Position numbers and translations under genes: made by a program
Part shown: positions 1-64,000 of the stretch, piece after piece
Numbering within the stretch: position 1 is the stretch's first letter
Layout: every line of letters starts with the position of its first letter
Notes under the pieces: model-generated
What the model saw: the letters and a program-made list of their open reading frames with translations, nothing else
Databases searched by the model: none
Told to the model about the DNA's origin: nothing
Assembly: GCF_900108305.1 (NCBI RefSeq)
Contig: NZ_FNUX01000001.1
Location: forward strand, 62,001 to 126,000
Direction of reading: 5' to 3'
Length of the DNA stretch: 64,000 nucleotides
Source: Nitrosomonas ureae
Lineage (GTDB): Bacteria > Pseudomonadota > Gammaproteobacteria > Burkholderiales > Nitrosomonadaceae

Positions 1-105
1 TGTGCAATCAAGGAAGAAATTTTTAAAACTCGGCTTAATGTTCCATCGTTCTCAAGAAAATATACTTAAAATATTTTTTGCGTGAAATCGAATTCAGTCT
101 ATCGA

Positions 106-2361
106 TCAAATAACTACAGTTTCTTCTTCAAATAGCAGTATTGCTTTGCCATCACTATCCATATCAATCGTCACTTTACCACCATTGACCAAGCGCCCGA
201 ACAATAATTCATCGGCAAGCACACTACGAATTGTATCTTGGATTAAGCGTTCCATAGGTCGCGCACCCATTAACGGATCAAACCCATGTTTCGCAAGATA
301 TTTACGCAAATTCTCCGTGAACGTTGCCTCGACCTTCTTCTCTTGCAACTGACTTTCAAGCTGAATCAGAAATTTATCAGAGACTCGCAAAATAATTTCT
401 TGATCTAAGGGAGCAAAAGAAACAATCGCATCAAGCCTATTACGAAATTCGGGAGTAAATAATTTTTTAATATCAATTAATTCATCGCCAGCAGAATTTG
501 ATTTTGTGAATCCCATTGAAGATTTTGTAAGCGCTTCAGCCCCTGCATTTGTAGTCATGATAATGATGACATTACGCAAATCCGCTTTACGTCCATTATT
601 ATCAGTCAATGTTCCATAATCCATAACTTGCAGAAGGATATTAAAAATATCTGTATGCGCTTTCTCGATCTCATCCAATAATAAAACCGAATAGGGATGT
701 TTAATCACCGCCTCAGTTAACAATCCACCCTGGTCATACCCTACATAACCAGGTGGCGCACCTATCAATCTTGATACTGCGTGACGTTCCATGTACTCGG
801 ACATATCGAAACGATGCAAATGAATACCCAAAGCATAAGCTAACTGCCTCGCCACTTCAGTTTTCCCAACACCTGTTGGACCTGTAAAAAGAAAAGAGCC
901 AACTGGCTTTCTTGAATTACCCAGTCCGCTTCTTGCCATCTTAATAGCCGCTGTCAATGTATTAATTGCATTATCTTGACCAAAAACAACCGCTTTCATA
1001 TCGCGCCCCAACGTTTTCAACTTACTACGATCATTTGTAGAGATATTCTGCGACGGGATTCTTGCGATCTTAGCGACCACACTTTCAATTTCTTCTTTAC
1101 CAATAACCTTGCGTTTCTTCGATTTCGGCAATAGTCGCTGCGCAGCACCAGCTTCATCAAGCACATCTATGGCTTTGTCTGGCAAATGTCTATCATTAAT
1201 GTATCGTTCTGATAATTCTGCAGCAGAAACCAATGCACTGCTGGTATATTTAACCTTATGGTGCTGCTCATAGCGTGACTTCAGACCTCGCAAAATGGCA
1301 ACTGTCTCATCCACGCTCGGCTCGTTGACTTCTATCTGCTGAAAACGCCTTGATAGTGCGTGGTCTTTCTCAAAAATTCCACGATACTCACTAAAAGTTG
1401 TCGCACCGATACAACGCAATTGCCCAGTATTTAGAATCGGTTTCAATAAATTTGAAGCATCCATAACTCCACCAGAGGCAGCACCAGCACCAATAAGCGT
1501 ATGAATTTCATCAATAAATAGAATGGCAGCGGGATTATCAGTTAATTGCTTCAGTAAAGTTTTTAAACGTTGCTCAAAATCTCCCCGGTATTTCGTACCC
1601 GCTAATAAAGCCCCCATATCGAGCGAGTAAATTTGATGCTTTAAAAGTAATTCAGGTACATTTTCCTCGACAATTCGTTTTGCCAAGCCTTCCGCAATAG
1701 CGGTTTTCCCAACACCAGCCTCTCCAACCAGCAATGGGTTATTTTTACGGCGCCTACATAGGATTTGTATCACGCGTTCGATTTCTCTTTCACGTCCCAC
1801 CAAAGGATCAATTTTATTTATTAACGCCAAGTGATTTAGATTTACCGTATAATTCTCAAGCAGTCCGGCAGAATTTGACTCATGTTCGGTATCGCTCTCA
1901 TTCGCAGTTTTAGTATCATTTTCATGCGATATTTTCTTAATACTGTGTGAAATGTAATTCACCACGTCCAAACGTGTCACGCCTCTTTGATGCAAGAAAT
2001 AAACTGCATGCGAATCTTTTTCTCCAAATATCGATACCAATACGTTAGCACCAGTTACCTCCTTTTTCCCAGATGACTGAACATGCAATATGGCCCGTTG
2101 AATAACCCGCTGAAAACCCAGTGTAGGCTGCGTATCAACCTCTTCATTCCCTTTAATTACCGGGGTATGATGTGTTATGTGATCTAATAATGCTGCTCGC
2201 AAATCTTCTATATCTACCAAACAGGCATTTAATACTTCAGCAGCACTTGCATTGTCTATCATCGCCAACAACAAGTGTTCTACCGTAATGAATTCATAGC
2301 GCTTCTGCCTCGACTCTACGAATGCCATATGCAAGCTAACTTCTAAATCTGGTGCAATCAT
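106..2361 (-). CDS. clpA: ATP-dependent Clp protease ATP-binding subunit ClpA
   Basis: AAA+ unfoldase that feeds substrates to the ClpP peptidase in the cytoplasm. The 751 residues match the usual ClpA size (about 750-760). An N-terminal Clp-N repeat region comes first, then AAA module 1 with Walker [10 protein letters not shown] and Walker [10 protein letters not shown], then AAA module 2 with Walker [10 protein letters not shown] and [10 protein letters not shown]. The arginine-finger region ([10 protein letters not shown]) and C-terminal D2 small domain are present. It lies one base downstream of clpS on the same strand, the classical clpS-clpA arrangement, so the two are almost surely cotranscribed. 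ClpB and ClpC are excluded by the lack of a long middle coiled coil and by the clpS neighbour. Confidence 0.97.
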
Positions 2362-2362
2362 T

Positions 2363-2671
2363 TTAGTTTTCCTCCATTACACACCTAAGTGGATGCTGAT
2401 TTCTTCTACTAAATTCAATAACCTGTTTGACTTTAGTACTTGCAATATCACCAGGGTATATACCACACACACCCACTCCTTCTGTATGTACCTTTAACAT
2501 TATCAATGTCGCCTGTTCTTGATTCATGGAGAAAAACGACTTTAGTACCTCAACCACAAATTCCATTGGAGTGAAGTCATCATTTAATAGTAAAATTTTA
2601 TAAAGAGGGGGGGGCTTATGCTTAACCTTCTCTTGTGAAAGCTTAACGGTTTCAGACTTACTCTCCGTCAT
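2363..2671 (-). CDS. clpS: ClpS adaptor (N-end rule)
   Basis: Small adaptor (102 residues) that delivers N-degron substrates to ClpA. The family signature [16 protein letters not shown] is intact, and the KVHTEG segment carries the conserved histidine of the substrate pocket. The N-terminal 20-odd residues are a charged extension as in other ClpS proteins. The gene precedes clpA with a one-base gap. The codons for the PPP stretch contain a run of eight C on the coding strand (eight G at 2607-2614 on the plus strand), a possible slippage site near the 5' end. Confidence 0.96.
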
Positions 2672-2883
2672 GAATGTTTCCTATTCAAACTAATAAATTT
2701 CCAATCATAAAATATAGTACAAAAGACGTTACTACACTAAAGACATAACATATTTAACGATTACGACAAAATTTTCAAGTATCTTGAGACAATTACTTTT
2801 CCCTTAACCACAAAAACGGCATCACTGCGATATTTTCCAATACAGAGCAATACAAGAAATGAATTTCAGAGAAGATTAAAAAA

Positions 2884-2991
2884 TTGGATATCAAACTTAA
2901 TTCTATTTTGGCCCAGATTAAAGAATGTTCCGCTTGTATTTTACCATTGCATTATCAAACAATCTGCTTGGGTGCAGCAACAATGGATTAG
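2884..2991 (+). pseudogene. Possible relic of a uracil-DNA glycosylase-like N-terminus
   Basis: A short open stretch reads LDIKLNSILAQIKECSAC followed by ILPLHYQ and stops at 2989-2991. The pattern hydrophobic-LAQI-x-x-C-x-x-C-x-x-LPL resembles the N-terminus of the uracil-DNA glycosylase-like family that binds an Fe-S cluster. No in-frame ATG precedes it and nothing recognisable follows. I infer a decayed fragment. The similarity is by eye and weak; chance is a real alternative. Confidence 0.25.
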
Positions 2992-3255
2992 AATAATTCC
3001 CATCATACTGACGATTGCATCATTATCTCTGATTTTTTAGGATGTTTGCATTCAGCTGTTCAAACGTTATTCCCGGCCTGAAATGCAAAGCTATATACGG
3101 TAATGATTTCAACTTTTCTAAGGTGTCATCGTGTGCTATAATAATATTTCTCGTACTTCATCTTATTGCCAATAATAACTCCTGAAAAAAGCAGGAACGA
3201 TAGAAGTTGAGCGTGCAGGCAAAGAAAACCAGTACAGAATACAGTAATCTTCTTT

Positions 3256-3450
3256 TCAATAAACCGTTAAATGGACACAGTTGGGATATTTTTTATAGAC
3301 AACAGAACCATTTTTCAATCTCATCAAGGCATTATCATTGGAATGCTTTGATCGTGAATTGGTAAACTCGGTGATACATAGCTTTTCCGCAAGCACATCA
3401 GCGGGGCTGAGTGTTCGGTGGTTTATACTGTCTTTATCTTGATATACCTG
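3256..3450 (-). pseudogene. Relic of an rve-type (DDE) transposase, catalytic-domain end
   Basis: The minus strand from 3450 to 3256 reads VYQDKDSINHRTLSPADVLA, then EKLCITEFTNSRSKHSNDNA, then LMRLKNGSVVYKKYP. This resembles the last third of an integrase-core transposase, where HSDNGSEY-like and SKHSNDNALVE-like motifs surround the final catalytic glutamate. Here the expected VE after NDNAL reads MR, so that glutamate is missing. A stop (3451-3453) interrupts the 5' side and no start exists. It is a decayed insertion-sequence remnant. The IS family cannot be fixed by eye; terminal repeats were not found. Confidence 0.6.
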
Positions 3451-3487
3451 TCAACCCATAAAAAATTGCATACCTTAAGCATAAATA

Positions 3488-3676
3488 TCATGCATCCTCT
3501 TGCAGAAATGCCTCGACCTGCACCAGGTCTATTGTTTGTAGCTTATATACCTTATTCAGATCGATTGTCATGTCTCGCATAGTGGACAACGCAGAATCTA
3601 ATCGCTCAAACTCATTTGTTGGAAATGCGACAACCTCCTCAGATTCATTTCTACTGGAGGAGACTACCGCTTGACT
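3488..3676 (-). pseudogene. Coding-like relic, unidentified
   Basis: The minus strand is open for 62 codons between stops, with no ATG, GTG or TTG near its 5' end. The predicted peptide includes SSRNESEEVVAFPTNEFERL and later MRDMTIDLNKVYKLQTIDL, ending VEAFLQEDA. Its composition (acidic, alternating hydrophobic, few rare residues) looks like real protein rather than a random frame. I do not recognise the family. Together with the transposase relic beside it, it suggests that this 1.1-kb gap is a graveyard of inactivated genes. Confidence 0.3.
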
Positions 3677-3810
3677 TTAATCCAGGATTTGCGTAAAACA
3701 GCAAATGGCGTTTGGCTTCAAGTTCTTTATGGATCGATTTTGCTCATAAATAGTTTTGAATTTCAAATAGTATTAGGGTTTCCGGCCCAGTTTTTATATA
3801 GGAAGTAGAA

Positions 3811-4014
3811 ATGGCAACAGGTACAGTAAAATGGTTCAATGATTCTAAAGGTTTTGGTTTTATTACTCCTGATGACGGTAGCGAGGATTTGTTTGCACAC
3901 TTCTCGGCAATCAATATGTCTGGTTTTAAAACCCTTAAAGAAGGTCAGAAAGTGAGTTTTGATGTCACTCAGGGACCAAAGGGGAAACAAGCCTCAAATA
4001 TCCAGGCCACCTAA
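3811..4014 (+). CDS. Cold-shock protein (CspA family)
   Basis: A 67-residue single cold-shock domain that binds single-stranded RNA/DNA and acts as an RNA chaperone. Both nucleic-acid-binding motifs are present: [12 protein letters not shown] (RNP1) and DLFAHFSAI (RNP2-like). Its length is that of CspA-type proteins. An AGGAAG Shine-Dalgarno sequence lies about seven bases upstream of the ATG. It is monocistronic, with a hairpin downstream at 4091-4127. Which csp paralogue this is cannot be decided here. Confidence 0.96.
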
Positions 4015-4090
4015 CTTTCATAACTACTGGCCTAGAAACTTAGTCTTATTAACTGGCCAAAGCAATAAAAAATTTTCTCTATATAAGAGC

Positions 4091-4127
4091 ACCCCTTTGC
4101 TTTGTTGTATTACACGTAGCAAGGGGT
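4091..4127 (+). terminator. Hairpin after the cold-shock gene
   Basis: ACCCCTTTGCT pairs with AGCAAGGGGT (one bulged T) around a 16-base loop. It sits between the convergent csp and icd genes. There is no clean T-run, so it may act as a weak or bidirectional terminator. Confidence 0.5.
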
Positions 4128-4169
4128 ATTACTCCACCTCGATAGTCAACTGAAATATTCCATGAGTAT

Positions 4170-5420
4170 TTAGTTCATGGAATTGATCATTGCATTACCA
4201 AAATCCGAACAGGAAACTTTCTTAGCATTAGTCATCTGCCGGGCGAAATCATAAGTAACAATTCCGTTCTGAATAGTCTTTTCCATAGATTTAATAATCT
4301 TGTCAGCTGCTTCAATCCATCCAATATGTCGCAGCATCATTTCCGCTGACAGTATTATTGAACCAGGGTTTACTTGATTCTTTCCAGCATATTTAGGTGC
4401 TGTGCCATGTGTTGCTTCGAAAACTGCCACTACATCGCCGAGATTAGCACCAGGCGCTATCCCAATCCCACCCACCTGTGCAGCCAAAGCATCAGATATA
4501 TAATCCCCATTCAAATTCAGTGTTGCAACAACATCATACTCTTCTGGGCGAAGCAAGATTTGTTGAAGAAAAGCATCGGCAATTACATCTTTGATAATAA
4601 TTCCACCCATTGCCGAGGGTAATTTCATCCACGGTCCGCCATCCAGCAACTCCGCTCCGAATTCACTGGCAGCCAATGCATACCCCCACTTTTTGAATGC
4701 ACCTTCAGTAAACTTCATAATATTACCTTTATGCACTAATGTAACCGACTCGCGCTTGTTGTCAATGGCGTACTGAATCGCTCTCCGAACAAAACGCTCT
4801 GTTCCCTCTTTTGAGACTGGCTTAATGCCGATACTAGAAGATCGAGGAAAACGTATACTGGTCACCCCCATATCTTTAATCAAAAAATCAATAACCTTTA
4901 TTACAGACTCTGACCCCGCCTCCCACTCTATGCCCGCATAGATATCTTCAGAATTTTCACGAAAAATAACCATATCCGTTTTTTCTGGATTTTTTAATGG
5001 ACTCGGAACACCATAAAAATAGCGCACAGGTCTCAAACAAATATATAAATCCAGTTTTTGTCGTAAAGCTACATTAATTGAACGAATTCCACCACCAACC
5101 GGTGTTGTTAACGGACCTTTGATTGAGACCACAAATTCTTTAGCAGCTTGCAATGTCTCTTCCGGCAACCATACATCTGGTCCATAAACATGAGTCGATT
5201 TCTCACCCGCATAAATTTCCATCCATGATATCTTTCGTTGCCCACCGTAAGCTTTCTCAATGGCTGAATCAACAACGCTACGCATCACTGGGGTAATATC
5301 AACACCAATTCCATCGCCTTCAATAAAAGGAATTATTGGATTGTCAGGCACTTCTAATGAATAATCATCATTAACTTTAATCCGCTCTCCCTTACTAGGC
5401 ACCTTTATATGCTGATACAT
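4170..5420 (-). CDS. icd: Isocitrate dehydrogenase (NADP+)
   Basis: TCA-cycle enzyme that oxidises isocitrate to 2-oxoglutarate and makes NADPH. The 416 residues equal the length of the Escherichia coli enzyme. The substrate-binding loop [15 protein letters not shown] carries the serine that IDH kinase modifies in enterics, plus the conserved arginines. [17 protein letters not shown] has the lysine-tyrosine pair that marks NADP preference. A GGAGAGG ribosome site precedes the ATG. The gene is convergent with csp and divergent from the RpfE-type gene. No aceK lies nearby, so phosphorylation control is not supported by context. Confidence 0.97.
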
Positions 5421-5631
5421 AACCTCTCCAAGTATTCAAAAATGCAATTTGCAAGAAAAATTTTACCAATTTACAATAAGCTTAATTCTCTATGCATTAT
5501 ACGTGTAAACACAATGCCTTTCCATGCTGACACGGCCTCATTCATGCATATAGCATTACCTCGAATTTGTATCAGCAGCAACCCGGTCACTGGCTCTACA
5601 AAACATTTCTGGAGTGTCTCGTTTCTTCATA

Positions 5632-6666
5632 ATGAATATTAACCTTTTAATTCCAAATCTATTTTGGTCCGATACTTCACAGCCAGAAATCTATGATGGC
5701 TTATTAATTGATTCTTTAGAAACACTGCTATCCAAAGGCATTTCCAAGACAAATTCATCTCTCGAAATGGAAACCTGGTTGTGTAAACAATTTAACTTGG
5801 AACAACAACATGGAAACTGGCCTATTGCACCATTGATGTTACACATTGATGCTCCCGCGCTGGCAAAAACAAGTAAAGATTTCTGGATGTGTGCCGATCC
5901 TGTTCATCTCCGAATTGAACAAAACCATATCATGCTAGCAGATAGCCAATCTTTCAAAATTTCCCCAGAAGAAGCAGAGCAGTTCATGCAGGACTTGAAT
6001 CGTTATCTCGGTAACTCGAATTTTATTTTTTCAGCCTTCCATCCGCATCGCTGGTACATTCGAATACCCAACGCGCCTGAAATGCAGACGCATACACTCA
6101 GTCAGGTCACGTGCAAGAACATTAATAATTTCTTGCCAACAGGCAAAGACAGCATCATCTGGCATAAAATCTTTAACGAAGTACAAATGCTGCTGCATGA
6201 GCACCCCATTAACCAATCTCGAGAATCTCGCGGCGAATTGGTCATTAATAGTATTTGGTTTGGAGGGGGGGGAAACATACTTCGGTCAATACACTCTCCT
6301 TACACACACATATGGAGCAATGATGACTTTTCTCGGTCACTAGCACTAGCTAGCAGTATTAATCACTTAAATCTACCTACTGATGTTAACAATTGGCTCC
6401 AAACTAAGACATCAGGGAATCATCTCGTAGTACTGGATTCGCTACGTAGTCCAGCAAAATACAGGAATGCATATGAATGGCGTGAAACCCTCAAAAATAT
6501 GGAACATAATTGGTTTCTACCCTTATATAGAGCAATTAAGAATGGAAAAGTCAGCCGATTGACCATAACAACATCGAACGAGATTGCTTCAAATGACTTC
6601 GCCATAACACGCTCTGATCTATGGAAATTCTGGTTATTTAGTAAACCACTTTCCACTCACGGTTGA
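5632..6666 (+). CDS. Regulatory protein of RpfE type (phosphoglycerate mutase-related)
   Basis: A 344-residue protein starting MNINLLIPNLFW, which matches the LLIPdLFW start of betaproteobacterial proteins annotated as RpfE-type regulatory or cofactor-independent phosphoglycerate mutase-related. PIAPLMLHIDAPAL and the RWYIRI, NSIWFGGGG and VVLDSLR segments fit that family. Its biochemical role is not established. I prefer the ATG at 5632 to the in-frame GTG at 5614 because family members begin just before LLIP; neither has a convincing ribosome site. A run of eight G at 6265-6272 encodes the GGGG. It lies upstream of the PAS-EAL gene on the same strand. Confidence 0.75.
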   Translation: MNINLLIPNLFWSDTSQPEIYDGLLIDSLETLLSKGISKTNSSLEMETWLCKQFNLEQQHGNWPIAPLMLHIDAPALAKTSKDFWMCADPVHLRIEQNHIMLADSQSFKISPEEAEQFMQDLNRYLGNSNFIFSAFHPHRWYIRIPNAPEMQTHTLSQVTCKNINNFLPTGKDSIIWHKIFNEVQMLLHEHPINQSRESRGELVINSIWFGGGGNILRSIHSPYTHIWSNDDFSRSLALASSINHLNLPTDVNNWLQTKTSGNHLVVLDSLRSPAKYRNAYEWRETLKNMEHNWFLPLYRAIKNGKVSRLTITTSNEIASNDFAITRSDLWKFWLFSKPLSTHG

Positions 6667-6747
6667 AAAACCAAATAAATAATACTTCATTTGTTATACA
6701 TAGTAGCAACGCATCTTAACCTATGCCACCAGGAATAAGGAATTACC

Positions 6748-8256
6748 GTGCAAAAGAACTCATTATTAAATAACGTCAAGCCCTACTTGCCTATTTGCAT
6801 TTCCCTGATTATATTGCTTATTATTACAGGCACATATATTACCAATGAACTCCCTTCCCATTGGTTACCTGCATTATGGTTTTCCTTACTCTTCGCAATA
6901 TTAATAGTAGTCATTCAGTTAGCGCACGCTGAGAAAAATACCAGGAGCCTTGATAATCAGCTCAATATCGCTAAGGAAAGACTCGGAAATGAGATTAAGC
7001 ATCGACTTTGGGCCGAAAAAACAGCCTCAGAAAACAAGATAAAATCACAATTTATTGATGAGAATTTTCCTGTTATGTTAGCCTATTTTAATACCGAACT
7101 CCGCTGTCGGTATCATAATCGAATTTTCCGCCGATGGTTTGGATTAAATTCTGATCAGATTGATGGCCGCTGTTTAAAAGAATTTTCAAATGAAGAATTC
7201 TTCTCTGACATTCAGAATAATATTGAAAAAATCTTAACTGGAAAAACAATACACAACGAACGAGTTCTTAAGTCTACCAAAGGCTTTCCCTATATTTTCA
7301 CAGAACAATATCTTCCTCACATTGACAATAAAGGAAGAACTATTGGCTTCTATACGTTGCACACCCCGCGCGCGCAAGAAAAAAGCCGCGTCCTCTCAAA
7401 AAATAATAAAGATGAGGATAAAATAAAACTCGAGTTAAAAAAATCTATTGAGGCAACAGCTAACAATGATATAAAGCTTCAACAAAACAATCAACCACTC
7501 TCATCAAAATCAGGCATTACTGCGGCACGTATTGCTCAAGCAATTGATGGGGAAGAGTTTAATCTTTATTGCCAAAAAATAATTCCCATCAAACCTCCTA
7601 ATTCATCTTCCTTACATTATGAGATTCTGATTCGGATGCATGAGGAAGAAAATAACCTGATGCCTCCAGGTTCATTCTTACCTCTCGTCGATCAATTCCA
7701 AATGATGCCTAAGCTGGATCGGTGGATCATTAATCATATCGTTCAATGGCTGTCGATTCACCCCGAAGCCAATTCGGTATTTCACCTGAATTTGGCCAGA
7801 GATACTTTAAAAGATTTAGCCTTTCCCAATTTTATTCAAGATCAATTACGAAAAACCAAAGTCGCTGGCTCCAGTCTTTGCTTCGAAATCGAAGTCTCAG
7901 ATGCAAAAGATAATATGACAGATACACATATCTTCACACAAAAAATTCATGAATTAGGTTGCTTGGTTTCACTTTGTAGCTTTAGCGATAACCCTGATTC
8001 ATTAAATATACAGAGCAAAATTAAAGTGGATTACTTGAAAATTGATGGTAGCATTGTTTGCAATATACTTCGTGACGAAGAAGATTTAGCCAAGATAAAA
8101 ACCATTCATCAACTTGCTCAAGAAGCCAATATCAAAACGATTGCCGAATTAGTTGAAACTGACGATATCATTGCAAAATTACAAGAGATTGGCATTAATT
8201 ATGCTCAAGGGTTCGGTATTGCAAAACCCCATCCTTTTAATGATCTTGAAACTTAA
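6748..8256 (+). CDS. Membrane PAS-EAL protein with degenerate EAL motifs
   Basis: 502 residues. Two transmembrane segments (about 14-30 and 40-60) are followed by a short coiled linker, a PAS fold (about 103-205), a polar linker and an EAL domain (about 258-495). EAL domains hydrolyse cyclic di-GMP. Several family positions remain (YEIL at 291-294, FEIE at 379-382, KID at 431-433, ELVE at 467-470, QGFG). The metal-binding DDFGTG loop, however, reads CSFSDN at 410-415, so both aspartates are gone. It is probably a catalytically dead c-di-GMP sensor or partner. The start is GTG with AATAAGG seven bases upstream. A small inverted repeat at 8297-8322 follows the gene. Confidence 0.85.
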   Translation: MQKNSLLNNVKPYLPICISLIILLIITGTYITNELPSHWLPALWFSLLFAILIVVIQLAHAEKNTRSLDNQLNIAKERLGNEIKHRLWAEKTASENKIKSQFIDENFPVMLAYFNTELRCRYHNRIFRRWFGLNSDQIDGRCLKEFSNEEFFSDIQNNIEKILTGKTIHNERVLKSTKGFPYIFTEQYLPHIDNKGRTIGFYTLHTPRAQEKSRVLSKNNKDEDKIKLELKKSIEATANNDIKLQQNNQPLSSKSGITAARIAQAIDGEEFNLYCQKIIPIKPPNSSSLHYEILIRMHEEENNLMPPGSFLPLVDQFQMMPKLDRWIINHIVQWLSIHPEANSVFHLNLARDTLKDLAFPNFIQDQLRKTKVAGSSLCFEIEVSDAKDNMTDTHIFTQKIHELGCLVSLCSFSDNPDSLNIQSKIKVDYLKIDGSIVCNILRDEEDLAKIKTIHQLAQEANIKTIAELVETDDIIAKLQEIGINYAQGFGIAKPHPFNDLET

Positions 8257-8367
8257 GCTCAAATCATAAGCCGCTATTCAATATATTAGAAAAAGAAGAA
8301 CAACTCTTCATGTGGTTGTTCTCCTGATTCCAGGTCTCTACCATTAGTCAATACTTCTCATCATTCA

Positions 8368-9750
8368 TCACAAAGCCTTGACCATATGCTCAACGACTTT
8401 TTTAGCATCCCCGAATATCATCATGGTTTTATCCATATAGAATAGGTCATTATCAAGACCAGCATAACCTACAGCCATGCTGCGTTTGACCACCATAACG
8501 GTACGCGCTTTATGCGCATCCAGTATCGGCATACCATAAATCGGGCTACCGGGAACGTTCGCTGCCGGATTCACCACATCATTCGCACCCAATACCAGCA
8601 CAACATCTGTGTTTGAAAAATCGCTATTGATTTCATCCATTTCCAGAACTTGTTCATAAGGGATCTCGGCCTCTGCCAACAATACATTCATGTGCCCCGG
8701 CATACGCCCCGCTACCGGATGAATCGCAAAGCGTACGTTAACGCCTTTTTCGTGCAATATTTCAGCCAATTCCTTCACAGCATGTTGCGCTCTCGCAACG
8801 GCCAAGCCATATCCAGGAACAATAATGATGCTGTCGGCATTACCCATTAAGAAAGCGGCATCTTCCGCACTGCCACTGCGGTATGTCTTCTGTACACCAT
8901 CATCCGCCGCCGCTACGCTTCCGCCATCACTGCCAAAACCACCCAATATAACTGATAGAAATGGCCGATTCATGGCTTTACACATGATATACGAGAGAAT
9001 CGCACCCGAACTGCCTACCAGCGATCCTGCAATGATCAACATTGGATTGCCCAAAGAAAAACCAATACCTGCAGCAGCCCAACCCGAATAGGAGTTAAGC
9101 ATGGATATCACTACCGGCATATCAGCACCGCCAATAGGAATAATAATCAGGAATCCCAAGATGAAAGCAATTGCGGTCATTGCAATAAATGCGGTCCAGT
9201 TGGTCGTTTCGCTAAAGAAAAACCACAGACCAAATCCGATCATGATGATTGCCAGCAACAAATTAAGCATATGCTGACCGCTGAAAACAATCGGAGTACC
9301 ACTCATGCGTCCTGACAGCTTCAGGAACGCGATGACTGAACCGGACCATGTCATGGCGCCAATAAAGGTACCCAAAAACAATTCCAGCTTACTGCCCCCG
9401 GGAAGAATCTCTGGCAAACCGAATGAAACCGGATTATTGACCGCCGCAACCGCAATAAATACTGCTGCCAGACCAACCAGTGAATGCATAAAAGCAACCA
9501 ATTCAGGCATTGCTGTCATCTGTACGCGTTGCGCCACAACCGCGCCAATGATGCCACCCACCGCAATACATCCCAGAATCAAAAGCCAGTTCTGCGTAAG
9601 CGTCAAAGTTGTGGCAACAGCAATCGCCATACCCACCATGCCGAACAAATTTCCACGACGCGCAGATTCCGGCGAGCTTAGGCCTTTTAGTGCAAGTATA
9701 AAAAATACTGAAGCAACTAAATATGCAAGTGCTACCATATTTGCTGACAT
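8368..9750 (-). CDS. pntB: NAD(P) transhydrogenase subunit beta
   Basis: Membrane subunit plus NADP(H)-binding domain of the proton-translocating transhydrogenase. About the first 260 residues hold eight or more hydrophobic segments. The C-terminal domain III carries PGYGLAVARAQ (nucleotide fold) and VLVLGANDVVNPAA, both family hallmarks. At 460 residues it has the normal PntB length. It starts directly after the pntAB stop codon, so it is translated from the same message as the two alpha subunits. Expected role: NADPH supply driven by the proton gradient, useful to an autotroph. Confidence 0.97.
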   Translation of the reverse strand: MSANMVALAYLVASVFFILALKGLSSPESARRGNLFGMVGMAIAVATTLTLTQNWLLILGCIAVGGIIGAVVAQRVQMTAMPELVAFMHSLVGLAAVFIAVAAVNNPVSFGLPEILPGGSKLELFLGTFIGAMTWSGSVIAFLKLSGRMSGTPIVFSGQHMLNLLLAIIMIGFGLWFFFSETTNWTAFIAMTAIAFILGFLIIIPIGGADMPVVISMLNSYSGWAAAGIGFSLGNPMLIIAGSLVGSSGAILSYIMCKAMNRPFLSVILGGFGSDGGSVAAADDGVQKTYRSGSAEDAAFLMGNADSIIIVPGYGLAVARAQHAVKELAEILHEKGVNVRFAIHPVAGRMPGHMNVLLAEAEIPYEQVLEMDEINSDFSNTDVVLVLGANDVVNPAANVPGSPIYGMPILDAHKARTVMVVKRSMAVGYAGLDNDLFYMDKTMMIFGDAKKVVEHMVKAL

Positions 9751-10059
9751 TTACACGTTTCCTTTTTTATCTTTTTTCTTGAACATTTCCAGCATCCGTT
9801 GACTCACCAGAAACCCACCAAAAACATTGATTGCTGCCAGTGTAACTGCAGCAGCACCTAGCCAAACACCCCAGTCAGTCTCCGTCGGCCCTGCAGCCAA
9901 CATTGCACCGACAAGAATAATACCGGAAATAGCGTTAGTCACTGACATCAGAGGGGTATGCAGAGCCGGTGTAACGTTCCACACAACATGATAGCCAACA
10001 AAAACTGCCAGTACAAAAACCGTTAGATTGATAATAACCGGATCAATTTCACCAATCAT
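9751..10059 (-). CDS. pntAB: NAD(P) transhydrogenase subunit alpha, part 2
   Basis: A 102-residue membrane part of a split alpha subunit, as in Rhodospirillum rubrum. It has three hydrophobic segments ([20 protein letters not shown], then the [12 protein letters not shown] and [16 protein letters not shown] regions) and a charged C-terminus. The reading frame is open further upstream, but ATG 10059 has AAAGGAG six bases before it and gives the family's usual N-terminus (MIGEIDPV), so I choose it. It sits between pntAA and pntB. Confidence 0.93.
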
Positions 10060-10136
10060 ATTTACTCCTTTAAAATTCGTTAACTGTACTTTCTTGATGC
10101 AACAACTAAAAAGCGTTTTTAGTTTATCGCGGGTGA

Positions 10137-11264
10137 TTATGACTTTCCGGCGACCTCTCCGCCTGCACATAGCAATGTTCCCGCGATAATTTCATCTGAG
10201 CGGTCTATTTTCAGCGCATCATTTTCTTGATCAAGCATCAAGTTAAGGAAATTCATCAGATTTCGTGCATATAAAGTACTAGCGTCGGCTGCCACCAAAC
10301 CGGGAAGATTCGCAATACCAATCAGATGTACGCCATGTTTAATCACATTCTTATTTAGCTCGGATAATGGGCAGTTACCGCCTGCTTCAACCGCCATATC
10401 AACAATAACCGAACCTTGCTTCATCGCCTGAACGGTTTCCTCTTTGATCAAAACAGGTGCTGGACGTCCAGGAATTAATGCGGTGGTAATAATGATATCT
10501 GCCAAAATCGCACGCTCATGGACTAATTCTCCTTGCCGCCGCTTGTAATCATCCGACATTTCTGCCGCATATCCACCTGCTGTCTCAGCCTGAGCTTTTT
10601 CTTCCTCACTGAGCGGAACCTCTACAAACTTCGCCCCCAAACTCTCTACCTGCTCCTTAACCGCTGGTCGCACATCGAACGCTTCAACCACGGCACCCAA
10701 TCTTTTTGCGGTTGCAATAGCCTGCAATCCAGCGACACCCGCACCCAAAATCAAAACTCGCGCTGCCTTCACAGTACCCGCTGCCGTCATCAGCATTGGA
10801 AAGAATCTTTGATAGACATTTGCCGCCACAATCACCGCCTTATAGCCCGCAATGTTTGCTTGTGATGACAAAACATCCATGTTTTGCGCACGCGAAATAC
10901 GCGGTAATTTCTCCATTGCAAATGCGGTCAATCCATGCTGTGCAAGTGCATCCACGCCATCTTTCTGGTGCGGCGACAACAATCCCAACAATACCGCATC
11001 CTTACGCATCATCGCTAATTCACCGGATTCCGGACCACGCACTTTGAGCACAATTTGTGATTGCGCATACAATTCAGCCACATCAGTGACTATCATTGCG
11101 CCCGCCTCTTGATAGGCTGAATCCGGAATACTGGCACCCGCACCGGCACCTAGCTGGACTAAAACCTTATGAACACCCTTGGCAGTATATTTTTTCACGG
11201 TCTCCGGTGTAGCGGCTACACGCGTTTCTCCGCTGCGAATCTCTGCCGGTATGCCTATATGCAT
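10137..11264 (-). CDS. pntAA: NAD(P) transhydrogenase subunit alpha, part 1
   Basis: NAD(H)-binding soluble subunit of transhydrogenase, 375 residues. The N-terminal AlaDh/PNT fold starts [32 protein letters not shown] contains the RQD-loop residues. The Rossmann motif is [17 protein letters not shown]. It is the first gene of the pntAA-pntAB-pntB operon, with an AGGGAGA ribosome site. Alanine dehydrogenase is the nearest alternative, but the two downstream pnt genes settle the call. Confidence 0.97.
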
Positions 11265-11787
11265 TGATAATCTCCCTTTTCTTACCTATCTGCTTGCAAA
11301 TAAGAACTAATATTGAGTTTAAATCTTTTAACGAACTGCGAATTATAAATCAATTTGAGCGTAGTGCATTAAATGGATCAGAAAAACTTGATATCGCATG
11401 ATATTCCGATAATTCACACAACTTTTCGCAGTAATTAACGCTGGATTAAATAATCCAGTCTGGATGGATAAATATCCAATTATTACGCTTCCATCAAATC
11501 TTCAATTAAGAATTCTTTTGGAATCGTCGAAATTAAATGATCAGCAAGATTATCTGTTAAGAATTTTATTCACTTAACTGATTCATCTCATTTCCTGGTT
11601 GCTCTAATCTACTTCAACAAGGATCAAATTTTTGTCAGCAATGATTTTTCATCTAACAATTTGTTATTTAATACAAAATCTTCGAACTAGCACAGAATTG
11701 TCATGAAACATCTGCCGCATTTTTGCTCTATCAACCGGTAATGACGTATCCGACAATGATTCTTTCTGCTTCAGAAATCATTGAAGT
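11265..11787. other. Intergenic stretch upstream of pntAA
   Basis: About 520 bases between the transhydrogenase operon and the large flavoprotein gene, both on the minus strand. It must hold the pnt promoter. Apart from the short interrupted frame at 11483-11586 I see only AT-rich sequence with no clear gene. Confidence 0.5.
11483..11586 (-). pseudogene. Possible interrupted short frame
   Basis: On the minus strand an AGGAA-type ribosome site precedes ATG 11586, which opens MNQLSE and meets TAA. One base out of frame the reading continues IKFLTDNLADHLISTIPKEF and then LIEDLMEA before a stop at 11483. Joined by a single frameshift, this would be a 34-residue peptide of protein-like composition. 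It may be a broken small gene or chance. Confidence 0.2.
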
Positions 11788-14700
11788 TCATACTCCATTC
11801 TTTAAACAACGATCGACCCATCGGTTCGTTAACTTTTCTTGGACAGTATTTTGGCGCAGGCGCGTATTTAATCCCGAAAAATCCACTTGATCCAAAGGTT
11901 GATCTTGATTGAAGCAAGAAAACACATATGTAATTTTTCCTGTTTCCGGATCTTGATGCGGCTGCAGGCATTGCGCACAAATCTCCTTCATCATGCACTG
12001 CATGGGCGAGTTAATCGAACCAATAGCAAAATGATCTGCTTTCAAGTAAGGTTTCAACTGGTTATGACGAGCTACACCAACGGCAGCCATCATTCTATCT
12101 GAACCAATTGCAATAATGTGATCAGCTTCAGCCAGCGCTACCGGTTGCGCACCTAATTCGCCGCTAGCATAAGCCACCATCGCTTGTACGATATTCCCCA
12201 CATAACTTTTATCCTGAGAACGCGTAGCTGTAAAACCAGGCGACTCATCGCAACACCATACGACGATATCCGCCGCAGCCTCGATTTCAGCCATTTTATA
12301 TCGATCAACCAATTTCTTGTAGCCAGCAAAATATAGCACTTTCGATCCGGCTGCGCGCGCAGCTGCACCAATAGAAAATAACACGGCATTGCCTAAACCG
12401 CCGCCCACCAACACCACAGTCTGATTCTCGGGGATTTCTGTCGGCGTTCCGGTAGGCCCCATCAGCACAACCGGCTCACCCGGTTTCAACATCGCACACA
12501 AATTAGAAGATCCGCCCATCTCCAAAACAATGAGCGAAACCAGCCCGAGTTCGATATCCACAGATGCACCCGTCAACGCCAAACCTTCCATTGCAAGCCG
12601 GGTATCTCCGGCAATTGTTGCCAGTGTTGCATAATTCTGGAAACGATAAAATTGGCCTGGCTGGAAATGCTCTGCTGCCATTGGCGCATGCACAACGATT
12701 TCGATGATATTGGGAGCAAGCCTTTCTACTTTATAAACCGTTGGGCGAAGCTGATTGTTAAGATCCGCAAAAAATTCCCGGGTCGACAGGCTCGACTTTG
12801 GTTTAACACGCTCCAGCACCCGGTGTACCGCCGGATAGCCCTGCTTGGCACTCGACATCGCTTTCACCACATTACCGGAATAGGATGGATGCAAATCACC
12901 AAAGAAACTTATAAAGCGGCCATCCTGATCATCCCGATAACGGCTGAGCAATACCATCGGTGTCTCGGGTTTGGGATTCGCATACTCCGGCTGCACTGGA
13001 TTCCCTTCCTCATCGCAAGCAGCAAAATATCGGCCATTGAGTTTGAATAGTTTCTCATCTTCCCGTGCCAGCACTGTATTAGGTTGAGTGCCGGCAGCGA
13101 CCAGCAATGCACGGGCTGGTAACTCGACGTTGCCTGCATCTTGCCATTGTCCGGTTTCATCCCGTTTTTGCACGCCAAATTGCACCGATTGCGTGTGTCC
13201 CCATTGATCCACATTAACGCGCTTTGGAGTCATCCCCTCAGCAAACCAGATGCCTTCTTCCAGCGCCTTTTCCACTTCCTCATGATTTAATGTATAGGAA
13301 GGACTATCGATCAGACGTTTACGGTAAGCTATTGTCGCACCGCCCCAGGCTTGCAGCAAATTGATAATATGCGGCCCACGCCCTGCTTTTTTTGCATCCT
13401 GACGCTCTGCTCGAATAGCTCGAGCATGATTAAGGAACTCGTCAGCAATTTTTTTCTCCTCATCATCCCACGCCTCACGGATCACATCTTCGCCTTGTAC
13501 TACTGTCAGTATTTCATAGCGTTGCAGAAACTTCTCCACCTGAACCGGGTAATATGCCAATGCCTCGGTTGCTGTATCGATAGCAGTTAAACCGCCACCG
13601 ATCACCACCACCGGCAAACGTAACTGCATATTCGCAATCGAATCGCTTTGCGCAGCTCCTGTAAGCTGCAAGGCCATCAAGAAATCTGATGCGGCACGCA
13701 CCCCGCGCGCCAATCCATTTGGCAAATCCAGAACAGTGGGCCGTCCAGCGCCTGCGGCCAGAGCAACATGGTCAAATCCCATGGCAAAGGCATCATCGGC
13801 AGTCAATGTGCCACCAAAACGCACACCTCCAAGCAGCGCAAACTCTTCTCTACGCTCCAGCAGCAACCGAATCAGCTTAAGAAAATTTTTGTTCCAGCGC
13901 ACGGTGATTCCGTATTCTGCCACCCCGCCAAAACCACCCGGCATACGTTGATCCAGGTTTTCTTCTAACGTGCTAGCCGACCGGATCGCCTGAAATGGCA
14001 CTCGCTCACCCTGTAAATTTACCCCCGAGATCTCTTCCGGCAGAGATTCAATCTTAAGCCCGTCAATACCCACCACCGCGTGACCTTCATTCATTAAATG
14101 ATGTGCCAGCGTATATCCGGCCGGTCCCATACCGACCACCAGAACCTTGCGGCCGGATGACTCCTTCGGCACCGGTCGATGCAAATTCAAAGGATTCCAG
14201 CGCGTTAATAAACTATAAATTTCAAATCCCCATGGCAATGCCAGCACATCTTTCAGCGTTCTCGTCTCGGCTTGAGGGATATCAACCGGTTCCTGCTTCT
14301 GATAAATACAAGATTTCATGCAATCGTTACAAATCCGATGACCGGTTCCGGCACACATCGGATTATCCAGCACGATCATAGCCAGACTTCCTACTGCGAC
14401 TCCTTGTGTCTTGAGCTTATGAAATTCGGAAATGCGCTCTTCCAACGGACAGCCTGCGAGCAACGCACCCAGCTCACTACGCTTGAAAGCAGGCGGTTCA
14501 TCCGGTGATTTGGATTTCTGTATCAGACCTTTAGAGCATGAATCTTTACCTTGCTCATGGCACCAGATGCAGTAATTAGCTTCATCGAGCGCGCCCATCA
14601 AATCAGTTCCAGTATCGGTCAGCGCAAAACCATTGCGTTCACGCAAGTGACTTAACCGATGCACCGGATATCCTGCCGACTCATCCGTTTCCAACGATAA

Positions 14701-15336
14701 CAGATGCTGAAAATCTAATTTGGCAGGCGACTTAAACAAAATACCTTGCCGCGTATGTTGCTGTCCAGCCGGCGTTCGCAGCGCCCAGGCGGCATAGTGG
14801 AGTGCTTTGTTCAACCGGGACTCATTATCCGCTTCTGCATCCATCCACTGCGTCACTTTGGCAGCAAAAACCAATTCGGAGAAAGCCTCCCCAAATTCTG
14901 CAGCCAGCTCCTTCTCAAGAGCCAATCCATCAATGCCAGCCAATTCTTCATCGCTGACTTTTCCCTTTGCGCGCCGCTGAACAAACTGTCGTTTGCAAAA
15001 ATATAACGGAGCCAGCTCATGATGTTGTGCCGCCAGCTGCTGCACTTCATTCTCAATGTTAAACAACCGGGCAACGAAATCTTCCAGCCAAGGTGCAATT
15101 TCAATCAACAATGCAGATTCGTCTTTAGGCAACAGACCGTCAGGATGCACACGCGCCTGCTCCAGTTTTTTATGTAGCGCCTCATCCCCGGTACGAAGAA
15201 AATCCAGAAATACTTGATCCAATCTAACCAAGCCGTCGCGACGATAGAAATCAGCAATCGTGAAACCAAAGTTAAAATTTGATAAAGTAGTTGTTGTTTC
15301 CTGTCGGGTATAAAACGTAGCATCCATCTTTGTCAT
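11788..15336 (-). CDS. Large fused FAD/NAD(P) iron-sulfur oxidoreductase (GltD-like plus PyrK-like)
   Basis: 1182 residues. Residues 1-250 are a mostly helical region I cannot name. Residues 250-350 carry cysteines at 256, 259, 267, 296, 328, 336, 339 and 343, fitting the [4Fe-4S] Fer4_20 region of GltD-type enzymes. A GltD-like pyridine-nucleotide-disulfide fold follows, with VGMGPAG (401-407) and a second dinucleotide site VVVIGGGLTAIDTA. The last 300 residues are a ferredoxin-reductase/PyrK-like module with VVLVGGGLGNAV and four cysteines (1114, 1120, 1123, 1141) suited to a [2Fe-2S] cluster. The layout recalls the two NfnAB subunits joined into one chain, so electron transfer between NAD(P)H pools or to ferredoxin is an inference. 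It has no operon partners. Starts at 15336 (MTKMD) or 15327 (MDATF) are both possible. Confidence 0.8.
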   Translation of the reverse strand: MTKMDATFYTRQETTTTLSNFNFGFTIADFYRRDGLVRLDQVFLDFLRTGDEALHKKLEQARVHPDGLLPKDESALLIEIAPWLEDFVARLFNIENEVQQLAAQHHELAPLYFCKRQFVQRRAKGKVSDEELAGIDGLALEKELAAEFGEAFSELVFAAKVTQWMDAEADNESRLNKALHYAAWALRTPAGQQHTRQGILFKSPAKLDFQHLLSLETDESAGYPVHRLSHLRERNGFALTDTGTDLMGALDEANYCIWCHEQGKDSCSKGLIQKSKSPDEPPAFKRSELGALLAGCPLEERISEFHKLKTQGVAVGSLAMIVLDNPMCAGTGHRICNDCMKSCIYQKQEPVDIPQAETRTLKDVLALPWGFEIYSLLTRWNPLNLHRPVPKESSGRKVLVVGMGPAGYTLAHHLMNEGHAVVGIDGLKIESLPEEISGVNLQGERVPFQAIRSASTLEENLDQRMPGGFGGVAEYGITVRWNKNFLKLIRLLLERREEFALLGGVRFGGTLTADDAFAMGFDHVALAAGAGRPTVLDLPNGLARGVRAASDFLMALQLTGAAQSDSIANMQLRLPVVVIGGGLTAIDTATEALAYYPVQVEKFLQRYEILTVVQGEDVIREAWDDEEKKIADEFLNHARAIRAERQDAKKAGRGPHIINLLQAWGGATIAYRKRLIDSPSYTLNHEEVEKALEEGIWFAEGMTPKRVNVDQWGHTQSVQFGVQKRDETGQWQDAGNVELPARALLVAAGTQPNTVLAREDEKLFKLNGRYFAACDEEGNPVQPEYANPKPETPMVLLSRYRDDQDGRFISFFGDLHPSYSGNVVKAMSSAKQGYPAVHRVLERVKPKSSLSTREFFADLNNQLRPTVYKVERLAPNIIEIVVHAPMAAEHFQPGQFYRFQNYATLATIAGDTRLAMEGLALTGASVDIELGLVSLIVLEMGGSSNLCAMLKPGEPVVLMGPTGTPTEIPENQTVVLVGGGLGNAVLFSIGAAARAAGSKVLYFAGYKKLVDRYKMAEIEAAADIVVWCCDESPGFTATRSQDKSYVGNIVQAMVAYASGELGAQPVALAEADHIIAIGSDRMMAAVGVARHNQLKPYLKADHFAIGSINSPMQCMMKEICAQCLQPHQDPETGKITYVFSCFNQDQPLDQVDFSGLNTRLRQNTVQEKLTNRWVDRCLKNGV

Positions 15337-15350
15337 AATTCCATATATTT

Positions 15351-15775
15351 TTAATGATTATTATTACTAATGGGAAAATAGGCCATCATGATGATAACTA
15401 GTTGCTCCGGGTCAATTGATTTGACTAAAAAATCATTCCATTCATACCGGCACTCCGGCACGAATCTCTATAATTCTGATCCGCATTGGCTGTTAATGCA
15501 ATGATCGACATCCTCGACCACTCTTGTGCGGATTAGCCCGGATCATTTTTGTAGCCCCTAAGCCATCCAAAATGGGCATTTCAACATCCATCAGTACACA
15601 GTCAAAATTCCTTACTTAATTTATCCAATGCTTCTTTCTGGTTACTTGCAATAGATACAACAGCTCTATTATATTCTAGTAGTGCTTGGGCTACCTGTTG
15701 ATTCAATTCATTATCTTCCACCATCAGAATAGTGCACCCATTTAGTTTCAGATCTGGGTTATTTATTATATTCAT
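15351..15775 (-). pseudogene. Response-regulator receiver domain, frameshifted
   Basis: From ATG 15775 the minus strand reads MNIINNPDLKLNGCTILMVE then DNELNQQVAQALLEYNRAVV, the start of a receiver domain. After KLSKEF the frame breaks. One frame over it resumes NFDCVLMDVEMPILDGLGAT with the phospho-acceptor aspartate. Another shift gives IIALTANADQNYRDSCRSAG, and a third NDFLVKSIDPEQLVIIMM up to TAA at 15351. All receiver landmarks (acidic pair, aspartate, threonine, lysine) are there, but in at least three frames. This is a clear pseudogene, or a stretch of sequencing errors. It may be a lone CheY-like protein or the tail of a lost hybrid kinase. Confidence 0.85.
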
Positions 15776-15917
15776 ATCGTGTCAGCTTGATTTATTACTT
15801 CCCTTACAGTTTCTGATGCAACCGTAACTTATTGTATTAGAGATATAGTTTATTTTTATATGCGTAGATCAGGAATAGAGAGAAATTTACCAGTAATTTC
15901 CACAATACGAATAAATA

Positions 15918-16160
15918 TCAAATAAAACATAATAAACACCCCCGTGACAAAAGATCACGGGGAATCGTGCAACGCATTACAACTTTGTGTCCCAGAATGC
16001 AGCGCCATCCTGCCTTTCTTAATCGAGCCCGCCATGCAGCGTACAATTGCCGCTCGCCCAGTTCTTTGACACGCTGATCCAAAAATGCACTAACCCCAGG
16101 AAAATTATGTGCCGTATCACGATAAGAATGGAAACCACCCAGGACGAAATGCTTTCTCAG
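15918..16160 (-). pseudogene. Coding-like relic downstream of cysH
   Basis: A start-less open frame on the minus strand begins LRKHFVLGGFHSYRDTAHNF and continues PGVSAFLDQRVKELGERQLY then AAWRARLRKAGWRCILGHKV. The composition is convincingly protein-like. It has no initiation codon after the preceding stop (16161-16163) and runs through the hairpin at 15940-15962 before stopping, so it looks like the 3' part of a lost gene. I do not recognise the family. Confidence 0.4.
15940..15962 (-). terminator. Hairpin terminator after the sulfate-assimilation operon
   Basis: CCCCGTGA and TCACGGGG form a perfect 8-bp stem around a 7-base loop. Read on the minus strand the stem is followed by a T-rich stretch (GGTGTTTATTATGTTTT), as expected for an intrinsic terminator of the cys operon. 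Confidence 0.6.
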
Positions 16161-16170
16161 CTAAGCGCGA

Positions 16171-16869
16171 TTATTTTGACTGAACTACCTTTTCGGTATG
16201 TAATCCGCATTCCTTGGTTTCCGGCGTTTCCCACCACCAGCGCCCGGAACGTATATCTTCTCCCGGTGTAATAGCGCGCGTACAGGGAGCGCAGCCGATA
16301 CTGGGATAAAATTTGTCATGCAGTTTGTTATAAGGCACTTCATAGTGTTTGAGATATTCCCAAACTTCCGCATGAGTCCATTCCAGCAATGGATTAATCT
16401 TTTGCATACGATTGCTCATATCATATTCAGAAACTCTCAGGTTTGCCCGAGTTGATGCCTGTTCACGCCTAATTCCGGTGACCCATCCTCGCTTACCCTG
16501 CAAGGCACGACGCAATGGCTCCACTTTGCGAATGTAGCAACAACTTTTACGCAAATCAACGCTTTGATAAAAACCATTGACACCGTGCTCAGCAACATAT
16601 TCTTCAATCTGCTTTACATTGGGGAAATAGATGTGCAATGTCGTTTTGTAGCGCTCTCGCACAGTTTGCATCAGATCATAAGTTTCTTGCGGCAAACGCC
16701 CGGTATCCAGACTAAACATTTCGATTTCGATATGATGCCGGTCAATGATGTCTGTCAGCACCATATCTTCAGCACCCAGGCTATTAGCAAACGCTACTGG
16801 AGCATAATCACGCACAGCTTCAGTCAGAACCGCCACAACCTGATCAACTCTATGTTGCAAATTAATCAT
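16171..16869 (-). CDS. cysH: Adenylylsulfate (APS) reductase, CysH family
   Basis: Reduces activated sulfate to sulfite with thioredoxin. 232 residues from ATG 16869 (MINLQHRVDQ), which overlaps the upstream stop by eight bases; the longer open frame has no homologous-looking N-terminus. The PP-loop fold shows VAFANSLGAEDMVLTDII and SLDTGRLPQETYDL. The cysteine pairs KSCCYIRK and GCAPCTRA are the CC...CxxC signature of the [4Fe-4S] APS-type reductases, which the PAPS-specific enterobacterial enzyme lacks. The catalytic cysteine is in the C-terminal ECGLH. It is the last gene of the cysI-DUF934-cysH operon. Confidence 0.95.
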   Translation of the reverse strand: MINLQHRVDQVVAVLTEAVRDYAPVAFANSLGAEDMVLTDIIDRHHIEIEMFSLDTGRLPQETYDLMQTVRERYKTTLHIYFPNVKQIEEYVAEHGVNGFYQSVDLRKSCCYIRKVEPLRRALQGKRGWVTGIRREQASTRANLRVSEYDMSNRMQKINPLLEWTHAEVWEYLKHYEVPYNKLHDKFYPSIGCAPCTRAITPGEDIRSGRWWWETPETKECGLHTEKVVQSK

Positions 16870-17395
16870 TGAGCGTGCCTGCAGCCGAATTTCCTTTGCG
16901 CTGCGTGCGTCGAAACAGGGGCAAAACCGGATCAAAGGAAGTCTGATAAACCTCAGAGAAATCACTGAGACCCTTTAGTGCATCTTCAATCTTGCGATCC
17001 GGACGCGGCACAAAAGCATCAAAACCAACCCGTTGCATGTAGAACAATTGATCGCGCAACACATCGCCGATCGCTCGCAATTCACCCTTATAGCCGAGTC
17101 GTGCACGCAGGTTATACGCAATGGAATACCCTCGACCATCCGAAAATTTCGGAAAATCAACCGCAATCACAGAGAATTTTTGTATATCACCCTTCAAATC
17201 TTCCGCACGCTCATCACTAGCCAACCAAACGCCGATGTCCTGACGCTGCTGTAACGTTTCGCGCTGGGCTCGCCACACTTTTAGCGGAACGATAATTTTT
17301 CCGGCTGAAACTATTGTTTCCTCAGCAGTATCTTGCTCCTGTAGCCGCAAGACCGTCCAATCGTCCGCAACGATAGTTTTATTTTTTATAATCAT
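16862..17395 (-). CDS. DUF934 protein, sulfite-reductase-associated
   Basis: 177 residues from ATG 17395 (MIIKNKTIVADDW); the open frame extends upstream into the cysI 3' end but that part is a shadow. DUF934 proteins are encoded next to sulfite reductase hemoproteins in many proteobacteria. ERAEDLKGDIQKFSVIAVDF and FSDGRGYSIAYNLRARLGYK are the typical conserved core. The biochemical role is unproven; an accessory or electron-transfer partner for CysI is inferred from context, since no flavoprotein CysJ is present. It lies eight bases after cysI and overlaps cysH. Confidence 0.9.
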   Translation of the reverse strand: MIIKNKTIVADDWTVLRLQEQDTAEETIVSAGKIIVPLKVWRAQRETLQQRQDIGVWLASDERAEDLKGDIQKFSVIAVDFPKFSDGRGYSIAYNLRARLGYKGELRAIGDVLRDQLFYMQRVGFDAFVPRPDRKIEDALKGLSDFSEVYQTSFDPVLPLFRRTQRKGNSAAGTLND

Positions 17396-17402
17396 ATCAA
17401 TA

Positions 17403-19145
17403 TCAGAACCTGGGGGAATAATAAGGAATCTCGTACTGCGCAGACTCCACGATGTATTTGCCCGCAACCTTTTCTTCCTGAGCCATAAAGCCAGTAGCGT
17501 ATACATGCTCTTTGAATGGCGCATGACCAATACGACGCACCGTCTCAATGAAACGCTCGGTTTCCATACGCTCACGCAGATACACATGAATCAAGCGCTC
17601 GATAACTTCAGGCACTTGATTGAAAGTAAATGACGGACCAATAATTTTACTAATCGAGCTGTCGTTGCCTTCCGCGCCACCGATCGAAACTTGATACCAT
17701 TCGTCGTGATCTTTCTTTTCCACGCCAGTGATGCCAATATTGCCAATATGATGTTGCCCGCAAGCATTCACGCAACCCGAGATGTTCAACGTAATTTCAC
17801 CGATATCATGCTGATAGTCCAGATCTTCAAAGCATTCGGCAATTACCTTTGCCAGCGGTATCGAACGAGCATTAGCCAGCGTGCAAAATTCCGCTCCGGG
17901 ACAACTAATAATATCGGTCAACATGCCAATATTGGGTGTGGTCAATTCATGCCCGGACGCCTCTTGCCATAAACGAATCAAGTCTTTCTGCCTGACGTCC
18001 GCCAATACCAGATTTTGCTTATGCGTGATGCGCAATTCACCAAAGCTGTATCGATCCGCCAAATCCGCGACCGCTTCCATTTGTTCAGCCGTAGCATCAC
18101 CGGGCGCATCACCAGGTTTTTTCAGCGACAAAACAACGATCGCGTAACCCGGAATACGATGAGGTCTAACGTTGCGCGATAACCAGTTCGAGAATGAACG
18201 GCTGTCCGCCTTGAATTCATTTAATTTCGCGTCATGATCGGTTAGTGTTTCATAAGACGGATCAGAAAAAAAAGAGGCAACACGATCGACTTCCTCAATA
18301 GTCAATGTACCCGGACCATCTTTCAGATCAGCCCAATCCGCCTCCACCCGGCGCTTGAATTCATCAATACCGAGTGCTTTCACCAGTATTTTGATGCGCG
18401 CTTTAAATTTGTTATCGCGGCGGCCATATTCGTTATACACGCGTAAGATAGATTCAACATACGTCAAGATATGCTGCCATGGCACAAACTCACAAATTTC
18501 ACTGCCAATAATCGGCGTCCGTCCCAATCCACCGCCAACCAATACCCGAAAGCCGATTTCACCTTGCGCATTCTTTGTCACCGCCAATCCGATGTCATGC
18601 GCATAGATAGCAGCACGATCTTCTTTTCCCCCGCTGATGGCGATTTTAAATTTTCGCGGCAGATATGCAAATTCCGGATGGAAAGTGCTCCACTGGCGCA
18701 AAATCTCCGCATAAGGACGCGGATCAACTACTTCATCCTGTGCCACGCCGGCAAATTCATCCGATGTAATATTACGCACACAATTCCCGGAAGTTTGAAT
18801 AGCATGCATTTCAACTGATGCCAAATCCGCCAGGATATCCGGGGTATCCTCCAGTTTAAGCCAGTTAAATTGAATATTCTGACGCGTCGTGAAATGACCA
18901 TAACCACGATCGTATTTTCGTGCAATATGAGCAAACATGCGCATCTGCTTAGAAGATATCAAACCATACGGCACTGCAATGCGCAGCATATAAGCATGGA
19001 TCTGCATATATAAGCCATTCTGCAGCCGCAATGGAAGAAACTCCTCTTCAGTCAACTCTCCTGACAGGCGTCGGCGCACCTGATCACGGTATTGCATGAC
19101 GCGCTCATTCACTATCTGTTGATCATATTCATCATAGCGATACAT
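17403..19145 (-). CDS. cysI: Sulfite reductase hemoprotein (nitrite/sulfite reductase family)
   Basis: 580 residues with two ferredoxin-like/siroheme repeats. RKYDRGYGHFTTRQNIQFNW begins the siroheme-binding region. The coupled siroheme-[4Fe-4S] site is CPGAEFC (C-x5-C) and CVNACG (C-x3-C). It reduces sulfite to sulfide. The Tyr/Cys cross-link sequences of dissimilatory enzymes are absent, and the surrounding genes (cysH, DUF934, CysB regulator) argue for assimilatory sulfite rather than nitrite reduction. The electron donor is not encoded here. Confidence 0.93.
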   Translation of the reverse strand: MYRYDEYDQQIVNERVMQYRDQVRRRLSGELTEEEFLPLRLQNGLYMQIHAYMLRIAVPYGLISSKQMRMFAHIARKYDRGYGHFTTRQNIQFNWLKLEDTPDILADLASVEMHAIQTSGNCVRNITSDEFAGVAQDEVVDPRPYAEILRQWSTFHPEFAYLPRKFKIAISGGKEDRAAIYAHDIGLAVTKNAQGEIGFRVLVGGGLGRTPIIGSEICEFVPWQHILTYVESILRVYNEYGRRDNKFKARIKILVKALGIDEFKRRVEADWADLKDGPGTLTIEEVDRVASFFSDPSYETLTDHDAKLNEFKADSRSFSNWLSRNVRPHRIPGYAIVVLSLKKPGDAPGDATAEQMEAVADLADRYSFGELRITHKQNLVLADVRQKDLIRLWQEASGHELTTPNIGMLTDIISCPGAEFCTLANARSIPLAKVIAECFEDLDYQHDIGEITLNISGCVNACGQHHIGNIGITGVEKKDHDEWYQVSIGGAEGNDSSISKIIGPSFTFNQVPEVIERLIHVYLRERMETERFIETVRRIGHAPFKEHVYATGFMAQEEKVAGKYIVESAQYEIPYYSPRF

Positions 19146-19188
19146 ATTTAATTTCCTCGCTCATTTGTTCAAGATGTTTACCAGGCCT

Positions 19189-19416
19189 TCAGGATTCCTG
19201 CGTATAGTGCTTAGACACCGGCAGCAACAATGCCGCATCCAAGGGGAATTTGGCGCCATACTTCATGATATGATCCACATCATCATCTTCATCATGCCTT
19301 AACGCCACGCCGATATAAGCGTGCTCGCCGTTTTCACCCACCACTATACCAATCCGCCCGCCGCAACCATTAAACCAACTCACTTGTTTAGGCTTATTCT
19401 CTACATTCGTACTCAT
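19189..19416 (-). CDS. Small conserved-looking protein heading the sulfate-assimilation operon
   Basis: 75 residues, ATG 19416 with AAGGA eight bases upstream; the in-frame TTG just before it is less likely. It is soluble and acidic in the middle (HDEDDDVDH), with a glycine-rich FNGCGGRIGIVVGENGEHAY segment. I do not recognise a named family. It ends 43 bases before cysI on the same strand, so it is probably cotranscribed and linked to sulfite reduction, but this is context only. Confidence 0.75.
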   Translation of the reverse strand: MSTNVENKPKQVSWFNGCGGRIGIVVGENGEHAYIGVALRHDEDDDVDHIMKYGAKFPLDAALLLPVSKHYTQES

Positions 19417-19850
19417 CAATCAATCCTTGTTTCATTAATGGAAATTGCCGGAATTTGTCAAAAAATAAGCAACTCGCCATTCCAGATGCCTATCCCTGCC
19501 ATTCAATTAAGAACAATTTCACCCACCACCAATTATTTGAATTTTTTTCAACCCTGACCGAATCGGTCAGTGATCATTCAGCATTCCAGCATCGTTGATA
19601 CATGCAACCGACACAGACAGAATAGCCAATTCGTTATTCTACCAAAAACTAACGACAATAGCCGCCGCGTGCCAATAACAACCAACTGAGCAGTGTGAAA
19701 AAAGTCGATCAGAGAACCACACAGAATAGATTTAATAATTGCCTTTCAATTTACTTTTTTAGCCATTTATTATGATAACAATACATTTTTATAAATCAAA
19801 ATAATATTATATTAGATGTATATAACCATTTATTATTACCAGGTGCGCCC
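19417..19850. other. Divergent control region between the cys operon and cysB
   Basis: About 430 bases without a gene, between the minus-strand cys operon and the plus-strand LysR-type gene. It should hold both promoters. The notable element is the palindrome at 19554-19570; the last 150 bases before cysB are very AT-rich. Confidence 0.6.
19554..19570. promoter_or_regulatory. Operator-like palindrome CTGACCGA-A-TCGGTCAG
   Basis: Two perfect 8-base arms are separated by a single base, so it cannot form a good hairpin and suits a dimeric DNA-binding protein. It lies about 140 bases upstream of the small cys-operon gene and 280 upstream of cysB. The symmetry resembles TetR-family operators more than the half-sites of LysR regulators. 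The binding protein is unknown. Confidence 0.5.
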
Positions 19851-20783
19851 ATGAAACTTCAACAACTCCGCTATTTGTGTGAAACTGCTCGTCAGGATAT
19901 GAATCTATCCAGGGCAGCCAAGAATCTGCACACTTCTCAACCGGCCATCAGCAAACAGATCCAGATGCTTGAAAACGAGCTAGGCGTCGATATTTTTTTG
20001 CGCAATGGTAAACGTATCGTACAAATAACCCCGCCCGGGCAGCTGATCATAAAAACAGCCACCAGAATGCTCCGCGATGCCGATAATCTGAAGAAAATCG
20101 CGCAGGAATTTACCAATGAAGCAGGCGGAACACTAACAATCGCAACCACGCACACTCAGGCTCGCTACGCTCTACCGGCCGTAATCAAGCGCTTTACCGC
20201 GCGATATCCAAAAGTTAGACTTATCCTGCGTCAAGGCAGTCCGATGCAAATCTCAGCCTTAGTAACTTCCGGCGAAGCGGATGTCGCAATTGCCACAGAA
20301 GCCATTGAACACTTTCAGGAGCTGGTCATGCTGCCATGTTATGAATGGAATCGATGTGTCATTGTACCCCCCAAGCATCCACTCCTGAAGATAAAAAAAC
20401 TTACATTGGAAGCGATCAATCAATATCCCATCATTACTTATGACTTCGCTTTCACTGGCCGCTCAAAAATTAATCAGGCTTTTGCAAACTGTGGGCTGGA
20501 GCCTAATGTGGTATTGACGGCAATCGACTCAGACATCATTAAAACTTACGTAGAATTGGGACTGGGCGTTGGCATACTGGCCAATATGGCTTTTGATGCC
20601 AAACGTGACAAGAATCTAAGGTCTATTGATGCCAGTCACTTGTTTGAATCCAGCACAACGCGTATCGGCATAAGCCGCCATAGTTATTTGCGTGGTTATA
20701 TTTTCGATTTTATCGAAATGTTTGCACCTCATTTAAATTATGCAAGCATTCAGGCCAGATTGGAAAACAGTAAAAAAACATAG
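19851..20783 (+). CDS. cysB: LysR-family regulator of CysB type
   Basis: 310 residues. The N-terminal winged helix-turn-helix (MKLQQLRYLCETARQDMNLS, then AAKNLHTSQPAISKQIQMLE) is typical of CysB/Cbl, as is the length near 310-324. The C-terminal effector domain contains TTHTQARYALP, the CysB substrate-binding turn that contacts sulfate or acetylserine in homologues. Divergence from the cys operon supports control of sulfate assimilation. A paralogue such as Cbl cannot be excluded. Confidence 0.88.
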   Translation: MKLQQLRYLCETARQDMNLSRAAKNLHTSQPAISKQIQMLENELGVDIFLRNGKRIVQITPPGQLIIKTATRMLRDADNLKKIAQEFTNEAGGTLTIATTHTQARYALPAVIKRFTARYPKVRLILRQGSPMQISALVTSGEADVAIATEAIEHFQELVMLPCYEWNRCVIVPPKHPLLKIKKLTLEAINQYPIITYDFAFTGRSKINQAFANCGLEPNVVLTAIDSDIIKTYVELGLGVGILANMAFDAKRDKNLRSIDASHLFESSTTRIGISRHSYLRGYIFDFIEMFAPHLNYASIQARLENSKKT

Positions 20784-21211
20784 CGGATTCAGAAAATTCA
20801 AATTTTGATTCGCTATCAGGCCTACTGTCATTCTAATGGATCATCATCCCTGGCAATGGAGAACATTCACGATGTTTACGATATGCGCTACGCTCTTTTA
20901 GCACGATTAGGAATCTTCATTCGGTGCAGCATACCTTCTATCGTCAGGCGCGAATTGCGCCTGTTATACACAGTACAAATATACTACTGGGAATATGTAT
21001 TAATGTACTAATAGAAAAGGAGTAATTTCCTATGGATAGGTAATATTAGCTCGCCTAAAATGCACATATCGGTAGTTAAAAAAACAAGTAACTACCGTTT
21101 GTCGCAAGCAAGCTTAAATATGTACTAAAGATTCAACGAAGCTTGCCGAAACCAATGAAGTCTATTTCAACAAGTAGGCGATTGTTAACTTTAATCACAA
21201 AGGAAAAAATC
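20784..21211. other. Leader region between cysB and flp
   Basis: About 430 bases without a convincing gene; a 68-codon frame at 20805-21011 has no ribosome site and no protein-like features. It contains the cysB hairpin (20945-20963) and an inverted repeat GGTAGTTA...TAACTACC at 21071-21096 about 115 bases before the flp start, which could be a terminator-like or regulatory structure. The flp promoter must lie here. Confidence 0.5.
20945..20963 (+). terminator. Hairpin after cysB
   Basis: CAGGCGC and GCGCCTG form a perfect 7-bp GC-rich stem with a GAATT loop, about 160 bases after the cysB stop. Only a short TTAT follows, so efficiency is uncertain. Confidence 0.4.
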
Positions 21212-21382
21212 ATGGAAAAATTAGTACAAGGTATTAAAAATTTTTGGTATGACGAAGCAGGCGCTACTGCGGTTGAATATGGTTTGATGGTTGCGCTAAT
21301 TGCGGTGGCTATTATCGGCACAGTACGGGCTCTTGGCGTAGGCTTAGATGGATTATTTGCACAGGTAACGGCTGCATTATAA
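21212..21382 (+). CDS. flp: Flp-type pilin precursor
   Basis: A 56-residue precursor of the type IVb Flp pilus. ATG 21212 has AAAGGA upstream and gives a 17-residue leader ending DEAG. Cleavage there exposes ATAVEYGLMVALIAVAII, with Glu at +5 and Tyr at +6, the Flp signature, followed by a hydrophobic helix. The mature pilin is only 39 residues. A strong terminator follows, which can give flp more transcript than the downstream assembly genes. Confidence 0.95.
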   Translation: MEKLVQGIKNFWYDEAGATAVEYGLMVALIAVAIIGTVRALGVGLDGLFAQVTAAL

Positions 21383-21420
21383 TCACCGTCCAATTCTATT
21401 TAGTTGTTCTTTGTTTTAAG

Positions 21421-21453
21421 AGACCATCCATCGCTTGCTGGGTGGTCTTTTTT
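21421..21453 (+). terminator. Intrinsic terminator after flp
   Basis: AGACCATCCA pairs with TGGGTGGTCT (one G-T pair) around TCGCTTGC, followed by six T. This textbook terminator separates pilin from assembly genes. Confidence 0.9.
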
Positions 21454-21482
21454 AATCGTATAGATGAAAAATAGGGCTGGCT

Positions 21483-22034
21483 ATGCATCTTCTAACGATA
21501 AATGTTTTGTTACTGTTGCTTTCTGTCGCAGCTTGGCAGGATTTTCGTAGTTACCGCATCAGCAACACGCTTGTTTTCTCAGGTGCATTACTGGGTGTCC
21601 TATTAAACACTTTCTTGCCTGTAGGGATAGGATTCACTGAATCACTAATGGGATGGGGCATCGGATTGCTACTGTTGCTGCCACTCTATCTGCTGCGCAT
21701 GATGGGTGCCGGAGATGTCAAGCTCATGGCCATGGTCGGGGCATTTGTCGGGACGAATGACATCATTAGCGTATTCCTGTACACCCTGATTGCTGGCGGC
21801 ATCATTGCATTGGTTGTCGCATTGCAGCGAGGAGTATTACGTAGATTGATGGATAATTTCATCTTCATGTTCTTGTCGGTATTGTCAGTCAATAAATCCA
21901 AGCCTTCAAAAGATAATCTTTCCGTGCTTGAAGAAGCTCCGGACTCTGTCGGAAAACTGCCTTACGGCATAGCAATAGCAGTGGGAACCATAACTTCCTT
22001 GGCGATTAATCACTCAACGCTAATGATTGATTAA
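21483..22034 (+). CDS. tadV: A24 prepilin peptidase (TadV/CpaA)
   Basis: 183 residues with about five to six hydrophobic segments. Both aspartates of the A24 aspartic protease are visible: WQDFRSYRISN after the first helix and GAGDVKLMA. It cleaves the Flp and pseudopilin leaders at the inner membrane. The protein lacks the N-terminal methyltransferase domain found in PilD, so it should cleave but not N-methylate. First gene of the tad assembly operon after the flp terminator. Confidence 0.93.
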   Translation: MHLLTINVLLLLLSVAAWQDFRSYRISNTLVFSGALLGVLLNTFLPVGIGFTESLMGWGIGLLLLLPLYLLRMMGAGDVKLMAMVGAFVGTNDIISVFLYTLIAGGIIALVVALQRGVLRRLMDNFIFMFLSVLSVNKSKPSKDNLSVLEEAPDSVGKLPYGIAIAVGTITSLAINHSTLMID

Positions 22035-22106
22035 CAGAAAGACTGAAGAAATAGCAACAGAACCATTGATTAGCTTCACAAATAATCTCTTTATAGGATA
22101 CTACCA

Positions 22107-22727
22107 ATGAGTACACTCCCTATCATTCTGCAATCCAGTCGATTCAATTTATATAGCGGTGCATTACTGGCAGCATTCTTTGGTATTTTCGCTTATGCGC
22201 ATTTCTTAGTGTTTCTGGATACAGGTAAATTATCACTGCTGCTGATCATTATTTCTGAAGCATTAACAACAGTTTTTTTTATTTTCCGCAGTAACCCAAA
22301 AACTGTTTCAGTGATTCCATCCGACTGGGTCGTAGCAATTATCGGTTCATTTGCACCGCTTTTTTTACGGCCAGCCGATTACGGGGTTTTGCCGCAAGCA
22401 GAAATATTGATCGCACTGGGTACAATACTGCAAATTGCCGGTCTTATCTCTCTCAATCGAAGTTTCGCCATTGTGGCCGCCAAACGTGAAATCAAAACGG
22501 GATGGATGTACCGTATGGTTCGCCATCCCCTCTATGCCAGTTATTTTTTGATATTTGGCGGTTATGTTTTAGTGCATACCACTACCATGAATCTGATTCT
22601 TTACTTAGTAACGATGAGTTTTCTTTGTTTGCGTATTTTCAGGGAAGAAAGACACCTGTCTCTTGATCCGGCATATCGCCACTATATGTTGAAGGTGCGG
22701 TACCGGATTATTCCGTATATCTTCTAA
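22107..22727 (+). CDS. ICMT/phospholipid-methyltransferase-like membrane protein
   Basis: 206 residues with about five membrane segments. The C-terminal half shows RMVRHPLYASYFLIFGGYVL and EERHLSLDPAYRHYMLKVRY, the RHPxY and EE-x-L...Y-x-x-Y pattern of the isoprenylcysteine carboxyl methyltransferase/PEMT family, which uses S-adenosylmethionine at the membrane. It lies inside the tad locus between prepilin peptidase and cpaB, which is not part of the standard Tad set. The substrate is unknown; see findings. Confidence 0.85.
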   Translation: MSTLPIILQSSRFNLYSGALLAAFFGIFAYAHFLVFLDTGKLSLLLIIISEALTTVFFIFRSNPKTVSVIPSDWVVAIIGSFAPLFLRPADYGVLPQAEILIALGTILQIAGLISLNRSFAIVAAKREIKTGWMYRMVRHPLYASYFLIFGGYVLVHTTTMNLILYLVTMSFLCLRIFREERHLSLDPAYRHYMLKVRYRIIPYIF

Positions 22728-22818
22728 AATAAGTCTCGCCAATAAAAACCTGCCAAACGGAATTAGCCGTAAATTACCGCTCTCTTCCTGAAATAGTCCC
22801 ACCGAAATACTCACTACA

Positions 22819-22847
22819 ATCAAACCATCAAATGTAGATGGTTTGAT
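22819..22847. repeat. Perfect inverted repeat, 11-bp arms
   Basis: ATCAAACCATC, loop AAATGTA, GATGGTTTGAT. It lies between the methyltransferase gene and cpaB. There is no T-run, so it may be an RNA structure or protein site rather than a terminator. Confidence 0.6.
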
Positions 22848-22894
22848 TGAAAGTGGAAATCAAAATATTCCATAAAGTTTAGCCACGCTATTCC

Positions 22895-22919
22895 GTAGCT
22901 TTAAAAAGACTAAAGCTAC
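22895..22919. repeat. Perfect inverted repeat, 9-bp arms
   Basis: GTAGCTTTA, loop AAAAGAC, TAAAGCTAC, about 46 bases before cpaB. A second hairpin close to the one at 22819; the pair may form a processing or attenuation region. Confidence 0.55.
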
Positions 22920-22965
22920 CAATAATGTACTGAACTAATGACTAAAAGATTTTAGGAATGCAAAT

Positions 22966-23787
22966 ATGAAAAATACCCGAGCGCTTTTGATGATTCTGGT
23001 TTCACTGTTACTTGGATTGGTGGCTGTAGCGGTTGCAGGTAAATGGATCCATGAGAAGACACGTGTTGATGCATCAACGGTATTTGTCGCGATGCGCGAT
23101 ATTGATGCCGGCACACGACTGGCCCACGATATGCTGAAGAAAACAGATTGGCCAAGTGGCAGCATTCCCATCGGTGCATTTCAAGAAATTGAACTGCTGG
23201 AAAACCGTGTACTTAAAACGCATCTGGTGGCCGGAGAACCCGTTCTGGAATCCAAATTGGCCCCAATTGGCACCTCAGGCGGCCTATCGGGGGTGATTGC
23301 AGAAGGCAAGCGGGCTATTACAGTGCGAGTGAATGATGTCATTGGCGTAGCCGGTTTCGCATTACCTGGCAACCTGGTGGATATTCTGGTCAGCGCCAAG
23401 GATGAAAACCAGAAACCATTCTCGAAGCTGGTGCTGGAACAGATTCTAGTACTTGCCATCGCACAAGATGTCGGTCGTGATGATACCAAGCCTAAGGTAG
23501 TCACAGCCGTGACGTTAGAGGTATCTCCTGAGCAAGCCGAAACCCTGGATCTTGCCCGCAGTATCGGCACACTTTCTTTGGCACTGCGCAATCAGGTCGA
23601 TGGCCATCCTACCGATACACAGGGAAGACGCATTTCTGATCTACTCAAGCAACCCGCGCCAACCACGACAGCACCGGCCGAGCAGAAAACTGTTTATCGT
23701 TCCAGAGAACCGCAGTATGAATCTATTGCGATTATCCGTGGATTGAATAAAACCGAAACCAAATTGACAGAAGGAAAAGGCAAATGA
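22966..23787 (+). CDS. cpaB: Flp pilus assembly protein CpaB/RcpC
   Basis: 273 residues. An N-terminal membrane anchor (LMILVSLLLGLVAVAVAG) is followed by an SAF-like domain (FVAMRDIDAGTRLAHDMLKK) and the RcpC/CpaB core with KRAITVRVNDVIGVAGFALP and GNLVDILVS, the family signature. It is periplasmic and thought to stabilise or modify the secretin pore. Its stop overlaps the secretin start by four bases (ATGA). Confidence 0.93.
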   Translation: MKNTRALLMILVSLLLGLVAVAVAGKWIHEKTRVDASTVFVAMRDIDAGTRLAHDMLKKTDWPSGSIPIGAFQEIELLENRVLKTHLVAGEPVLESKLAPIGTSGGLSGVIAEGKRAITVRVNDVIGVAGFALPGNLVDILVSAKDENQKPFSKLVLEQILVLAIAQDVGRDDTKPKVVTAVTLEVSPEQAETLDLARSIGTLSLALRNQVDGHPTDTQGRRISDLLKQPAPTTTAPAEQKTVYRSREPQYESIAIIRGLNKTETKLTEGKGK

Positions 23788-25460
23788 AGCGACTGTTCAT
23801 CAACAACTTTCTGATAGCGACCATCAAGAGTTATTCTCGTATTCTTCTGCCTGTTGGCTTGGCTTCATTAATGATTCTGCAATCACCTGCACATGCTCAG
23901 ACAACGATACTCGCTAAATCCATTCCGTCTCTCGCGGAACAAAAAATGTTGCCCGAGCATTATCTATCGCAAACGGGTGCTGCCAAAATGAATGTCACAT
24001 TGGGCAAATCAACATTGCTGAAATTACCCAACGCCATTAAACGGATATCGGTGGGTAGTCCCAGCGTGGCTGATGTCATGTTAATCAATCCGCAGGAAGT
24101 TTATATCCTGGGCAAGATTGTCGGCATGACTAATATTACGCTATGGACAAGAGACGGCAAGACAACCGTTATTGACGTCACCGTGCTCATGGATGTAACG
24201 GCATTAAAGCATCAATTGCAGGCAATTATGCCCGACGAGAAAGATATTCAAATCACTGCAGCAGGTGATTCACTTATTGTGTCAGGCATGGTATCGAATA
24301 CATTAAAAGCTGACCGGATTATCGCGCTGGCTGATGCCTTTGTTCGTACTTCGGTACTTAATATGATGATGAATCTTCAAAGTAACCAACCCGATGCTGA
24401 CGGACAAGCAGGCGGTGGTGGTGGGCAAGGGGGAATGCAGGCGATGCAAATGCTGCGGCAAGGTTCGCAAAATGAAGCAAATTCTCCGGGTGCAGGTTCT
24501 GGTCTCGGTAATTTTAAAGTGATTAATTTACTAGGGGTTCGTGATCACCAGCAAGTCATGCTGGAGGTAAAAGTTGCTGAAGTGAACCGAACCGAAGCCG
24601 AGAAACTGGGTTTTGATTTTCAAGGTGCGATGAGAAAAACCGGAAGCGCCTGGACTCAGGTGATGGCAGGTTTAATCGGAGGCAGCCCGGCAAGCTTACT
24701 GCTAGGGAAGAATCTACCTACTTCAACCCTTTTAGGCGGTGCAAGCGAGGGAGGCTCTTTCTTAATTGATGCTGAGAAAACGGATAACGTCATAAAAGTC
24801 CTTGCTGAGCCGAATATTGTTGCGATTAGCGGTCAGGAAGCCAGTTTTCTGGTGGGGGGCGAAATCATGATTCCTGTCACTTCAGGCGTGGGGGGTGCTG
24901 TCAGGCTGCAATCCAAGCAGTTTGGCGTCGGATTAATTTTCCTGCCTACAGTTTTGGAAGAAGGCCGGATCAATTTAAGAGTCAACCCGGAAGTCTCTGA
25001 GTTGGTATCATTTCAGCAAGTTGCTTCGACGGGCTTGGGTGCCATTGTGGCAGTGCCGACTTTCAAGACGCGCCGTATTTCAACGACTGTTCAACTGCGC
25101 GATGGCCAATCACTGGCGATCGGTGGATTATTACAGGACAACTTCAAAGAACAAATCAAACGCTTCCCGATGCTGGGAGAAGTGCCGGTGCTGGGTGCCC
25201 TATTCAGCAGCAGTAATTATCTGATGGATAAAACCGAGTTGATGATTATCGTCACGCCACGTCTGGTACAACCATTGCAGCCGGATCATGCCATACCAAC
25301 CGATGCATTTATACGGCCAGGACGCGGAGAGCTCCTAATTCAAGGAAGACTGGAACGGGAAACTGATCCGTCAGACAACAGGGATGCACCACAGTATATG
25401 ATTGAGCAACCTAAAGGTCCGTCAGGTGCTGCTGAGCCCAGTGGATTTCAAATGAAATAA
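23784..25460 (+). CDS. rcpA: Secretin RcpA/CpaC of the Tad system
   Basis: 558 residues forming the outer-membrane channel for the Flp pilus. A signal peptide ends near SPAHAQ. A pilus-formation N-terminal domain carries KSTLLKLPNAIKRISVGSPS, and a BON-like repeat (MPDEKDIQITAAGDSLIVSG) follows. A Gly/Gln-rich linker is near residues 208-240. The secretin core is VPTFKTRRISTTVQLRDGQS, LAIGGLLQDN and TELMIIVTPRLV. Translationally coupled to cpaB. Confidence 0.96.
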   Translation: MKRLFINNFLIATIKSYSRILLPVGLASLMILQSPAHAQTTILAKSIPSLAEQKMLPEHYLSQTGAAKMNVTLGKSTLLKLPNAIKRISVGSPSVADVMLINPQEVYILGKIVGMTNITLWTRDGKTTVIDVTVLMDVTALKHQLQAIMPDEKDIQITAAGDSLIVSGMVSNTLKADRIIALADAFVRTSVLNMMMNLQSNQPDADGQAGGGGGQGGMQAMQMLRQGSQNEANSPGAGSGLGNFKVINLLGVRDHQQVMLEVKVAEVNRTEAEKLGFDFQGAMRKTGSAWTQVMAGLIGGSPASLLLGKNLPTSTLLGGASEGGSFLIDAEKTDNVIKVLAEPNIVAISGQEASFLVGGEIMIPVTSGVGGAVRLQSKQFGVGLIFLPTVLEEGRINLRVNPEVSELVSFQQVASTGLGAIVAVPTFKTRRISTTVQLRDGQSLAIGGLLQDNFKEQIKRFPMLGEVPVLGALFSSSNYLMDKTELMIIVTPRLVQPLQPDHAIPTDAFIRPGRGELLIQGRLERETDPSDNRDAPQYMIEQPKGPSGAAEPSGFQMK

Positions 25461-25473
25461 GGAGGAGATTATT

Positions 25474-25782
25474 ATGAACAAATTTTCTATCAAAGTAACT
25501 TTATGTTTGCCAATCATGATGCTGGTATTAACTGCTTGTGTCGCATCTCCCCCGAAGCGGATGGATGCCAGATTCGGTAATGCTTTTGGCATGGCAAAGG
25601 CGCAGCAAACCGTGAATCCTGATGCATCGCTGAACACAGCACCGGTTAGAGGAATTGATGGTCAAGCCGGCGATGCCATATTCGATAATTACCGGGAATC
25701 CTATGCTACTCCCAAACCACCGGCTCGTGGTGCGCTGGATGTAGGAACCAGTGGCGGTAGCAGCGGCAGCGGCATGCAGTAA
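25474..25782 (+). CDS. Small Tad lipoprotein (CpaD/RcpB position)
   Basis: 102 residues with a lipobox (VLTAC, Cys at about 22), a proline-rich mature part and a Gly/Ser tail. A strong AGGAGGAG ribosome site precedes it. It sits directly after the secretin, where CpaD or RcpB is encoded in other tad loci, but it is much shorter than these and shows no clear similarity. A secretin pilotin role is inferred from position alone. Confidence 0.75.
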   Translation: MNKFSIKVTLCLPIMMLVLTACVASPPKRMDARFGNAFGMAKAQQTVNPDASLNTAPVRGIDGQAGDAIFDNYRESYATPKPPARGALDVGTSGGSSGSGMQ

Positions 25783-25840
25783 TAATTTACAAGTTATCTA
25801 TCGGCATTGAAATTGGCAGTCACCATCAGAAGGATTGGTT

Positions 25841-27118
25841 ATGCGCAGCATGAATACTCCTAGCTTAGGAAAAAGATATCAAGGTAATCTAAACATCGAA
25901 AAAGAGCGCGGTGTCGTCGCTATTATGGTGGCGTTATCTATGGCGGTGTTGATTGGTTTTGTCGGGCTTGCACTGGATCTGGGTAAACTTTTCGTGACCA
26001 AATCAGAATTGCAGAACAGTGCGGATGCCTGTGCATTGGCGGCTGCACGGGAATTGACAGGTGCCAGCACGAATCAATTGACGCTTGCCGAAGCAGCGGG
26101 CATAACGGCAGGAATCAGCAACAATGTTCAATTTCAGAATGATCCCGTTACTGTCAATGCCGATGATGTCACTTTCAGTGAAACGCTCAACGGCACTTAT
26201 CTGACCAAAGACGCAGTGGCGAATGTGCTGACAATGAGATTTGCACGCTGCACTGTCCAGCGCACAGGTATTGCCAATTGGTTTGTACAGGTGCTGGGTA
26301 TTGGTGACCAGCAGGTCAGTGCAACGGCCGTGGCCAGCCTTGTTCCCGGCCAGACAACTTGTGCGGTTCCTGCCGGGGTTTGTCAAGCGGATATAGCAGC
26401 AGCGGTACCGGGCACTTGGATACAAGGCGTGCTCGGACCCAGTGGTGATCTGACGGGTGGATTCAAATGGATCGACTACTCTCCACCCGGTGGGGGGGCA
26501 TCTGAACTAAGCGATTTATTGACAGGAACAGGATCCTGCAATCTTCCAGCAGTTGGAAGTATTGTGGGACAAGGTGGCGTGATTTCTTCCTTGTCAAGAG
26601 CCTGGAATAGCCGTTTTGGTATTTACCGGAATCCTGTTGAAGATACGCCAGGGCAGCCGGGATTTGCAGTGCCCGATAAAACAGGTTTTGCTTATACGGA
26701 AGTCACATGGCCCAGTCAATTCAATGCATTTAGTGACTTTGCAACACATAGAGGAAATCCTCCGGCTGCCTATCAAGGTGATGGCGCTACTGGTTTAAAT
26801 GCTCAAGGTGGTGGAGCTGTAACTGTGGATCCAACATTTCTCCAGCAGCATGGAGCGGATCGCAGACTGGCTACTGTGGCTGTAGTAGATTGTGACGTAC
26901 TGAACGCTGGTGGACCCACTGCGCCCGTATTATCCTGGGCATGTATATTGATGCTGCACCCTATCAATTTTAATTCGGGTGGCAGTGGCACTGGAGCAGA
27001 CCGAATGTATGTTGAATATCTAGGGCAATCGAATGATCCACTGAGTCCTTGCGCATCATCGGGCGCTGTTGGTGGCCCAGGCAGTGTAGGGCCATTGGTG
27101 CCGGCCTTAGTGCAGTGA
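25841..27118 (+). CDS. tadG: TadG-like pilus assembly protein
   Basis: 425 residues from ATG 25841, which has AGAAGG seven bases upstream; a TTG six bases earlier is less likely. RGVVAIMVALSMAVLIGFVG and LALDLGKLFVTKSELQNSAD form the TadG/TadE-like N-terminal helix with ALAAARELTG after it. The rest is a Gly/Ser-rich periplasmic region with several cysteines that may pair. No von Willebrand A motif was seen, unlike long TadG proteins. Confidence 0.85.
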   Translation: MRSMNTPSLGKRYQGNLNIEKERGVVAIMVALSMAVLIGFVGLALDLGKLFVTKSELQNSADACALAAARELTGASTNQLTLAEAAGITAGISNNVQFQNDPVTVNADDVTFSETLNGTYLTKDAVANVLTMRFARCTVQRTGIANWFVQVLGIGDQQVSATAVASLVPGQTTCAVPAGVCQADIAAAVPGTWIQGVLGPSGDLTGGFKWIDYSPPGGGASELSDLLTGTGSCNLPAVGSIVGQGGVISSLSRAWNSRFGIYRNPVEDTPGQPGFAVPDKTGFAYTEVTWPSQFNAFSDFATHRGNPPAAYQGDGATGLNAQGGGAVTVDPTFLQQHGADRRLATVAVVDCDVLNAGGPTAPVLSWACILMLHPINFNSGGSGTGADRMYVEYLGQSNDPLSPCASSGAVGGPGSVGPLVPALVQ

Positions 27119-27131
27119 GTTTACGAACGTT

Positions 27132-27614
27132 ATGGCTATCCTTATGAATAAAAGAAATATTCAATTAAACCCAAGAACCATGCGTGGTTCCGTAGCGGTT
27201 GAGCTGGCATTGCTTTTAATTCCATTGATTGTATTAGCTCTGGGTGTTGCGGAATTTGGCCGTGCGATGTATCAATATAATACTGTGGTTAAAACAGTCC
27301 GTGATGCTGCCCGCCTACTATCCCAGCATAGCCCAAGCGATACTGCCAACTATCCAGAAACAGAAGCGCGATGCCTGGTTGTGCATGGTTCAGCGGACTG
27401 TTCGGGGTCGGCGCTTTTGCCCGGATTAACTATAGGCATGGTGGGAATTGCATCATCCACGACGACCACTGGAGCAGGCGCCAGCATCAATCTGGTGACG
27501 GTCACTGTGACAGGCTACACTTTTAACTTTGTCTTCAATCCATTGGTTTTCTTCGGCAGCAGCATGACTACCCTACCGTTTGATCCTATCCAAACTACCA
27601 TGAGGCAGCTATGA
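27132..27614 (+). CDS. tadE: TadE-like pseudopilin
   Basis: 160 residues. MRGSVAVELALLLIPLIVLA carries a prepilin-type cleavage site after Gly with Glu at +5, then EFGRAMYQYNTVVKTVRDAA, the conserved TadE stretch. The C-terminal part is beta-rich and periplasmic with a cysteine pair (EARCLVVHGSADC). It overlaps the next gene by four bases. Confidence 0.92.
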   Translation: MAILMNKRNIQLNPRTMRGSVAVELALLLIPLIVLALGVAEFGRAMYQYNTVVKTVRDAARLLSQHSPSDTANYPETEARCLVVHGSADCSGSALLPGLTIGMVGIASSTTTTGAGASINLVTVTVTGYTFNFVFNPLVFFGSSMTTLPFDPIQTTMRQL

Positions 27615-28048
27615 GACGAATCCATTTAGCGGCTAGTCAATTTTCACAGCGGGGTGTTGCGGCTGTAGAGTTTGCCATCATTGCCGTAATACTGTTCACA
27701 TTGTTATTCGGCATCATGGAATTTGGCCGCGTACTGTTCATGATGAATGCTACGACAGAAGCAACTCGTTTGGGCGCTCGTTTGGCAGTAGTTTGTGATC
27801 AGAATGATACCGTCATCACCACGAAAATGGTGAATTTAGCAGGCTTCTTAAATCCGGGTAATATTAATGTTACATACAGCCCGGGTGGGTGTGATCCAAT
27901 TTCGTGCCGCTATGTAACAGTTAGCGTGACTGGGTTAACTGTGCAGTCACTTGTTCCGTTAATACCTATCAATTTTCAGATGCCTGGTTTCTCAACGACG
28001 TTGCCGCGCGAGAGTATGTCGAGTCTTAACAATCCGGTATGCACTTAG
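27611..28048 (+). CDS. tadF: TadE/TadF-like pseudopilin
   Basis: 145 residues. QRGVAAVEFAIIAVILFTLL gives a cleavage site with Glu at +5, followed by FGIMEFGRVLFMMNATTEAT. Like its neighbour it should be processed by TadV and serve as a minor pilin. Cysteines at CDQND and the CDPISC segment may pair. TadF is assigned by order; sequence alone says TadE superfamily. Confidence 0.88.
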   Translation: MRRIHLAASQFSQRGVAAVEFAIIAVILFTLLFGIMEFGRVLFMMNATTEATRLGARLAVVCDQNDTVITTKMVNLAGFLNPGNINVTYSPGGCDPISCRYVTVSVTGLTVQSLVPLIPINFQMPGFSTTLPRESMSSLNNPVCT

Positions 28049-28077
28049 AACCTATTGAAAATTAGAGGAAAATAAAA

Positions 28078-29274
28078 GTGATTATTGCTGCTATCTCACA
28101 GAAACAACAAATTCTGGAAAGTATTCGTCAATTTTTGTCTGAATTTGATATATCACATCCATCCTTCCACGGTTCGGATCAGGAAAATACACATAAGATA
28201 TTAACTATCAATGGTGGGATACAACAAGTAACCGCGGTTGCTGAACAAGAACATCCTGACCTGTTGTTATTGGAAAGTTCAGATGCTATGGAGAGTGAAC
28301 TACAGGTACTGGGAAATGTAACCGCGCGATTCCCGAGTTTGGGCGTCATCTTGTTATGTCCGATCCAGTCTCCTGAACGATTGTTGGAAGTCATGCGCGT
28401 AGGCGTTCGAGAAGCGCTTCCAACGCCACTGACCCGCGAATCACTACTGGGTGCAATTAATCGTTTTCAGCACAGAATCAAACAGGCAGGTATGCCTGTC
28501 AGGAGTGGAAAGGTTTTGGCGTTTATTCCCTGTAAAGGAGGAAGCGGGGCTACATTCTTAGCCACTAATCTGGCTTATACGCTGGCAGCACAGAACAACC
28601 AACGAGTCGCCTTAATTGACTTTAATCTTCAGTTGGGAGATGCCTCACTTTTTCTGAGCGATAGCAAATCTCCCGCATCGATTGCTGATGTCACTCGACA
28701 AATTCACCGGCTGGATGGGTCATTCCTGGCTTCCAGCATGATTCAGATTTTACCTAATTTGGGTATTTTAGCAGCACCGGATGAACCGGAAAAAGCAACG
28801 GAAATAAAACCCGAACATGTTAATCCCCTGCTTCAGGTTGCGATCAAGAATTATGATTTTGTCATTCTTGATATCGGTCGACGTATGGATGCCATATCAA
28901 TCCAGGCACTCGACAAAGCCGAGATGATTTTCCCAGTGTTGCAGCAGACTTTGCCATTTATCCGCGATGCCAAGCGCCTGATCGATGCATTCCATTCATT
29001 AGGCTACCACAAGGAAAAGTTGCGGCTTATTGTCAACCGTTATGACAAAAAAAGCGAGATTACGCTGGATGATATTCAGAATACACTTAAGAATCAGGTT
29101 TTTAAATCTATTCCCAACAACTTCTCCGTAGTCGATGAATCGGTGAACCACGGCGTGCCAGTCTTCAAACTTGCTCAGCGCAGTCCAATCTCCAGAGCAA
29201 TTGAAGAGATCAGCAATGAATTGAGTCTGAATACTGAACAACAAGAACGCTGGTTTAAAAGACTATTCTCTTAA
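28078..29274 (+). CDS. tadZ: TadZ/CpaE, ParA-like localisation ATPase
   Basis: 398 residues from GTG 28078 with AGAGGAA upstream. The N-terminal third is a receiver-like atypical domain without a clear phospho-acceptor (HPDLLLLESSD). The C-terminal part is a MinD/ParA-type ATPase with the deviant Walker A CKGGSGATFLATNLA and VALIDFNLQLGD. It places the Tad machine at its polar or patchy site. Confidence 0.94.
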   Translation: MIIAAISQKQQILESIRQFLSEFDISHPSFHGSDQENTHKILTINGGIQQVTAVAEQEHPDLLLLESSDAMESELQVLGNVTARFPSLGVILLCPIQSPERLLEVMRVGVREALPTPLTRESLLGAINRFQHRIKQAGMPVRSGKVLAFIPCKGGSGATFLATNLAYTLAAQNNQRVALIDFNLQLGDASLFLSDSKSPASIADVTRQIHRLDGSFLASSMIQILPNLGILAAPDEPEKATEIKPEHVNPLLQVAIKNYDFVILDIGRRMDAISIQALDKAEMIFPVLQQTLPFIRDAKRLIDAFHSLGYHKEKLRLIVNRYDKKSEITLDDIQNTLKNQVFKSIPNNFSVVDESVNHGVPVFKLAQRSPISRAIEEISNELSLNTEQQERWFKRLFS

Positions 29275-29298
29275 CAATTATTTTATGGATTATTAATC

Positions 29299-30669
29299 AT
29301 GTCTATACGGGATCGCTTACAACGCTGGGGAGAGAATAATACAAATGTGCCTGAACAGGTACTGATTATGGAAGATAGCATTACGCAGCTCGAGAAAAGT
29401 TCGTATCATGAGCTTAAATCCAAGATACATCAAAAACTACTCGACCGCGTTGATCTATCCGTGATGGAGAGGTTACCTTCAGATCGTTTGATGAACGAGA
29501 TCAAGGATCTTGTAGAACAATTACTGAATGAAGAGAAAATACCGATTAATCTGGCAGAAAGAGGCGGTTTGGTCTCCGATATTCAGCATGAAATTCTTGG
29601 TTTGGGGCCATTAGAGCCTTTACTGGCTGATCCAACAATTTCCGATATTCTGGTTAATACTTATAATCAGGTTTATGTCGAACGCCGCGGTAGACTGGAA
29701 CTAACAGATGCCCACTTTGCCGATAACCGTCATTTGATGAGAATTATAGACCGCATCGTATCCAGAATTGGGCGCCGCGTCGATGAATCCAGTCCGATGG
29801 TTGATGCCCGCTTATCAGACGGTTCCCGTGTCAATGCCATTATTCCGCCATTGGCTTTGGACGGGCCGTTATTATCTATCCGGCGCTTTCCGGCAGCTCC
29901 TCTTAAGATGGACGATCTGGTTCGCTATAAATCACTGACACCGTCAATGGCCGAAGTAATCGCAGGGCTTGTTAAAAGTAAGTGCAATATTCTCATTTCC
30001 GGTGGAACTGGTAGTGGCAAAACGACGTTGCTTAATATTATGTCCGGTTTTATTCCAGCATCTGAGAGGGTTGTGACTATCGAAGATGCGGCGGAACTGC
30101 AGCTACAACAACCCCATGTTGTGCGGCTTGAAACACGCCCTCCAAATGTTGAAGGTAAGGGTGAAGTAGCACAACGCGCATTAGTCCGCAATAGCCTGCG
30201 CATGCGGCCGGATCGAGTCATAATCGGTGAAGTGCGCGGCCCTGAAGCCATGGATATGTTGCAAGCCATGAATACAGGTCACGAAGGCTCTATGGCCACA
30301 GTGCACGCGAATACACCCAGAGATGCATTGAGTCGGATTGAAAATATGGTCAGCATGGCTGAAATGAATCTTCCTGCTAAAGCTGTACGACAGCAGATCA
30401 GCTCTGCAATCTGGGTCGTTGTTCAAGTTTCCCGTATGACAGATGGAAAACGCAAGCTAATCAGCATTCAGGAAATTACCGGTATGGAAGGCGACATTAT
30501 TACCATGCAGGAGATTTTTACTTATAGCCAGACAGGTGTAGATGAAAATGGAGTTATCCAGGGACACTTTCATGCGACCGGGATTCGACCCAAATTTGCT
30601 GAACGCTTGAAGGTATTCGGCATTCCTCTACGAGACGAATTGTTTGATCCGGGTAAAATCTTTCAATAA
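29299..30669 (+). CDS. tadA: Tad secretion ATPase TadA/CpaF
   Basis: 456 residues, hexameric motor for pilus extension and, in this family, retraction. An N-terminal all-helical domain is followed by the T2SSE core: Walker [15 protein letters not shown], Asp box ([12 protein letters not shown]), Walker [21 protein letters not shown] and the His box [15 protein letters not shown]. It is followed by tadB and tadC, the inner-membrane platform it drives. Confidence 0.97.
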
Positions 30670-30678
30670 CGAGGTTGT

Positions 30679-31662
30679 TTGCAGAAAATGGACTATTCTT
30701 ATTATTTGTTTATAGCCTTGGTATTTGTGGCGATTGTGCTATTTCTGGAAGGACTGTACTTAACATGGAATGCCTATAAAGGGCCAGAAGCAGTTCGTAT
30801 CGAGAAACGGCTACAAACTATCTCTGCGGGTTGGCAGGACGCTACCGAGCGAAACCTGATTAAACAGCGGTTATTAAGTGATTCTCCAGCCTTAGAGCGC
30901 CTGTTGTTACAAATCCCGCGAATTCATAGTCTAGACCGGCTATTGATTCAGTCAGGCATGGAACTCAGTGTAACAGGCTTTCTGGGCTATACCTGCATAG
31001 CCGCACTGGGTGGCATGGCCATTGCGTTACTGTTGAATTTGCATTTCTTAATACTATTGCTGTGTGCCATAGTAGCCGGGTTATTTCCTGTTTTATTGGT
31101 ACTGAGTGCACGACATAAACGTTTGCTAAAAATTGAAGAACAATTGCCGGATGCCATGGATTTAATGGCGCGTGCATTGAAGGCTGGCCATGCCTTCTCC
31201 GGGGCGCTGCAAATGGTTTCCAGTGAAGGCGCGGAACCCATTGCAGGTGAATTCAGTACAACATTTGAAGAAGTCAATTATGGTATTTCGATGCAGGAAG
31301 CACTCATGAATCTCAGTACACGTGTACCCAGCACTGACCTGCGCTATCTTGTCATTGCAGTGCTTATTCAACGTGAAAGCGGTGGCAATCTGGCAGAGTT
31401 ACTTGAAAGTATCAGCAGCCTGATCCGGGCGCGCCTCAAATTATTAGGGACTATTCGTGTTCTGTCAGCAGAAGGACGTTTGTCAGCCTGGATTCTAGGC
31501 TGTTTGCCATTTGCAATAGCATTTTTAGTCCATCTGATTAATCCAGGATACTTGAATTTATTGTTTACAGATCCGTTAGGACACTTACTTCTCGGTGGTT
31601 CCTTAACGATGATGGTGATCGGAATTTTTGCCATGTGGCGGATTATTAAAATCCGGGTATGA
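30679..31662 (+). CDS. tadB: Tad inner-membrane platform protein TadB
   Basis: 327 residues with a T2SSF domain (LEEQ-type QLPDAMDLMARALKAGHAFS and NYGISMQEALMNLSTRVPST) and membrane segments at both ends. The start is TTG 30679 (GAGG just upstream) or ATG 30688. It forms with TadC the base on which TadA acts. Confidence 0.94.
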   Translation: MQKMDYSYYLFIALVFVAIVLFLEGLYLTWNAYKGPEAVRIEKRLQTISAGWQDATERNLIKQRLLSDSPALERLLLQIPRIHSLDRLLIQSGMELSVTGFLGYTCIAALGGMAIALLLNLHFLILLLCAIVAGLFPVLLVLSARHKRLLKIEEQLPDAMDLMARALKAGHAFSGALQMVSSEGAEPIAGEFSTTFEEVNYGISMQEALMNLSTRVPSTDLRYLVIAVLIQRESGGNLAELLESISSLIRARLKLLGTIRVLSAEGRLSAWILGCLPFAIAFLVHLINPGYLNLLFTDPLGHLLLGGSLTMMVIGIFAMWRIIKIRV

Positions 31663-31739
31663 GCCGATAGAAAACCTGATAGTGAATTCAGCCTGCATTA
31701 ATCGCAGTACCTTGTAATATAATTTGGAGTAAATAAATC

Positions 31740-32681
31740 ATGACCATGATTCAAATAGCTTATCTAGTCATCGTTTTTATTGCCGTAGCTGGCGGGGTAT
31801 TTGGATTGATGCGATTGCTGACATCTAATCCGACACAATCGCGACTGGATCAAATTGCATCCGAACATGCTGAAACATTTTTAAATGAATCCAGTCAATG
31901 GGAGCAGGCTACCAATAAGCTCACAAGCCCATTTGCCACACTTTCCCTGCCAAGTGAAGGCTGGGAAAACTCTGTATTACGCATTCGTTTTATGCATGCA
32001 GGTTACCGCACACAGTCAATACCCTTCTTTTATTTTGGAGGAAAAACATTATTGGCCTTAATCCTGCCAGGTATTTTCTTTCTTTATGTGGGTGTCAGCC
32101 GTTTGGAGATAAATACTGATGTCTCTTTATTTTTTTTCCTTATATTAGCTGCGGCGGGTTACTACCTGCCTAATTTAGCCTTGGCACATATCATTAAGCT
32201 ACGTCAGCGCGACTTGTTTGAGAACTTTCCTGATGCTATTGATCTCATGACGGTTTGTGTTGAGGCAGGATTAGGACTAGATGCAGCAATGAAAAAGGTC
32301 GGGGAAGAGATGCATGTGAAGTGCAAACCATTGGCGGAAGAGCTTCATTTGGTCAATCTGGAAATGCGCGCAGGCAGAAGCCGCGAACAAGCATTGCGAA
32401 ATCTGGCACTGCGCACCGGGGTTGAAGAAATAGAAGGGCTGGTTGCCATGTTGATACAAGCGGATCGTTTTGGCACCAGTATTGCATCTTCTCTACGTAT
32501 TCACTCCGATATGCTGCGTACCAAACGCCGCCTGCGTGCGGAAGAGGCAGCAGCCAAAATAGCGCTCAAGCTTCTTTTTCCACTCATTTTCTTTATTTTC
32601 CCGTCATTATTTGTGGTCATAATTGGTCCAGCAGCTATCATTATTCATCGAGTTCTGTTACCGACGATGGCTGGAGGTTAA
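31740..32681 (+). CDS. tadC: Tad inner-membrane platform protein TadC
   Basis: 313 residues with a T2SSF domain: FENFPDAIDLMTVCVEAGLG, then EMRAGRSREQALRNLALRTG and RADRFGTS-like QADRFGTSIASSLRIHSD, followed by the RRLRAEEAAAKIALKLLFPL exit helix. Paralogous to tadB and immediately after it. Confidence 0.95.
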   Translation: MTMIQIAYLVIVFIAVAGGVFGLMRLLTSNPTQSRLDQIASEHAETFLNESSQWEQATNKLTSPFATLSLPSEGWENSVLRIRFMHAGYRTQSIPFFYFGGKTLLALILPGIFFLYVGVSRLEINTDVSLFFFLILAAAGYYLPNLALAHIIKLRQRDLFENFPDAIDLMTVCVEAGLGLDAAMKKVGEEMHVKCKPLAEELHLVNLEMRAGRSREQALRNLALRTGVEEIEGLVAMLIQADRFGTSIASSLRIHSDMLRTKRRLRAEEAAAKIALKLLFPLIFFIFPSLFVVIIGPAAIIIHRVLLPTMAGG

Positions 32682-32700
32682 TTAAAGGAGCTATGAAATT

Positions 32701-33234
32701 ATGTACAAACTAAAACAATCACTGCTGATCATTGGCTGCCTGCTGATATTGGGAGGGTGCGCCACTTCGCAGCAAAAGAATAATAATGAAACTGATTCAT
32801 TATCCAAGTCGGAAGATTCACGTTTGGTGGAAGCCAAGCAGTTATATCAATTGGGTCGCGAATACTATCAGAAAAAGGAATACGCTGAAGCAATCAATGT
32901 CTATGAAAAATCTATTGAGCTAATGCCTGAGAATTACGACGCTTACAATAATTTGGGAGTAATCTATTCGATCCTGGGAGAAGATGAGCTTGCGCTCCAC
33001 TTTATCAAAGAAGCCATTCGACTGGCGCCTACATTATCCTATTTACACAACAATCTTGGTTATTCGTTGTTAAAACAAGGATACAACAGTGAAGCAGCCG
33101 GTGCATTCGAACGTGCGTTGCAACTCGATCCTGAAAATTCACATGCACGCAATAACCTGCGATCAGCATATAAGCGAATGGGATGCACCCCAAATGAACC
33201 TTGTGGACAATGGCAAGAACCCAAACAACCCTAG
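32701..33234 (+). CDS. tadD: TadD-like TPR lipoprotein
   Basis: 177 residues with lipobox LILGGCAT (Cys at 20), then about three TPR units (KKEYAEAINVYEKSIELMPE, NYDAYNNLGVIYSILGEDEL, SEAAGAFERALQLDPENSHA). TadD proteins are needed for secretin assembly in other species. It ends with a cysteine-bearing tail (GCTPNEPCGQW). Confidence 0.9.
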   Translation: MYKLKQSLLIIGCLLILGGCATSQQKNNNETDSLSKSEDSRLVEAKQLYQLGREYYQKKEYAEAINVYEKSIELMPENYDAYNNLGVIYSILGEDELALHFIKEAIRLAPTLSYLHNNLGYSLLKQGYNSEAAGAFERALQLDPENSHARNNLRSAYKRMGCTPNEPCGQWQEPKQP

Positions 33235-33319
33235 TTTTAGATTTAGAACAGTCCAGGTTTGATGAGCATCAGGCAGCTATTCTAGAAACATAATCACAGA
33301 AAGTACAGGAGAACATACT

Positions 33320-34357
33320 ATGTTCAAGATAAAACGACTTAGTTGGATAGTAGGCTGTGCACTTGCTTTAAATGGATGTGCTTTTATGCAAAAAGATACA
33401 TCAATGGCAGATATTGAAATCAAACCTGTGATGAATATAAAGCATGCAAATGGCAGTCCAAAAATCATGTATTTATTAGGACGATACTATCAGGGCAAGA
33501 TAGATTACCAAAAAGCAATTGCTGCCTATGAAAGAGCGCTGGAAGAAAAGCCTGATTATGTTGAAGTGCATAATGGTTTGGGCGTTATTTATTCCATACA
33601 AGGCCGACATGAACTATCACTGCAACACTTCCGCACGGCGATTGAATACGCGCCGGTGGAAACCTATTTGTATAACAACCTTGGTTATGCCTATCTGATT
33701 CAGGGCAATACAGCTGAAGCCGTTAAATCACTCGAGAAAGCAGTATTGTTGGACCCTGACAATAAAAGGGCACAACTTAATTTGGCAGTTGCGCAAGAAA
33801 GAATCAATCTGGGTGATAAAGCAGCTGCATTGCAGACAGACTCGATTGACCCGTTGCCTCTTGTCATGCAAGAAGTTTCCAACACTAACGTCAATGAGGT
33901 AAATGATAAGGCTGAGTCCCTGGCCACATCCGTGCCATATCGCGCAGATGATCAGGTTTCTCATCATAATGACTCTAAATCAGTGGATAGCACATACCTC
34001 CGATTAGAAATTTCGAATGGTAATGGCATTACAGGCATGGCAAAGCAGGTATCAGTTTTTTTTCAACAACACGGCGTTGCAAAAGCAAGGTTAACAAATC
34101 ACCAGACATACAAACATTATCAAACCGAAATTTATTATCGCTCAGGAAATTATGATCAAGCTTATCAGATCAATAAAATGTTACCCATACAAGTCAAGTT
34201 GGTTGAAAGTAACGAATTGCGAAGCGATATACAAATAAAAATTCTATTAGGGCAGGATTTCTCCCGTGAAGCTGCTTATTTTAATAAAAAAGAACTAATG
34301 CAAGTCAGCCAAAATGCTAAAAAATCCTTAAAAATCCTTAACCAGTCGATAAATTAG
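33320..34357 (+). CDS. TPR lipoprotein with LytR_C-type domain
   Basis: 345 residues. The lipobox is LALNGCAF. Three TPR units resemble those of the upstream TadD (YQGKIDYQKAIAAYERALEE and following), so the two genes look like an old duplication. After a polar linker the last 110 residues begin YLRLEISNGNGITGMAKQVS and resemble the LytR C-terminal domain, found on envelope proteins. It is the last gene of the tad run; a role in anchoring the pilus to the envelope is inferred. Confidence 0.82.
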   Translation: MFKIKRLSWIVGCALALNGCAFMQKDTSMADIEIKPVMNIKHANGSPKIMYLLGRYYQGKIDYQKAIAAYERALEEKPDYVEVHNGLGVIYSIQGRHELSLQHFRTAIEYAPVETYLYNNLGYAYLIQGNTAEAVKSLEKAVLLDPDNKRAQLNLAVAQERINLGDKAAALQTDSIDPLPLVMQEVSNTNVNEVNDKAESLATSVPYRADDQVSHHNDSKSVDSTYLRLEISNGNGITGMAKQVSVFFQQHGVAKARLTNHQTYKHYQTEIYYRSGNYDQAYQINKMLPIQVKLVESNELRSDIQIKILLGQDFSREAAYFNKKELMQVSQNAKKSLKILNQSIN

Positions 34358-34374
34358 TAAATTGACCTTCAATT

Positions 34375-34416
34375 ACTGCATGGGGGTTCGCATGCGCAGG
34401 CAAATCCCCATGCAGT
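34375..34416. terminator. Bidirectional hairpin between convergent genes
   Basis: ACTGCATGGGG and CCCCATGCAGT form a perfect 11-bp stem around 20 bases, between the end of the tad locus and the convergent ATPase gene. No T-run is present. Confidence 0.65.
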
Positions 34417-34427
34417 GGGGTACCAAT

Positions 34428-35864
34428 TCACAATTCTATAAAATAGTTGGTTGCTGCCATATCGATGGTTACAGCAGTAAATGTCGGCAACTGCTTTAAG
34501 TACCTTGAGAAATCAACAATTTGATCGATAATATCGCGCGGATGACTACCCGTCAGCGCTCGTCCAGTTTTTCGATAATATGTATCTATAAGGTAATCTG
34601 CCGCATCTTCCTTAAATTCGATACCTTGTATCACACAAACACGTCGCAAAATCTCCTTATACTCACCTTCAGTTGAATGAGGCATCTTTATTTTATGACG
34701 GATACGGCGTAAAAAAGCTTCATCAACCAAATCCGCAGGATGCAGATTGGTACAAAAGATGTTAACTTGATCAAAAGGTATCTCAAATTTCATACCAGTA
34801 TGCAATGATAGAAAATCTGTACCCCGCTCCAGAGGAACAATCCAGCGATTGAGCATCTCACGCGGAGTCACTCTCTGGCGGCCAAAATCATCCAGAATGA
34901 ACACGCCATTCGCGGCCTTCATCTGTACTGGCGCTTCATAAAACTTGCTATGAATATCCAAATGCAAATCGAGCATTTCGGTAGTAAATTCCGCACCGAC
35001 CATTACAACGGGACGGCGGCATTTTTTCCAACGCGGATCGTGTTTCAGATTGACGTTTATATCCAGTTGCATTTCTTCTCTGGTTTTTTCTGTAATTTCA
35101 AAATGTATTGCAGGATCAAATACGCGAATTATTTGACCGCCCACCTCGATAGCTTGCGGTATAAAAACATGGTCAGGTAATGCGCGCCCTAATGCTTCTG
35201 CAATACTTGATTTTCCTGTTCCCGGCGGACCATATAGAAAAATTGCGCGTCCTGAGCTGAAAGCAGGACCTAACTGGTTAAGTAATTTTTCACTAATAAC
35301 CATATGACTCAGTGACTCTTGTATCCATTTACTATCTATCCGAATCTGCTGAACATGTTGCTGAGCAAGGATGCGCGTATAATCTTTCAGAGGAACCGGA
35401 GCAGCGCTGGCATAAAGACTAATATTCAAAGCCGCCTCTGCTCTTTCGCGGCCTCGCTGCGTTAATTCAAAAACTTGAGTTTCTCGCCCATAACCGGCTG
35501 CTGAACGAATAGCAATCAAATGATCTGCCTGAAGTAATTCAATGATCTCATTTATAACACTAAATGGAAGGCATAATTTATTATTGATTTGACACAAGGT
35601 AAAAGTGCCTGCTTCTTGATATGCGATTTTCAATAATAGATCACTAAGAAAAGCTTCGCTCAGTCCAGTATTACTTATTTTCAATGGTATTGGTGGAATA
35701 GGATGCAATATTTTCTTTACTTGCTCAGAAGTAAGAAAACCTAATGAAACGAGACTATCTTCTAGTTTCCCACTACTCTGCTTTTGGTTGATTCTTGCTT
35801 GAACCAATTGCGCATCAGAAATAAGACCTTCTTTAATCAATAATCTGCCAATAGAATTCGCCAT
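34428..35864 (-). CDS. AAA+ ATPase with type II secretion ATPase-like N-domain
   Basis: 478 residues. Residues 1-55 (IGRLLIKEGLISDAQLVQAR and GFLTSEQV) match the MshEN/T2SSE N-terminal fold that in some secretion ATPases binds c-di-GMP. Residues 65-145 look like a winged helix. The AAA+ core has Walker A YGPPGTGKSS (211-220) and a Walker B-like VFILDDFGRQ (321-330), where Asp replaces the usual Glu. An arginine-finger-like FLRRIRHKI and a C-terminal lid follow. It is convergent with the tad locus and may serve it, but no operon link exists. Confidence 0.75.
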   Translation of the reverse strand: MANSIGRLLIKEGLISDAQLVQARINQKQSSGKLEDSLVSLGFLTSEQVKKILHPIPPIPLKISNTGLSEAFLSDLLLKIAYQEAGTFTLCQINNKLCLPFSVINEIIELLQADHLIAIRSAAGYGRETQVFELTQRGRERAEAALNISLYASAAPVPLKDYTRILAQQHVQQIRIDSKWIQESLSHMVISEKLLNQLGPAFSSGRAIFLYGPPGTGKSSIAEALGRALPDHVFIPQAIEVGGQIIRVFDPAIHFEITEKTREEMQLDINVNLKHDPRWKKCRRPVVMVGAEFTTEMLDLHLDIHSKFYEAPVQMKAANGVFILDDFGRQRVTPREMLNRWIVPLERGTDFLSLHTGMKFEIPFDQVNIFCTNLHPADLVDEAFLRRIRHKIKMPHSTEGEYKEILRRVCVIQGIEFKEDAADYLIDTYYRKTGRALTGSHPRDIIDQIVDFSRYLKQLPTFTAVTIDMAATNYFIEL

Positions 35865-36243
35865 AACGTACCTTCTTTCTTAAAATTAAAAGTAATTAAC
35901 CAGATCTACCCTAACTAATTGAGTTCTTTATCTTGTTCCAGAACCTAAGTTCAGGTTAACGACTAATTATTATTTTTCTTCATACAAAGTAAGAGTCCAC
36001 TTTTGCAAACAACGCTTAGCCCACGTGGCTACGCATACCACCATCCTTGCGCTACCATGCATTTTAGGAAACTTCAGACTCCTTGAAAATCAGCGTACAT
36101 CAAACAGGCAGTTTATTGATTACCTACCTCTCTGAAAACATAAATTGATTCGCATGGTAATTAAAAGTACTATGAGATAGTTGATAACTAAAGCTGTTTA
36201 ATATTATTGAAATCGGTACCAGATCATTTAATGAGGTGAAACA
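35865..36243. other. Divergent intergenic region, no gene seen
   Basis: About 380 bases between the minus-strand ATPase and the plus-strand cytochrome gene. It should hold both promoters. I see no RNA gene, repeat or coding relic. Confidence 0.5.
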
Positions 36244-36807
36244 ATGAAAACAATCCTGAGTCTGTTATTGGTATCATTTGTCATAGGCATCATCGCTCTT
36301 GGATCAGGGGCTTACAATATGGCCGCGACAGAAAAACACTGGCAAATCACCGAAAAAATCATTGAATGGGTACGTGACAGCTCCATTAAAGCACGCGCCG
36401 AAGACTTGACAGTACCCTCACTGGAAGACACAGAATTACTCGCGCAAGGCGCGGAACACTATCATGCCATGTGCACCATCTGCCATCTGACACCCGGCAT
36501 GAAACCGACAGAACTCTCGGCAGGTCTATACCCTCAGGCCCCCATATTCCATCAACGCGAAATCATCACTGATGAAACAAAGCGAATGGAGCACGCCAAA
36601 GCGTATTTTTGGGTGATAAAGAATGGCCTGAAAATGACTGCTATGCCAGCATGGGGGCTGAGTCATGATGATCAGGCGATTTGGGGAATGGTTGCTTTTA
36701 TCTTCAAATTAAGCCATATGACACCGGAGCAATATGAAAATCTCATCAGCTCAACCCAAGGTCATGCACATGGCGGCGAAGACAACGGCCATGGACACAG
36801 TCATTGA
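36244..36807 (+). CDS. Cytochrome c with histidine-rich tail
   Basis: 187 residues with an uncleaved or cleaved N-terminal hydrophobic segment (residues 4-24). One heme c site is CTICH (77-81), and a likely axial methionine lies in KMTAMPAWG. The last 14 residues (HAHGGEDNGHGHSH) are a histidine-rich metal-binding tail. Ribosome site GAGGTG. Periplasmic electron carrier of unknown partner; the tail suggests copper, nickel or zinc binding, which is inference. Confidence 0.88.
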   Translation: MKTILSLLLVSFVIGIIALGSGAYNMAATEKHWQITEKIIEWVRDSSIKARAEDLTVPSLEDTELLAQGAEHYHAMCTICHLTPGMKPTELSAGLYPQAPIFHQREIITDETKRMEHAKAYFWVIKNGLKMTAMPAWGLSHDDQAIWGMVAFIFKLSHMTPEQYENLISSTQGHAHGGEDNGHGHSH

Positions 36808-36858
36808 CTTGACAAGCCCGCCAAGCAGAAAAGCCCAGCTTATCATTGCCGGGTAACT

Positions 36859-37287
36859 GTGGTTTTATCGGTTATCACAAGCAACCTCATCGCAAGTTAC
36901 CGTCGCACTCATTATCGAGTGGGTGCCGGTTGCAATTCAATCTTCTTATGCATTGATCAATATTCGGAATCACTGGCAAAATTTTTAGCGGCATCAAAGC
37001 AATCATGCGCGGCAATTGTCAGCGCATACAACCCTTACAGTCAGCTTGCCAGTAATGAAGAAAATCTAGAGGCGCACGAACAACTCAGAAATTTGTTGCA
37101 GCATCGCCCCTATCCAATCATTGAAAGCCTGAATATAGATCCAACCGGCCAATGGCCGCCTGAAGAAAGCCTCTTTGTTCCCGGATTGGATCTTAATACC
37201 GGCCGGTCGATCGGGCAGCAATTTAATCAAAATGCCATTGCATGGATTGATAATGAAGCAATTCCCCGTCTGATATTGTTACGCTAG
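36859..37287 (+). CDS. DUF3293 protein
   Basis: About 142 residues. ASYRRTHYRV, AIVSAYNPYSQ, WPPEESLFVPGLD and QQFNQNAIAWID follow the DUF3293 pattern. Function unknown, cytoplasmic. The start is uncertain: GTG 36859 has only a weak ribosome site and no ATG occurs before the domain. It follows the cytochrome gene by 50 bases. Confidence 0.8.
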   Translation: MVLSVITSNLIASYRRTHYRVGAGCNSIFLCIDQYSESLAKFLAASKQSCAAIVSAYNPYSQLASNEENLEAHEQLRNLLQHRPYPIIESLNIDPTGQWPPEESLFVPGLDLNTGRSIGQQFNQNAIAWIDNEAIPRLILLR

Positions 37288-37418
37288 AAAGTATGGCTCA
37301 GCGCTTTTTGCAACAGAAGAAACGCATTCAAAATCCGTATCGCTAAAAATTCAATGTAGCTGGCAGCATAAACCCGATGCTATACTCGGAGCTTTAAAAC
37401 ACAGTTTGGAAGATCATT

Positions 37419-38279
37419 ATGAAAAAAACACTTACCTTTCTAACTCTGGCTATCTTCAGTTTTGGCTTACTTGCTTTTGATGCAGAAGCAAGACGCATGG
37501 GCGGCGGTAAGAATCTAGGCACTCAACGTCAATCGGTCAATCAGCAGCAAGCTGCACCCAAGCCACAGCAAGCACCAGCTGCGGCACCCGCTGCCGCAGC
37601 TGGTGGCAGTAAATGGGGTGGCGCATTAGCCGGCCTGGCTGCCGGTGGCTTACTGGCTGCACTTTTTATGGGAGGCGCGTTTGAAAACATCAATATGATG
37701 GATATCGTAACCATGCTGTTACTCATAGGCGCTGTATTTTTCATCATCCGCATGCTGCGTAAACCCAAGGTTGAACAATCGCCCTCCATGCAATATTCGG
37801 GCATAAATACAAATACACGCGAAAACTTCAATACCCCTGCATTCACGCCGCCCGCTGGAACCGCAATCGCGGACAGTCAAACCGCTTATCGGCAACCCAA
37901 TATTCCCGCAGACTTTAAAGTGGAGCCCTTTTTACGCCATGCAAAAGCTTCGTTTATGCGCCTGCAGGCCGCTCACGATCATGGCGACATTAATGAAATT
38001 CGTGACTACACAACATCGGAGATGCTGGCAGAGATTAGCGCACAAATTAATGCACGGGGTGATGCGCAACAAACAACCGAAATCATGTTCATTGATGCTA
38101 ATTTACTGGAAGTTGAAACAACCGGTGACCTGGCTATCGCAAGTGTCCGCTTTACCGGTCAATTAAAAGATTTACCTGATGGAGAACCGGAAGCATTTGA
38201 TGAGATCTGGCATGTGCAGAAAGATCTGAAGGATCCCAATGCAACCTGGTTATTGGCCGGTATTCAACAAGCCTCTTAG
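37419..38279 (+). CDS. Tim44-like domain membrane protein
   Basis: 286 residues. A signal peptide ends near FDAEARRMGGG, followed by a Gln/Ala/Pro-rich linker and two membrane segments (about 65-85 and 92-110). The C-terminal Tim44-like domain has FKVEPFLRHAKASFMRLQAA and FDEIWHVQKDL...WLLAGIQQ. Such proteins occur widely in proteobacteria near the inner membrane with no settled function. Confidence 0.88.
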   Translation: MKKTLTFLTLAIFSFGLLAFDAEARRMGGGKNLGTQRQSVNQQQAAPKPQQAPAAAPAAAAGGSKWGGALAGLAAGGLLAALFMGGAFENINMMDIVTMLLLIGAVFFIIRMLRKPKVEQSPSMQYSGINTNTRENFNTPAFTPPAGTAIADSQTAYRQPNIPADFKVEPFLRHAKASFMRLQAAHDHGDINEIRDYTTSEMLAEISAQINARGDAQQTTEIMFIDANLLEVETTGDLAIASVRFTGQLKDLPDGEPEAFDEIWHVQKDLKDPNATWLLAGIQQAS

Positions 38280-38384
38280 TTTTCCACATCATATCCTGGC
38301 TGACTGTCTGCAGTTTGAATAGCACCAGCCGGGATTAACAAATCCCCTCAAGTTCTCAAACTGCGCCATTGCTTTAAAATTACC

Positions 38385-38879
38385 ATGTATACGCGATTAT
38401 CAAAGAGTATGATGGTTCTGGCTTTCGCGTTGTATGCGTCGCTGGTTGCATTCAATAATCTCACCGATTACAACTCAAATTTCTTCATCGCCGCGCATGT
38501 CCTCTTGATGGATACGACTTTTCCTGACAACCAGGGCCTCTGGCGGGCAATTGAGTCTCCTTTTTTACATCATGCAGCTTATGCCATGATCATCGTTACT
38601 GAAATCCTGATTGCTGGGCTATGTTGGCTGGGTGGCTTGCGTTTATGCCAAAATATCAAGAACCCCTCATCTTTTAATCAAGCCAAAAGCCTGGCCATAC
38701 TCGGACTCTCTCTCGGTTTCTTCCTATGGTTTGTTGGGTTTATGACGATTGGCGGAGAATGGTTTTTAATGTGGCAATCGGAAGTTGCCAATGGCCAGCA
38801 AGCTGCATTTCGTCTGGTTATGATTACCGCCGTTACTCTTATTTACCTGGTTCAGGTGGACGAAGACAAGCATAGTTAA
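38385..38879 (+). CDS. DUF2165 membrane protein
   Basis: 164 residues with four hydrophobic segments. FNNLTDYNSNFFIAAHVLLM and FFLWFVGFMTIGGEWFLMWQ match the DUF2165 pattern of small four-helix proteins. Function unknown. It stands alone between a plus-strand Tim44-like gene and the minus-strand cys genes. Confidence 0.85.
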   Translation: MYTRLSKSMMVLAFALYASLVAFNNLTDYNSNFFIAAHVLLMDTTFPDNQGLWRAIESPFLHHAAYAMIIVTEILIAGLCWLGGLRLCQNIKNPSSFNQAKSLAILGLSLGFFLWFVGFMTIGGEWFLMWQSEVANGQQAAFRLVMITAVTLIYLVQVDEDKHS

Positions 38880-38975
38880 AGACTACTGCAAAGCTGCATG
38901 TGCTCTGTGGAAATGATACAACTTTATATCTGTCTCAACACGAGCAAGATCTTTTGCAAATTTCCGGCAAGAAAA

Positions 38976-39383
38976 TCAAGATAACAATGCATCGATACCA
39001 GCCTGAGCGATTTGCGCATCCTGGAAAGATCTTACGCCGCTGACTCCGATTGCACCCACGAATTGATTATTAACAATAATGGGCAATCCACCTTCAATCG
39101 GCAAGGTACCAGGCAAATTCAGATAGCGTAATTGCCCTTCCGCAATATTGTCTTCCCATACCTTGGTTGGGCGGCGAAAAGCTATCGCAGCACGCGCTTT
39201 CTCAATTGCCACACCGATGCTGCCATATTGCGTATGATCCAAACGTTGCAAGTAAAGCAAATGGCCACCATCATCAGCAATTGCAATGACAACTGGCCAT
39301 TTATTGCGTATTGCTTCGGATTCTGCACCTGCCGCCATTTTCTTGGCGTCGTCCAACGTAAGGATTACTTTGTCAGCAGTCAT
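38976..39383 (-). CDS. GlcG/HbpS-like heme-binding family protein
   Basis: 135 residues of the DUF336 fold: KWPVVIAIADDGGHLLYLQR, AIEKARAAIAFRRPTK and GGLPIIVNNQFVGAIGVSGV. Homologues bind heme or corrinoids or accompany glycolate genes; a specific role is not visible here. It lies 26 bases after cysE and is probably cotranscribed with cysK-cysE. Confidence 0.88.
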   Translation of the reverse strand: MTADKVILTLDDAKKMAAGAESEAIRNKWPVVIAIADDGGHLLYLQRLDHTQYGSIGVAIEKARAAIAFRRPTKVWEDNIAEGQLRYLNLPGTLPIEGGLPIIVNNQFVGAIGVSGVRSFQDAQIAQAGIDALLS

Positions 39384-39409
39384 ATGATTCCTAAAGATTC
39401 CATCATTGA

Positions 39410-40360
39410 TTAAATCCCGGCGCCCCCCTCAAATACCTCCTGGCGCATTTGCGCCTGCGAGATATTACTACCCGGTGGCACGCTTCGCGTCAGCCATACA
39501 TTGCCGCCAATCGTCGAACCTCGCCCTATGGTTATTCGTCCCAAAATTGTAGCGCCGGCATAAATCACCACGTCATCTTCCACAATAGGGTGACGCAAAT
39601 TGCCTTTCACCAGGGTTCCATTCTCATCTACCGGGAAACGCTTGGCACCCAGCGTAACCGCTTGATACAGACGAACATTCTGTCCAATAATGGCAGTCTC
39701 CCCAATCACCACACCAGTACCATGATCGATAAAGAAACTACCGCCAATCTGTGCACCTGGATGAATTTCAATACCGGTGACAGAGTGCGCAATTTCTGAA
39801 ATCATGCGCGCAATCAGGGGTACCCCCAAACCATGCAAAACATGCGCCAACCGATAATGCGTAATTGCCATGATGCCAGGATAGCAAACCAGCACTTCAT
39901 CCACATTGCGTGCCGCAGGGTCACCCTCATACGCTGCTTTAATATCGGTTTCCAGCAAACTTCGAACCTCCGGCAAGCGTTTTGCAAACGCCTGTGTAAT
40001 CGCCACCGATTGTGCACGATCCTGATCGCCAAGAACCTCCAAACCAGAGTTATAGTGCAATTCATGCTGAATCTGCACCATCAGCTCACGCAACGTCACA
40101 TTCAGAATATGTCCAACATAATGATCGATGCCCTCATCAGCCAACTCAGATGAACCCAGGCGATTAGGGAATATAGCCGCACTCAGGCCCTCTGCAACAC
40201 TCGCCAGAATCCTGCGTGACGGTAACCTGGGCGGACGATCATGCCGGTTACGGCTTTCCAATGAAGCCAGACGTAACGCGCGCAGCTCAGACACGATACT
40301 ATCCACATTCAAATAGGTGCTGCGCAACAAAAGATCGCGCGTTCTCTTGCTAGTGTTCAC
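39410..40360 (-). CDS. cysE: Serine O-acetyltransferase
   Basis: 316 residues. It makes O-acetylserine, the carbon skeleton for cysteine. A helical N-terminal domain precedes the left-handed beta-helix with catalytic [20 protein letters not shown] and [20 protein letters not shown]. This EpsC-like longer form ends EGGAGI; a C-terminal isoleucine is the residue that inserts into CysK to form the cysteine synthase complex. The start overlaps the cysK 3' end by 11 bases, so the pair is co-translated. Confidence 0.95.
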
Positions 40361-41336
40361 TATGTGTCAGGCCCTGTTCGTCAAACATACGCTCAAACAA
40401 AACGCTGCTTAGGTAGCGCTCAGCGGAATCCGGCAAAATCACTACAATAGTTTTTCCCTTATTCTGAGGAAGCTTAGCATGACGCACTGCCGCCGCTACA
40501 GCCGCACCGCAGGAAATTCCGGCCAGAATACCCTCCTCGCGCGCCAGGCGCCGTGCATAAAGTATCGCCTCTTCATTGCTCACTTGCTCGATTTCGTCCA
40601 CTAGTGAAAGATCCAAGTTATCAGGCACGAAACCAGCCCCAATACCTTGAATTTTATGAGGGCCGGGCGTCAATGAAAATCCAGCGCGCTTTTGCGACAA
40701 TACCGGGCTCGCCGCAGGCTCAACCGCCACTGAAGTAATGGCTTTGCCCTTGGTTTGTTTGATATAACGAGAAACCCCGGTAATCGTGCCACCCGTGCCC
40801 ACGCCTGCTACAAAAATATCGACGGCACCATCCGTATCGCTCCATATTTCCGGTCCGGTGGTTTTTTCATGAATTTCGGGATTGGCGGGATTCTTGAACT
40901 GTTGCAACAACACATAGCGATGCGGATCAGTGTCAATAATTTCTTCCGCCCTCGCCAAAGCTCCGTTCATACCACGCACACCTTCGGTTAATTCCAGCTT
41001 GGCACCCAATGCAACTAACAACTTACGCCGCTCCACACTCATCGTTTCCGGCATCGTCAAAGTCAACGGAATTCCTCGCGCAGCTGCCACGAATGCCAGC
41101 GCAATTCCAGTATTACCGCTCGTAGGCTCAACAATTTCCTTCCCCGGCCCCAGTAATCCTCTACGTTCAGCATCGTCAATCATTGCTACGCCAATGCGGC
41201 ACTTAACCGAATATGCCGGATTACGCCCTTCAATTTTTCCCAACACTACAGCCGGCGCATTGTCAATCACCCGATTAAGCCGCACCAATGGCGTTTGCCC
41301 AATGGATAATGAATTGTCTTTAAACCAATTTGCCAT
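40350..41336 (-). CDS. cysK: Cysteine synthase A
   Basis: 328 residues, PLP-dependent O-acetylserine sulfhydrylase. The PLP lysine is in [11 protein letters not shown]. The substrate loop is [13 protein letters not shown], the phosphate-binding loop [15 protein letters not shown], and [12 protein letters not shown] follows. CysK is preferred to CysM because of the longer C-terminus and the overlap with cysE. Confidence 0.95.
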
Positions 41337-41635
41337 AATTTCTCTTTATGCGCCAGATACGGATTTCAGGTCAGATTTATATTACTACCTCTTTAAACCA
41401 GATATCCAGCTAAAATATTGATGCACTACATTCATTTAAAGTCTCAAAGTACATAGCTAGAAAGTGGGCTATTGAGCATAATATTCATGCAATCTTGATA
41501 TCGTAAGAAGCCGTACCGATTGGGCAAGAACAGAAGAAGAAGCGGCTTTGCAGATAGCAACGTACGAAAAGCTATCCTCTTCGTAACAGCTCTAAATAGA
41601 TTAGTCACTAAAACCAATCCCTTTGCCCATAAGAA
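41337..41635. other. Intergenic region, no gene seen
   Basis: About 300 bases between cysK and the tRNA gene, both on the minus strand. It should contain the cysK promoter and the tRNA 3' trailer. Nothing else recognised. Confidence 0.5.
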
Positions 41636-41711
41636 TGGTGGCGAATCAGGGATTTGAACCCCGGACCAACGGATTATGATTCCGCTGCTCTAACCACTGA
41701 GCTAATTCGCC
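41636..41711 (-). tRNA. tRNA with CAU anticodon, probably tRNA-Ile2 (lysidine-modified)
   Basis: 76 bases including an encoded CCA. The acceptor pairs GGCGAAT with ATTCGCC. The anticodon stem GCGGA/TCCGT closes the loop ATCATAA, so the anticodon is CAT. The T arm has GGTTCAAATCC. CAT fits Met or Ile2. The D-arm (AGCTCAGTGGTTAGAGCAG) and variable loop (TTGGTC) match Escherichia coli tRNA-Ile2 better than elongator Met. Confidence 0.9.
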
Positions 41712-41969
41712 ACGTGTTTAACACAAGGGCCGCATTTTGCCTTTCAGGGGGTGGCTTGTCAAGATCAAAAATGTGACATGACAAGGGTTTATGCGTGTTT
41801 TCAGGGCATTGTATTACGCTTGCCGATTCTTTCCAAGCGTATCAGTGGCTTAGATTTATCCACTAAAAATACACGATTTCCCGTTGATTTGGGCGGCAAA
41901 AAATTCACATCCAATGATGATTAACTTTGTGTTACCTGTCTATGCTAAAGCAGCTGTATAATCAATCTC

Positions 41970-43139
41970 ATGAAATTCGATATTATAGTAATAGGTGGCG
42001 GACTTGTGGGCGCAAGCTTGGCAGCTGCGCTTAAAGATAGCGGGCTAAAAATAGCGTTGATAGAACCGCATGAATCCGCACCGGTACCGCAAGATAATAG
42101 TTGGGATAACCGAGTGTATGCAATTAGCCCGGGCAGCGCCGCTTTCCTGCAAAAACTGGACGCATGGCAATTGATGGAAACTGAACGGGTAGCACCCGTT
42201 TATGAGATGACGGTGTTTGGCGACGACAATACTGCGCATATCAACTTCAGTGCGTACGAGATTGGCTTACCCGAATTGGCGTTTATTGCTGAAAACCGCC
42301 AATTGCAATCCGCTGTCTGGCATACGCTTGAATCTTCAAAGGAAAATACACGAATATTCTGCCCGGCAAAATGTACCGCTATCACTTGGCACGATACGCA
42401 TGTTGATGTGCAGTTGACAGACGGCACCGAACTTGAAGCTGCATTAATAATAGGCGCGGATGGGGTAAATTCCTGGGTACGTAAACAAGCTGAGATTGAG
42501 GTGTCGCAGCATGCCTACAATCAGGTTGGCGTAGTCGCCAATTTCAGTACGGAACTATCGCATCGTCAGATTGCCTATCAATGGTTCAGGCGGGATGGCG
42601 TACTGGCATTACTCCCGCTACCGGGAAAGCGTGTATCCATGGTCTGGTCTACTACTGAAGACCATGCGGATTTTTTGCGCAACTTGTCTGCGGAAAAACT
42701 TTGCCAGCAAGTGGAAGAAGCTTCTGCACATACTGTGGGTGCACTACAACTGATTTCACCGCCAGCAGGTTTTCCATTGAATTATGTGCATGTAAAAAAA
42801 CTGGTTAAGGCCCGCCTGGCACTCGTCGGTGATGCTGCGCACGGCATTCATCCGTTGGCTGGCCAGGGGGTTAACCTTGGATTACGTGACGCGCGGGAAC
42901 TTGCGGCAATATTGAACTCGCAAGGCAAACTGACAGATTGCGGTGATTATTTATTATTACGGCGTTACGAGCTGGCACGCAAGGAAGATATTCTGGTTCT
43001 GGAACAAGTAACAGACGGATTACAGAAATTATTCAACAATCCTAATCCGACATTAGCCCGCATACGCAATTTAGGGCTTGAAATAACCAATCATCTGCCA
43101 TCGATTAAAAACCGATTGATACAGCACGCTTTGAATTAA
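41970..43139 (+). CDS. UbiH/UbiF/VisC-family FAD monooxygenase
   Basis: 389 residues, flavin hydroxylase of ubiquinone synthesis. The FAD fold is IIVIGGGLVGASLAAALKDS, the middle motif IIGADGVNSWVRK, and the C-terminal motif GDAAHGIHPLAGQGVNLGLR. Which ring position it hydroxylates (UbiF, UbiH, UbiI type) cannot be told from sequence alone. Probably transcribed with dsbC, 24 bases downstream. Confidence 0.93.
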   Translation: MKFDIIVIGGGLVGASLAAALKDSGLKIALIEPHESAPVPQDNSWDNRVYAISPGSAAFLQKLDAWQLMETERVAPVYEMTVFGDDNTAHINFSAYEIGLPELAFIAENRQLQSAVWHTLESSKENTRIFCPAKCTAITWHDTHVDVQLTDGTELEAALIIGADGVNSWVRKQAEIEVSQHAYNQVGVVANFSTELSHRQIAYQWFRRDGVLALLPLPGKRVSMVWSTTEDHADFLRNLSAEKLCQQVEEASAHTVGALQLISPPAGFPLNYVHVKKLVKARLALVGDAAHGIHPLAGQGVNLGLRDARELAAILNSQGKLTDCGDYLLLRRYELARKEDILVLEQVTDGLQKLFNNPNPTLARIRNLGLEITNHLPSIKNRLIQHALN

Positions 43140-43163
43140 ATTTCTTTTTAAACTGGAGTTGTC

Positions 43164-43886
43164 ATGGCTACACACTTAAAATTTTTCATTTTAATCTTAT
43201 CATTAAGTTTTTCCCCCGGAATGCTTTGGGCCGATGAAGAAGCTGTTAAAAAAGCCGTCCAACCACATTTCGAAAGTCAAAAAATTGACAGTGTGAAGAA
43301 AACGCCTTTTTCAGATCTGTACGAAGTCGTGGTAGGCGATGAACTGTTTTATACTGATGATAAAGCAGATTTTTTCTTTTTTGGCCATGTCATCAATACC
43401 AAAAGCCGGGTTAGCATGACCAACGAACGCATTCAAGAAATCAAGGCCGCACGGCGCGTGCCATTCGACTCCCTGCCTCTGCAGCATGCTATCAAAGCGG
43501 TTAAAGGTGATGGCAAACGCAAAATTGCGGTGTATACAGACCCCAATTGCCCTTACTGCAAACAATTGGAAAAGGAATTGATCAACATCACGAATGTTAC
43601 CGTTTATAACCTGCTCTACCCGGTGTTGAATGGCTCGATGGAATTATCAAAAAAAATCTGGTGCTCTGAAAATCAAATCAAGGCCTGGGAGGATTTTATG
43701 CTGAAAGGCACCGCGCCAGCAGAAAAAGACTGCGAAGCCCCCTTGGAAACTTTGGTAGAGTCAGGTCGTGAAAATAAAGTCTCAGGTACACCAACGCTAA
43801 TTTTTTCTGACGGCTCAGTTGTTGGGGGAATGATCCCTGCCGCAGCCATAGAGGAAAAGCTGGAAAACGCAAGCAAAGACAAATAA
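43164..43886 (+). CDS. dsbC: Thiol:disulfide interchange protein DsbC
   Basis: 240 residues. The signal peptide ends near SPGMLWADE. The N-terminal dimerisation domain precedes the thioredoxin fold with active site DPNCPYCKQLE and the cis-proline loop SGTPTLIFSDG. A second cysteine pair (WCSENQIK and KDCEAP) is as in DsbC. It is a periplasmic disulfide isomerase. A bidirectional terminator separates it from convergent mltA. Confidence 0.95.
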   Translation: MATHLKFFILILSLSFSPGMLWADEEAVKKAVQPHFESQKIDSVKKTPFSDLYEVVVGDELFYTDDKADFFFFGHVINTKSRVSMTNERIQEIKAARRVPFDSLPLQHAIKAVKGDGKRKIAVYTDPNCPYCKQLEKELINITNVTVYNLLYPVLNGSMELSKKIWCSENQIKAWEDFMLKGTAPAEKDCEAPLETLVESGRENKVSGTPTLIFSDGSVVGGMIPAAAIEEKLENASKDK

Positions 43887-43900
43887 AACCCAAGAAACTT

Positions 43901-43934
43901 AAAAAGCTTGCTATGGCTTATCAGCAAGCTTTTT
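43901..43934. terminator. Bidirectional terminator between dsbC and mltA
   Basis: AAAAAGCTTGCT pairs with AGCAAGCTTTTT around ATGGCTTATC. A-rich on one flank and T-rich on the other, so it can stop both convergent genes. Confidence 0.85.
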
Positions 43935-45132
43935 ATTGTTGGGTAAGCGCAACGGGCTGATATTCCTTCGGCATCAATACCCACATTTTTCCCGCCTGCT
44001 TCATTTTACCTGCCTGATTCCCGGCTTCATGGCCAAATCCCCAAAAGAAATCCGCGCGTACCCCGCCTTTAATCGCACCACCCACATCTTGCGCTACCAT
44101 GAGCCGATTCAGAGGCTTATTCGTATTGGGCCAGGTCGTTGTCAGAAATACCGGCACCCCCTGCGGAATTGACAATGGATCAATGGCGATACTTCTACCG
44201 GCAGTCAATGGCACACCCAAAGCACCGATGGGACCTGATAGATCGGATGGTAATTCGCGAAAAAACACGTAACGTGCATTTTGCTGCAACAACTCCGCCA
44301 GCTTACTGGAGTTTTGTCGTCCCCATTGCTTGATGCCCTGCATGGATGCTTGTTCGAGGAGCAACTCACCACGTTGCACCAGAAGCTTGCCAATCGAGTT
44401 ATATGGAAACCCATTCTGATCTGCAAAACCTATTTTCATCATTTCGCCATTGTCAAACACAATGCGTCCGGAACCCTGCACATGGAGAAAAAATAACTCA
44501 ACTTCGTCTTCTACCCATAAGAGTTCATATCCCTTCAATAATCCCGGATCATTCATAATCTCTGACCGGCTATAGTAAGGTACCACTTTGCGCCCGTTCA
44601 GACGTCCACGCAAGCGTAAATCTTTAAGTTCCGGGTAGGCTTCGCCTAATTCGATGGTTAACAACTCATCAGGAGCAGCATAAACCGGAAAACGATATCG
44701 TTCCGAAAATGTCCGGCTTCCTTTTAGTAAGGGCTCATAGTAGCCGGTAATCAATCCTTCCTCGGTATTATCGACATTAACAACTTGGTACGGAATGAAA
44801 TAAGTTTCAAAGAAATTTCTTATCTTGGTGCTGCTGGGGTGCTGCAATGATGCGGCGATTTTGCAATTTTCCTGCCAAACGGGTTGCTTGCTTAAAACTC
44901 TGCAGCTTTGCAGAAAAGCCTGCCATGCAGGCAGTAAATCATCGTTGTTCCAGCCAGTCAATGCAGACCATTGATCACGTTTATGGATAGACTTTGCTAG
45001 CGGCTTATCGGACAAAGGCGGTGCAGCTTCATCAGACTGCACCGGTGGCGGCGTTGGACTGATACTTCCAGTGGTGCATGCAGCAAGCCATAGAAAAGAA
45101 ATAATAACGACAAAACTTAATTGGTTTTTCAT
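43933..45132 (-). CDS. mltA: Membrane-bound lytic murein transglycosylase A
   Basis: 399 residues from ATG 45132, which puts a lipobox WLAAC at position 15-19; the frame is open nine codons further but that would spoil the signal. The MltA core (ITGYYEPLLKGSRTFSERYR, FLHVQGSGRIVFDNG) is followed by the 3D domain with LMVAQDVGGAIKGGVRADFF. Cleaves peptidoglycan at the outer membrane. Confidence 0.95.
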   Translation of the reverse strand: MKNQLSFVVIISFLWLAACTTGSISPTPPPVQSDEAAPPLSDKPLAKSIHKRDQWSALTGWNNDDLLPAWQAFLQSCRVLSKQPVWQENCKIAASLQHPSSTKIRNFFETYFIPYQVVNVDNTEEGLITGYYEPLLKGSRTFSERYRFPVYAAPDELLTIELGEAYPELKDLRLRGRLNGRKVVPYYSRSEIMNDPGLLKGYELLWVEDEVELFFLHVQGSGRIVFDNGEMMKIGFADQNGFPYNSIGKLLVQRGELLLEQASMQGIKQWGRQNSSKLAELLQQNARYVFFRELPSDLSGPIGALGVPLTAGRSIAIDPLSIPQGVPVFLTTTWPNTNKPLNRLMVAQDVGGAIKGGVRADFFWGFGHEAGNQAGKMKQAGKMWVLMPKEYQPVALTQQ

Positions 45133-45190
45133 CTGATTTTGGTTAAAGTAACAGTTCAATTCAATTATGAGACAGCAAGCAATTTAAATT

Positions 45191-45304
45191 ATGTGGTTAC
45201 TAATCGTCGAAGCGGCAGTGGCATTGGGTTTATTTCTATTCATTATCTGGTGGACTATGTTTTCAGGCAAAAAAAAGCAAGGTGACAAAAACAAAGAGGA
45301 ATAA
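45191..45304 (+). CDS. Short membrane protein, 37 residues
   Basis: ATG 45191 to TAA 45304 encodes MWLLIVEAAVALGLFLFIIW followed by WTMFSGKKKQGDKNKEE: one transmembrane helix and a strongly basic/acidic cytoplasmic tail, a common small-protein layout. It is divergent from mltA, and a 6-bp inverted repeat (45308-45326) follows. No strong ribosome site. Family not recognised. Confidence 0.6.
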   Translation: MWLLIVEAAVALGLFLFIIWWTMFSGKKKQGDKNKEE

Positions 45305-45353
45305 AACCGGTATTAGAATTATACCGATATTTCTTCGATGTCAACTTTACCCA

Positions 45354-46100
45354 TTACACAGGATTTTCAATATCAATAAATTGATGTTGTATTCCAAATT
45401 CCTGTTCAATGTAATTTCCCAGCGCTTGCACACCATAGCGTTCCGTTGCATGATGTCCCGCGGCAATAAATGCGACACCTGATTCACGCGCGGTATGTAC
45501 ATTGTGTTCTGAAATTTCACCCGTCAAATAAGCATCAACTCCTTGCAGAATAGCTGCGTCAAAATAATTTTGCGCGGAGCCGGTACACCAGGCGATCCGT
45601 TGTATGATTTTATCAGGGTCACCAATTATCATCGGCTTACGCAACAGGGTTTGCGCTATTCGATCACCCAACGCGGCCAAGCTCATGGTTTCTTTCAGCT
45701 CTCCCTGCATCATGATATCCTGCCCGCCAAAACGGCCATACTCAACAAACCCCAATTTTTGCCCCAATTGCGCATTATTGCCGAAATCCGGGTGCGCATC
45801 TAACGGTAAGTGATAGGCAAACATATTGATCTGATGATTCATTAACAAAGCGATACGACGATTTTTTATTCCAGTGATGCGCATATCTTCACCACGCCAG
45901 AAATAGCCATGGTGAACCAAAACTGCATCCGCTTTTGCTGCCAGCGCCGCCTGCAGCAGATCGAGCGAAGCCGTTACACCGCTGACAACGATATGAATAT
46001 CGCTGCGCCCTTCCACTTGCAACCCATTTGGGCAATAATCCTGAAAGCGGGGTATATCCAGTAATTGATTCAGATGATTTTCCAGCTCATCTCGATCCAT
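45354..46100 (-). CDS. Nif3-like dinuclear metal center protein
   Basis: 248 residues from ATG 46100, preceded by GGAGGAAATCA; the ten codons upstream are not needed. YCPNGLQVEGR, LVHHGYFWRGE and AAGHHATERYGVQAL supply the conserved histidines and acidic residues for two metal ions. Members (YbgI/Nif3) form hexamer toroids; GTP cyclohydrolase 1 type 2 is the common annotation but the function is unproven. Confidence 0.93.
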   Translation of the reverse strand: MDRDELENHLNQLLDIPRFQDYCPNGLQVEGRSDIHIVVSGVTASLDLLQAALAAKADAVLVHHGYFWRGEDMRITGIKNRRIALLMNHQINMFAYHLPLDAHPDFGNNAQLGQKLGFVEYGRFGGQDIMMQGELKETMSLAALGDRIAQTLLRKPMIIGDPDKIIQRIAWCTGSAQNYFDAAILQGVDAYLTGEISEHNVHTARESGVAFIAAGHHATERYGVQALGNYIEQEFGIQHQFIDIENPV

Positions 46101-46178
46101 TGATTTCCTCCTTGGTTTCTTATACTGCATCGCAATATATTAATATTACGATTATTTATTGTGGGGGAACACATTTTG

Positions 46179-47318
46179 ATGTACAGACTCTGGTTAATTT
46201 TTGCACAAACTGCAACAGTATTGCTGGCTATTTTTTTTGTCGTATCAACATTGCGACCGGATTTGCTCTCCTGGAAACCACGAGGAGAAATTGTAACCGT
46301 AAGGGAAGTTGCGCCTGCGGTTACATCAGAAAGACCGGATAGCTATGCCAAAGCCGCTGAAATTGCCATGCCGTCTGTTGTTAATATTTTCACCAGCAAG
46401 GAAGTCAAAGAACCTGCTCATCCTTTGCTGAATGATCCTACGTTTCGCAGGTTCTTTGGTGACCAGTCAGAATCCAAACCAAAGCGGACTTCAAGTCTGG
46501 GATCCGGGGTCATTGTCAGCTCTAATGGCTATATACTGACCAATCACCACGTCGTTGAAACCGCTGACGAAGTTGAAGTTGCGCTGATTGATGGCAGAAA
46601 AACCAAAGCCCGTCTGATTGGCTCCGACCCTGAAACGGACCTGGCAGTACTCAAAATAAATTTGAAAGACTTGCCAGCCATAACGTTTGGCCAATCACAG
46701 CAGGTTAGAGTAGGCGATGTCGTGCTTGCTGTGGGCAATCCCTTTGCGGTTGGTCAAAGTGTTACTATGGGAATTGTTGGCGCACTGAGCAGGAGCCGGG
46801 TAGGAATTAATACCTTTGAAGATTTCATTCAAACCGATGCAGCGATCAATCCGGGCAACTCTGGTGGAGCATTGACTGATACCTCAGGCAATCTAATTGG
46901 AATCAACACTGCAATCTATTCCAGCAGCGGCGGCTCACTCGGCATCGGCTTTGCAATTCCAATTCATACTGCCAAACAAATTATGGAACAGATCGTTCAG
47001 TCTGGCGGTGTAATCCGTGGCTGGCTGGGAGTCAGCATGCAAGATATGACGGAAGCGCTGGCAGAGTCATTCAATCTGGATCATCCATCGGGGGCCTTGA
47101 TAGCCAGTATTCTTAAAGACGGTCCGGCCGATAAAGCGGGAATAAAACCAGGCGATATACTGATTGCAATCGAGAGCAAACCACTTAAAAATTCATCGGA
47201 AATGCTCAATTACGTAGCTGCATTGCCGCCGGGTAAAGTGGTAACTGTTACAGTCATTCGCAATAAGCAAGAAAAATCTTTTCCGGTACAAGTAGGTGTC
47301 AGACCAAAACAAAACTGA
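46179..47318 (+). CDS. DegS/AlgW-like periplasmic serine protease
   Basis: 379 residues. ATG 46179 (MYRLWLIFAQTATVLLAIFF) follows GGGGGAAC; an ATG six codons earlier is possible. A single N-terminal anchor, a trypsin fold with His in LTNHHVVE, Asp in DPETDLAVLKI and Ser in NPGNSGGALTD, then one PDZ domain (ASILKDGPADKAGIKPGDIL). One PDZ and an anchor point to the DegS/AlgW type that starts the envelope-stress sigma-E cascade; no rseA or rpoE lies nearby. Confidence 0.92.
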   Translation: MYRLWLIFAQTATVLLAIFFVVSTLRPDLLSWKPRGEIVTVREVAPAVTSERPDSYAKAAEIAMPSVVNIFTSKEVKEPAHPLLNDPTFRRFFGDQSESKPKRTSSLGSGVIVSSNGYILTNHHVVETADEVEVALIDGRKTKARLIGSDPETDLAVLKINLKDLPAITFGQSQQVRVGDVVLAVGNPFAVGQSVTMGIVGALSRSRVGINTFEDFIQTDAAINPGNSGGALTDTSGNLIGINTAIYSSSGGSLGIGFAIPIHTAKQIMEQIVQSGGVIRGWLGVSMQDMTEALAESFNLDHPSGALIASILKDGPADKAGIKPGDILIAIESKPLKNSSEMLNYVAALPPGKVVTVTVIRNKQEKSFPVQVGVRPKQN

Positions 47319-47350
47319 CTGCATTTAAAAATGAAAATGATATCAAATTT

Positions 47351-49003
47351 ATGAAAAATCCATTACCGGCAAACCGCTTTCTATCTGTAATCGCACAATG
47401 GTTTAGCGTCAATATTCTTGCCTTGGGCCGTGAAATGCGGTTGTCTTATTTACCACCCTTGATGGTATACGTCGCTGCCGGTATATCAGGTCTGACAAGT
47501 ATCGTTGGTACGTTTTATGTCAAAGAAAAACTTGGGCTTTCCGCCGAATTTCTAGCCATGCTGGGATTCTGGATGATGTTGCCATGGGCGCTTAAAATGC
47601 CGATGGGACATCTGGTTGATTTGATCTGGAACTGGAAGGGCTTGCTGGTATATCTGGGCGCCAGTTTGATCATGCTAAGCCTGTTAATCATGATTGGATT
47701 GCTCGGCCATACTGAAGCCATGACCGCTATGGCTTCAGTTGAAGCTTGGTATGTAGCCTCGGCGTTACTGGCTCCGATCGGCTATGTTTTACAGGATGTG
47801 GTGGCCGATGCCATGACCGTTGAAGCAGTACCGCGCGTAGACGAAAATGGTAATAAGCTGGGTTTAGAAAAACGCAAACTGATGCATGTCACGATGCAAA
47901 CCCTGGGACGTGTCGCCATTATCGGCGGCGGTGTGCTGGTATCCGTAGTCAATGTTTTTGTACTCCGCGATGCCGGGTCATTACCGGAAGTGGAAAAAGA
48001 AGCGGTGTATTTATTGGTGTATGAACTTGCTTTGATTATTCCGTTAATTTCAATCTTTGGCGTTGTCTTTGCATCCTGGTTACGTCGTCGCGAATACAAG
48101 CATTTTCTCGCACTGGGACATAGCCGTCAGGAAGCTGATAGGCTACTCAACATACATTCAGAATCGCCCGCAATAAACTGGTGGATTCTAGGCGGCGGAT
48201 TAGCCTTCACAATCATATCCCTGAGTGTCGGCCTGAGCCGCATGCCCGGCAGCGAAGAGATCATTTTTGTCATTTCCATGATCATTGTCATATTTCTGAT
48301 GTGGCGATTAACCGGCGAGCTTGAGCCCGAGGCTCGCAACGTATTAGTAGGCACGGCCGTACTGATATTCATATTTCGCGCCATTCCGGGACCCGGCGCC
48401 GGTTCTACCTGGTGGATGATTGACGAATTGGGTTTTGATCAGCAGTTTCTTGCCGTTTTATCATTAGTCGGCGCTACATTAACGCTATTCGGCATGTTCA
48501 TTTTCCGCCGCTTTATGGCCGAGCGCTCGATCGCTTATATCATCGGCTTTCTCACGATCGTAGGAACATTTCTTTCATTACCGATCATTGGCATGTATTT
48601 TGAACTGCATCATTGGACAGCAGCAATGACCGGCGGAGTGGTCGATGCCCGTTTCATTGCACTGATTGATACCGCGCTGGAATCGCCGCTCGGTCAGATT
48701 GCCATGATCCCAATGTTAGCCTGGATCGCCAACTCCGCACCGGAAAAACTTAAGGCCACTTTCTTTGCTGTGATGGCATCATTCACCAATCTGGCACTTT
48801 CGGCTTCGCAACTCGGAACAAAATATCTCAATCAGATTTACGAAGTAAAACGCGAAGTAAAAGATGTCGTTTCCGGTCAAGTGACTATTCCGGCAGATTA
48901 TAGTGAATTGGGACATTTACTGATTACCGTCACGGTCATCGGTTTTGTTTTGCCGCTGGTCACGATTTTGATTGTCAAACATTCGCGTTTTCGCAATGCT
49001 TGA
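47351..49003 (+). CDS. BT1/folate-biopterin-transporter-like MFS protein
   Basis: 550 residues with about 12 hydrophobic segments. FYVKEKLGLSAEFLAMLGFW, MMLPWALKMPMGHLVDL and GYVLQDVVADAMTVEAVPR resemble the BT1 family of major-facilitator proteins. The substrate is not predictable. It follows the protease gene by 32 bases and may share its message. Confidence 0.75.
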   Translation: MKNPLPANRFLSVIAQWFSVNILALGREMRLSYLPPLMVYVAAGISGLTSIVGTFYVKEKLGLSAEFLAMLGFWMMLPWALKMPMGHLVDLIWNWKGLLVYLGASLIMLSLLIMIGLLGHTEAMTAMASVEAWYVASALLAPIGYVLQDVVADAMTVEAVPRVDENGNKLGLEKRKLMHVTMQTLGRVAIIGGGVLVSVVNVFVLRDAGSLPEVEKEAVYLLVYELALIIPLISIFGVVFASWLRRREYKHFLALGHSRQEADRLLNIHSESPAINWWILGGGLAFTIISLSVGLSRMPGSEEIIFVISMIIVIFLMWRLTGELEPEARNVLVGTAVLIFIFRAIPGPGAGSTWWMIDELGFDQQFLAVLSLVGATLTLFGMFIFRRFMAERSIAYIIGFLTIVGTFLSLPIIGMYFELHHWTAAMTGGVVDARFIALIDTALESPLGQIAMIPMLAWIANSAPEKLKATFFAVMASFTNLALSASQLGTKYLNQIYEVKREVKDVVSGQVTIPADYSELGHLLITVTVIGFVLPLVTILIVKHSRFRNA

Positions 49004-49196
49004 TTTTATTATCAACAATCCAATAATATTTTGATTTATATAAACTAATTTACTTCTAAATTAATTTCTGCAAATTCCGATATCACTTTGACCTGCATGC
49101 ATGGCGGTTTATGTATTCAGGTATTTTTTAATCCATAAAAACTGAAGCACTGCTTTTGTTGCATGCATCAGTATTTGTTTTGTAAAGGAGATATTC

Positions 49197-49484
49197 ATGC
49201 AGAAATGGTTTTTACTGATAGCTCTGGTATTCTTATTTAATGGCACCGCATTCGCAGCAGTCAATATCAATACGGCGTCGCAAGCTGAGCTCGAATCTTT
49301 ACAAGGGATTGGTCCTGCTAAAGCAAAAGCGATTATCGAACATCGCGAAAAAAGCGGCACCTTTGCTTCCGTTGATGATTTAGCGAAAGTAAGCGGTATT
49401 GGTCAAGGAACTATCAAACAACTTCGCGATGCAATTACCGTCGAAGGTGAAAAAGCCACAGAAGCTCCGGTCAAACAGGAGTAG
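49197..49484 (+). CDS. ComEA-like helix-hairpin-helix DNA-binding protein
   Basis: 95 residues. A signal peptide (LIALVFLFNGTAFAAV) is followed by two helix-hairpin-helix motifs: INTASQAELESLQGIGPAKA and FASVDDLAKVSGIGQGTIKQ. Such periplasmic proteins bind incoming DNA during transformation. AAAGGAG ribosome site; strong terminator after it. Confidence 0.93.
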   Translation: MQKWFLLIALVFLFNGTAFAAVNINTASQAELESLQGIGPAKAKAIIEHREKSGTFASVDDLAKVSGIGQGTIKQLRDAITVEGEKATEAPVKQE

Positions 49485-49503
49485 TATTTGCAGTGGATTA
49501 ATT

Positions 49504-49537
49504 AACCCTCTCTGAATTATCTTCAGGGAGGGTTTTT
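49504..49537 (+). terminator. Intrinsic terminator after comEA
   Basis: AACCCTCTCTGAA pairs with TTCAGGGAGGGTT (one G-T pair), followed by TTTTT. Confidence 0.9.
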
Positions 49538-49611
49538 ATTTGCATGATTACTTTCTTTCAATGCTGGCAGCTTATGCGATAATTGAACTTATCTATGGTA
49601 AAGTTTGCATC

Positions 49612-50514
49612 ATGCACAAAACGATTGAAAATTTTGTTGGTAATACACCCTTAGTAAGACTCAAGTATTTACCCGGATCAACTTCCAACACGATTCTTGT
49701 CAAGCTCGAAGGTAATAATCCTGCGGGATCAGTGAAAGATCGCCCGGCACTATCGATGATTTCACATGCGCAACAACGCGGAGAAATTAAGCCAGGCGAT
49801 ACGCTGATCGAAGCCACCAGTGGCAATACCGGGATTGCTTTGGCCATGGCTTCCGCCATGATGGGGTATCGCATGATACTGATCATGCCGGAGAATTTGA
49901 GCATTGAACGACGGCAATCCATGAGCGCCTACGGCGCGGAAATTATTCTGACGTCGAAATCCGGTGGCATGGAACAAGCACGGGATCTGGCAGAAAAAAT
50001 GCGTAACGAAGGTCAAGGTATCATTCTGGATCAATTTGCAAATCCGGATAATCCACGAGCGCATTATGAAGGTACGGCACCGGAAATATGGCGCGACACG
50101 CAAGGAAAAATCACCCATTTTGTCAGCAGCATGGGAACCACAGGTACGATTATGGGTTGTTCAAAATTCTTTAAGGAGCAACAAACTCCCATTAAAATAA
50201 TCGGCGTACAGCCGGAAGAGGGAGCGCAAATACCCGGCATCCGCAAATGGTCTCCAGCGTATTTACCAAAAATTTTCGATGCGAAACAAGTTGATGAAAT
50301 GATCTACGTTTCTCAGTATGAAGCCGAAGATATGACACGCCGGTTAGCGCGTGAAGAAGGAATTTTTGCAGGCATTTCATCGGGCGGCGCTTTAGCGGCG
50401 GCACTTAAAGTATCCGTCCGGGTTGAAAACGCAATCATAGCTTTTATCGCGTGTGACCGGGGCGATCGCTATTTATCGACAGGCGTTTTTCCTGCTAATG
50501 TACGATCAGAATGA
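49612..50514 (+). CDS. cysM: Cysteine synthase B
   Basis: 300 residues from ATG 49612 (MHKTIENFVGNTPLV). The PLP lysine is in NPAGSVKDRPA, then [13 protein letters not shown] and SMGTTGTIMGCSKFF. The sequence RKWSPAYLPKIFDAKQVDE and the short C-terminus fit CysM, which can use thiosulfate in other bacteria. It heads the run into ybgC-tol-pal with a 22-base gap. Confidence 0.93.
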   Translation: MHKTIENFVGNTPLVRLKYLPGSTSNTILVKLEGNNPAGSVKDRPALSMISHAQQRGEIKPGDTLIEATSGNTGIALAMASAMMGYRMILIMPENLSIERRQSMSAYGAEIILTSKSGGMEQARDLAEKMRNEGQGIILDQFANPDNPRAHYEGTAPEIWRDTQGKITHFVSSMGTTGTIMGCSKFFKEQQTPIKIIGVQPEEGAQIPGIRKWSPAYLPKIFDAKQVDEMIYVSQYEAEDMTRRLAREEGIFAGISSGGALAAALKVSVRVENAIIAFIACDRGDRYLSTGVFPANVRSE

Positions 50515-50536
50515 AGCCTAGCGTCACTCGCTTACC

Positions 50537-50950
50537 ATGCTGACACACCACCACTTCTCATTACCGCTCCGGGTCTATTATCAGGATACGGATGCAGGTG
50601 GTGTGGTCTATCATTCAATCTACTTGAATTTCATGGAACGAGCACGCTATGAATGGCTTAGAGAACTTGGATTTAATGCCAACACATTGATTGCAGAATC
50701 TAAAGTATTGTTCATGATACGTTCAATTGACATCGAATATTTAAAGCCAGCGGTATTGGATGATTTACTGAATATAACGGTGTCAGTTCTGGAAGTTGGC
50801 AGAAGTCGCATCACGCTATTTCAAGAAGTTTTATGCAATCGTATCAAGTTAGCAAATGCCACAATTCATGTGGTATGTGTCGATGCGGAAAAACTCAGAC
50901 CTGTGAGTATTCCTGCATCTCTTCGTGAAAAAATTGGGAAGCCCGCATGA
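50537..50950 (+). CDS. ybgC: Tol-Pal-associated acyl-CoA thioesterase YbgC
   Basis: 137 residues with a hot-dog fold. RVYYQDTDAGGVVYHSIYLN carries the catalytic aspartate; FMERARYEWLRELGF follows. It overlaps tolQ by four bases (ATGA), the standard first gene of the tol operon. Confidence 0.95.
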   Translation: MLTHHHFSLPLRVYYQDTDAGGVVYHSIYLNFMERARYEWLRELGFNANTLIAESKVLFMIRSIDIEYLKPAVLDDLLNITVSVLEVGRSRITLFQEVLCNRIKLANATIHVVCVDAEKLRPVSIPASLREKIGKPA

Positions 50951-51627
50951 GCACAACAGTAACACAAGATATGTCATTTCTTTATCTGATCAGCAGCGCC
51001 AGTGTATTGGTACAACTGGTAATGCTGATTCTGGTATTGATTTCATTTTTTTCCTGGTGGTTTATTTTTCGTAAATTATTTGTTATCCGCAATGAGAAAA
51101 GGAAAACTGATGATTTCGAGGATATTTTCTGGCGCGGAGTAGATTTGAATGCGCTGCATCAGCGAATAACGAGCGCACGCTATGACTCCGGGAGTCTGGA
51201 ACGAATTTTTGCTGCCGGTTTTGGTGAATTTAACAAGCACCCTGCCGGATCTGATCTTGACGCGGTAATGGAAAGCACTCGCAGAGCCATGCGCGCTACT
51301 TATCAGCGGGAAATGGATTATCTGGAATCACATTTGTCATTCCTGGCTACCGTTGGCTCAGTCAGTCCATACATCGGCTTGTTAGGCACTGTGTGGGGTA
51401 TTATGAATTCCTTCCGCAGCCTCTCCAGCGTTACCCAAGCAACCATTGCGCATGTCGCTCCTGGAATCGCAGAAGCCTTAATTGCAACAGCAATGGGATT
51501 ATTTGCGGCCATTCCAGCAGTGGTCGCCTATAACCGCTATGCCAGCAGCACCGATCAACTGGCAACCCGTTTTGAGAGTTTCATGGAAGAATTGTCCAAT
51601 GTATTGCAACGGCGGGCAGCCGGATAA
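50947..51627 (+). CDS. tolQ: TolQ, inner-membrane proton channel subunit
   Basis: 226 residues with three membrane segments; the ExbB/TolQ core has ATVGSVSPYIGLLGTVWGIM and VAPGIAEALIATAMGLFAAI. It works with TolR to energise TolA during outer-membrane constriction. Confidence 0.96.
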   Translation: MSTTVTQDMSFLYLISSASVLVQLVMLILVLISFFSWWFIFRKLFVIRNEKRKTDDFEDIFWRGVDLNALHQRITSARYDSGSLERIFAAGFGEFNKHPAGSDLDAVMESTRRAMRATYQREMDYLESHLSFLATVGSVSPYIGLLGTVWGIMNSFRSLSSVTQATIAHVAPGIAEALIATAMGLFAAIPAVVAYNRYASSTDQLATRFESFMEELSNVLQRRAAG

Positions 51628-51646
51628 ACTGATATAAGAGGATTCT

Positions 51647-52060
51647 ATGGCGCGGCGTGCAAAACATCGGCTAATGAATGAAATCAATGTGGTACCCTAC
51701 ATTGATGTAATGCTGGTATTGCTGATTATTTTTATGGTCACAGCACCCATGATCAATCATGGGCAGATTGAATTACCTCAGATCGGCAAATCGCTGGCAA
51801 CACCGGCCTTACCCTTGGAAGTGATCATACAGGCGGATGGTCGCCTTGCTTTGCGCGATCGTGCCGTATCATCGGCAGAGCAGAGTGTTGATCAGAATCA
51901 ATTGATTGAAGCTATCAAACAAAAGCAGGCGCAAAATGCGGCACAGCCCGTAGTGATTGCCGCTGACAAAAACGTCCGCTATGAAGAAGTCATCAAGGTA
52001 ATGGATGTGCTGCAGCAGAATCAGGTGCAGAAAGTGGGTTTACTGGCACAACAAAAATGA
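51647..52060 (+). CDS. tolR: TolR, inner-membrane Tol subunit
   Basis: 137 residues. NEINVVPYIDVMLVLLIIFM holds the membrane helix with the conserved aspartate that carries protons. The periplasmic domain follows (VVIAADKNVRYEEVIKVMDV). Between tolQ and tolA. Confidence 0.96.
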   Translation: MARRAKHRLMNEINVVPYIDVMLVLLIIFMVTAPMINHGQIELPQIGKSLATPALPLEVIIQADGRLALRDRAVSSAEQSVDQNQLIEAIKQKQAQNAAQPVVIAADKNVRYEEVIKVMDVLQQNQVQKVGLLAQQK

Positions 52061-52070
52061 ACTATTTGTA

Positions 52071-53015
52071 ATGAGTGTAAGTGCCTTACGCAATTCATCC
52101 TATTCTGAACCGAGAATACTATTGGCTGGCGCACTGGCTGTGCTGGTACATCTTGTATTTATCGCAGTATTGATTTTTGGCTTAAATTGGAAGGATCAGC
52201 AACCCGAAGGCATGATGGTCGAAATCTGGACGGAGTTGCCCACGCCCATTCAGGAGTCAGTGAAAACTCAATCACCACCCAAACAAATCAAACCAGCGCC
52301 TGAACCCGTTAAACCAAAGCCCGAGCCAGAGCGACCAAAACCTGAGCCCGTAAAACCCGAACCTGCAAAACCAGCGCCACAGCAAGCAGCGGTAACGCCG
52401 CCTGTCAAAAAACCTGATATCACGATACAACAGAAGCCAGATCCCATTAAAGAAATCAAACCGGATCTGGAACGGCAAAAAAAACAGGAACAGGAAAGAT
52501 TAAAAGAACTGGAGAAACAAAAAGAGCTTGAAAAAAAGAAAGAATTAGAAAAACAAAAGGAATTGGAAAAGCAAAAAGAATTAGCCAGGCAGAAGGAATT
52601 AGAGAAACAAAAAGAACTACAAAAACAAAAAGAGTTGGCCGCGCAACAACAGCGAGAACAAGCAGCAAAAGCGCAACGGGAAGCTGAAGCGCAACGCGCT
52701 GCGCAACAAGCAGCAGCAAGGAATCAGATAACCAATGAAATTTCGAAATATAAGGCCCTGATCCAGGCCAAGATCAGGAGCAGAATCGTAATGCCGCCTG
52801 ATTTACCGGGCAATCCTATCGCTGAATTCAGTATTACACTGCTCCCCGGCGGTGACATTCTCGAAGTTAGATTGAGCAGGAGTAGCGGACATGCTGTTTT
52901 TGACAATGCCGTGGAACGCGCGATCCATTTGTCAAAACCACTGCCCTTACCTCCGGATCCCGCGCTGTTTAATGAATTTCGCAATCTTAATATTACAGTG
53001 CATTATCGTGAATGA
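52071..53015 (+). CDS. tolA: TolA, periplasm-spanning protein
   Basis: 314 residues from ATG 52071 (MSVSALRNSSYSEPR); the frame upstream is the tolR shadow. One N-terminal membrane helix, a Pro/Lys-rich segment, a long K/E/Q helix with repeats of KELEKQ (DNA 52490-52650) and a C-terminal TonB-like domain (MPPDLPGNPIAEFSITLLPG, SSGHAVFDNAVERAI). Links the TolQR motor to Pal. Confidence 0.94.
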   Translation: MSVSALRNSSYSEPRILLAGALAVLVHLVFIAVLIFGLNWKDQQPEGMMVEIWTELPTPIQESVKTQSPPKQIKPAPEPVKPKPEPERPKPEPVKPEPAKPAPQQAAVTPPVKKPDITIQQKPDPIKEIKPDLERQKKQEQERLKELEKQKELEKKKELEKQKELEKQKELARQKELEKQKELQKQKELAAQQQREQAAKAQREAEAQRAAQQAAARNQITNEISKYKALIQAKIRSRIVMPPDLPGNPIAEFSITLLPGGDILEVRLSRSSGHAVFDNAVERAIHLSKPLPLPPDPALFNEFRNLNITVHYRE

Positions 53016-53055
53016 TTGCTATAATCAGCAAAAATTAACGCTTCTTGAAAATTTA

Positions 53056-54360
53056 ATGCTTATGTCAATTTACTGTTCTAAATCAATGCGTGGTTTACTG
53101 TTTCTGCTTCTATGGCTGATCAATTCATCACTCCATGCACAACTGAATATCGAAATTTTTGGCGGTGGCGCATCCCGTATTCCGATTACCATCGTTCCTT
53201 TTGCCGAGGAAAATAGACTTCAGCAAAATATCACCCCGGTTATCAGTGCCGATTTGCAACGTACTGGATTGTTCAGATTGATAGATCCCGCCGGTTCGTC
53301 GCCACATTCGCCTGCGGAGGTGGCTTACGCGGATTGGGCCAATCGTGGCGTCAATGCGCTGGTTATTGGCCGCGTTACGCATTTATCCGGCGATCATGTG
53401 GAAATTCAGTTTCGTGTTATGGATATTGCCAAGAAATCGCAATTAACCGGTTTGGCTATTACCGTTCCAACCACACAATTACGCGCTGCAGCACATCGCA
53501 TTGCGGATGTTATCTACGAAGCACTGACCGGTGATGTGGGCGTATTTAGCACCCGTATCGCCTATGTATTAAAACGAGGTAATAAATACGCACTCCAGGT
53601 TGCCGATGCCGATGGTTATAATGCGCAATCCATCATTGAATATACGGAACCCATAATATCTCCCGCATGGTCTCCGGACGGAAATCAATTGGCTTATGTG
53701 TCTTTTGAGAACAAAAAACCGGTGGTATACGTGCAGACACTATCAACCCGGGAACGCAGAGCGGTTGCCAACTTTAAAGGCAGCAATAGCGCACCGGCCT
53801 GGTCTCCGGATGGAAAAAAGCTGGCGGTTGTGCTGACTGGTCAGGGCGGATCGCAAATATTTCTGGTCAATACCGATGGTAGCGGTTTACAAAGATTGAG
53901 CAGAAGCTCCGGTATCGATACAGAACCTAGCTTCTCTCCGGATGGACGATATATCATATTTACTTCCGATCGTGGCGGTAGCCCGCAAATTTACCGCATG
54001 CCGGTAACTGCTGCAGAATCAGGCAATGCCGAACGCCTTACTTTTGAGGGTGGTTATAATGTCAGTCCCGATTATAGTCATGACAGCAAAAGCTTTACTT
54101 TTATTCATCGCAACAACAATCAGTTTAATGTAGCGGTTCAAGAAATCGGCTCACGCCAAATAGAGATTCTAACCAACTCCAAATTTGACGAATCACCCAG
54201 CTTCGCACCTAACGGCAAAATGATCTTGTATGCAACTGAAATAAATGGGCATGGTATATTATCCGCTGTTTCCAGAGATGGGCAGACACGGCAGCAACTG
54301 TCAGTACAAACAGGCGATATTCGGGAACCGGCCTGGGGTCCTTTACCAAAATGGAAGTAA
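53056..54360 (+). CDS. tolB: TolB, periplasmic beta-propeller protein
   Basis: 434 residues from ATG 53056; ATG 53062 is also possible. The signal peptide ends SSLHAQ. TolB_N (IPITIVPFAEENRLQQNITP) precedes the six-bladed propeller with repeated PAWSPDGxxLAxV, SFSPDGRYIIFTSDRGG and DYSHDSKSF units. The frame is open back into tolA, but that part is a shadow. Confidence 0.95.
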   Translation: MLMSIYCSKSMRGLLFLLLWLINSSLHAQLNIEIFGGGASRIPITIVPFAEENRLQQNITPVISADLQRTGLFRLIDPAGSSPHSPAEVAYADWANRGVNALVIGRVTHLSGDHVEIQFRVMDIAKKSQLTGLAITVPTTQLRAAAHRIADVIYEALTGDVGVFSTRIAYVLKRGNKYALQVADADGYNAQSIIEYTEPIISPAWSPDGNQLAYVSFENKKPVVYVQTLSTRERRAVANFKGSNSAPAWSPDGKKLAVVLTGQGGSQIFLVNTDGSGLQRLSRSSGIDTEPSFSPDGRYIIFTSDRGGSPQIYRMPVTAAESGNAERLTFEGGYNVSPDYSHDSKSFTFIHRNNNQFNVAVQEIGSRQIEILTNSKFDESPSFAPNGKMILYATEINGHGILSAVSRDGQTRQQLSVQTGDIREPAWGPLPKWK

Positions 54361-54393
54361 TGTCTTAGTTTTTTAATTTTAAAGGAGTAACAA

Positions 54394-54918
54394 ATGAGAA
54401 AGTTATTATGCATTGCATTGATCGTTCTGTTATCCGCGTGCGCCAGTCAAACGACACAGCCTGATATTGATGATCTCTCATCCGGCGCAGGTAACGAAAG
54501 TGGCCTAAGCGGAAGTGATTTGATGGGATCCGATTCAGGAAGACCCAGTTATTTCAGCCAATTGAATGATCCCAACAGCATTTTATCTCAACGTAGCATT
54601 TTTTATGACTTTGATAGTTACACAGTCAAAAGCGAATATAGGGAATTGGTGCTGTCTCACGCCAGATTCCTGCGCGACAACCCCGCTGCCAGCGTTATCC
54701 TGCAAGGAAATACGGACGATCGTGGCAGCCGTGAATACAATCTGGCCCTAGGTCAACGCCGCGCAGACAGCGTTAAGAACATGATGATTTTGTCAGGCGC
54801 ACAAGACGTACAGATTGAGTCGGTTAGCTTGGGAGAAGAAAAACCACGCGCGATGGGATATGATGAATCAACCTGGAGTCAGAATCGCCGTACCGATATT
54901 CTTTATCGGGGCGAATAA
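54394..54918 (+). CDS. pal: Pal, peptidoglycan-associated lipoprotein
   Basis: 174 residues with lipobox LLSAC, a flexible Gly/Ser linker, then an OmpA-like domain (YFDSYTV-type FYDFDSYTVKSEYRELVLSH, GNTDDRGSREYNLALGQRRA). AAAGGAG ribosome site. Outer-membrane anchor of the Tol-Pal system. Confidence 0.96.
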   Translation: MRKLLCIALIVLLSACASQTTQPDIDDLSSGAGNESGLSGSDLMGSDSGRPSYFSQLNDPNSILSQRSIFYDFDSYTVKSEYRELVLSHARFLRDNPAASVILQGNTDDRGSREYNLALGQRRADSVKNMMILSGAQDVQIESVSLGEEKPRAMGYDESTWSQNRRTDILYRGE

Positions 54919-54920
54919 TC

Positions 54921-55820
54921 ATGCTGATACGCGCTTTCTTTCTATTGTTGCTGCTGAATTGCAATGTCAGCTACGCATCATTGTTTGGTGATAGTGAAGC
55001 ACGTGAACAAATCGATGCGTTGCGCAAACAGTTTAAGGAAATGGAAGCGCGTATTGCCAAGATGGATCAAGCGCTGAATAGCGAAGCGTTATTGCAACTT
55101 TATACTCAGGTTGAAACGCTTGGGCTTGAACTGAGCAAGCTGAACGGACAAATAGAAATGCTCAGCAACGATAACGCGTTGTTACAAAAGCGGCAACGGG
55201 ATTTTTATATCGATCTTGATAATCGACTACGCCAGATCGAGCAACCGGGTAGCCCGGCGCCTTCGCCTCATTCCACCCCACAGAGCTCTCCTCGCAGCAT
55301 GACAGCACCATCACCCGACGAGCATGCCGCCGCGTCACCGATCAGTAATGATATAACACCTGAATCTTCGTCAGTTGAGAGTGTCGACTCCTCTAGGGCC
55401 ATGGATTCCGGGCCTTTGTCAGCGAATGAATTAGCGCCACCCGGTCCGGCGGAAAATGCGGCTTATAAGGAGGCGTATGATTCGTTCAAGAATGGCGAAT
55501 ATGCCAACACTATTGAGCAGTTCGACAGCTTCCTGGAAAATTATCCGCAATCCAGCCTGGCACCCGGCGCGGCTTACTGGATTGGCAATGCGCGTTACGC
55601 ATTGCGTGATTATCAATTAGCAATCGATGCGCAAAAAAGGCTGATCGGCAAATACCCTGATAGCAATAAAGTACCTGATGCCCTACTCAATATTGCTACC
55701 AGTCAGTTCGAAATGGGTGACCGCAATGCGGGCAAGAAAACCTTGGAGAATTTGCTGCTAAGCCATCCGCAAAGTGAAGCCGCAGGAAAGGCCAAGCAAC
55801 GCCTGACTAACATCAGGTAA
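54921..55820 (+). CDS. cpoB: CpoB/YbgF, Tol-Pal coordinator
   Basis: 299 residues: signal peptide ending near SYAS, an N-terminal coiled coil (AREQIDALRKQFKEMEARIA), a long Pro/Ser linker and C-terminal TPRs (AYKEAYDSFKNGEYANTIEQ onward). In Escherichia coli it coordinates peptidoglycan synthesis with outer-membrane constriction. Two bases after pal. Confidence 0.94.
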   Translation: MLIRAFFLLLLLNCNVSYASLFGDSEAREQIDALRKQFKEMEARIAKMDQALNSEALLQLYTQVETLGLELSKLNGQIEMLSNDNALLQKRQRDFYIDLDNRLRQIEQPGSPAPSPHSTPQSSPRSMTAPSPDEHAAASPISNDITPESSSVESVDSSRAMDSGPLSANELAPPGPAENAAYKEAYDSFKNGEYANTIEQFDSFLENYPQSSLAPGAAYWIGNARYALRDYQLAIDAQKRLIGKYPDSNKVPDALLNIATSQFEMGDRNAGKKTLENLLLSHPQSEAAGKAKQRLTNIR

Positions 55821-55911
55821 ATCCAGAACTTAAACATCTATTCCTCAATTGCTGTTTGCTGCATTCGCTGCAAAGTAGTAGAGTCCGTTTTTTTCCTTCA
55901 GGTAATTAGTA

Positions 55912-56571
55912 ATGATGCAAGCGTTAGAAACAACAACCTTGCGTGTCAATGAAATTTTCTTCTCGTTACAAGGTGAAACAAGTCGTGTTGGATTACCGAC
56001 TGTTTTCGTACGCCTGACGGGTTGCCCCTTGCGTTGCGGATATTGCGACACTGCTTACGCATTCACTGGCGGCGAAAATATTTCGATTGCAGAAATCTTG
56101 AACCGGGTCGCGCATTATAAAACAAACTACATCACCGTTACCGGTGGAGAACCACTCGCTCAGAAAGCTTGCTTAGTTTTGCTCACCGCACTTTGTGATG
56201 CAAAGTATTCGGTGTCACTCGAAACCAGCGGCGCATTGGATTTATCGCAAGTCGATCCACGTGTCTGCAAAGTAATGGACATTAAAACGCCAGGTTCCGG
56301 GGAAGTCACGAAGAATAACTGGGAGAATCTTATCTGTCTGACACCAAAAGATGAAATCAAGTTTGTACTGTGTGATGAAGCGGACTATCAATGGGCCGGT
56401 GAAATTATCCAGCGGAAGCAGCTTTCCCGGTTATGCCCAATCTTGTTTTCACCGGTTTATGATAGCCTGAATCCTGCGACATTGGCCTCTTGGATATTGC
56501 GCGATGAATTACCTGTAAGAATGCAGCTTCAAATGCATAAACTACTTTGGGGCGAGGGACCGGGACGATAA
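55912..56571 (+). CDS. queE: 7-carboxy-7-deazaguanine synthase
   Basis: 219 residues, radical SAM enzyme of the queuosine/preQ0 pathway. The cluster motif is [10 protein letters not shown] (C-x3-C-x2-C), and VTGGEPLAQ binds SAM. The start is 55912 or the next codon. Followed 19 bases later by queC, the next step. Confidence 0.95.
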
Positions 56572-56590
56572 AACCAATGCGAACTATAAA

Positions 56591-57268
56591 ATGAAAAAAG
56601 CAATTGTATTGCTCTCCGGTGGATTGGATTCCGCAACCACATTGGCCATTGCACGCAGCCAAGGTTTTAGGTGCTATGCGTTGAGTATCGATTATGGTCA
56701 ACGACACTTCGCAGAGTTAAATGCCGCGCAAAAGATAGCGCAATCATTAGACTCCCATATGCACAAGATAATCAAGATTGACCTGGCCACATTCGGTGGA
56801 TCTGCATTAACGGATCAATCCATTAAAGTACCTACATCGGGAGAAAATCCTGGCATTCCGGTCACCTATGTTCCAGCCAGAAACACCATCATGTTGTCGC
56901 TGGCATTGGCTTGGGCGGAAACATTGGATTGCCAGGATATTTTTACTGGTGTCAACGCGGTTGATTATTCCGGCTATCCGGATTGCCGCGCGGAATATAT
57001 TCAGGCTTTTGGAATAATGGCCAATCTGGCAACTAAAGCAAGTGTTGAAGGTAAGCAGCTAACCATTCATACGCCGCTCATGCTTTTATCAAAACAAGAG
57101 ATTATTCACGCTGGAATTGCTTTAGGTGTTGACTACAGCTTAACCGTTTCTTGCTATCAGGCAGACGCAGCAGGACGGGCTTGTGGTGTTTGTGATTCCT
57201 GCCGTATTCGCAAAGCGGGATTCGAAGCGGCGAATATACTCGATCCGACCGCTTACAAAGCTAACTGA
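56591..57268 (+). CDS. queC: 7-cyano-7-deazaguanine synthase
   Basis: 225 residues. The PP-loop is [33 protein letters not shown] follows. Four cysteines for zinc lie in [20 protein letters not shown]. It turns CDG into preQ0. It ends two bases before a convergent minus-strand gene. Confidence 0.96.
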
Positions 57269-57270
57269 TA

Positions 57271-57618
57271 CTATTTTTTCTGAGTATTATTCTTACTATC
57301 TGCCTGCCGCATTTTATTTTCAAGTTTCTCCATTTGCTCGGGGGTTAACACCGCTTGCAAGTTTGATCGAGTTTCTTCTTGAATTAATTGTAATTTCTTT
57401 CTTTCCTCACTGAAAACAGCCTCAACTTTCTTTTGCTCCGTATTAAGAATGGCTTCAACCTTACTACGTTGAGTTTCATTAAGTCCCAGTTCTTTAGTCA
57501 TCCGATCGATGGCATTCTGATTGTCAGCTGGAGAATTTTTATTTTGAGCATGTATGATGGAAGCAGTAAACAATAAAACCATCATCGATACTACGAGAAG
57601 TATTTTTATTTTCATCAC
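57271..57618 (-). CDS. Spy/LTXXQ-like periplasmic protein
   Basis: 115 residues: a signal peptide (VVSMMVLLFTASIIHAQ) and a helical body with LGLNETQRSKVEAILNTEQK and LTPEQMEKLENKMR, the LTxxQ repeats of Spy/CpxP-like proteins. Chaperone or metal-response roles are known for relatives; here only the fold is supported. Confidence 0.75.
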   Translation of the reverse strand: MMKIKILLVVSMMVLLFTASIIHAQNKNSPADNQNAIDRMTKELGLNETQRSKVEAILNTEQKKVEAVFSEERKKLQLIQEETRSNLQAVLTPEQMEKLENKMRQADSKNNTQKK

Positions 57619-57745
57619 AGTCCCCTTAAGTTTCTAAGAATATTGCGTTTTGTAGATTTAGAACTTTGCAGAACAAGCAATCATGCTATTTCTTCCCCCA
57701 GTATCATCCAGTTTCTGGGGGAAGCCGGCAATTCTGCTACTGTAT

Positions 57746-58519
57746 TTAGAACAACCCTGAAATGGAGCGAGCCAAACCATTGGTCAATTCAACCGCAGCT
57801 TCTTCGTACTGCAAATTTGCTTTGTTCGCCGTGCTGACTACACGAGTACGATATTTATTCATTTCACTGACTTTTGTCGAAGATTGCCTTCTCGCACCAC
57901 CCACACCCTGCTTCGCATCTTGTTGCCTGTCTTCACGAACAATGACACCTTCCTCAGCTCGCTCTGCTATTTCAACATCTGTAATGGCCATATAAGTAAC
58001 ATCTTTTACCGTAGCATCTGCGATCGTGCTGGCGAGACCAAAAGCAGCTGCACCAGCCAATCCTCCTATGCCTGCTCCACTCCAGCCATCAATGGCAGCG
58101 CCCGTAGCCGTTCCCACGGCGGCACCCAGCGCTGCGCTCCCCATACCTCCATAACCAGCTCTCAAAGCAGCTTCAGCAGCAGTAGGGCTGGCTTTGTCAA
58201 CGCTTAGGATATTAACCTGCAACCAGTAATGCGCTTCTCTGGGATTATTAGTAATGAGGTAACCTCTGCCTTCCAACGCCCTGGCAACCGTAGCCGTAAT
58301 ATCAAAATTGATTTTGTCGGAGGTATTGCGAATATTCAGGTAAACCGTTCTCTGACTCGGTTCAATAGGATCAAGGAAAATGGTATCACTCATCTTGGTT
58401 TGAACATCCAGATCCTTCTTGGCGATGGATGTATGAACTGCCGCACATCCACTTAGAATTAAAGAAAAAATCATGATTCCTATGAATATCCATGTACTCT
58501 TGCTGCCATACCCTCCCAT
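57746..58519 (-). CDS. TraT-like outer-membrane lipoprotein
   Basis: 257 residues with lipobox LILSGC. VFLDPIEPSQRTVYLNIRNT-type sequence (here TIFLDPIEPSQRTVYLNIRN), GYLITNNPREAHYWLQVNIL and a glycine/alanine hydrophobic middle (GSAALGAAVGTATGAAIDGW) are characteristic of TraT, the surface-exclusion and serum-resistance lipoprotein of conjugative plasmids. No conjugation genes surround it, so this is a chromosomal relative. Confidence 0.9.
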   Translation of the reverse strand: MGGYGSKSTWIFIGIMIFSLILSGCAAVHTSIAKKDLDVQTKMSDTIFLDPIEPSQRTVYLNIRNTSDKINFDITATVARALEGRGYLITNNPREAHYWLQVNILSVDKASPTAAEAALRAGYGGMGSAALGAAVGTATGAAIDGWSGAGIGGLAGAAAFGLASTIADATVKDVTYMAITDVEIAERAEEGVIVREDRQQDAKQGVGGARRQSSTKVSEMNKYRTRVVSTANKANLQYEEAAVELTNGLARSISGLF

Positions 58520-58659
58520 TTCATCTCCCCTTCTCTAATAATTAAATGAAAAACCCTTATAAGTAATCACAGCAGATTATCCATCAACTCAATGTCTCCC
58601 ATAAATTGAATTAATGGATAATTATATGGCTTATCCTCGAAGCAGCACTGTCACGGGCA

Positions 58660-59025
58660 TCACCAGCCGGAATAAAAAGGCAGATAACTGTTCACTCCAT
58701 ATAAACCACCATAATATGGACGCGCATAGCCTCCAAAATAACTACCGTAGCCAAAGTTACCTAAACCCATAGCGCCACCACCACACCCTAGACCAACGCA
58801 GCCTGGTGCAAATCTTTGTGTCCTTGTTGGCATGCTTCTCTGTGTCGCTTCTTTGAGTGCAGATGTTAAAGCGGCATCGTTTGGAACGCTAAAGCGTTTA
58901 TTAATGGTTTCTGCATTAAACTGTCTTTGAATTTCACTGAGATCCTGCCTGGCCGAAACTGCGCTGCTCACGAATGCCATTAACAGGGCGGTATAAAAAA
59001 TCATACTGAATTGTATTGTACGCAT
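58660..59025 (-). CDS. Exported glycine/tyrosine-rich protein
   Basis: 121 residues with a signal peptide (ALLMAFVSSAVSARQ), a helical middle and a tail rich in Gly, Tyr and Phe (GNFGYGSYFGGYARPYYGGL). Two cysteines lie in CVGLGCGGG. A strong AGGAGGTG ribosome site supports expression. No family recognised. Confidence 0.75.
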   Translation of the reverse strand: MRTIQFSMIFYTALLMAFVSSAVSARQDLSEIQRQFNAETINKRFSVPNDAALTSALKEATQRSMPTRTQRFAPGCVGLGCGGGAMGLGNFGYGSYFGGYARPYYGGLYGVNSYLPFYSGW

Positions 59026-59209
59026 TGCACACCTCCTGGTTCTCGATGAGTCAAATAATATTATCTATCAAATTATAGTGCTCACCGTAAATTTTTAAAA
59101 AATTACAATCTGTAACAATTTATTTCCAATAAAACACCCCCGCAAGGCGGTGAGGAATCAAACCCGGTAGAGCTGAATCAGAGAAATTCGCATACATTCT
59201 CCCTGCTGC

Positions 59210-59809
59210 CTAAGCAGACAATTTCCCGTTCAACAATTCCAGCACTGCGCCTGATCCTGTGTGACGAATACGCGTAACTCCGCCATTGCTGATTTTTATG
59301 CGATATAAACCGGTTGCAGGCGCCTGGATTGTTTTTGCAATCAATGCGCGCATCACACCCGCATGCGCAACGATCAGAATATGGTGACCGGAATAGCGTT
59401 CGATAGCTGCTTCATAGGCTGAATTAACCCGTTGAACAAAATCATCGAGAGGTTCAGCGCCTTTCGGTCGAGCATTTACAGGGTTGTTCAAGAAAGCCTG
59501 ATATTCGGATGCCCGCCCAATTTTAACTTCATCATGGCTCAATCCTTCCCATTCACCAAATCCCACCTCCTTAAAGCGCGACTCAACGAAGACATCAATG
59601 CCATAACGCTCCCCTAAAGCACAAGCAAATGCCTGACAACGTTGTAGCGGAGAAGTAATAATATGCTGCCACTGATTGTACTCACCCACCGCGTGCCACA
59701 TTTGCGACCATCCTTTCTCACTCAGAAGATCATCCACGCCATGCCCGCGATAGCGGCTCCCGCCGATAGGTTCACCGTGACGGATCAAATCAATTAGAGT
59801 TTCAGTCAT
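59210..59809 (-). CDS. Histidine phosphatase family protein
   Basis: 199 residues. The catalytic DLIRHGEP at the N-terminus, SPLQRCQAFA, FKEVGFGEWEGLSHDEV and ILIVAHAGVMRALI are the four landmarks of the phosphoglycerate-mutase-like phosphatases. CobC (alpha-ribazole phosphatase) is the closest in style, but no cobalamin gene is near. Substrate unknown. Confidence 0.88.
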   Translation of the reverse strand: MTETLIDLIRHGEPIGGSRYRGHGVDDLLSEKGWSQMWHAVGEYNQWQHIITSPLQRCQAFACALGERYGIDVFVESRFKEVGFGEWEGLSHDEVKIGRASEYQAFLNNPVNARPKGAEPLDDFVQRVNSAYEAAIERYSGHHILIVAHAGVMRALIAKTIQAPATGLYRIKISNGGVTRIRHTGSGAVLELLNGKLSA

Positions 59810-59982
59810 AAAGAATTGTTGGCAGGAAAAATAGATTGCGGTAGTTTAACCATTTTATTCTGTATGAAAAGCAAGATTGGGCAATAGACTCTATTGCTTT
59901 TAATTTACTGAAAATGTTAATACTCACAGCCCTATCTATAATTTCTCGTCGATCCGTAATTTTCTTTTTTTCAATGTGGTAT

Positions 59983-60816
59983 CTAATAGCCTCCCACCTT
60001 AATATTCGATCCACCGGTTTTCTTAACCACTTCCAACGCGATATTGACATATTCGGTAAATTCCAGCGCATCTTCTTCCGCAACCGGAGTTGTCAGAACA
60101 AAATCTGCATGTTTGCGCGCTTCATTCCTTCTACCGATGTCATACAATAATTCAGCATAAAAGGCCCGCGTAATGATGTCCTGCGGAAATAGCTCATGAG
60201 CTCGTTTGAGATGTGCGAGCGCTTTTTGGTTACTGCCAAAGCTGATCGGAAACCTTGGCAGTTTATGGTAAATACGGCCCAATGCACGATGAGCGCCGGC
60301 ATTCTCATATCTTTCATCAAGTTCGACTACCTTCAAAAGCAAATCCTGCATCGGCTGAAGCATTCTCAGTGCATTCAGCATGCCGCTATCTTCAGCGATT
60401 TTTCCCATCGCAGCAGCCTTCCAGAACAGCCCGCGCACATCATTGTCATTCAGCATCAGCGCCTGATCAGCCATTGCAATACTGTGCTCAAACAACTGTA
60501 TTCGGTGATACTTGTCGAGCTCGAGCTGAGCGCGCATAAATTTCAATCGGGCAAGCTCCGCCAGCGCAGCCGATTCCTGGGAATTTCTCGCCAAATCATG
60601 GAACCAGTCTATGGTTTCCAGCAACAGCGGCGTATCAATGGCATACTTCCATGCCGCCAGTTCAATTTTCTGCTGATTCTCCGGAGTTAATACGGTGGGT
60701 GCAATACGGTATGCCAGAACCGACGATGTCAAACAAATAAGTGCGGCCACTCCGCATGTAAAAAGGATAAATCGTTTTTCCAGTTGCCTTAAGTTTGATT
60801 TTATGAAAACACGCAT
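59983..60816 (-). CDS. TPR-like membrane-anchored protein
   Basis: 277 residues. An N-terminal anchor or signal (FTCGVAALICLTSSVLAYR) precedes helical repeats (AMADQALMLNDNDVRGLFWK, AGAHRALGRIYHKLPRFPIS, ALAHLKRAHELFPQDIITRA). The layout resembles TRAP-transporter-associated TatT proteins, but no TRAP transporter is here. AAGGA ribosome site. Confidence 0.75.
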   Translation of the reverse strand: MRVFIKSNLRQLEKRFILFTCGVAALICLTSSVLAYRIAPTVLTPENQQKIELAAWKYAIDTPLLLETIDWFHDLARNSQESAALAELARLKFMRAQLELDKYHRIQLFEHSIAMADQALMLNDNDVRGLFWKAAAMGKIAEDSGMLNALRMLQPMQDLLLKVVELDERYENAGAHRALGRIYHKLPRFPISFGSNQKALAHLKRAHELFPQDIITRAFYAELLYDIGRRNEARKHADFVLTTPVAEEDALEFTEYVNIALEVVKKTGGSNIKVGGY

Positions 60817-61317
60817 GTTAAATCCTTTTTATAAGCTGTTTCTTTGATCAGTTTGATAAAATAAATCGTTATTCAGGATGCGCACCAGATATAAGCATAG
60901 CTCTATTTGGAATAAATTCAAATCGTAAATAATAAGGGAATGTACGCCTTTTTAAACAATCCGCAGCAACTGAAATAAAAATGAAAATGAATTATAACTA
61001 CCATTCCATTCTGGAAATCGTAGCCAGCTACTAAGACAGCTAATCAATGCCATGATTCCAATAGTCTGTATCAAACTTAATCATTTCACCCACCCGATGA
61101 GTTTGTCACGAAACAAATGGTAATATTTCTGAATCCCTCATTTCATTGCACCAAGTTGCAATGAAATGACATTTTTTGTCGATTGGTTCCGTCTTGCAAC
61201 GGATAAACTTACACTCCATTTCGCTCTACCACGCTTTCTAGGATAATATACAAATTTTGATCACGATCCATCTTTCCGGTCTTCATTTTCCAGCGCTGCA
61301 AGGCGGGCATGTAAATA
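60817..61317. other. Divergent intergenic region with an orphan terminator
   Basis: About 500 bases between the minus-strand TPR gene and plus-strand mfd. No protein gene seen. A plus-strand terminator at 61138-61176 has no annotated gene before it, so a small RNA in about 60850-61177 is possible. Confidence 0.4.
61138..61176 (+). terminator. Strong intrinsic terminator without an upstream gene
   Basis: TCATTTCATTGCA and TGCAATGAAATGA form a perfect 13-bp stem with loop CCAAGT, followed by CATTTTTT. On the other strand no T-run follows, so it reads as a plus-strand terminator. Confidence 0.8.
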
Positions 61318-64000
61318 ATGCAACACCCACACTCCTTACCTAAACCCGGCATCATATCCCGTTATGCTGCTCTGAATGGTTCCAGCGATGCATTATTCCT
61401 GGCGCAAGTGGCGCAACAGGCTAAGCCAGTCACGATCATTACCGCTCATGCACTGGATGCGCAAAGATTATTGGAAGAAATTCCATTTTTTGCTCCTGAG
61501 TTAAGAACGCACTTACTACCCGATTGGGAAACGCTGCCTTACGATGTTTTCTCACCCCATCACGATCTCGTCTCAGAACGGCTGGCAACGCTGTATCAAG
61601 TGATGAACGGCGCATGCGATGTATTGATTGCGCCGCTGACCACGGTACTCTATCGCATGCTGCCACGCGAATATCTGGCTGCGCATACTTTTTTCCTCAA
61701 GCAAGGCGAAACACTGGATGTATCGGGATTACGCGGTCAATTGACATTGGCGGGTTACTCGCACGTTACACAGGTCTTCTCACCCGGCGAATACAGCGTG
61801 CGCGGCGGTTTGATCGATTTGTTCCCGATGGGCAGCCCACTGCCCTACCGTATCGATTTAATGGATAAAGAAATCGACACCATCCGCACATTCGATGTTG
61901 ATACGCAGCGCAGCATTTATCCAGTCAAGGAAATACGCCTGCTACCGGCACGCGAATTTCCGCTGGACGAAGCCGGACGCACCTGCTTCCGGGGTAATTT
62001 CCGCGATAAATTCGAGGGTGATCCGTCAAAAAAACAGATTTACAAGGACATCAGCAAAGGCCTGACACCCGCAGGCATCGAGTATTATTTACCTTTATTT
62101 TTCGATCGGACAGCTACGCTATTTGATTATTTGCCCGAAAATACCCTGCTTTGCCTGCATCACGATGTACGTCCGGTGATCGAAGAATTCTGGCGCGATA
62201 CGCAATCCCGTTTTCAATTACTGCGTGGCGACCTGGATCGGCCGTTGCTACCGCCGCTGGAATTATTTCTATCCGGCGATAGCTTCTTCGGCACGTTAAA
62301 ACCTTATGCGCGCATTGAAATTTTGTCCGCTGCGCAAGACTCGAAACTGACCGCCCCCAAGAACACTCTCCCGCTGCCTTCGGTTCAAGTCAATCGGCAC
62401 GCCGAGAATCCGTTGGAAAAACTGGCTATATTTCTTGCTCATTTTTCCCAATCCGGTGGGCGCGTTCTGCTGCTTGCGGAAAGCATGGGACGGCGCGAGC
62501 TCATTACCGAGTATCTGCACCAATACGGTCTGCATCCGCACAATTGTGAAGATTATGCCCAGTTTCTGAACAGCTCGCAGTCTTTTATGATCAGTGTATC
62601 GCCGCTACACGGCGGTTTTATATACGACTCCGCACAATTGGCTTTCATCACCGAAAGCGAGCTGTACGCAACGCATGTTCACGGACGGGGCGAACGCGAA
62701 TCGCGCAAGACCACATCCACCGACAATATCCTGCGCGATTTATCGGAAATCAAGCCGGGCGATCCAGTCGTCCATGAGCAGCATGGAATTGGCCGTTATC
62801 TCGGCTTGATCAGCATGGATGTCGGCGAAGGCGAGCCTGGCGAACTCAGTGAATTTTTGTCGCTGGAATACGAAGGCGGCGACAAACTTTATGTACCGGT
62901 CTCACAACTGTATCTGATCGGGCGCTACAGTGGTGCTGCCCCCGAATCCGCGCCGCTGCATAAATTGGGCAGCGGCCAATGGGACAAAGCCAAGCGCAAG
63001 GCGATGCAACAGGTGCGCGATACCGCAGCGGAATTATTGAACTTATACGCGCAACGTGCCGCGCGCGAAGGTCATACCTTCACACTCAAGCAACACGACT
63101 ACGACGCTTTCGCGGAAGGATTCGGTTTTGAGGAAACAGCGGATCAAGCGGCCGCGATTAAAGCAGTGATCGAAGATTTAACATCGGGAAAGCCGATGGA
63201 CCGGCTGATCTGCGGCGATGTGGGTTTCGGCAAAACCGAGGTAGCGTTGCGTGCTGCGTTCATTGCCGTCGCCGATGGCAAACAAGTAGCGGTTCTGGTT
63301 CCCACCACGCTACTTGCGGAACAGCATTTCCAGAATTTCTCCGACCGCTTCGGTCTGATCGCCGATCAATGGCCGGTCAAAATTGCTGAGTTGTCGCGCT
63401 TCCGCTCCGCCAAGGAACAAACTCAAGCGATCTCCGGGCTGGCCAAGGGTGAAATCGACATCATCATCGGCACGCATAAATTGATTCAGAAAGATGTACA
63501 TTTCAAGAATCTGGGCTTGGTCATTATCGATGAGGAACACCGTTTTGGCGTGCGGCAAAAGGAACAACTGAAAAAACTGCGCGCCGAAGTCGACGTATTG
63601 ACGCTGACCGCGACACCGATCCCGCGCACGTTGGCGATGTCGCTGGAAGGGTTGCGCGATTTCTCCATCATCGCCACTGCGCCGCAGCGCCGCTTGGCCA
63701 TCCGCACCTTTGTCAGCGGATTCTCAATGGGCATCATTCGCGAAGCCTGTTTGCGCGAACTCAAACGGGGCGGACAAATTTATTTCCTGCACAACGAAGT
63801 CAGCACGATTCAATTGATGCTGGAGAAACTGACTGGCCTGCTGCCCGAAGCACGCATCAACATCGCCCACGGACAAATGCCGGAACGCGAACTGGAACAC
63901 GTCATGCGCGATTTCTACCAGCAGCGCTTCAACATCCTGCTGTGCACCACGATTATTGAAACCGGTATCGACATCCCGAGCGCCAACACCATCCTCATCA
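61318..64000 (+). CDS. mfd: Transcription-repair coupling factor Mfd (partial)
   Basis: 894 codons are visible from ATG 61318 ([20 protein letters not shown]) and the frame is open to the window end. It moves stalled RNA polymerase off DNA and recruits UvrA. The UvrB-like N-terminal part is followed by the polymerase-interacting domain ([36 protein letters not shown]), then the RecG-like translocase: Walker [40 protein letters not shown] and [15 protein letters not shown]. The C-terminal D7 domain lies beyond the window. Confidence 0.97.

Follow-up and report, generated by a model that had tools for sequence, protein, structure and literature searches.

A predicted ICMT/PEMT-fold membrane methyltransferase gene found with one subtype of tad pilus locus

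Introduction

What is a membrane methyltransferase gene doing in the middle of a pilus locus? The window analysed here, a 64,000-nt stretch of the Nitrosomonas ureae genome, holds a full tad locus in which an open reading frame (ORF) for such an enzyme lies 72 bp 3′ of tadV, the prepilin peptidase gene, and 238 bp 5′ of cpaB. PilD, according to PMC10191384 and PMC4471445, cuts the prepilin and then methylates it with SAM on the cytoplasmic side, and TadV is described for the Tad (T4cP) system, again in PMC10191384, as lacking the PilD methylase domain; the T4cP component table there has no entry for a methyltransferase. A sequence-only reading of the window had proposed that the neighbouring enzyme supplies the missing methylation to the N terminus of Flp or a pseudopilin, or else modifies a lipid or isoprenoid needed by the pilus, and had known of no earlier description of such a partner. 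Our searches point the same way on this last point, in that none of the matches listed among open-licence PMC papers describes a Tad-associated ICMT-like methyltransferase. The word ‘methyltransferase’ is absent from the main text of a Bradyrhizobium Tad paper (PMC12918737) and of a Caulobacter in situ paper (PMC13170226), ‘methylat’ occurs in PMC11067988 in the reference list only, and PMC10224339, a paper not about Tad, reports an ICMT-like gene adjoining a collagen-like adhesin gene.

Results

A membrane methyltransferase gene within a tad locus

The ORF encodes a protein of 206 aa and was confirmed as a real gene, and many stops interrupt one reverse frame read across it. The gene is under purifying selection, with a dN/dS of 0.078 against a relative 94% identical to it and of 0.067–0.161 over five pairs, in one of which dS is saturated. 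The best Pfam match is PEMT (PF04191; 32.8 bits against a cut-off of 25, over residues 100–185), slightly ahead of ICMT (27.1 bits against a cut-off of 24, in the second half of the protein). With both scores over their cut-offs, the label ‘ICMT-like’ that had been given to this gene in the tad locus is right, PEMT being the slightly better one. All 21 family members that we collected match both models (Pfam, E up to 0.01). No NCBIfam model passed, and the three that match the enzyme do so far under their cut-offs: the protein-S-isoprenylcysteine O-methyltransferase equivalog NF040696 (27.2 bits against 160), the methanethiol methyltransferase MddA (NF045656; 24.1 bits against 270) and the lipid A Kdo2 1-phosphate methyltransferase LmtA (TIGR04571; 19 bits against 325). 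The PilD-type N-methylase domain A24_N_bact (PF06750) is absent from the Pfam matches of the family, and a PADLOC search returned no match.

An alignment of the 21 family sequences has no internal gaps and 53 invariant columns, the other 20 members being 56–94% identical to the window enzyme. Among the invariant residues are R139, H140, P141, Y143, E180 and E181, which make up RHPxY and EE motifs that we take to be the C-terminal SAM region of the ICMT/PEMT fold. The catalytic activity of the enzyme is presumably SAM-dependent methyl transfer.

The structure model of the enzyme (pLDDT 75.7) has six long predicted helices. By Z-score its closest structure is Ma-ICMT (4a2n; Z 10.5 over 165 residues, rmsd 3.5, a Z that lies within the chance range for helical bundles), followed by a eukaryotic ICMT (5v7p; Z 8.3), the best unrelated structure reaching Z 7.5. 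Identity in these structure alignments is 16–17%, and the first 36 residues of the enzyme precede the part that aligns to Ma-ICMT. Foldseek alone gave zero matches to the model at E 0.001, and sequence searches of the PDB gave two distinct matches, 8xku (5.7e-9) and 4a2n (2.7e-4), the latter aligned with the RHPxYA and EE stretch. An ICMT-like membrane helix fold is thus predicted for the enzyme. The predicted cytoplasmic loops contain nine Lys/Arg residues and the predicted periplasmic loops two, a distribution from which the SAM-binding end should face the cytoplasm. This would place it on the side where prepilins are cut, a topology compatible with action on pilins.

Table 1. The methyltransferase gene and the tad locus around it, with positions in the window
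Feature	Coordinates	Strand	Basis
flp, major Tad prepilin (56 aa)	21212..21382	+	Pfam Flp_Fap 56.5 bits
Hairpin + T run 3′ of flp, terminator/attenuator-like	21428..21445	+	Consensus scan; 2 found in the region against 1.8 expected
tadV, prepilin peptidase, peptidase domain only	21483..22034	+	Peptidase_A24 70 bits
Predicted ICMT/PEMT-fold integral membrane methyltransferase	22107..22727	+	Pfam, predicted structure, family conservation, dN/dS
cpaB/rcpC	22966..23787	+	TIGR03177 248.6 bits; RcpC and SAF domains
rcpA secretin	23784..25460	+	Pfam Secretin 145.6 bits
Small lipoprotein-like protein	25474..25782	+	Without a Pfam hit (E up to 0.001); ‘lipoprotein’ by eye
tadG-like	25835..27118	+	Pfam Tad 50.7 bits
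tadE-like minor pilin	27132..27614	+	Pfam TadE 53.3 bits
Second tadE/F-like minor pilin	27611..28048	+	Pfam TadE 49.9 bits
tadZ/cpaE	28078..29274	+	CbiA 46.2, AAA_31 45.3 bits; named by position
tadA/cpaF ATPase	29299..30669	+	T2SSE 213.4 bits
tadB platform protein	30679..31662	+	T2SSF 60.8 bits; B/C by order
tadC platform protein	31740..32681	+	T2SSF 69.8 bits; B/C by order
tadD-like TPR protein	32701..33234	+	TPR families
Second TPR protein with C-terminal LytR_C domain	33320..34357	+	TPR and LytR_C
AAA-type ATPase, ~478 aa	34428..35864	-	ORF; 64% identical to the copy adjoining the methyltransferase in Nitrosospira

The locus has the same core gene set as the described Tad (T4cP) machinery and differs from it by the extra methyltransferase. 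Cleavage of Flp is expected after the Gly of DEAG, leaving a mature protein that begins ATAVEY. The small lipoprotein-like protein is also present in related tad loci. The AAA-type ATPase is seen repeatedly at tad loci, both in genomes with the methyltransferase and in genomes without it, and was found in 7 of the 58 stretches of a class-wide cpaB survey; it lies at the tadD end in the window, adjoins the methyltransferase in Nitrosospira, and occupies the tadV–cpaB gap in Pseudomonadales and in two methanotroph loci. The segment 22760–22965, 5′ of cpaB, is conserved in G072 and partly in G097, two genomes without the methyltransferase, and for this reason the cpaB operon may have a separate promoter.

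Known family members lie with tad genes

Within the genus, 14 of 85 genomes gave a match, and after those scoring at most 25.4 bits (6 genomes) were left out, 8 orthologue carriers remained, the window’s genome included. TadV and TadA (E up to 1e-80) were each found in 15 of the 85 genomes, TadV being present in all 8 carriers and in 7 of the 77 non-carriers (Fisher p 1.3e-7, uncorrected for kinship). A collection-wide scan, which reaches close relatives only because it is based on short conserved peptides, yielded 19 loci, six of them on contigs equal in length to those of known carriers; together with the window and G108 these make 21 distinct loci, distributed over Nitrosomonas, Nitrosospira, Pseudomonadales, methanotrophs and Pseudogulbenkiania. 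Tad genes lie within 10 kb of the methyltransferase at all 21, although at one locus (G071) these are flp and tadV only and at another (L090) they are 6 kb away. Linkage to tad is thus far from rare when viewed from the gene, contrary to the outcome that would have spoken against a Tad partner.

Full-length members are rare: the other genomes of a 370-genome draw from the class held none, the window enzyme scoring 364 bits and the next sequence 53.7 bits over part of the model. In a 299-genome draw from the phylum, the next best sequences scored 85–137 bits and came from two families outside the class; on the 5–10 kb to each side of the 10 nearest of these outside relatives we found no tad-machine genes, one neighbourhood giving TPR-only matches to tadD queries. 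Viral contigs (13 stretches with the pattern) held no relative, and the seven plasmid records were every one below 60% identity. All members known to date occur with tad genes, and together they make up a small conserved family.

More distant homologues from the same outside group (47–62 bits) lie near tad at six of the seven sites inspected. Three (L158, L159 and L160), from a single genus in a different class of the phylum, perhaps Alphaproteobacteria, are ~0.5–1.4 kb away from a tad locus on its tadV side, and in two of the three an acyltransferase-like gene (by eye) adjoins the distant ICMT homologue. Three more in that genus are 7–9 kb from cpaB with unrelated genes between, which we read as chance synteny; the seventh (L246) has no tad genes on 13 kb, and L252, another distant homologue, has a weak match to a secretin at a distance of 6.8 kb. 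These six cases indicate that nearness to tad can by itself arise without the family. That ICMT proteins in general go with tad was considered and not adopted; the three homologues near tadV may or may not reflect such a link.

Linkage is kept across different gene orders

Relative to tad, the methyltransferase occurs in five or more arrangements, on one strand or the other, with linkage kept throughout. It lies directly 3′ of tadV on the same strand in 5 of the 21 loci (the window, G108, G007, G036 and G071), with a gap of 72 bp in the window and of 60–97 bp, measured between BLAST matches, in the other four. In G036 the flp-tadV-methyltransferase block is inverted relative to the rest of tad. 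Three loci (G062, G098 and G017) have it divergent and upstream of flp. In the four Nitrosospira loci it adjoins the AAA ATPase and is convergent with tadD, tadV being outside the stretch examined, and in the five Pseudomonadales loci it is divergent from flp/tadV, with an AraC-type regulator between in four. Three methanotrophs (Methylobacter, Crenothrix and Methylococcaceae) have it 3′ of tadZ on the same strand. The weakest case is Pseudogulbenkiania (L090), where unrelated genes intervene in the 6.2 kb that separate it from flp. In total, 16 of the 21 loci have the gene somewhere other than immediately next to tadV.

The copy in G071, a Nitrosomonas MAG, belongs to a flp-tadV-methyltransferase block (L065:7727–9028 and 9237–10441) that has no other tad gene on 11.7 kb and adjoins a transposase-like ORF (by eye), and the G071 genome, 90% complete, gave no TadA match at E up to 1e-80. 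This methyltransferase is also the longest branch on the enzyme tree, and the block may therefore be a decaying remnant. Separately, G006, a one-contig genome, has flp-tadV with no TadA match at E up to 1e-80.

Seen from the tad side the enzyme is optional

CpaB scored over its cut-off in 57 of the 370 class genomes. In the 58 class-wide cpaB stretches from 56 other genomes, 29 stretches falling short of the intended 19.9 kb, we found no ICMT/PEMT-type ORF (best E 0.17, HMMER filters off). As a positive control, these models recovered the enzyme at all 12 loci tried, nine of them represented in the family model and three only in the broad one. From the tad side, the methyltransferase is optional.

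We placed 77 TadA sequences on a tree, 20 from carriers (G071 having no TadA) and 57 from non-carriers (seven genomes of the genus plus 50 of the 58 survey stretches). All 20 carriers fall inside one set of 35 rows (SH-aLRT 87), with none among the other 42, and within the tree the carrier label requires at least nine changes, four of them forced by starred branches; the gene thus appears to be patchy within one Tad subtype. Enzyme and TadA identities correlate across 20 loci (Spearman 0.74, none of 5000 permutations as high), and the gamma loci (Pseudomonadales and methanotrophs) stand apart from the beta loci in both trees, with a support of 88/92 in the enzyme tree. Between Nitrosomonas and Pseudomonadales, identity is higher for the enzyme (60%) than for TadA (56%), whereas within Nitrosomonas it is lower (71% against 81%), and for this reason some transfer between tad lineages is possible. 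The simplest account would be an old member of one Tad subtype that was lost many times, possibly with some transfer. The TadA proteins of the non-carriers G072 and G097 are 94% and 89% identical to that of the window, and neither genome gave a remnant of the methyltransferase (tblastn best E 0.38 in G072; no DNA match in either).

TadV has a single domain with or without the enzyme

TadV has the peptidase domain only, as had been stated for the window, in all 13 proteins scanned, nine from carriers and four from non-carriers (one of the 13, L026, was scanned without its first residues). None of the 13 has a Pfam match to the PF06750 methylase domain, and D20 and D78 are invariant among them. 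A PilD-type methylase domain is encoded elsewhere in the window’s genome (117.5 bits, in a frame of 299 aa) and could act in trans. The sequence-only reading had suggested a survey of tad loci against TadV domain content, and here the outcome went against it: TadV is single-domain both with and without the enzyme, and none of the 58 cpaB stretches holds the gene. The idea of a partner enzyme accordingly survives in part. A partner of Tad it very probably is, with tad genes nearby at 21 of 21 loci, but as a general compensation for the missing methylase of TadV it is not supported, in view of these two observations and of the PilD-type domain elsewhere in the genome.

Nor did residues +1 to +6 of Flp contain a signature that tracks the presence of the methyltransferase in our comparison, for which no Flp was listed in 3 of 17 carrier stretches (L086, L089 and L092) and 2 of 15 non-carrier stretches (L068 and L172), four Nitrosospira being left out. 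The first residue of mature Flp is A, V, M or L in carriers and A, V, M, L or I in non-carriers. The motif EYG occurs in 7 of 8 genus carriers and in 2 of 6 genus non-carriers with a listed Flp, and Pseudomonadales carriers read EYA. Every listed Flp has Glu5, as the search pattern demanded.

Discussion

A rare family whose known members sit with pilus genes suggests an enzyme dedicated to some Tad pili, and that the methyltransferase is a Tad-dedicated accessory enzyme is well supported and, in our judgement, very probable. For its substrate, which could be a pilin N terminus, another pilin group or a lipid, the case is much less firm, and we see roughly an even chance that it acts on a pilin of any kind. 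The explanation that we favour as a whole, that of an ICMT/PEMT-fold maturation enzyme, optional within one Tad subtype, that methylates Tad pilins, is a tentative one to which we give somewhat less than an even chance.

Under this explanation, TadV would cleave the prepilin and expose a new alpha-amino group on Flp, perhaps also on TadE/TadF, and the methyltransferase would use cytoplasmic SAM to methylate Tad pilins at the cytoplasmic face of the inner membrane. Its best single target would be the alpha-amino group exposed by TadV, a mechanism that we regard as possible rather than probable even though no other single mechanism does better. PEMT members methylate amines, a chemistry thus known for the fold, and N-terminal methylation is feasible on the predicted topology; the flp-tadV-enzyme block of Nitrosomonas also fits methylation after TadV cleavage. 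Against this count the single-domain TadV proteins in loci without the enzyme, the 16 of 21 loci in which the gene is not beside tadV, the lack of an accompanying feature in Flp and the PilD-type domain elsewhere in the genome, all of which leave the N-terminal reading unproven. Methylation of the C-terminal carboxyl of Flp, the literal chemistry of ICMT, was also considered and is unlikely because the pilin C terminus is outside the cytoplasm.

The main rival explanation, which we consider unlikely but take seriously, is that the enzyme is a Tad-linked lipid or isoprenoid methyltransferase, acting on a membrane lipid headgroup in the manner of PEMT or on a prenyl lipid needed by the pilus machine or its secretin. 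Known members of the ICMT/PEMT fold act on small membrane-embedded substrates and PEMT is the best Pfam match, both of which favour a lipid. There is little reason, however, for a general lipid enzyme to accompany one Tad subtype at all 21 loci, and the models for isoprenylcysteine, methanethiol and lipid A 1-phosphate methyltransferases all match far under their cut-offs.

Less probable again is that another group on a Tad protein is methylated in place of the N-terminal amine, either the side-chain carboxylate of Glu5 in Flp or a component of the machine such as TadB/C or TadZ. ICMT makes carboxyl methyl esters, Glu5 is present in all Flp listed (if by construction of the search pattern), and in three loci the methyltransferase lies 3′ of tadZ. 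In type IV pili, however, it is the charge of Glu5 that matters, and this charge would be lost in a methyl ester. According to PMC4471445, homopolymeric type IV pili are not formed when Glu5 is mutated.

That an unrelated membrane methyltransferase has simply been carried along with the tad locus by chance would accommodate its patchiness in the Tad subtype (the nine or more changes on the TadA tree, four of them forced) and the distant homologues found close to tad, though not clearly linked to it, in a genus from another class, but is very improbable given the five or more arrangements on either strand, the purifying selection, and the finding of no tad-free full-length member in the genus, collection, class and phylum scans.

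Comparison with known enzymes places the favoured maturation enzyme apart from each of them. It is like ICMT in predicted fold and in the RHPxYA and EE stretch but differs in its low identity, its score under the equivalog cut-off and its context in a pilus locus; it is like the PEMT family in its best Pfam match, from which it differs in that its own family is tied to tad loci. With the N-methylase of PilD it would share only the proposed chemistry, SAM-dependent methylation after prepilin cleavage, being an unrelated, separate polypeptide of predicted ICMT fold without a PF06750 match. For Tad, this separate protein would thereby take on the role that the N-terminal domain of PilD has for type IVa pilins.

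The evidence tying the methyltransferase to Tad goes well beyond what one neighbourhood could show, and our interpretation of it is plausible but not settled by sequence. The system offers a clean experimental setting, with one detachable gene, natural non-carriers in G072 and G097, and a 56-residue prepilin suited to mass spectrometry. It is conceivable, if somewhat doubtful, that the enzyme represents a second, independently evolved route to pilin N-methylation, in which a stand-alone ICMT-fold protein acts on the N termini exposed by single-domain TadV; cleavage and methylation, fused in PilD, would then be split between two unrelated proteins in this Tad subtype. If the substrate is instead a lipid, the enzyme would connect membrane lipids with Tad pili in an unexpected way.
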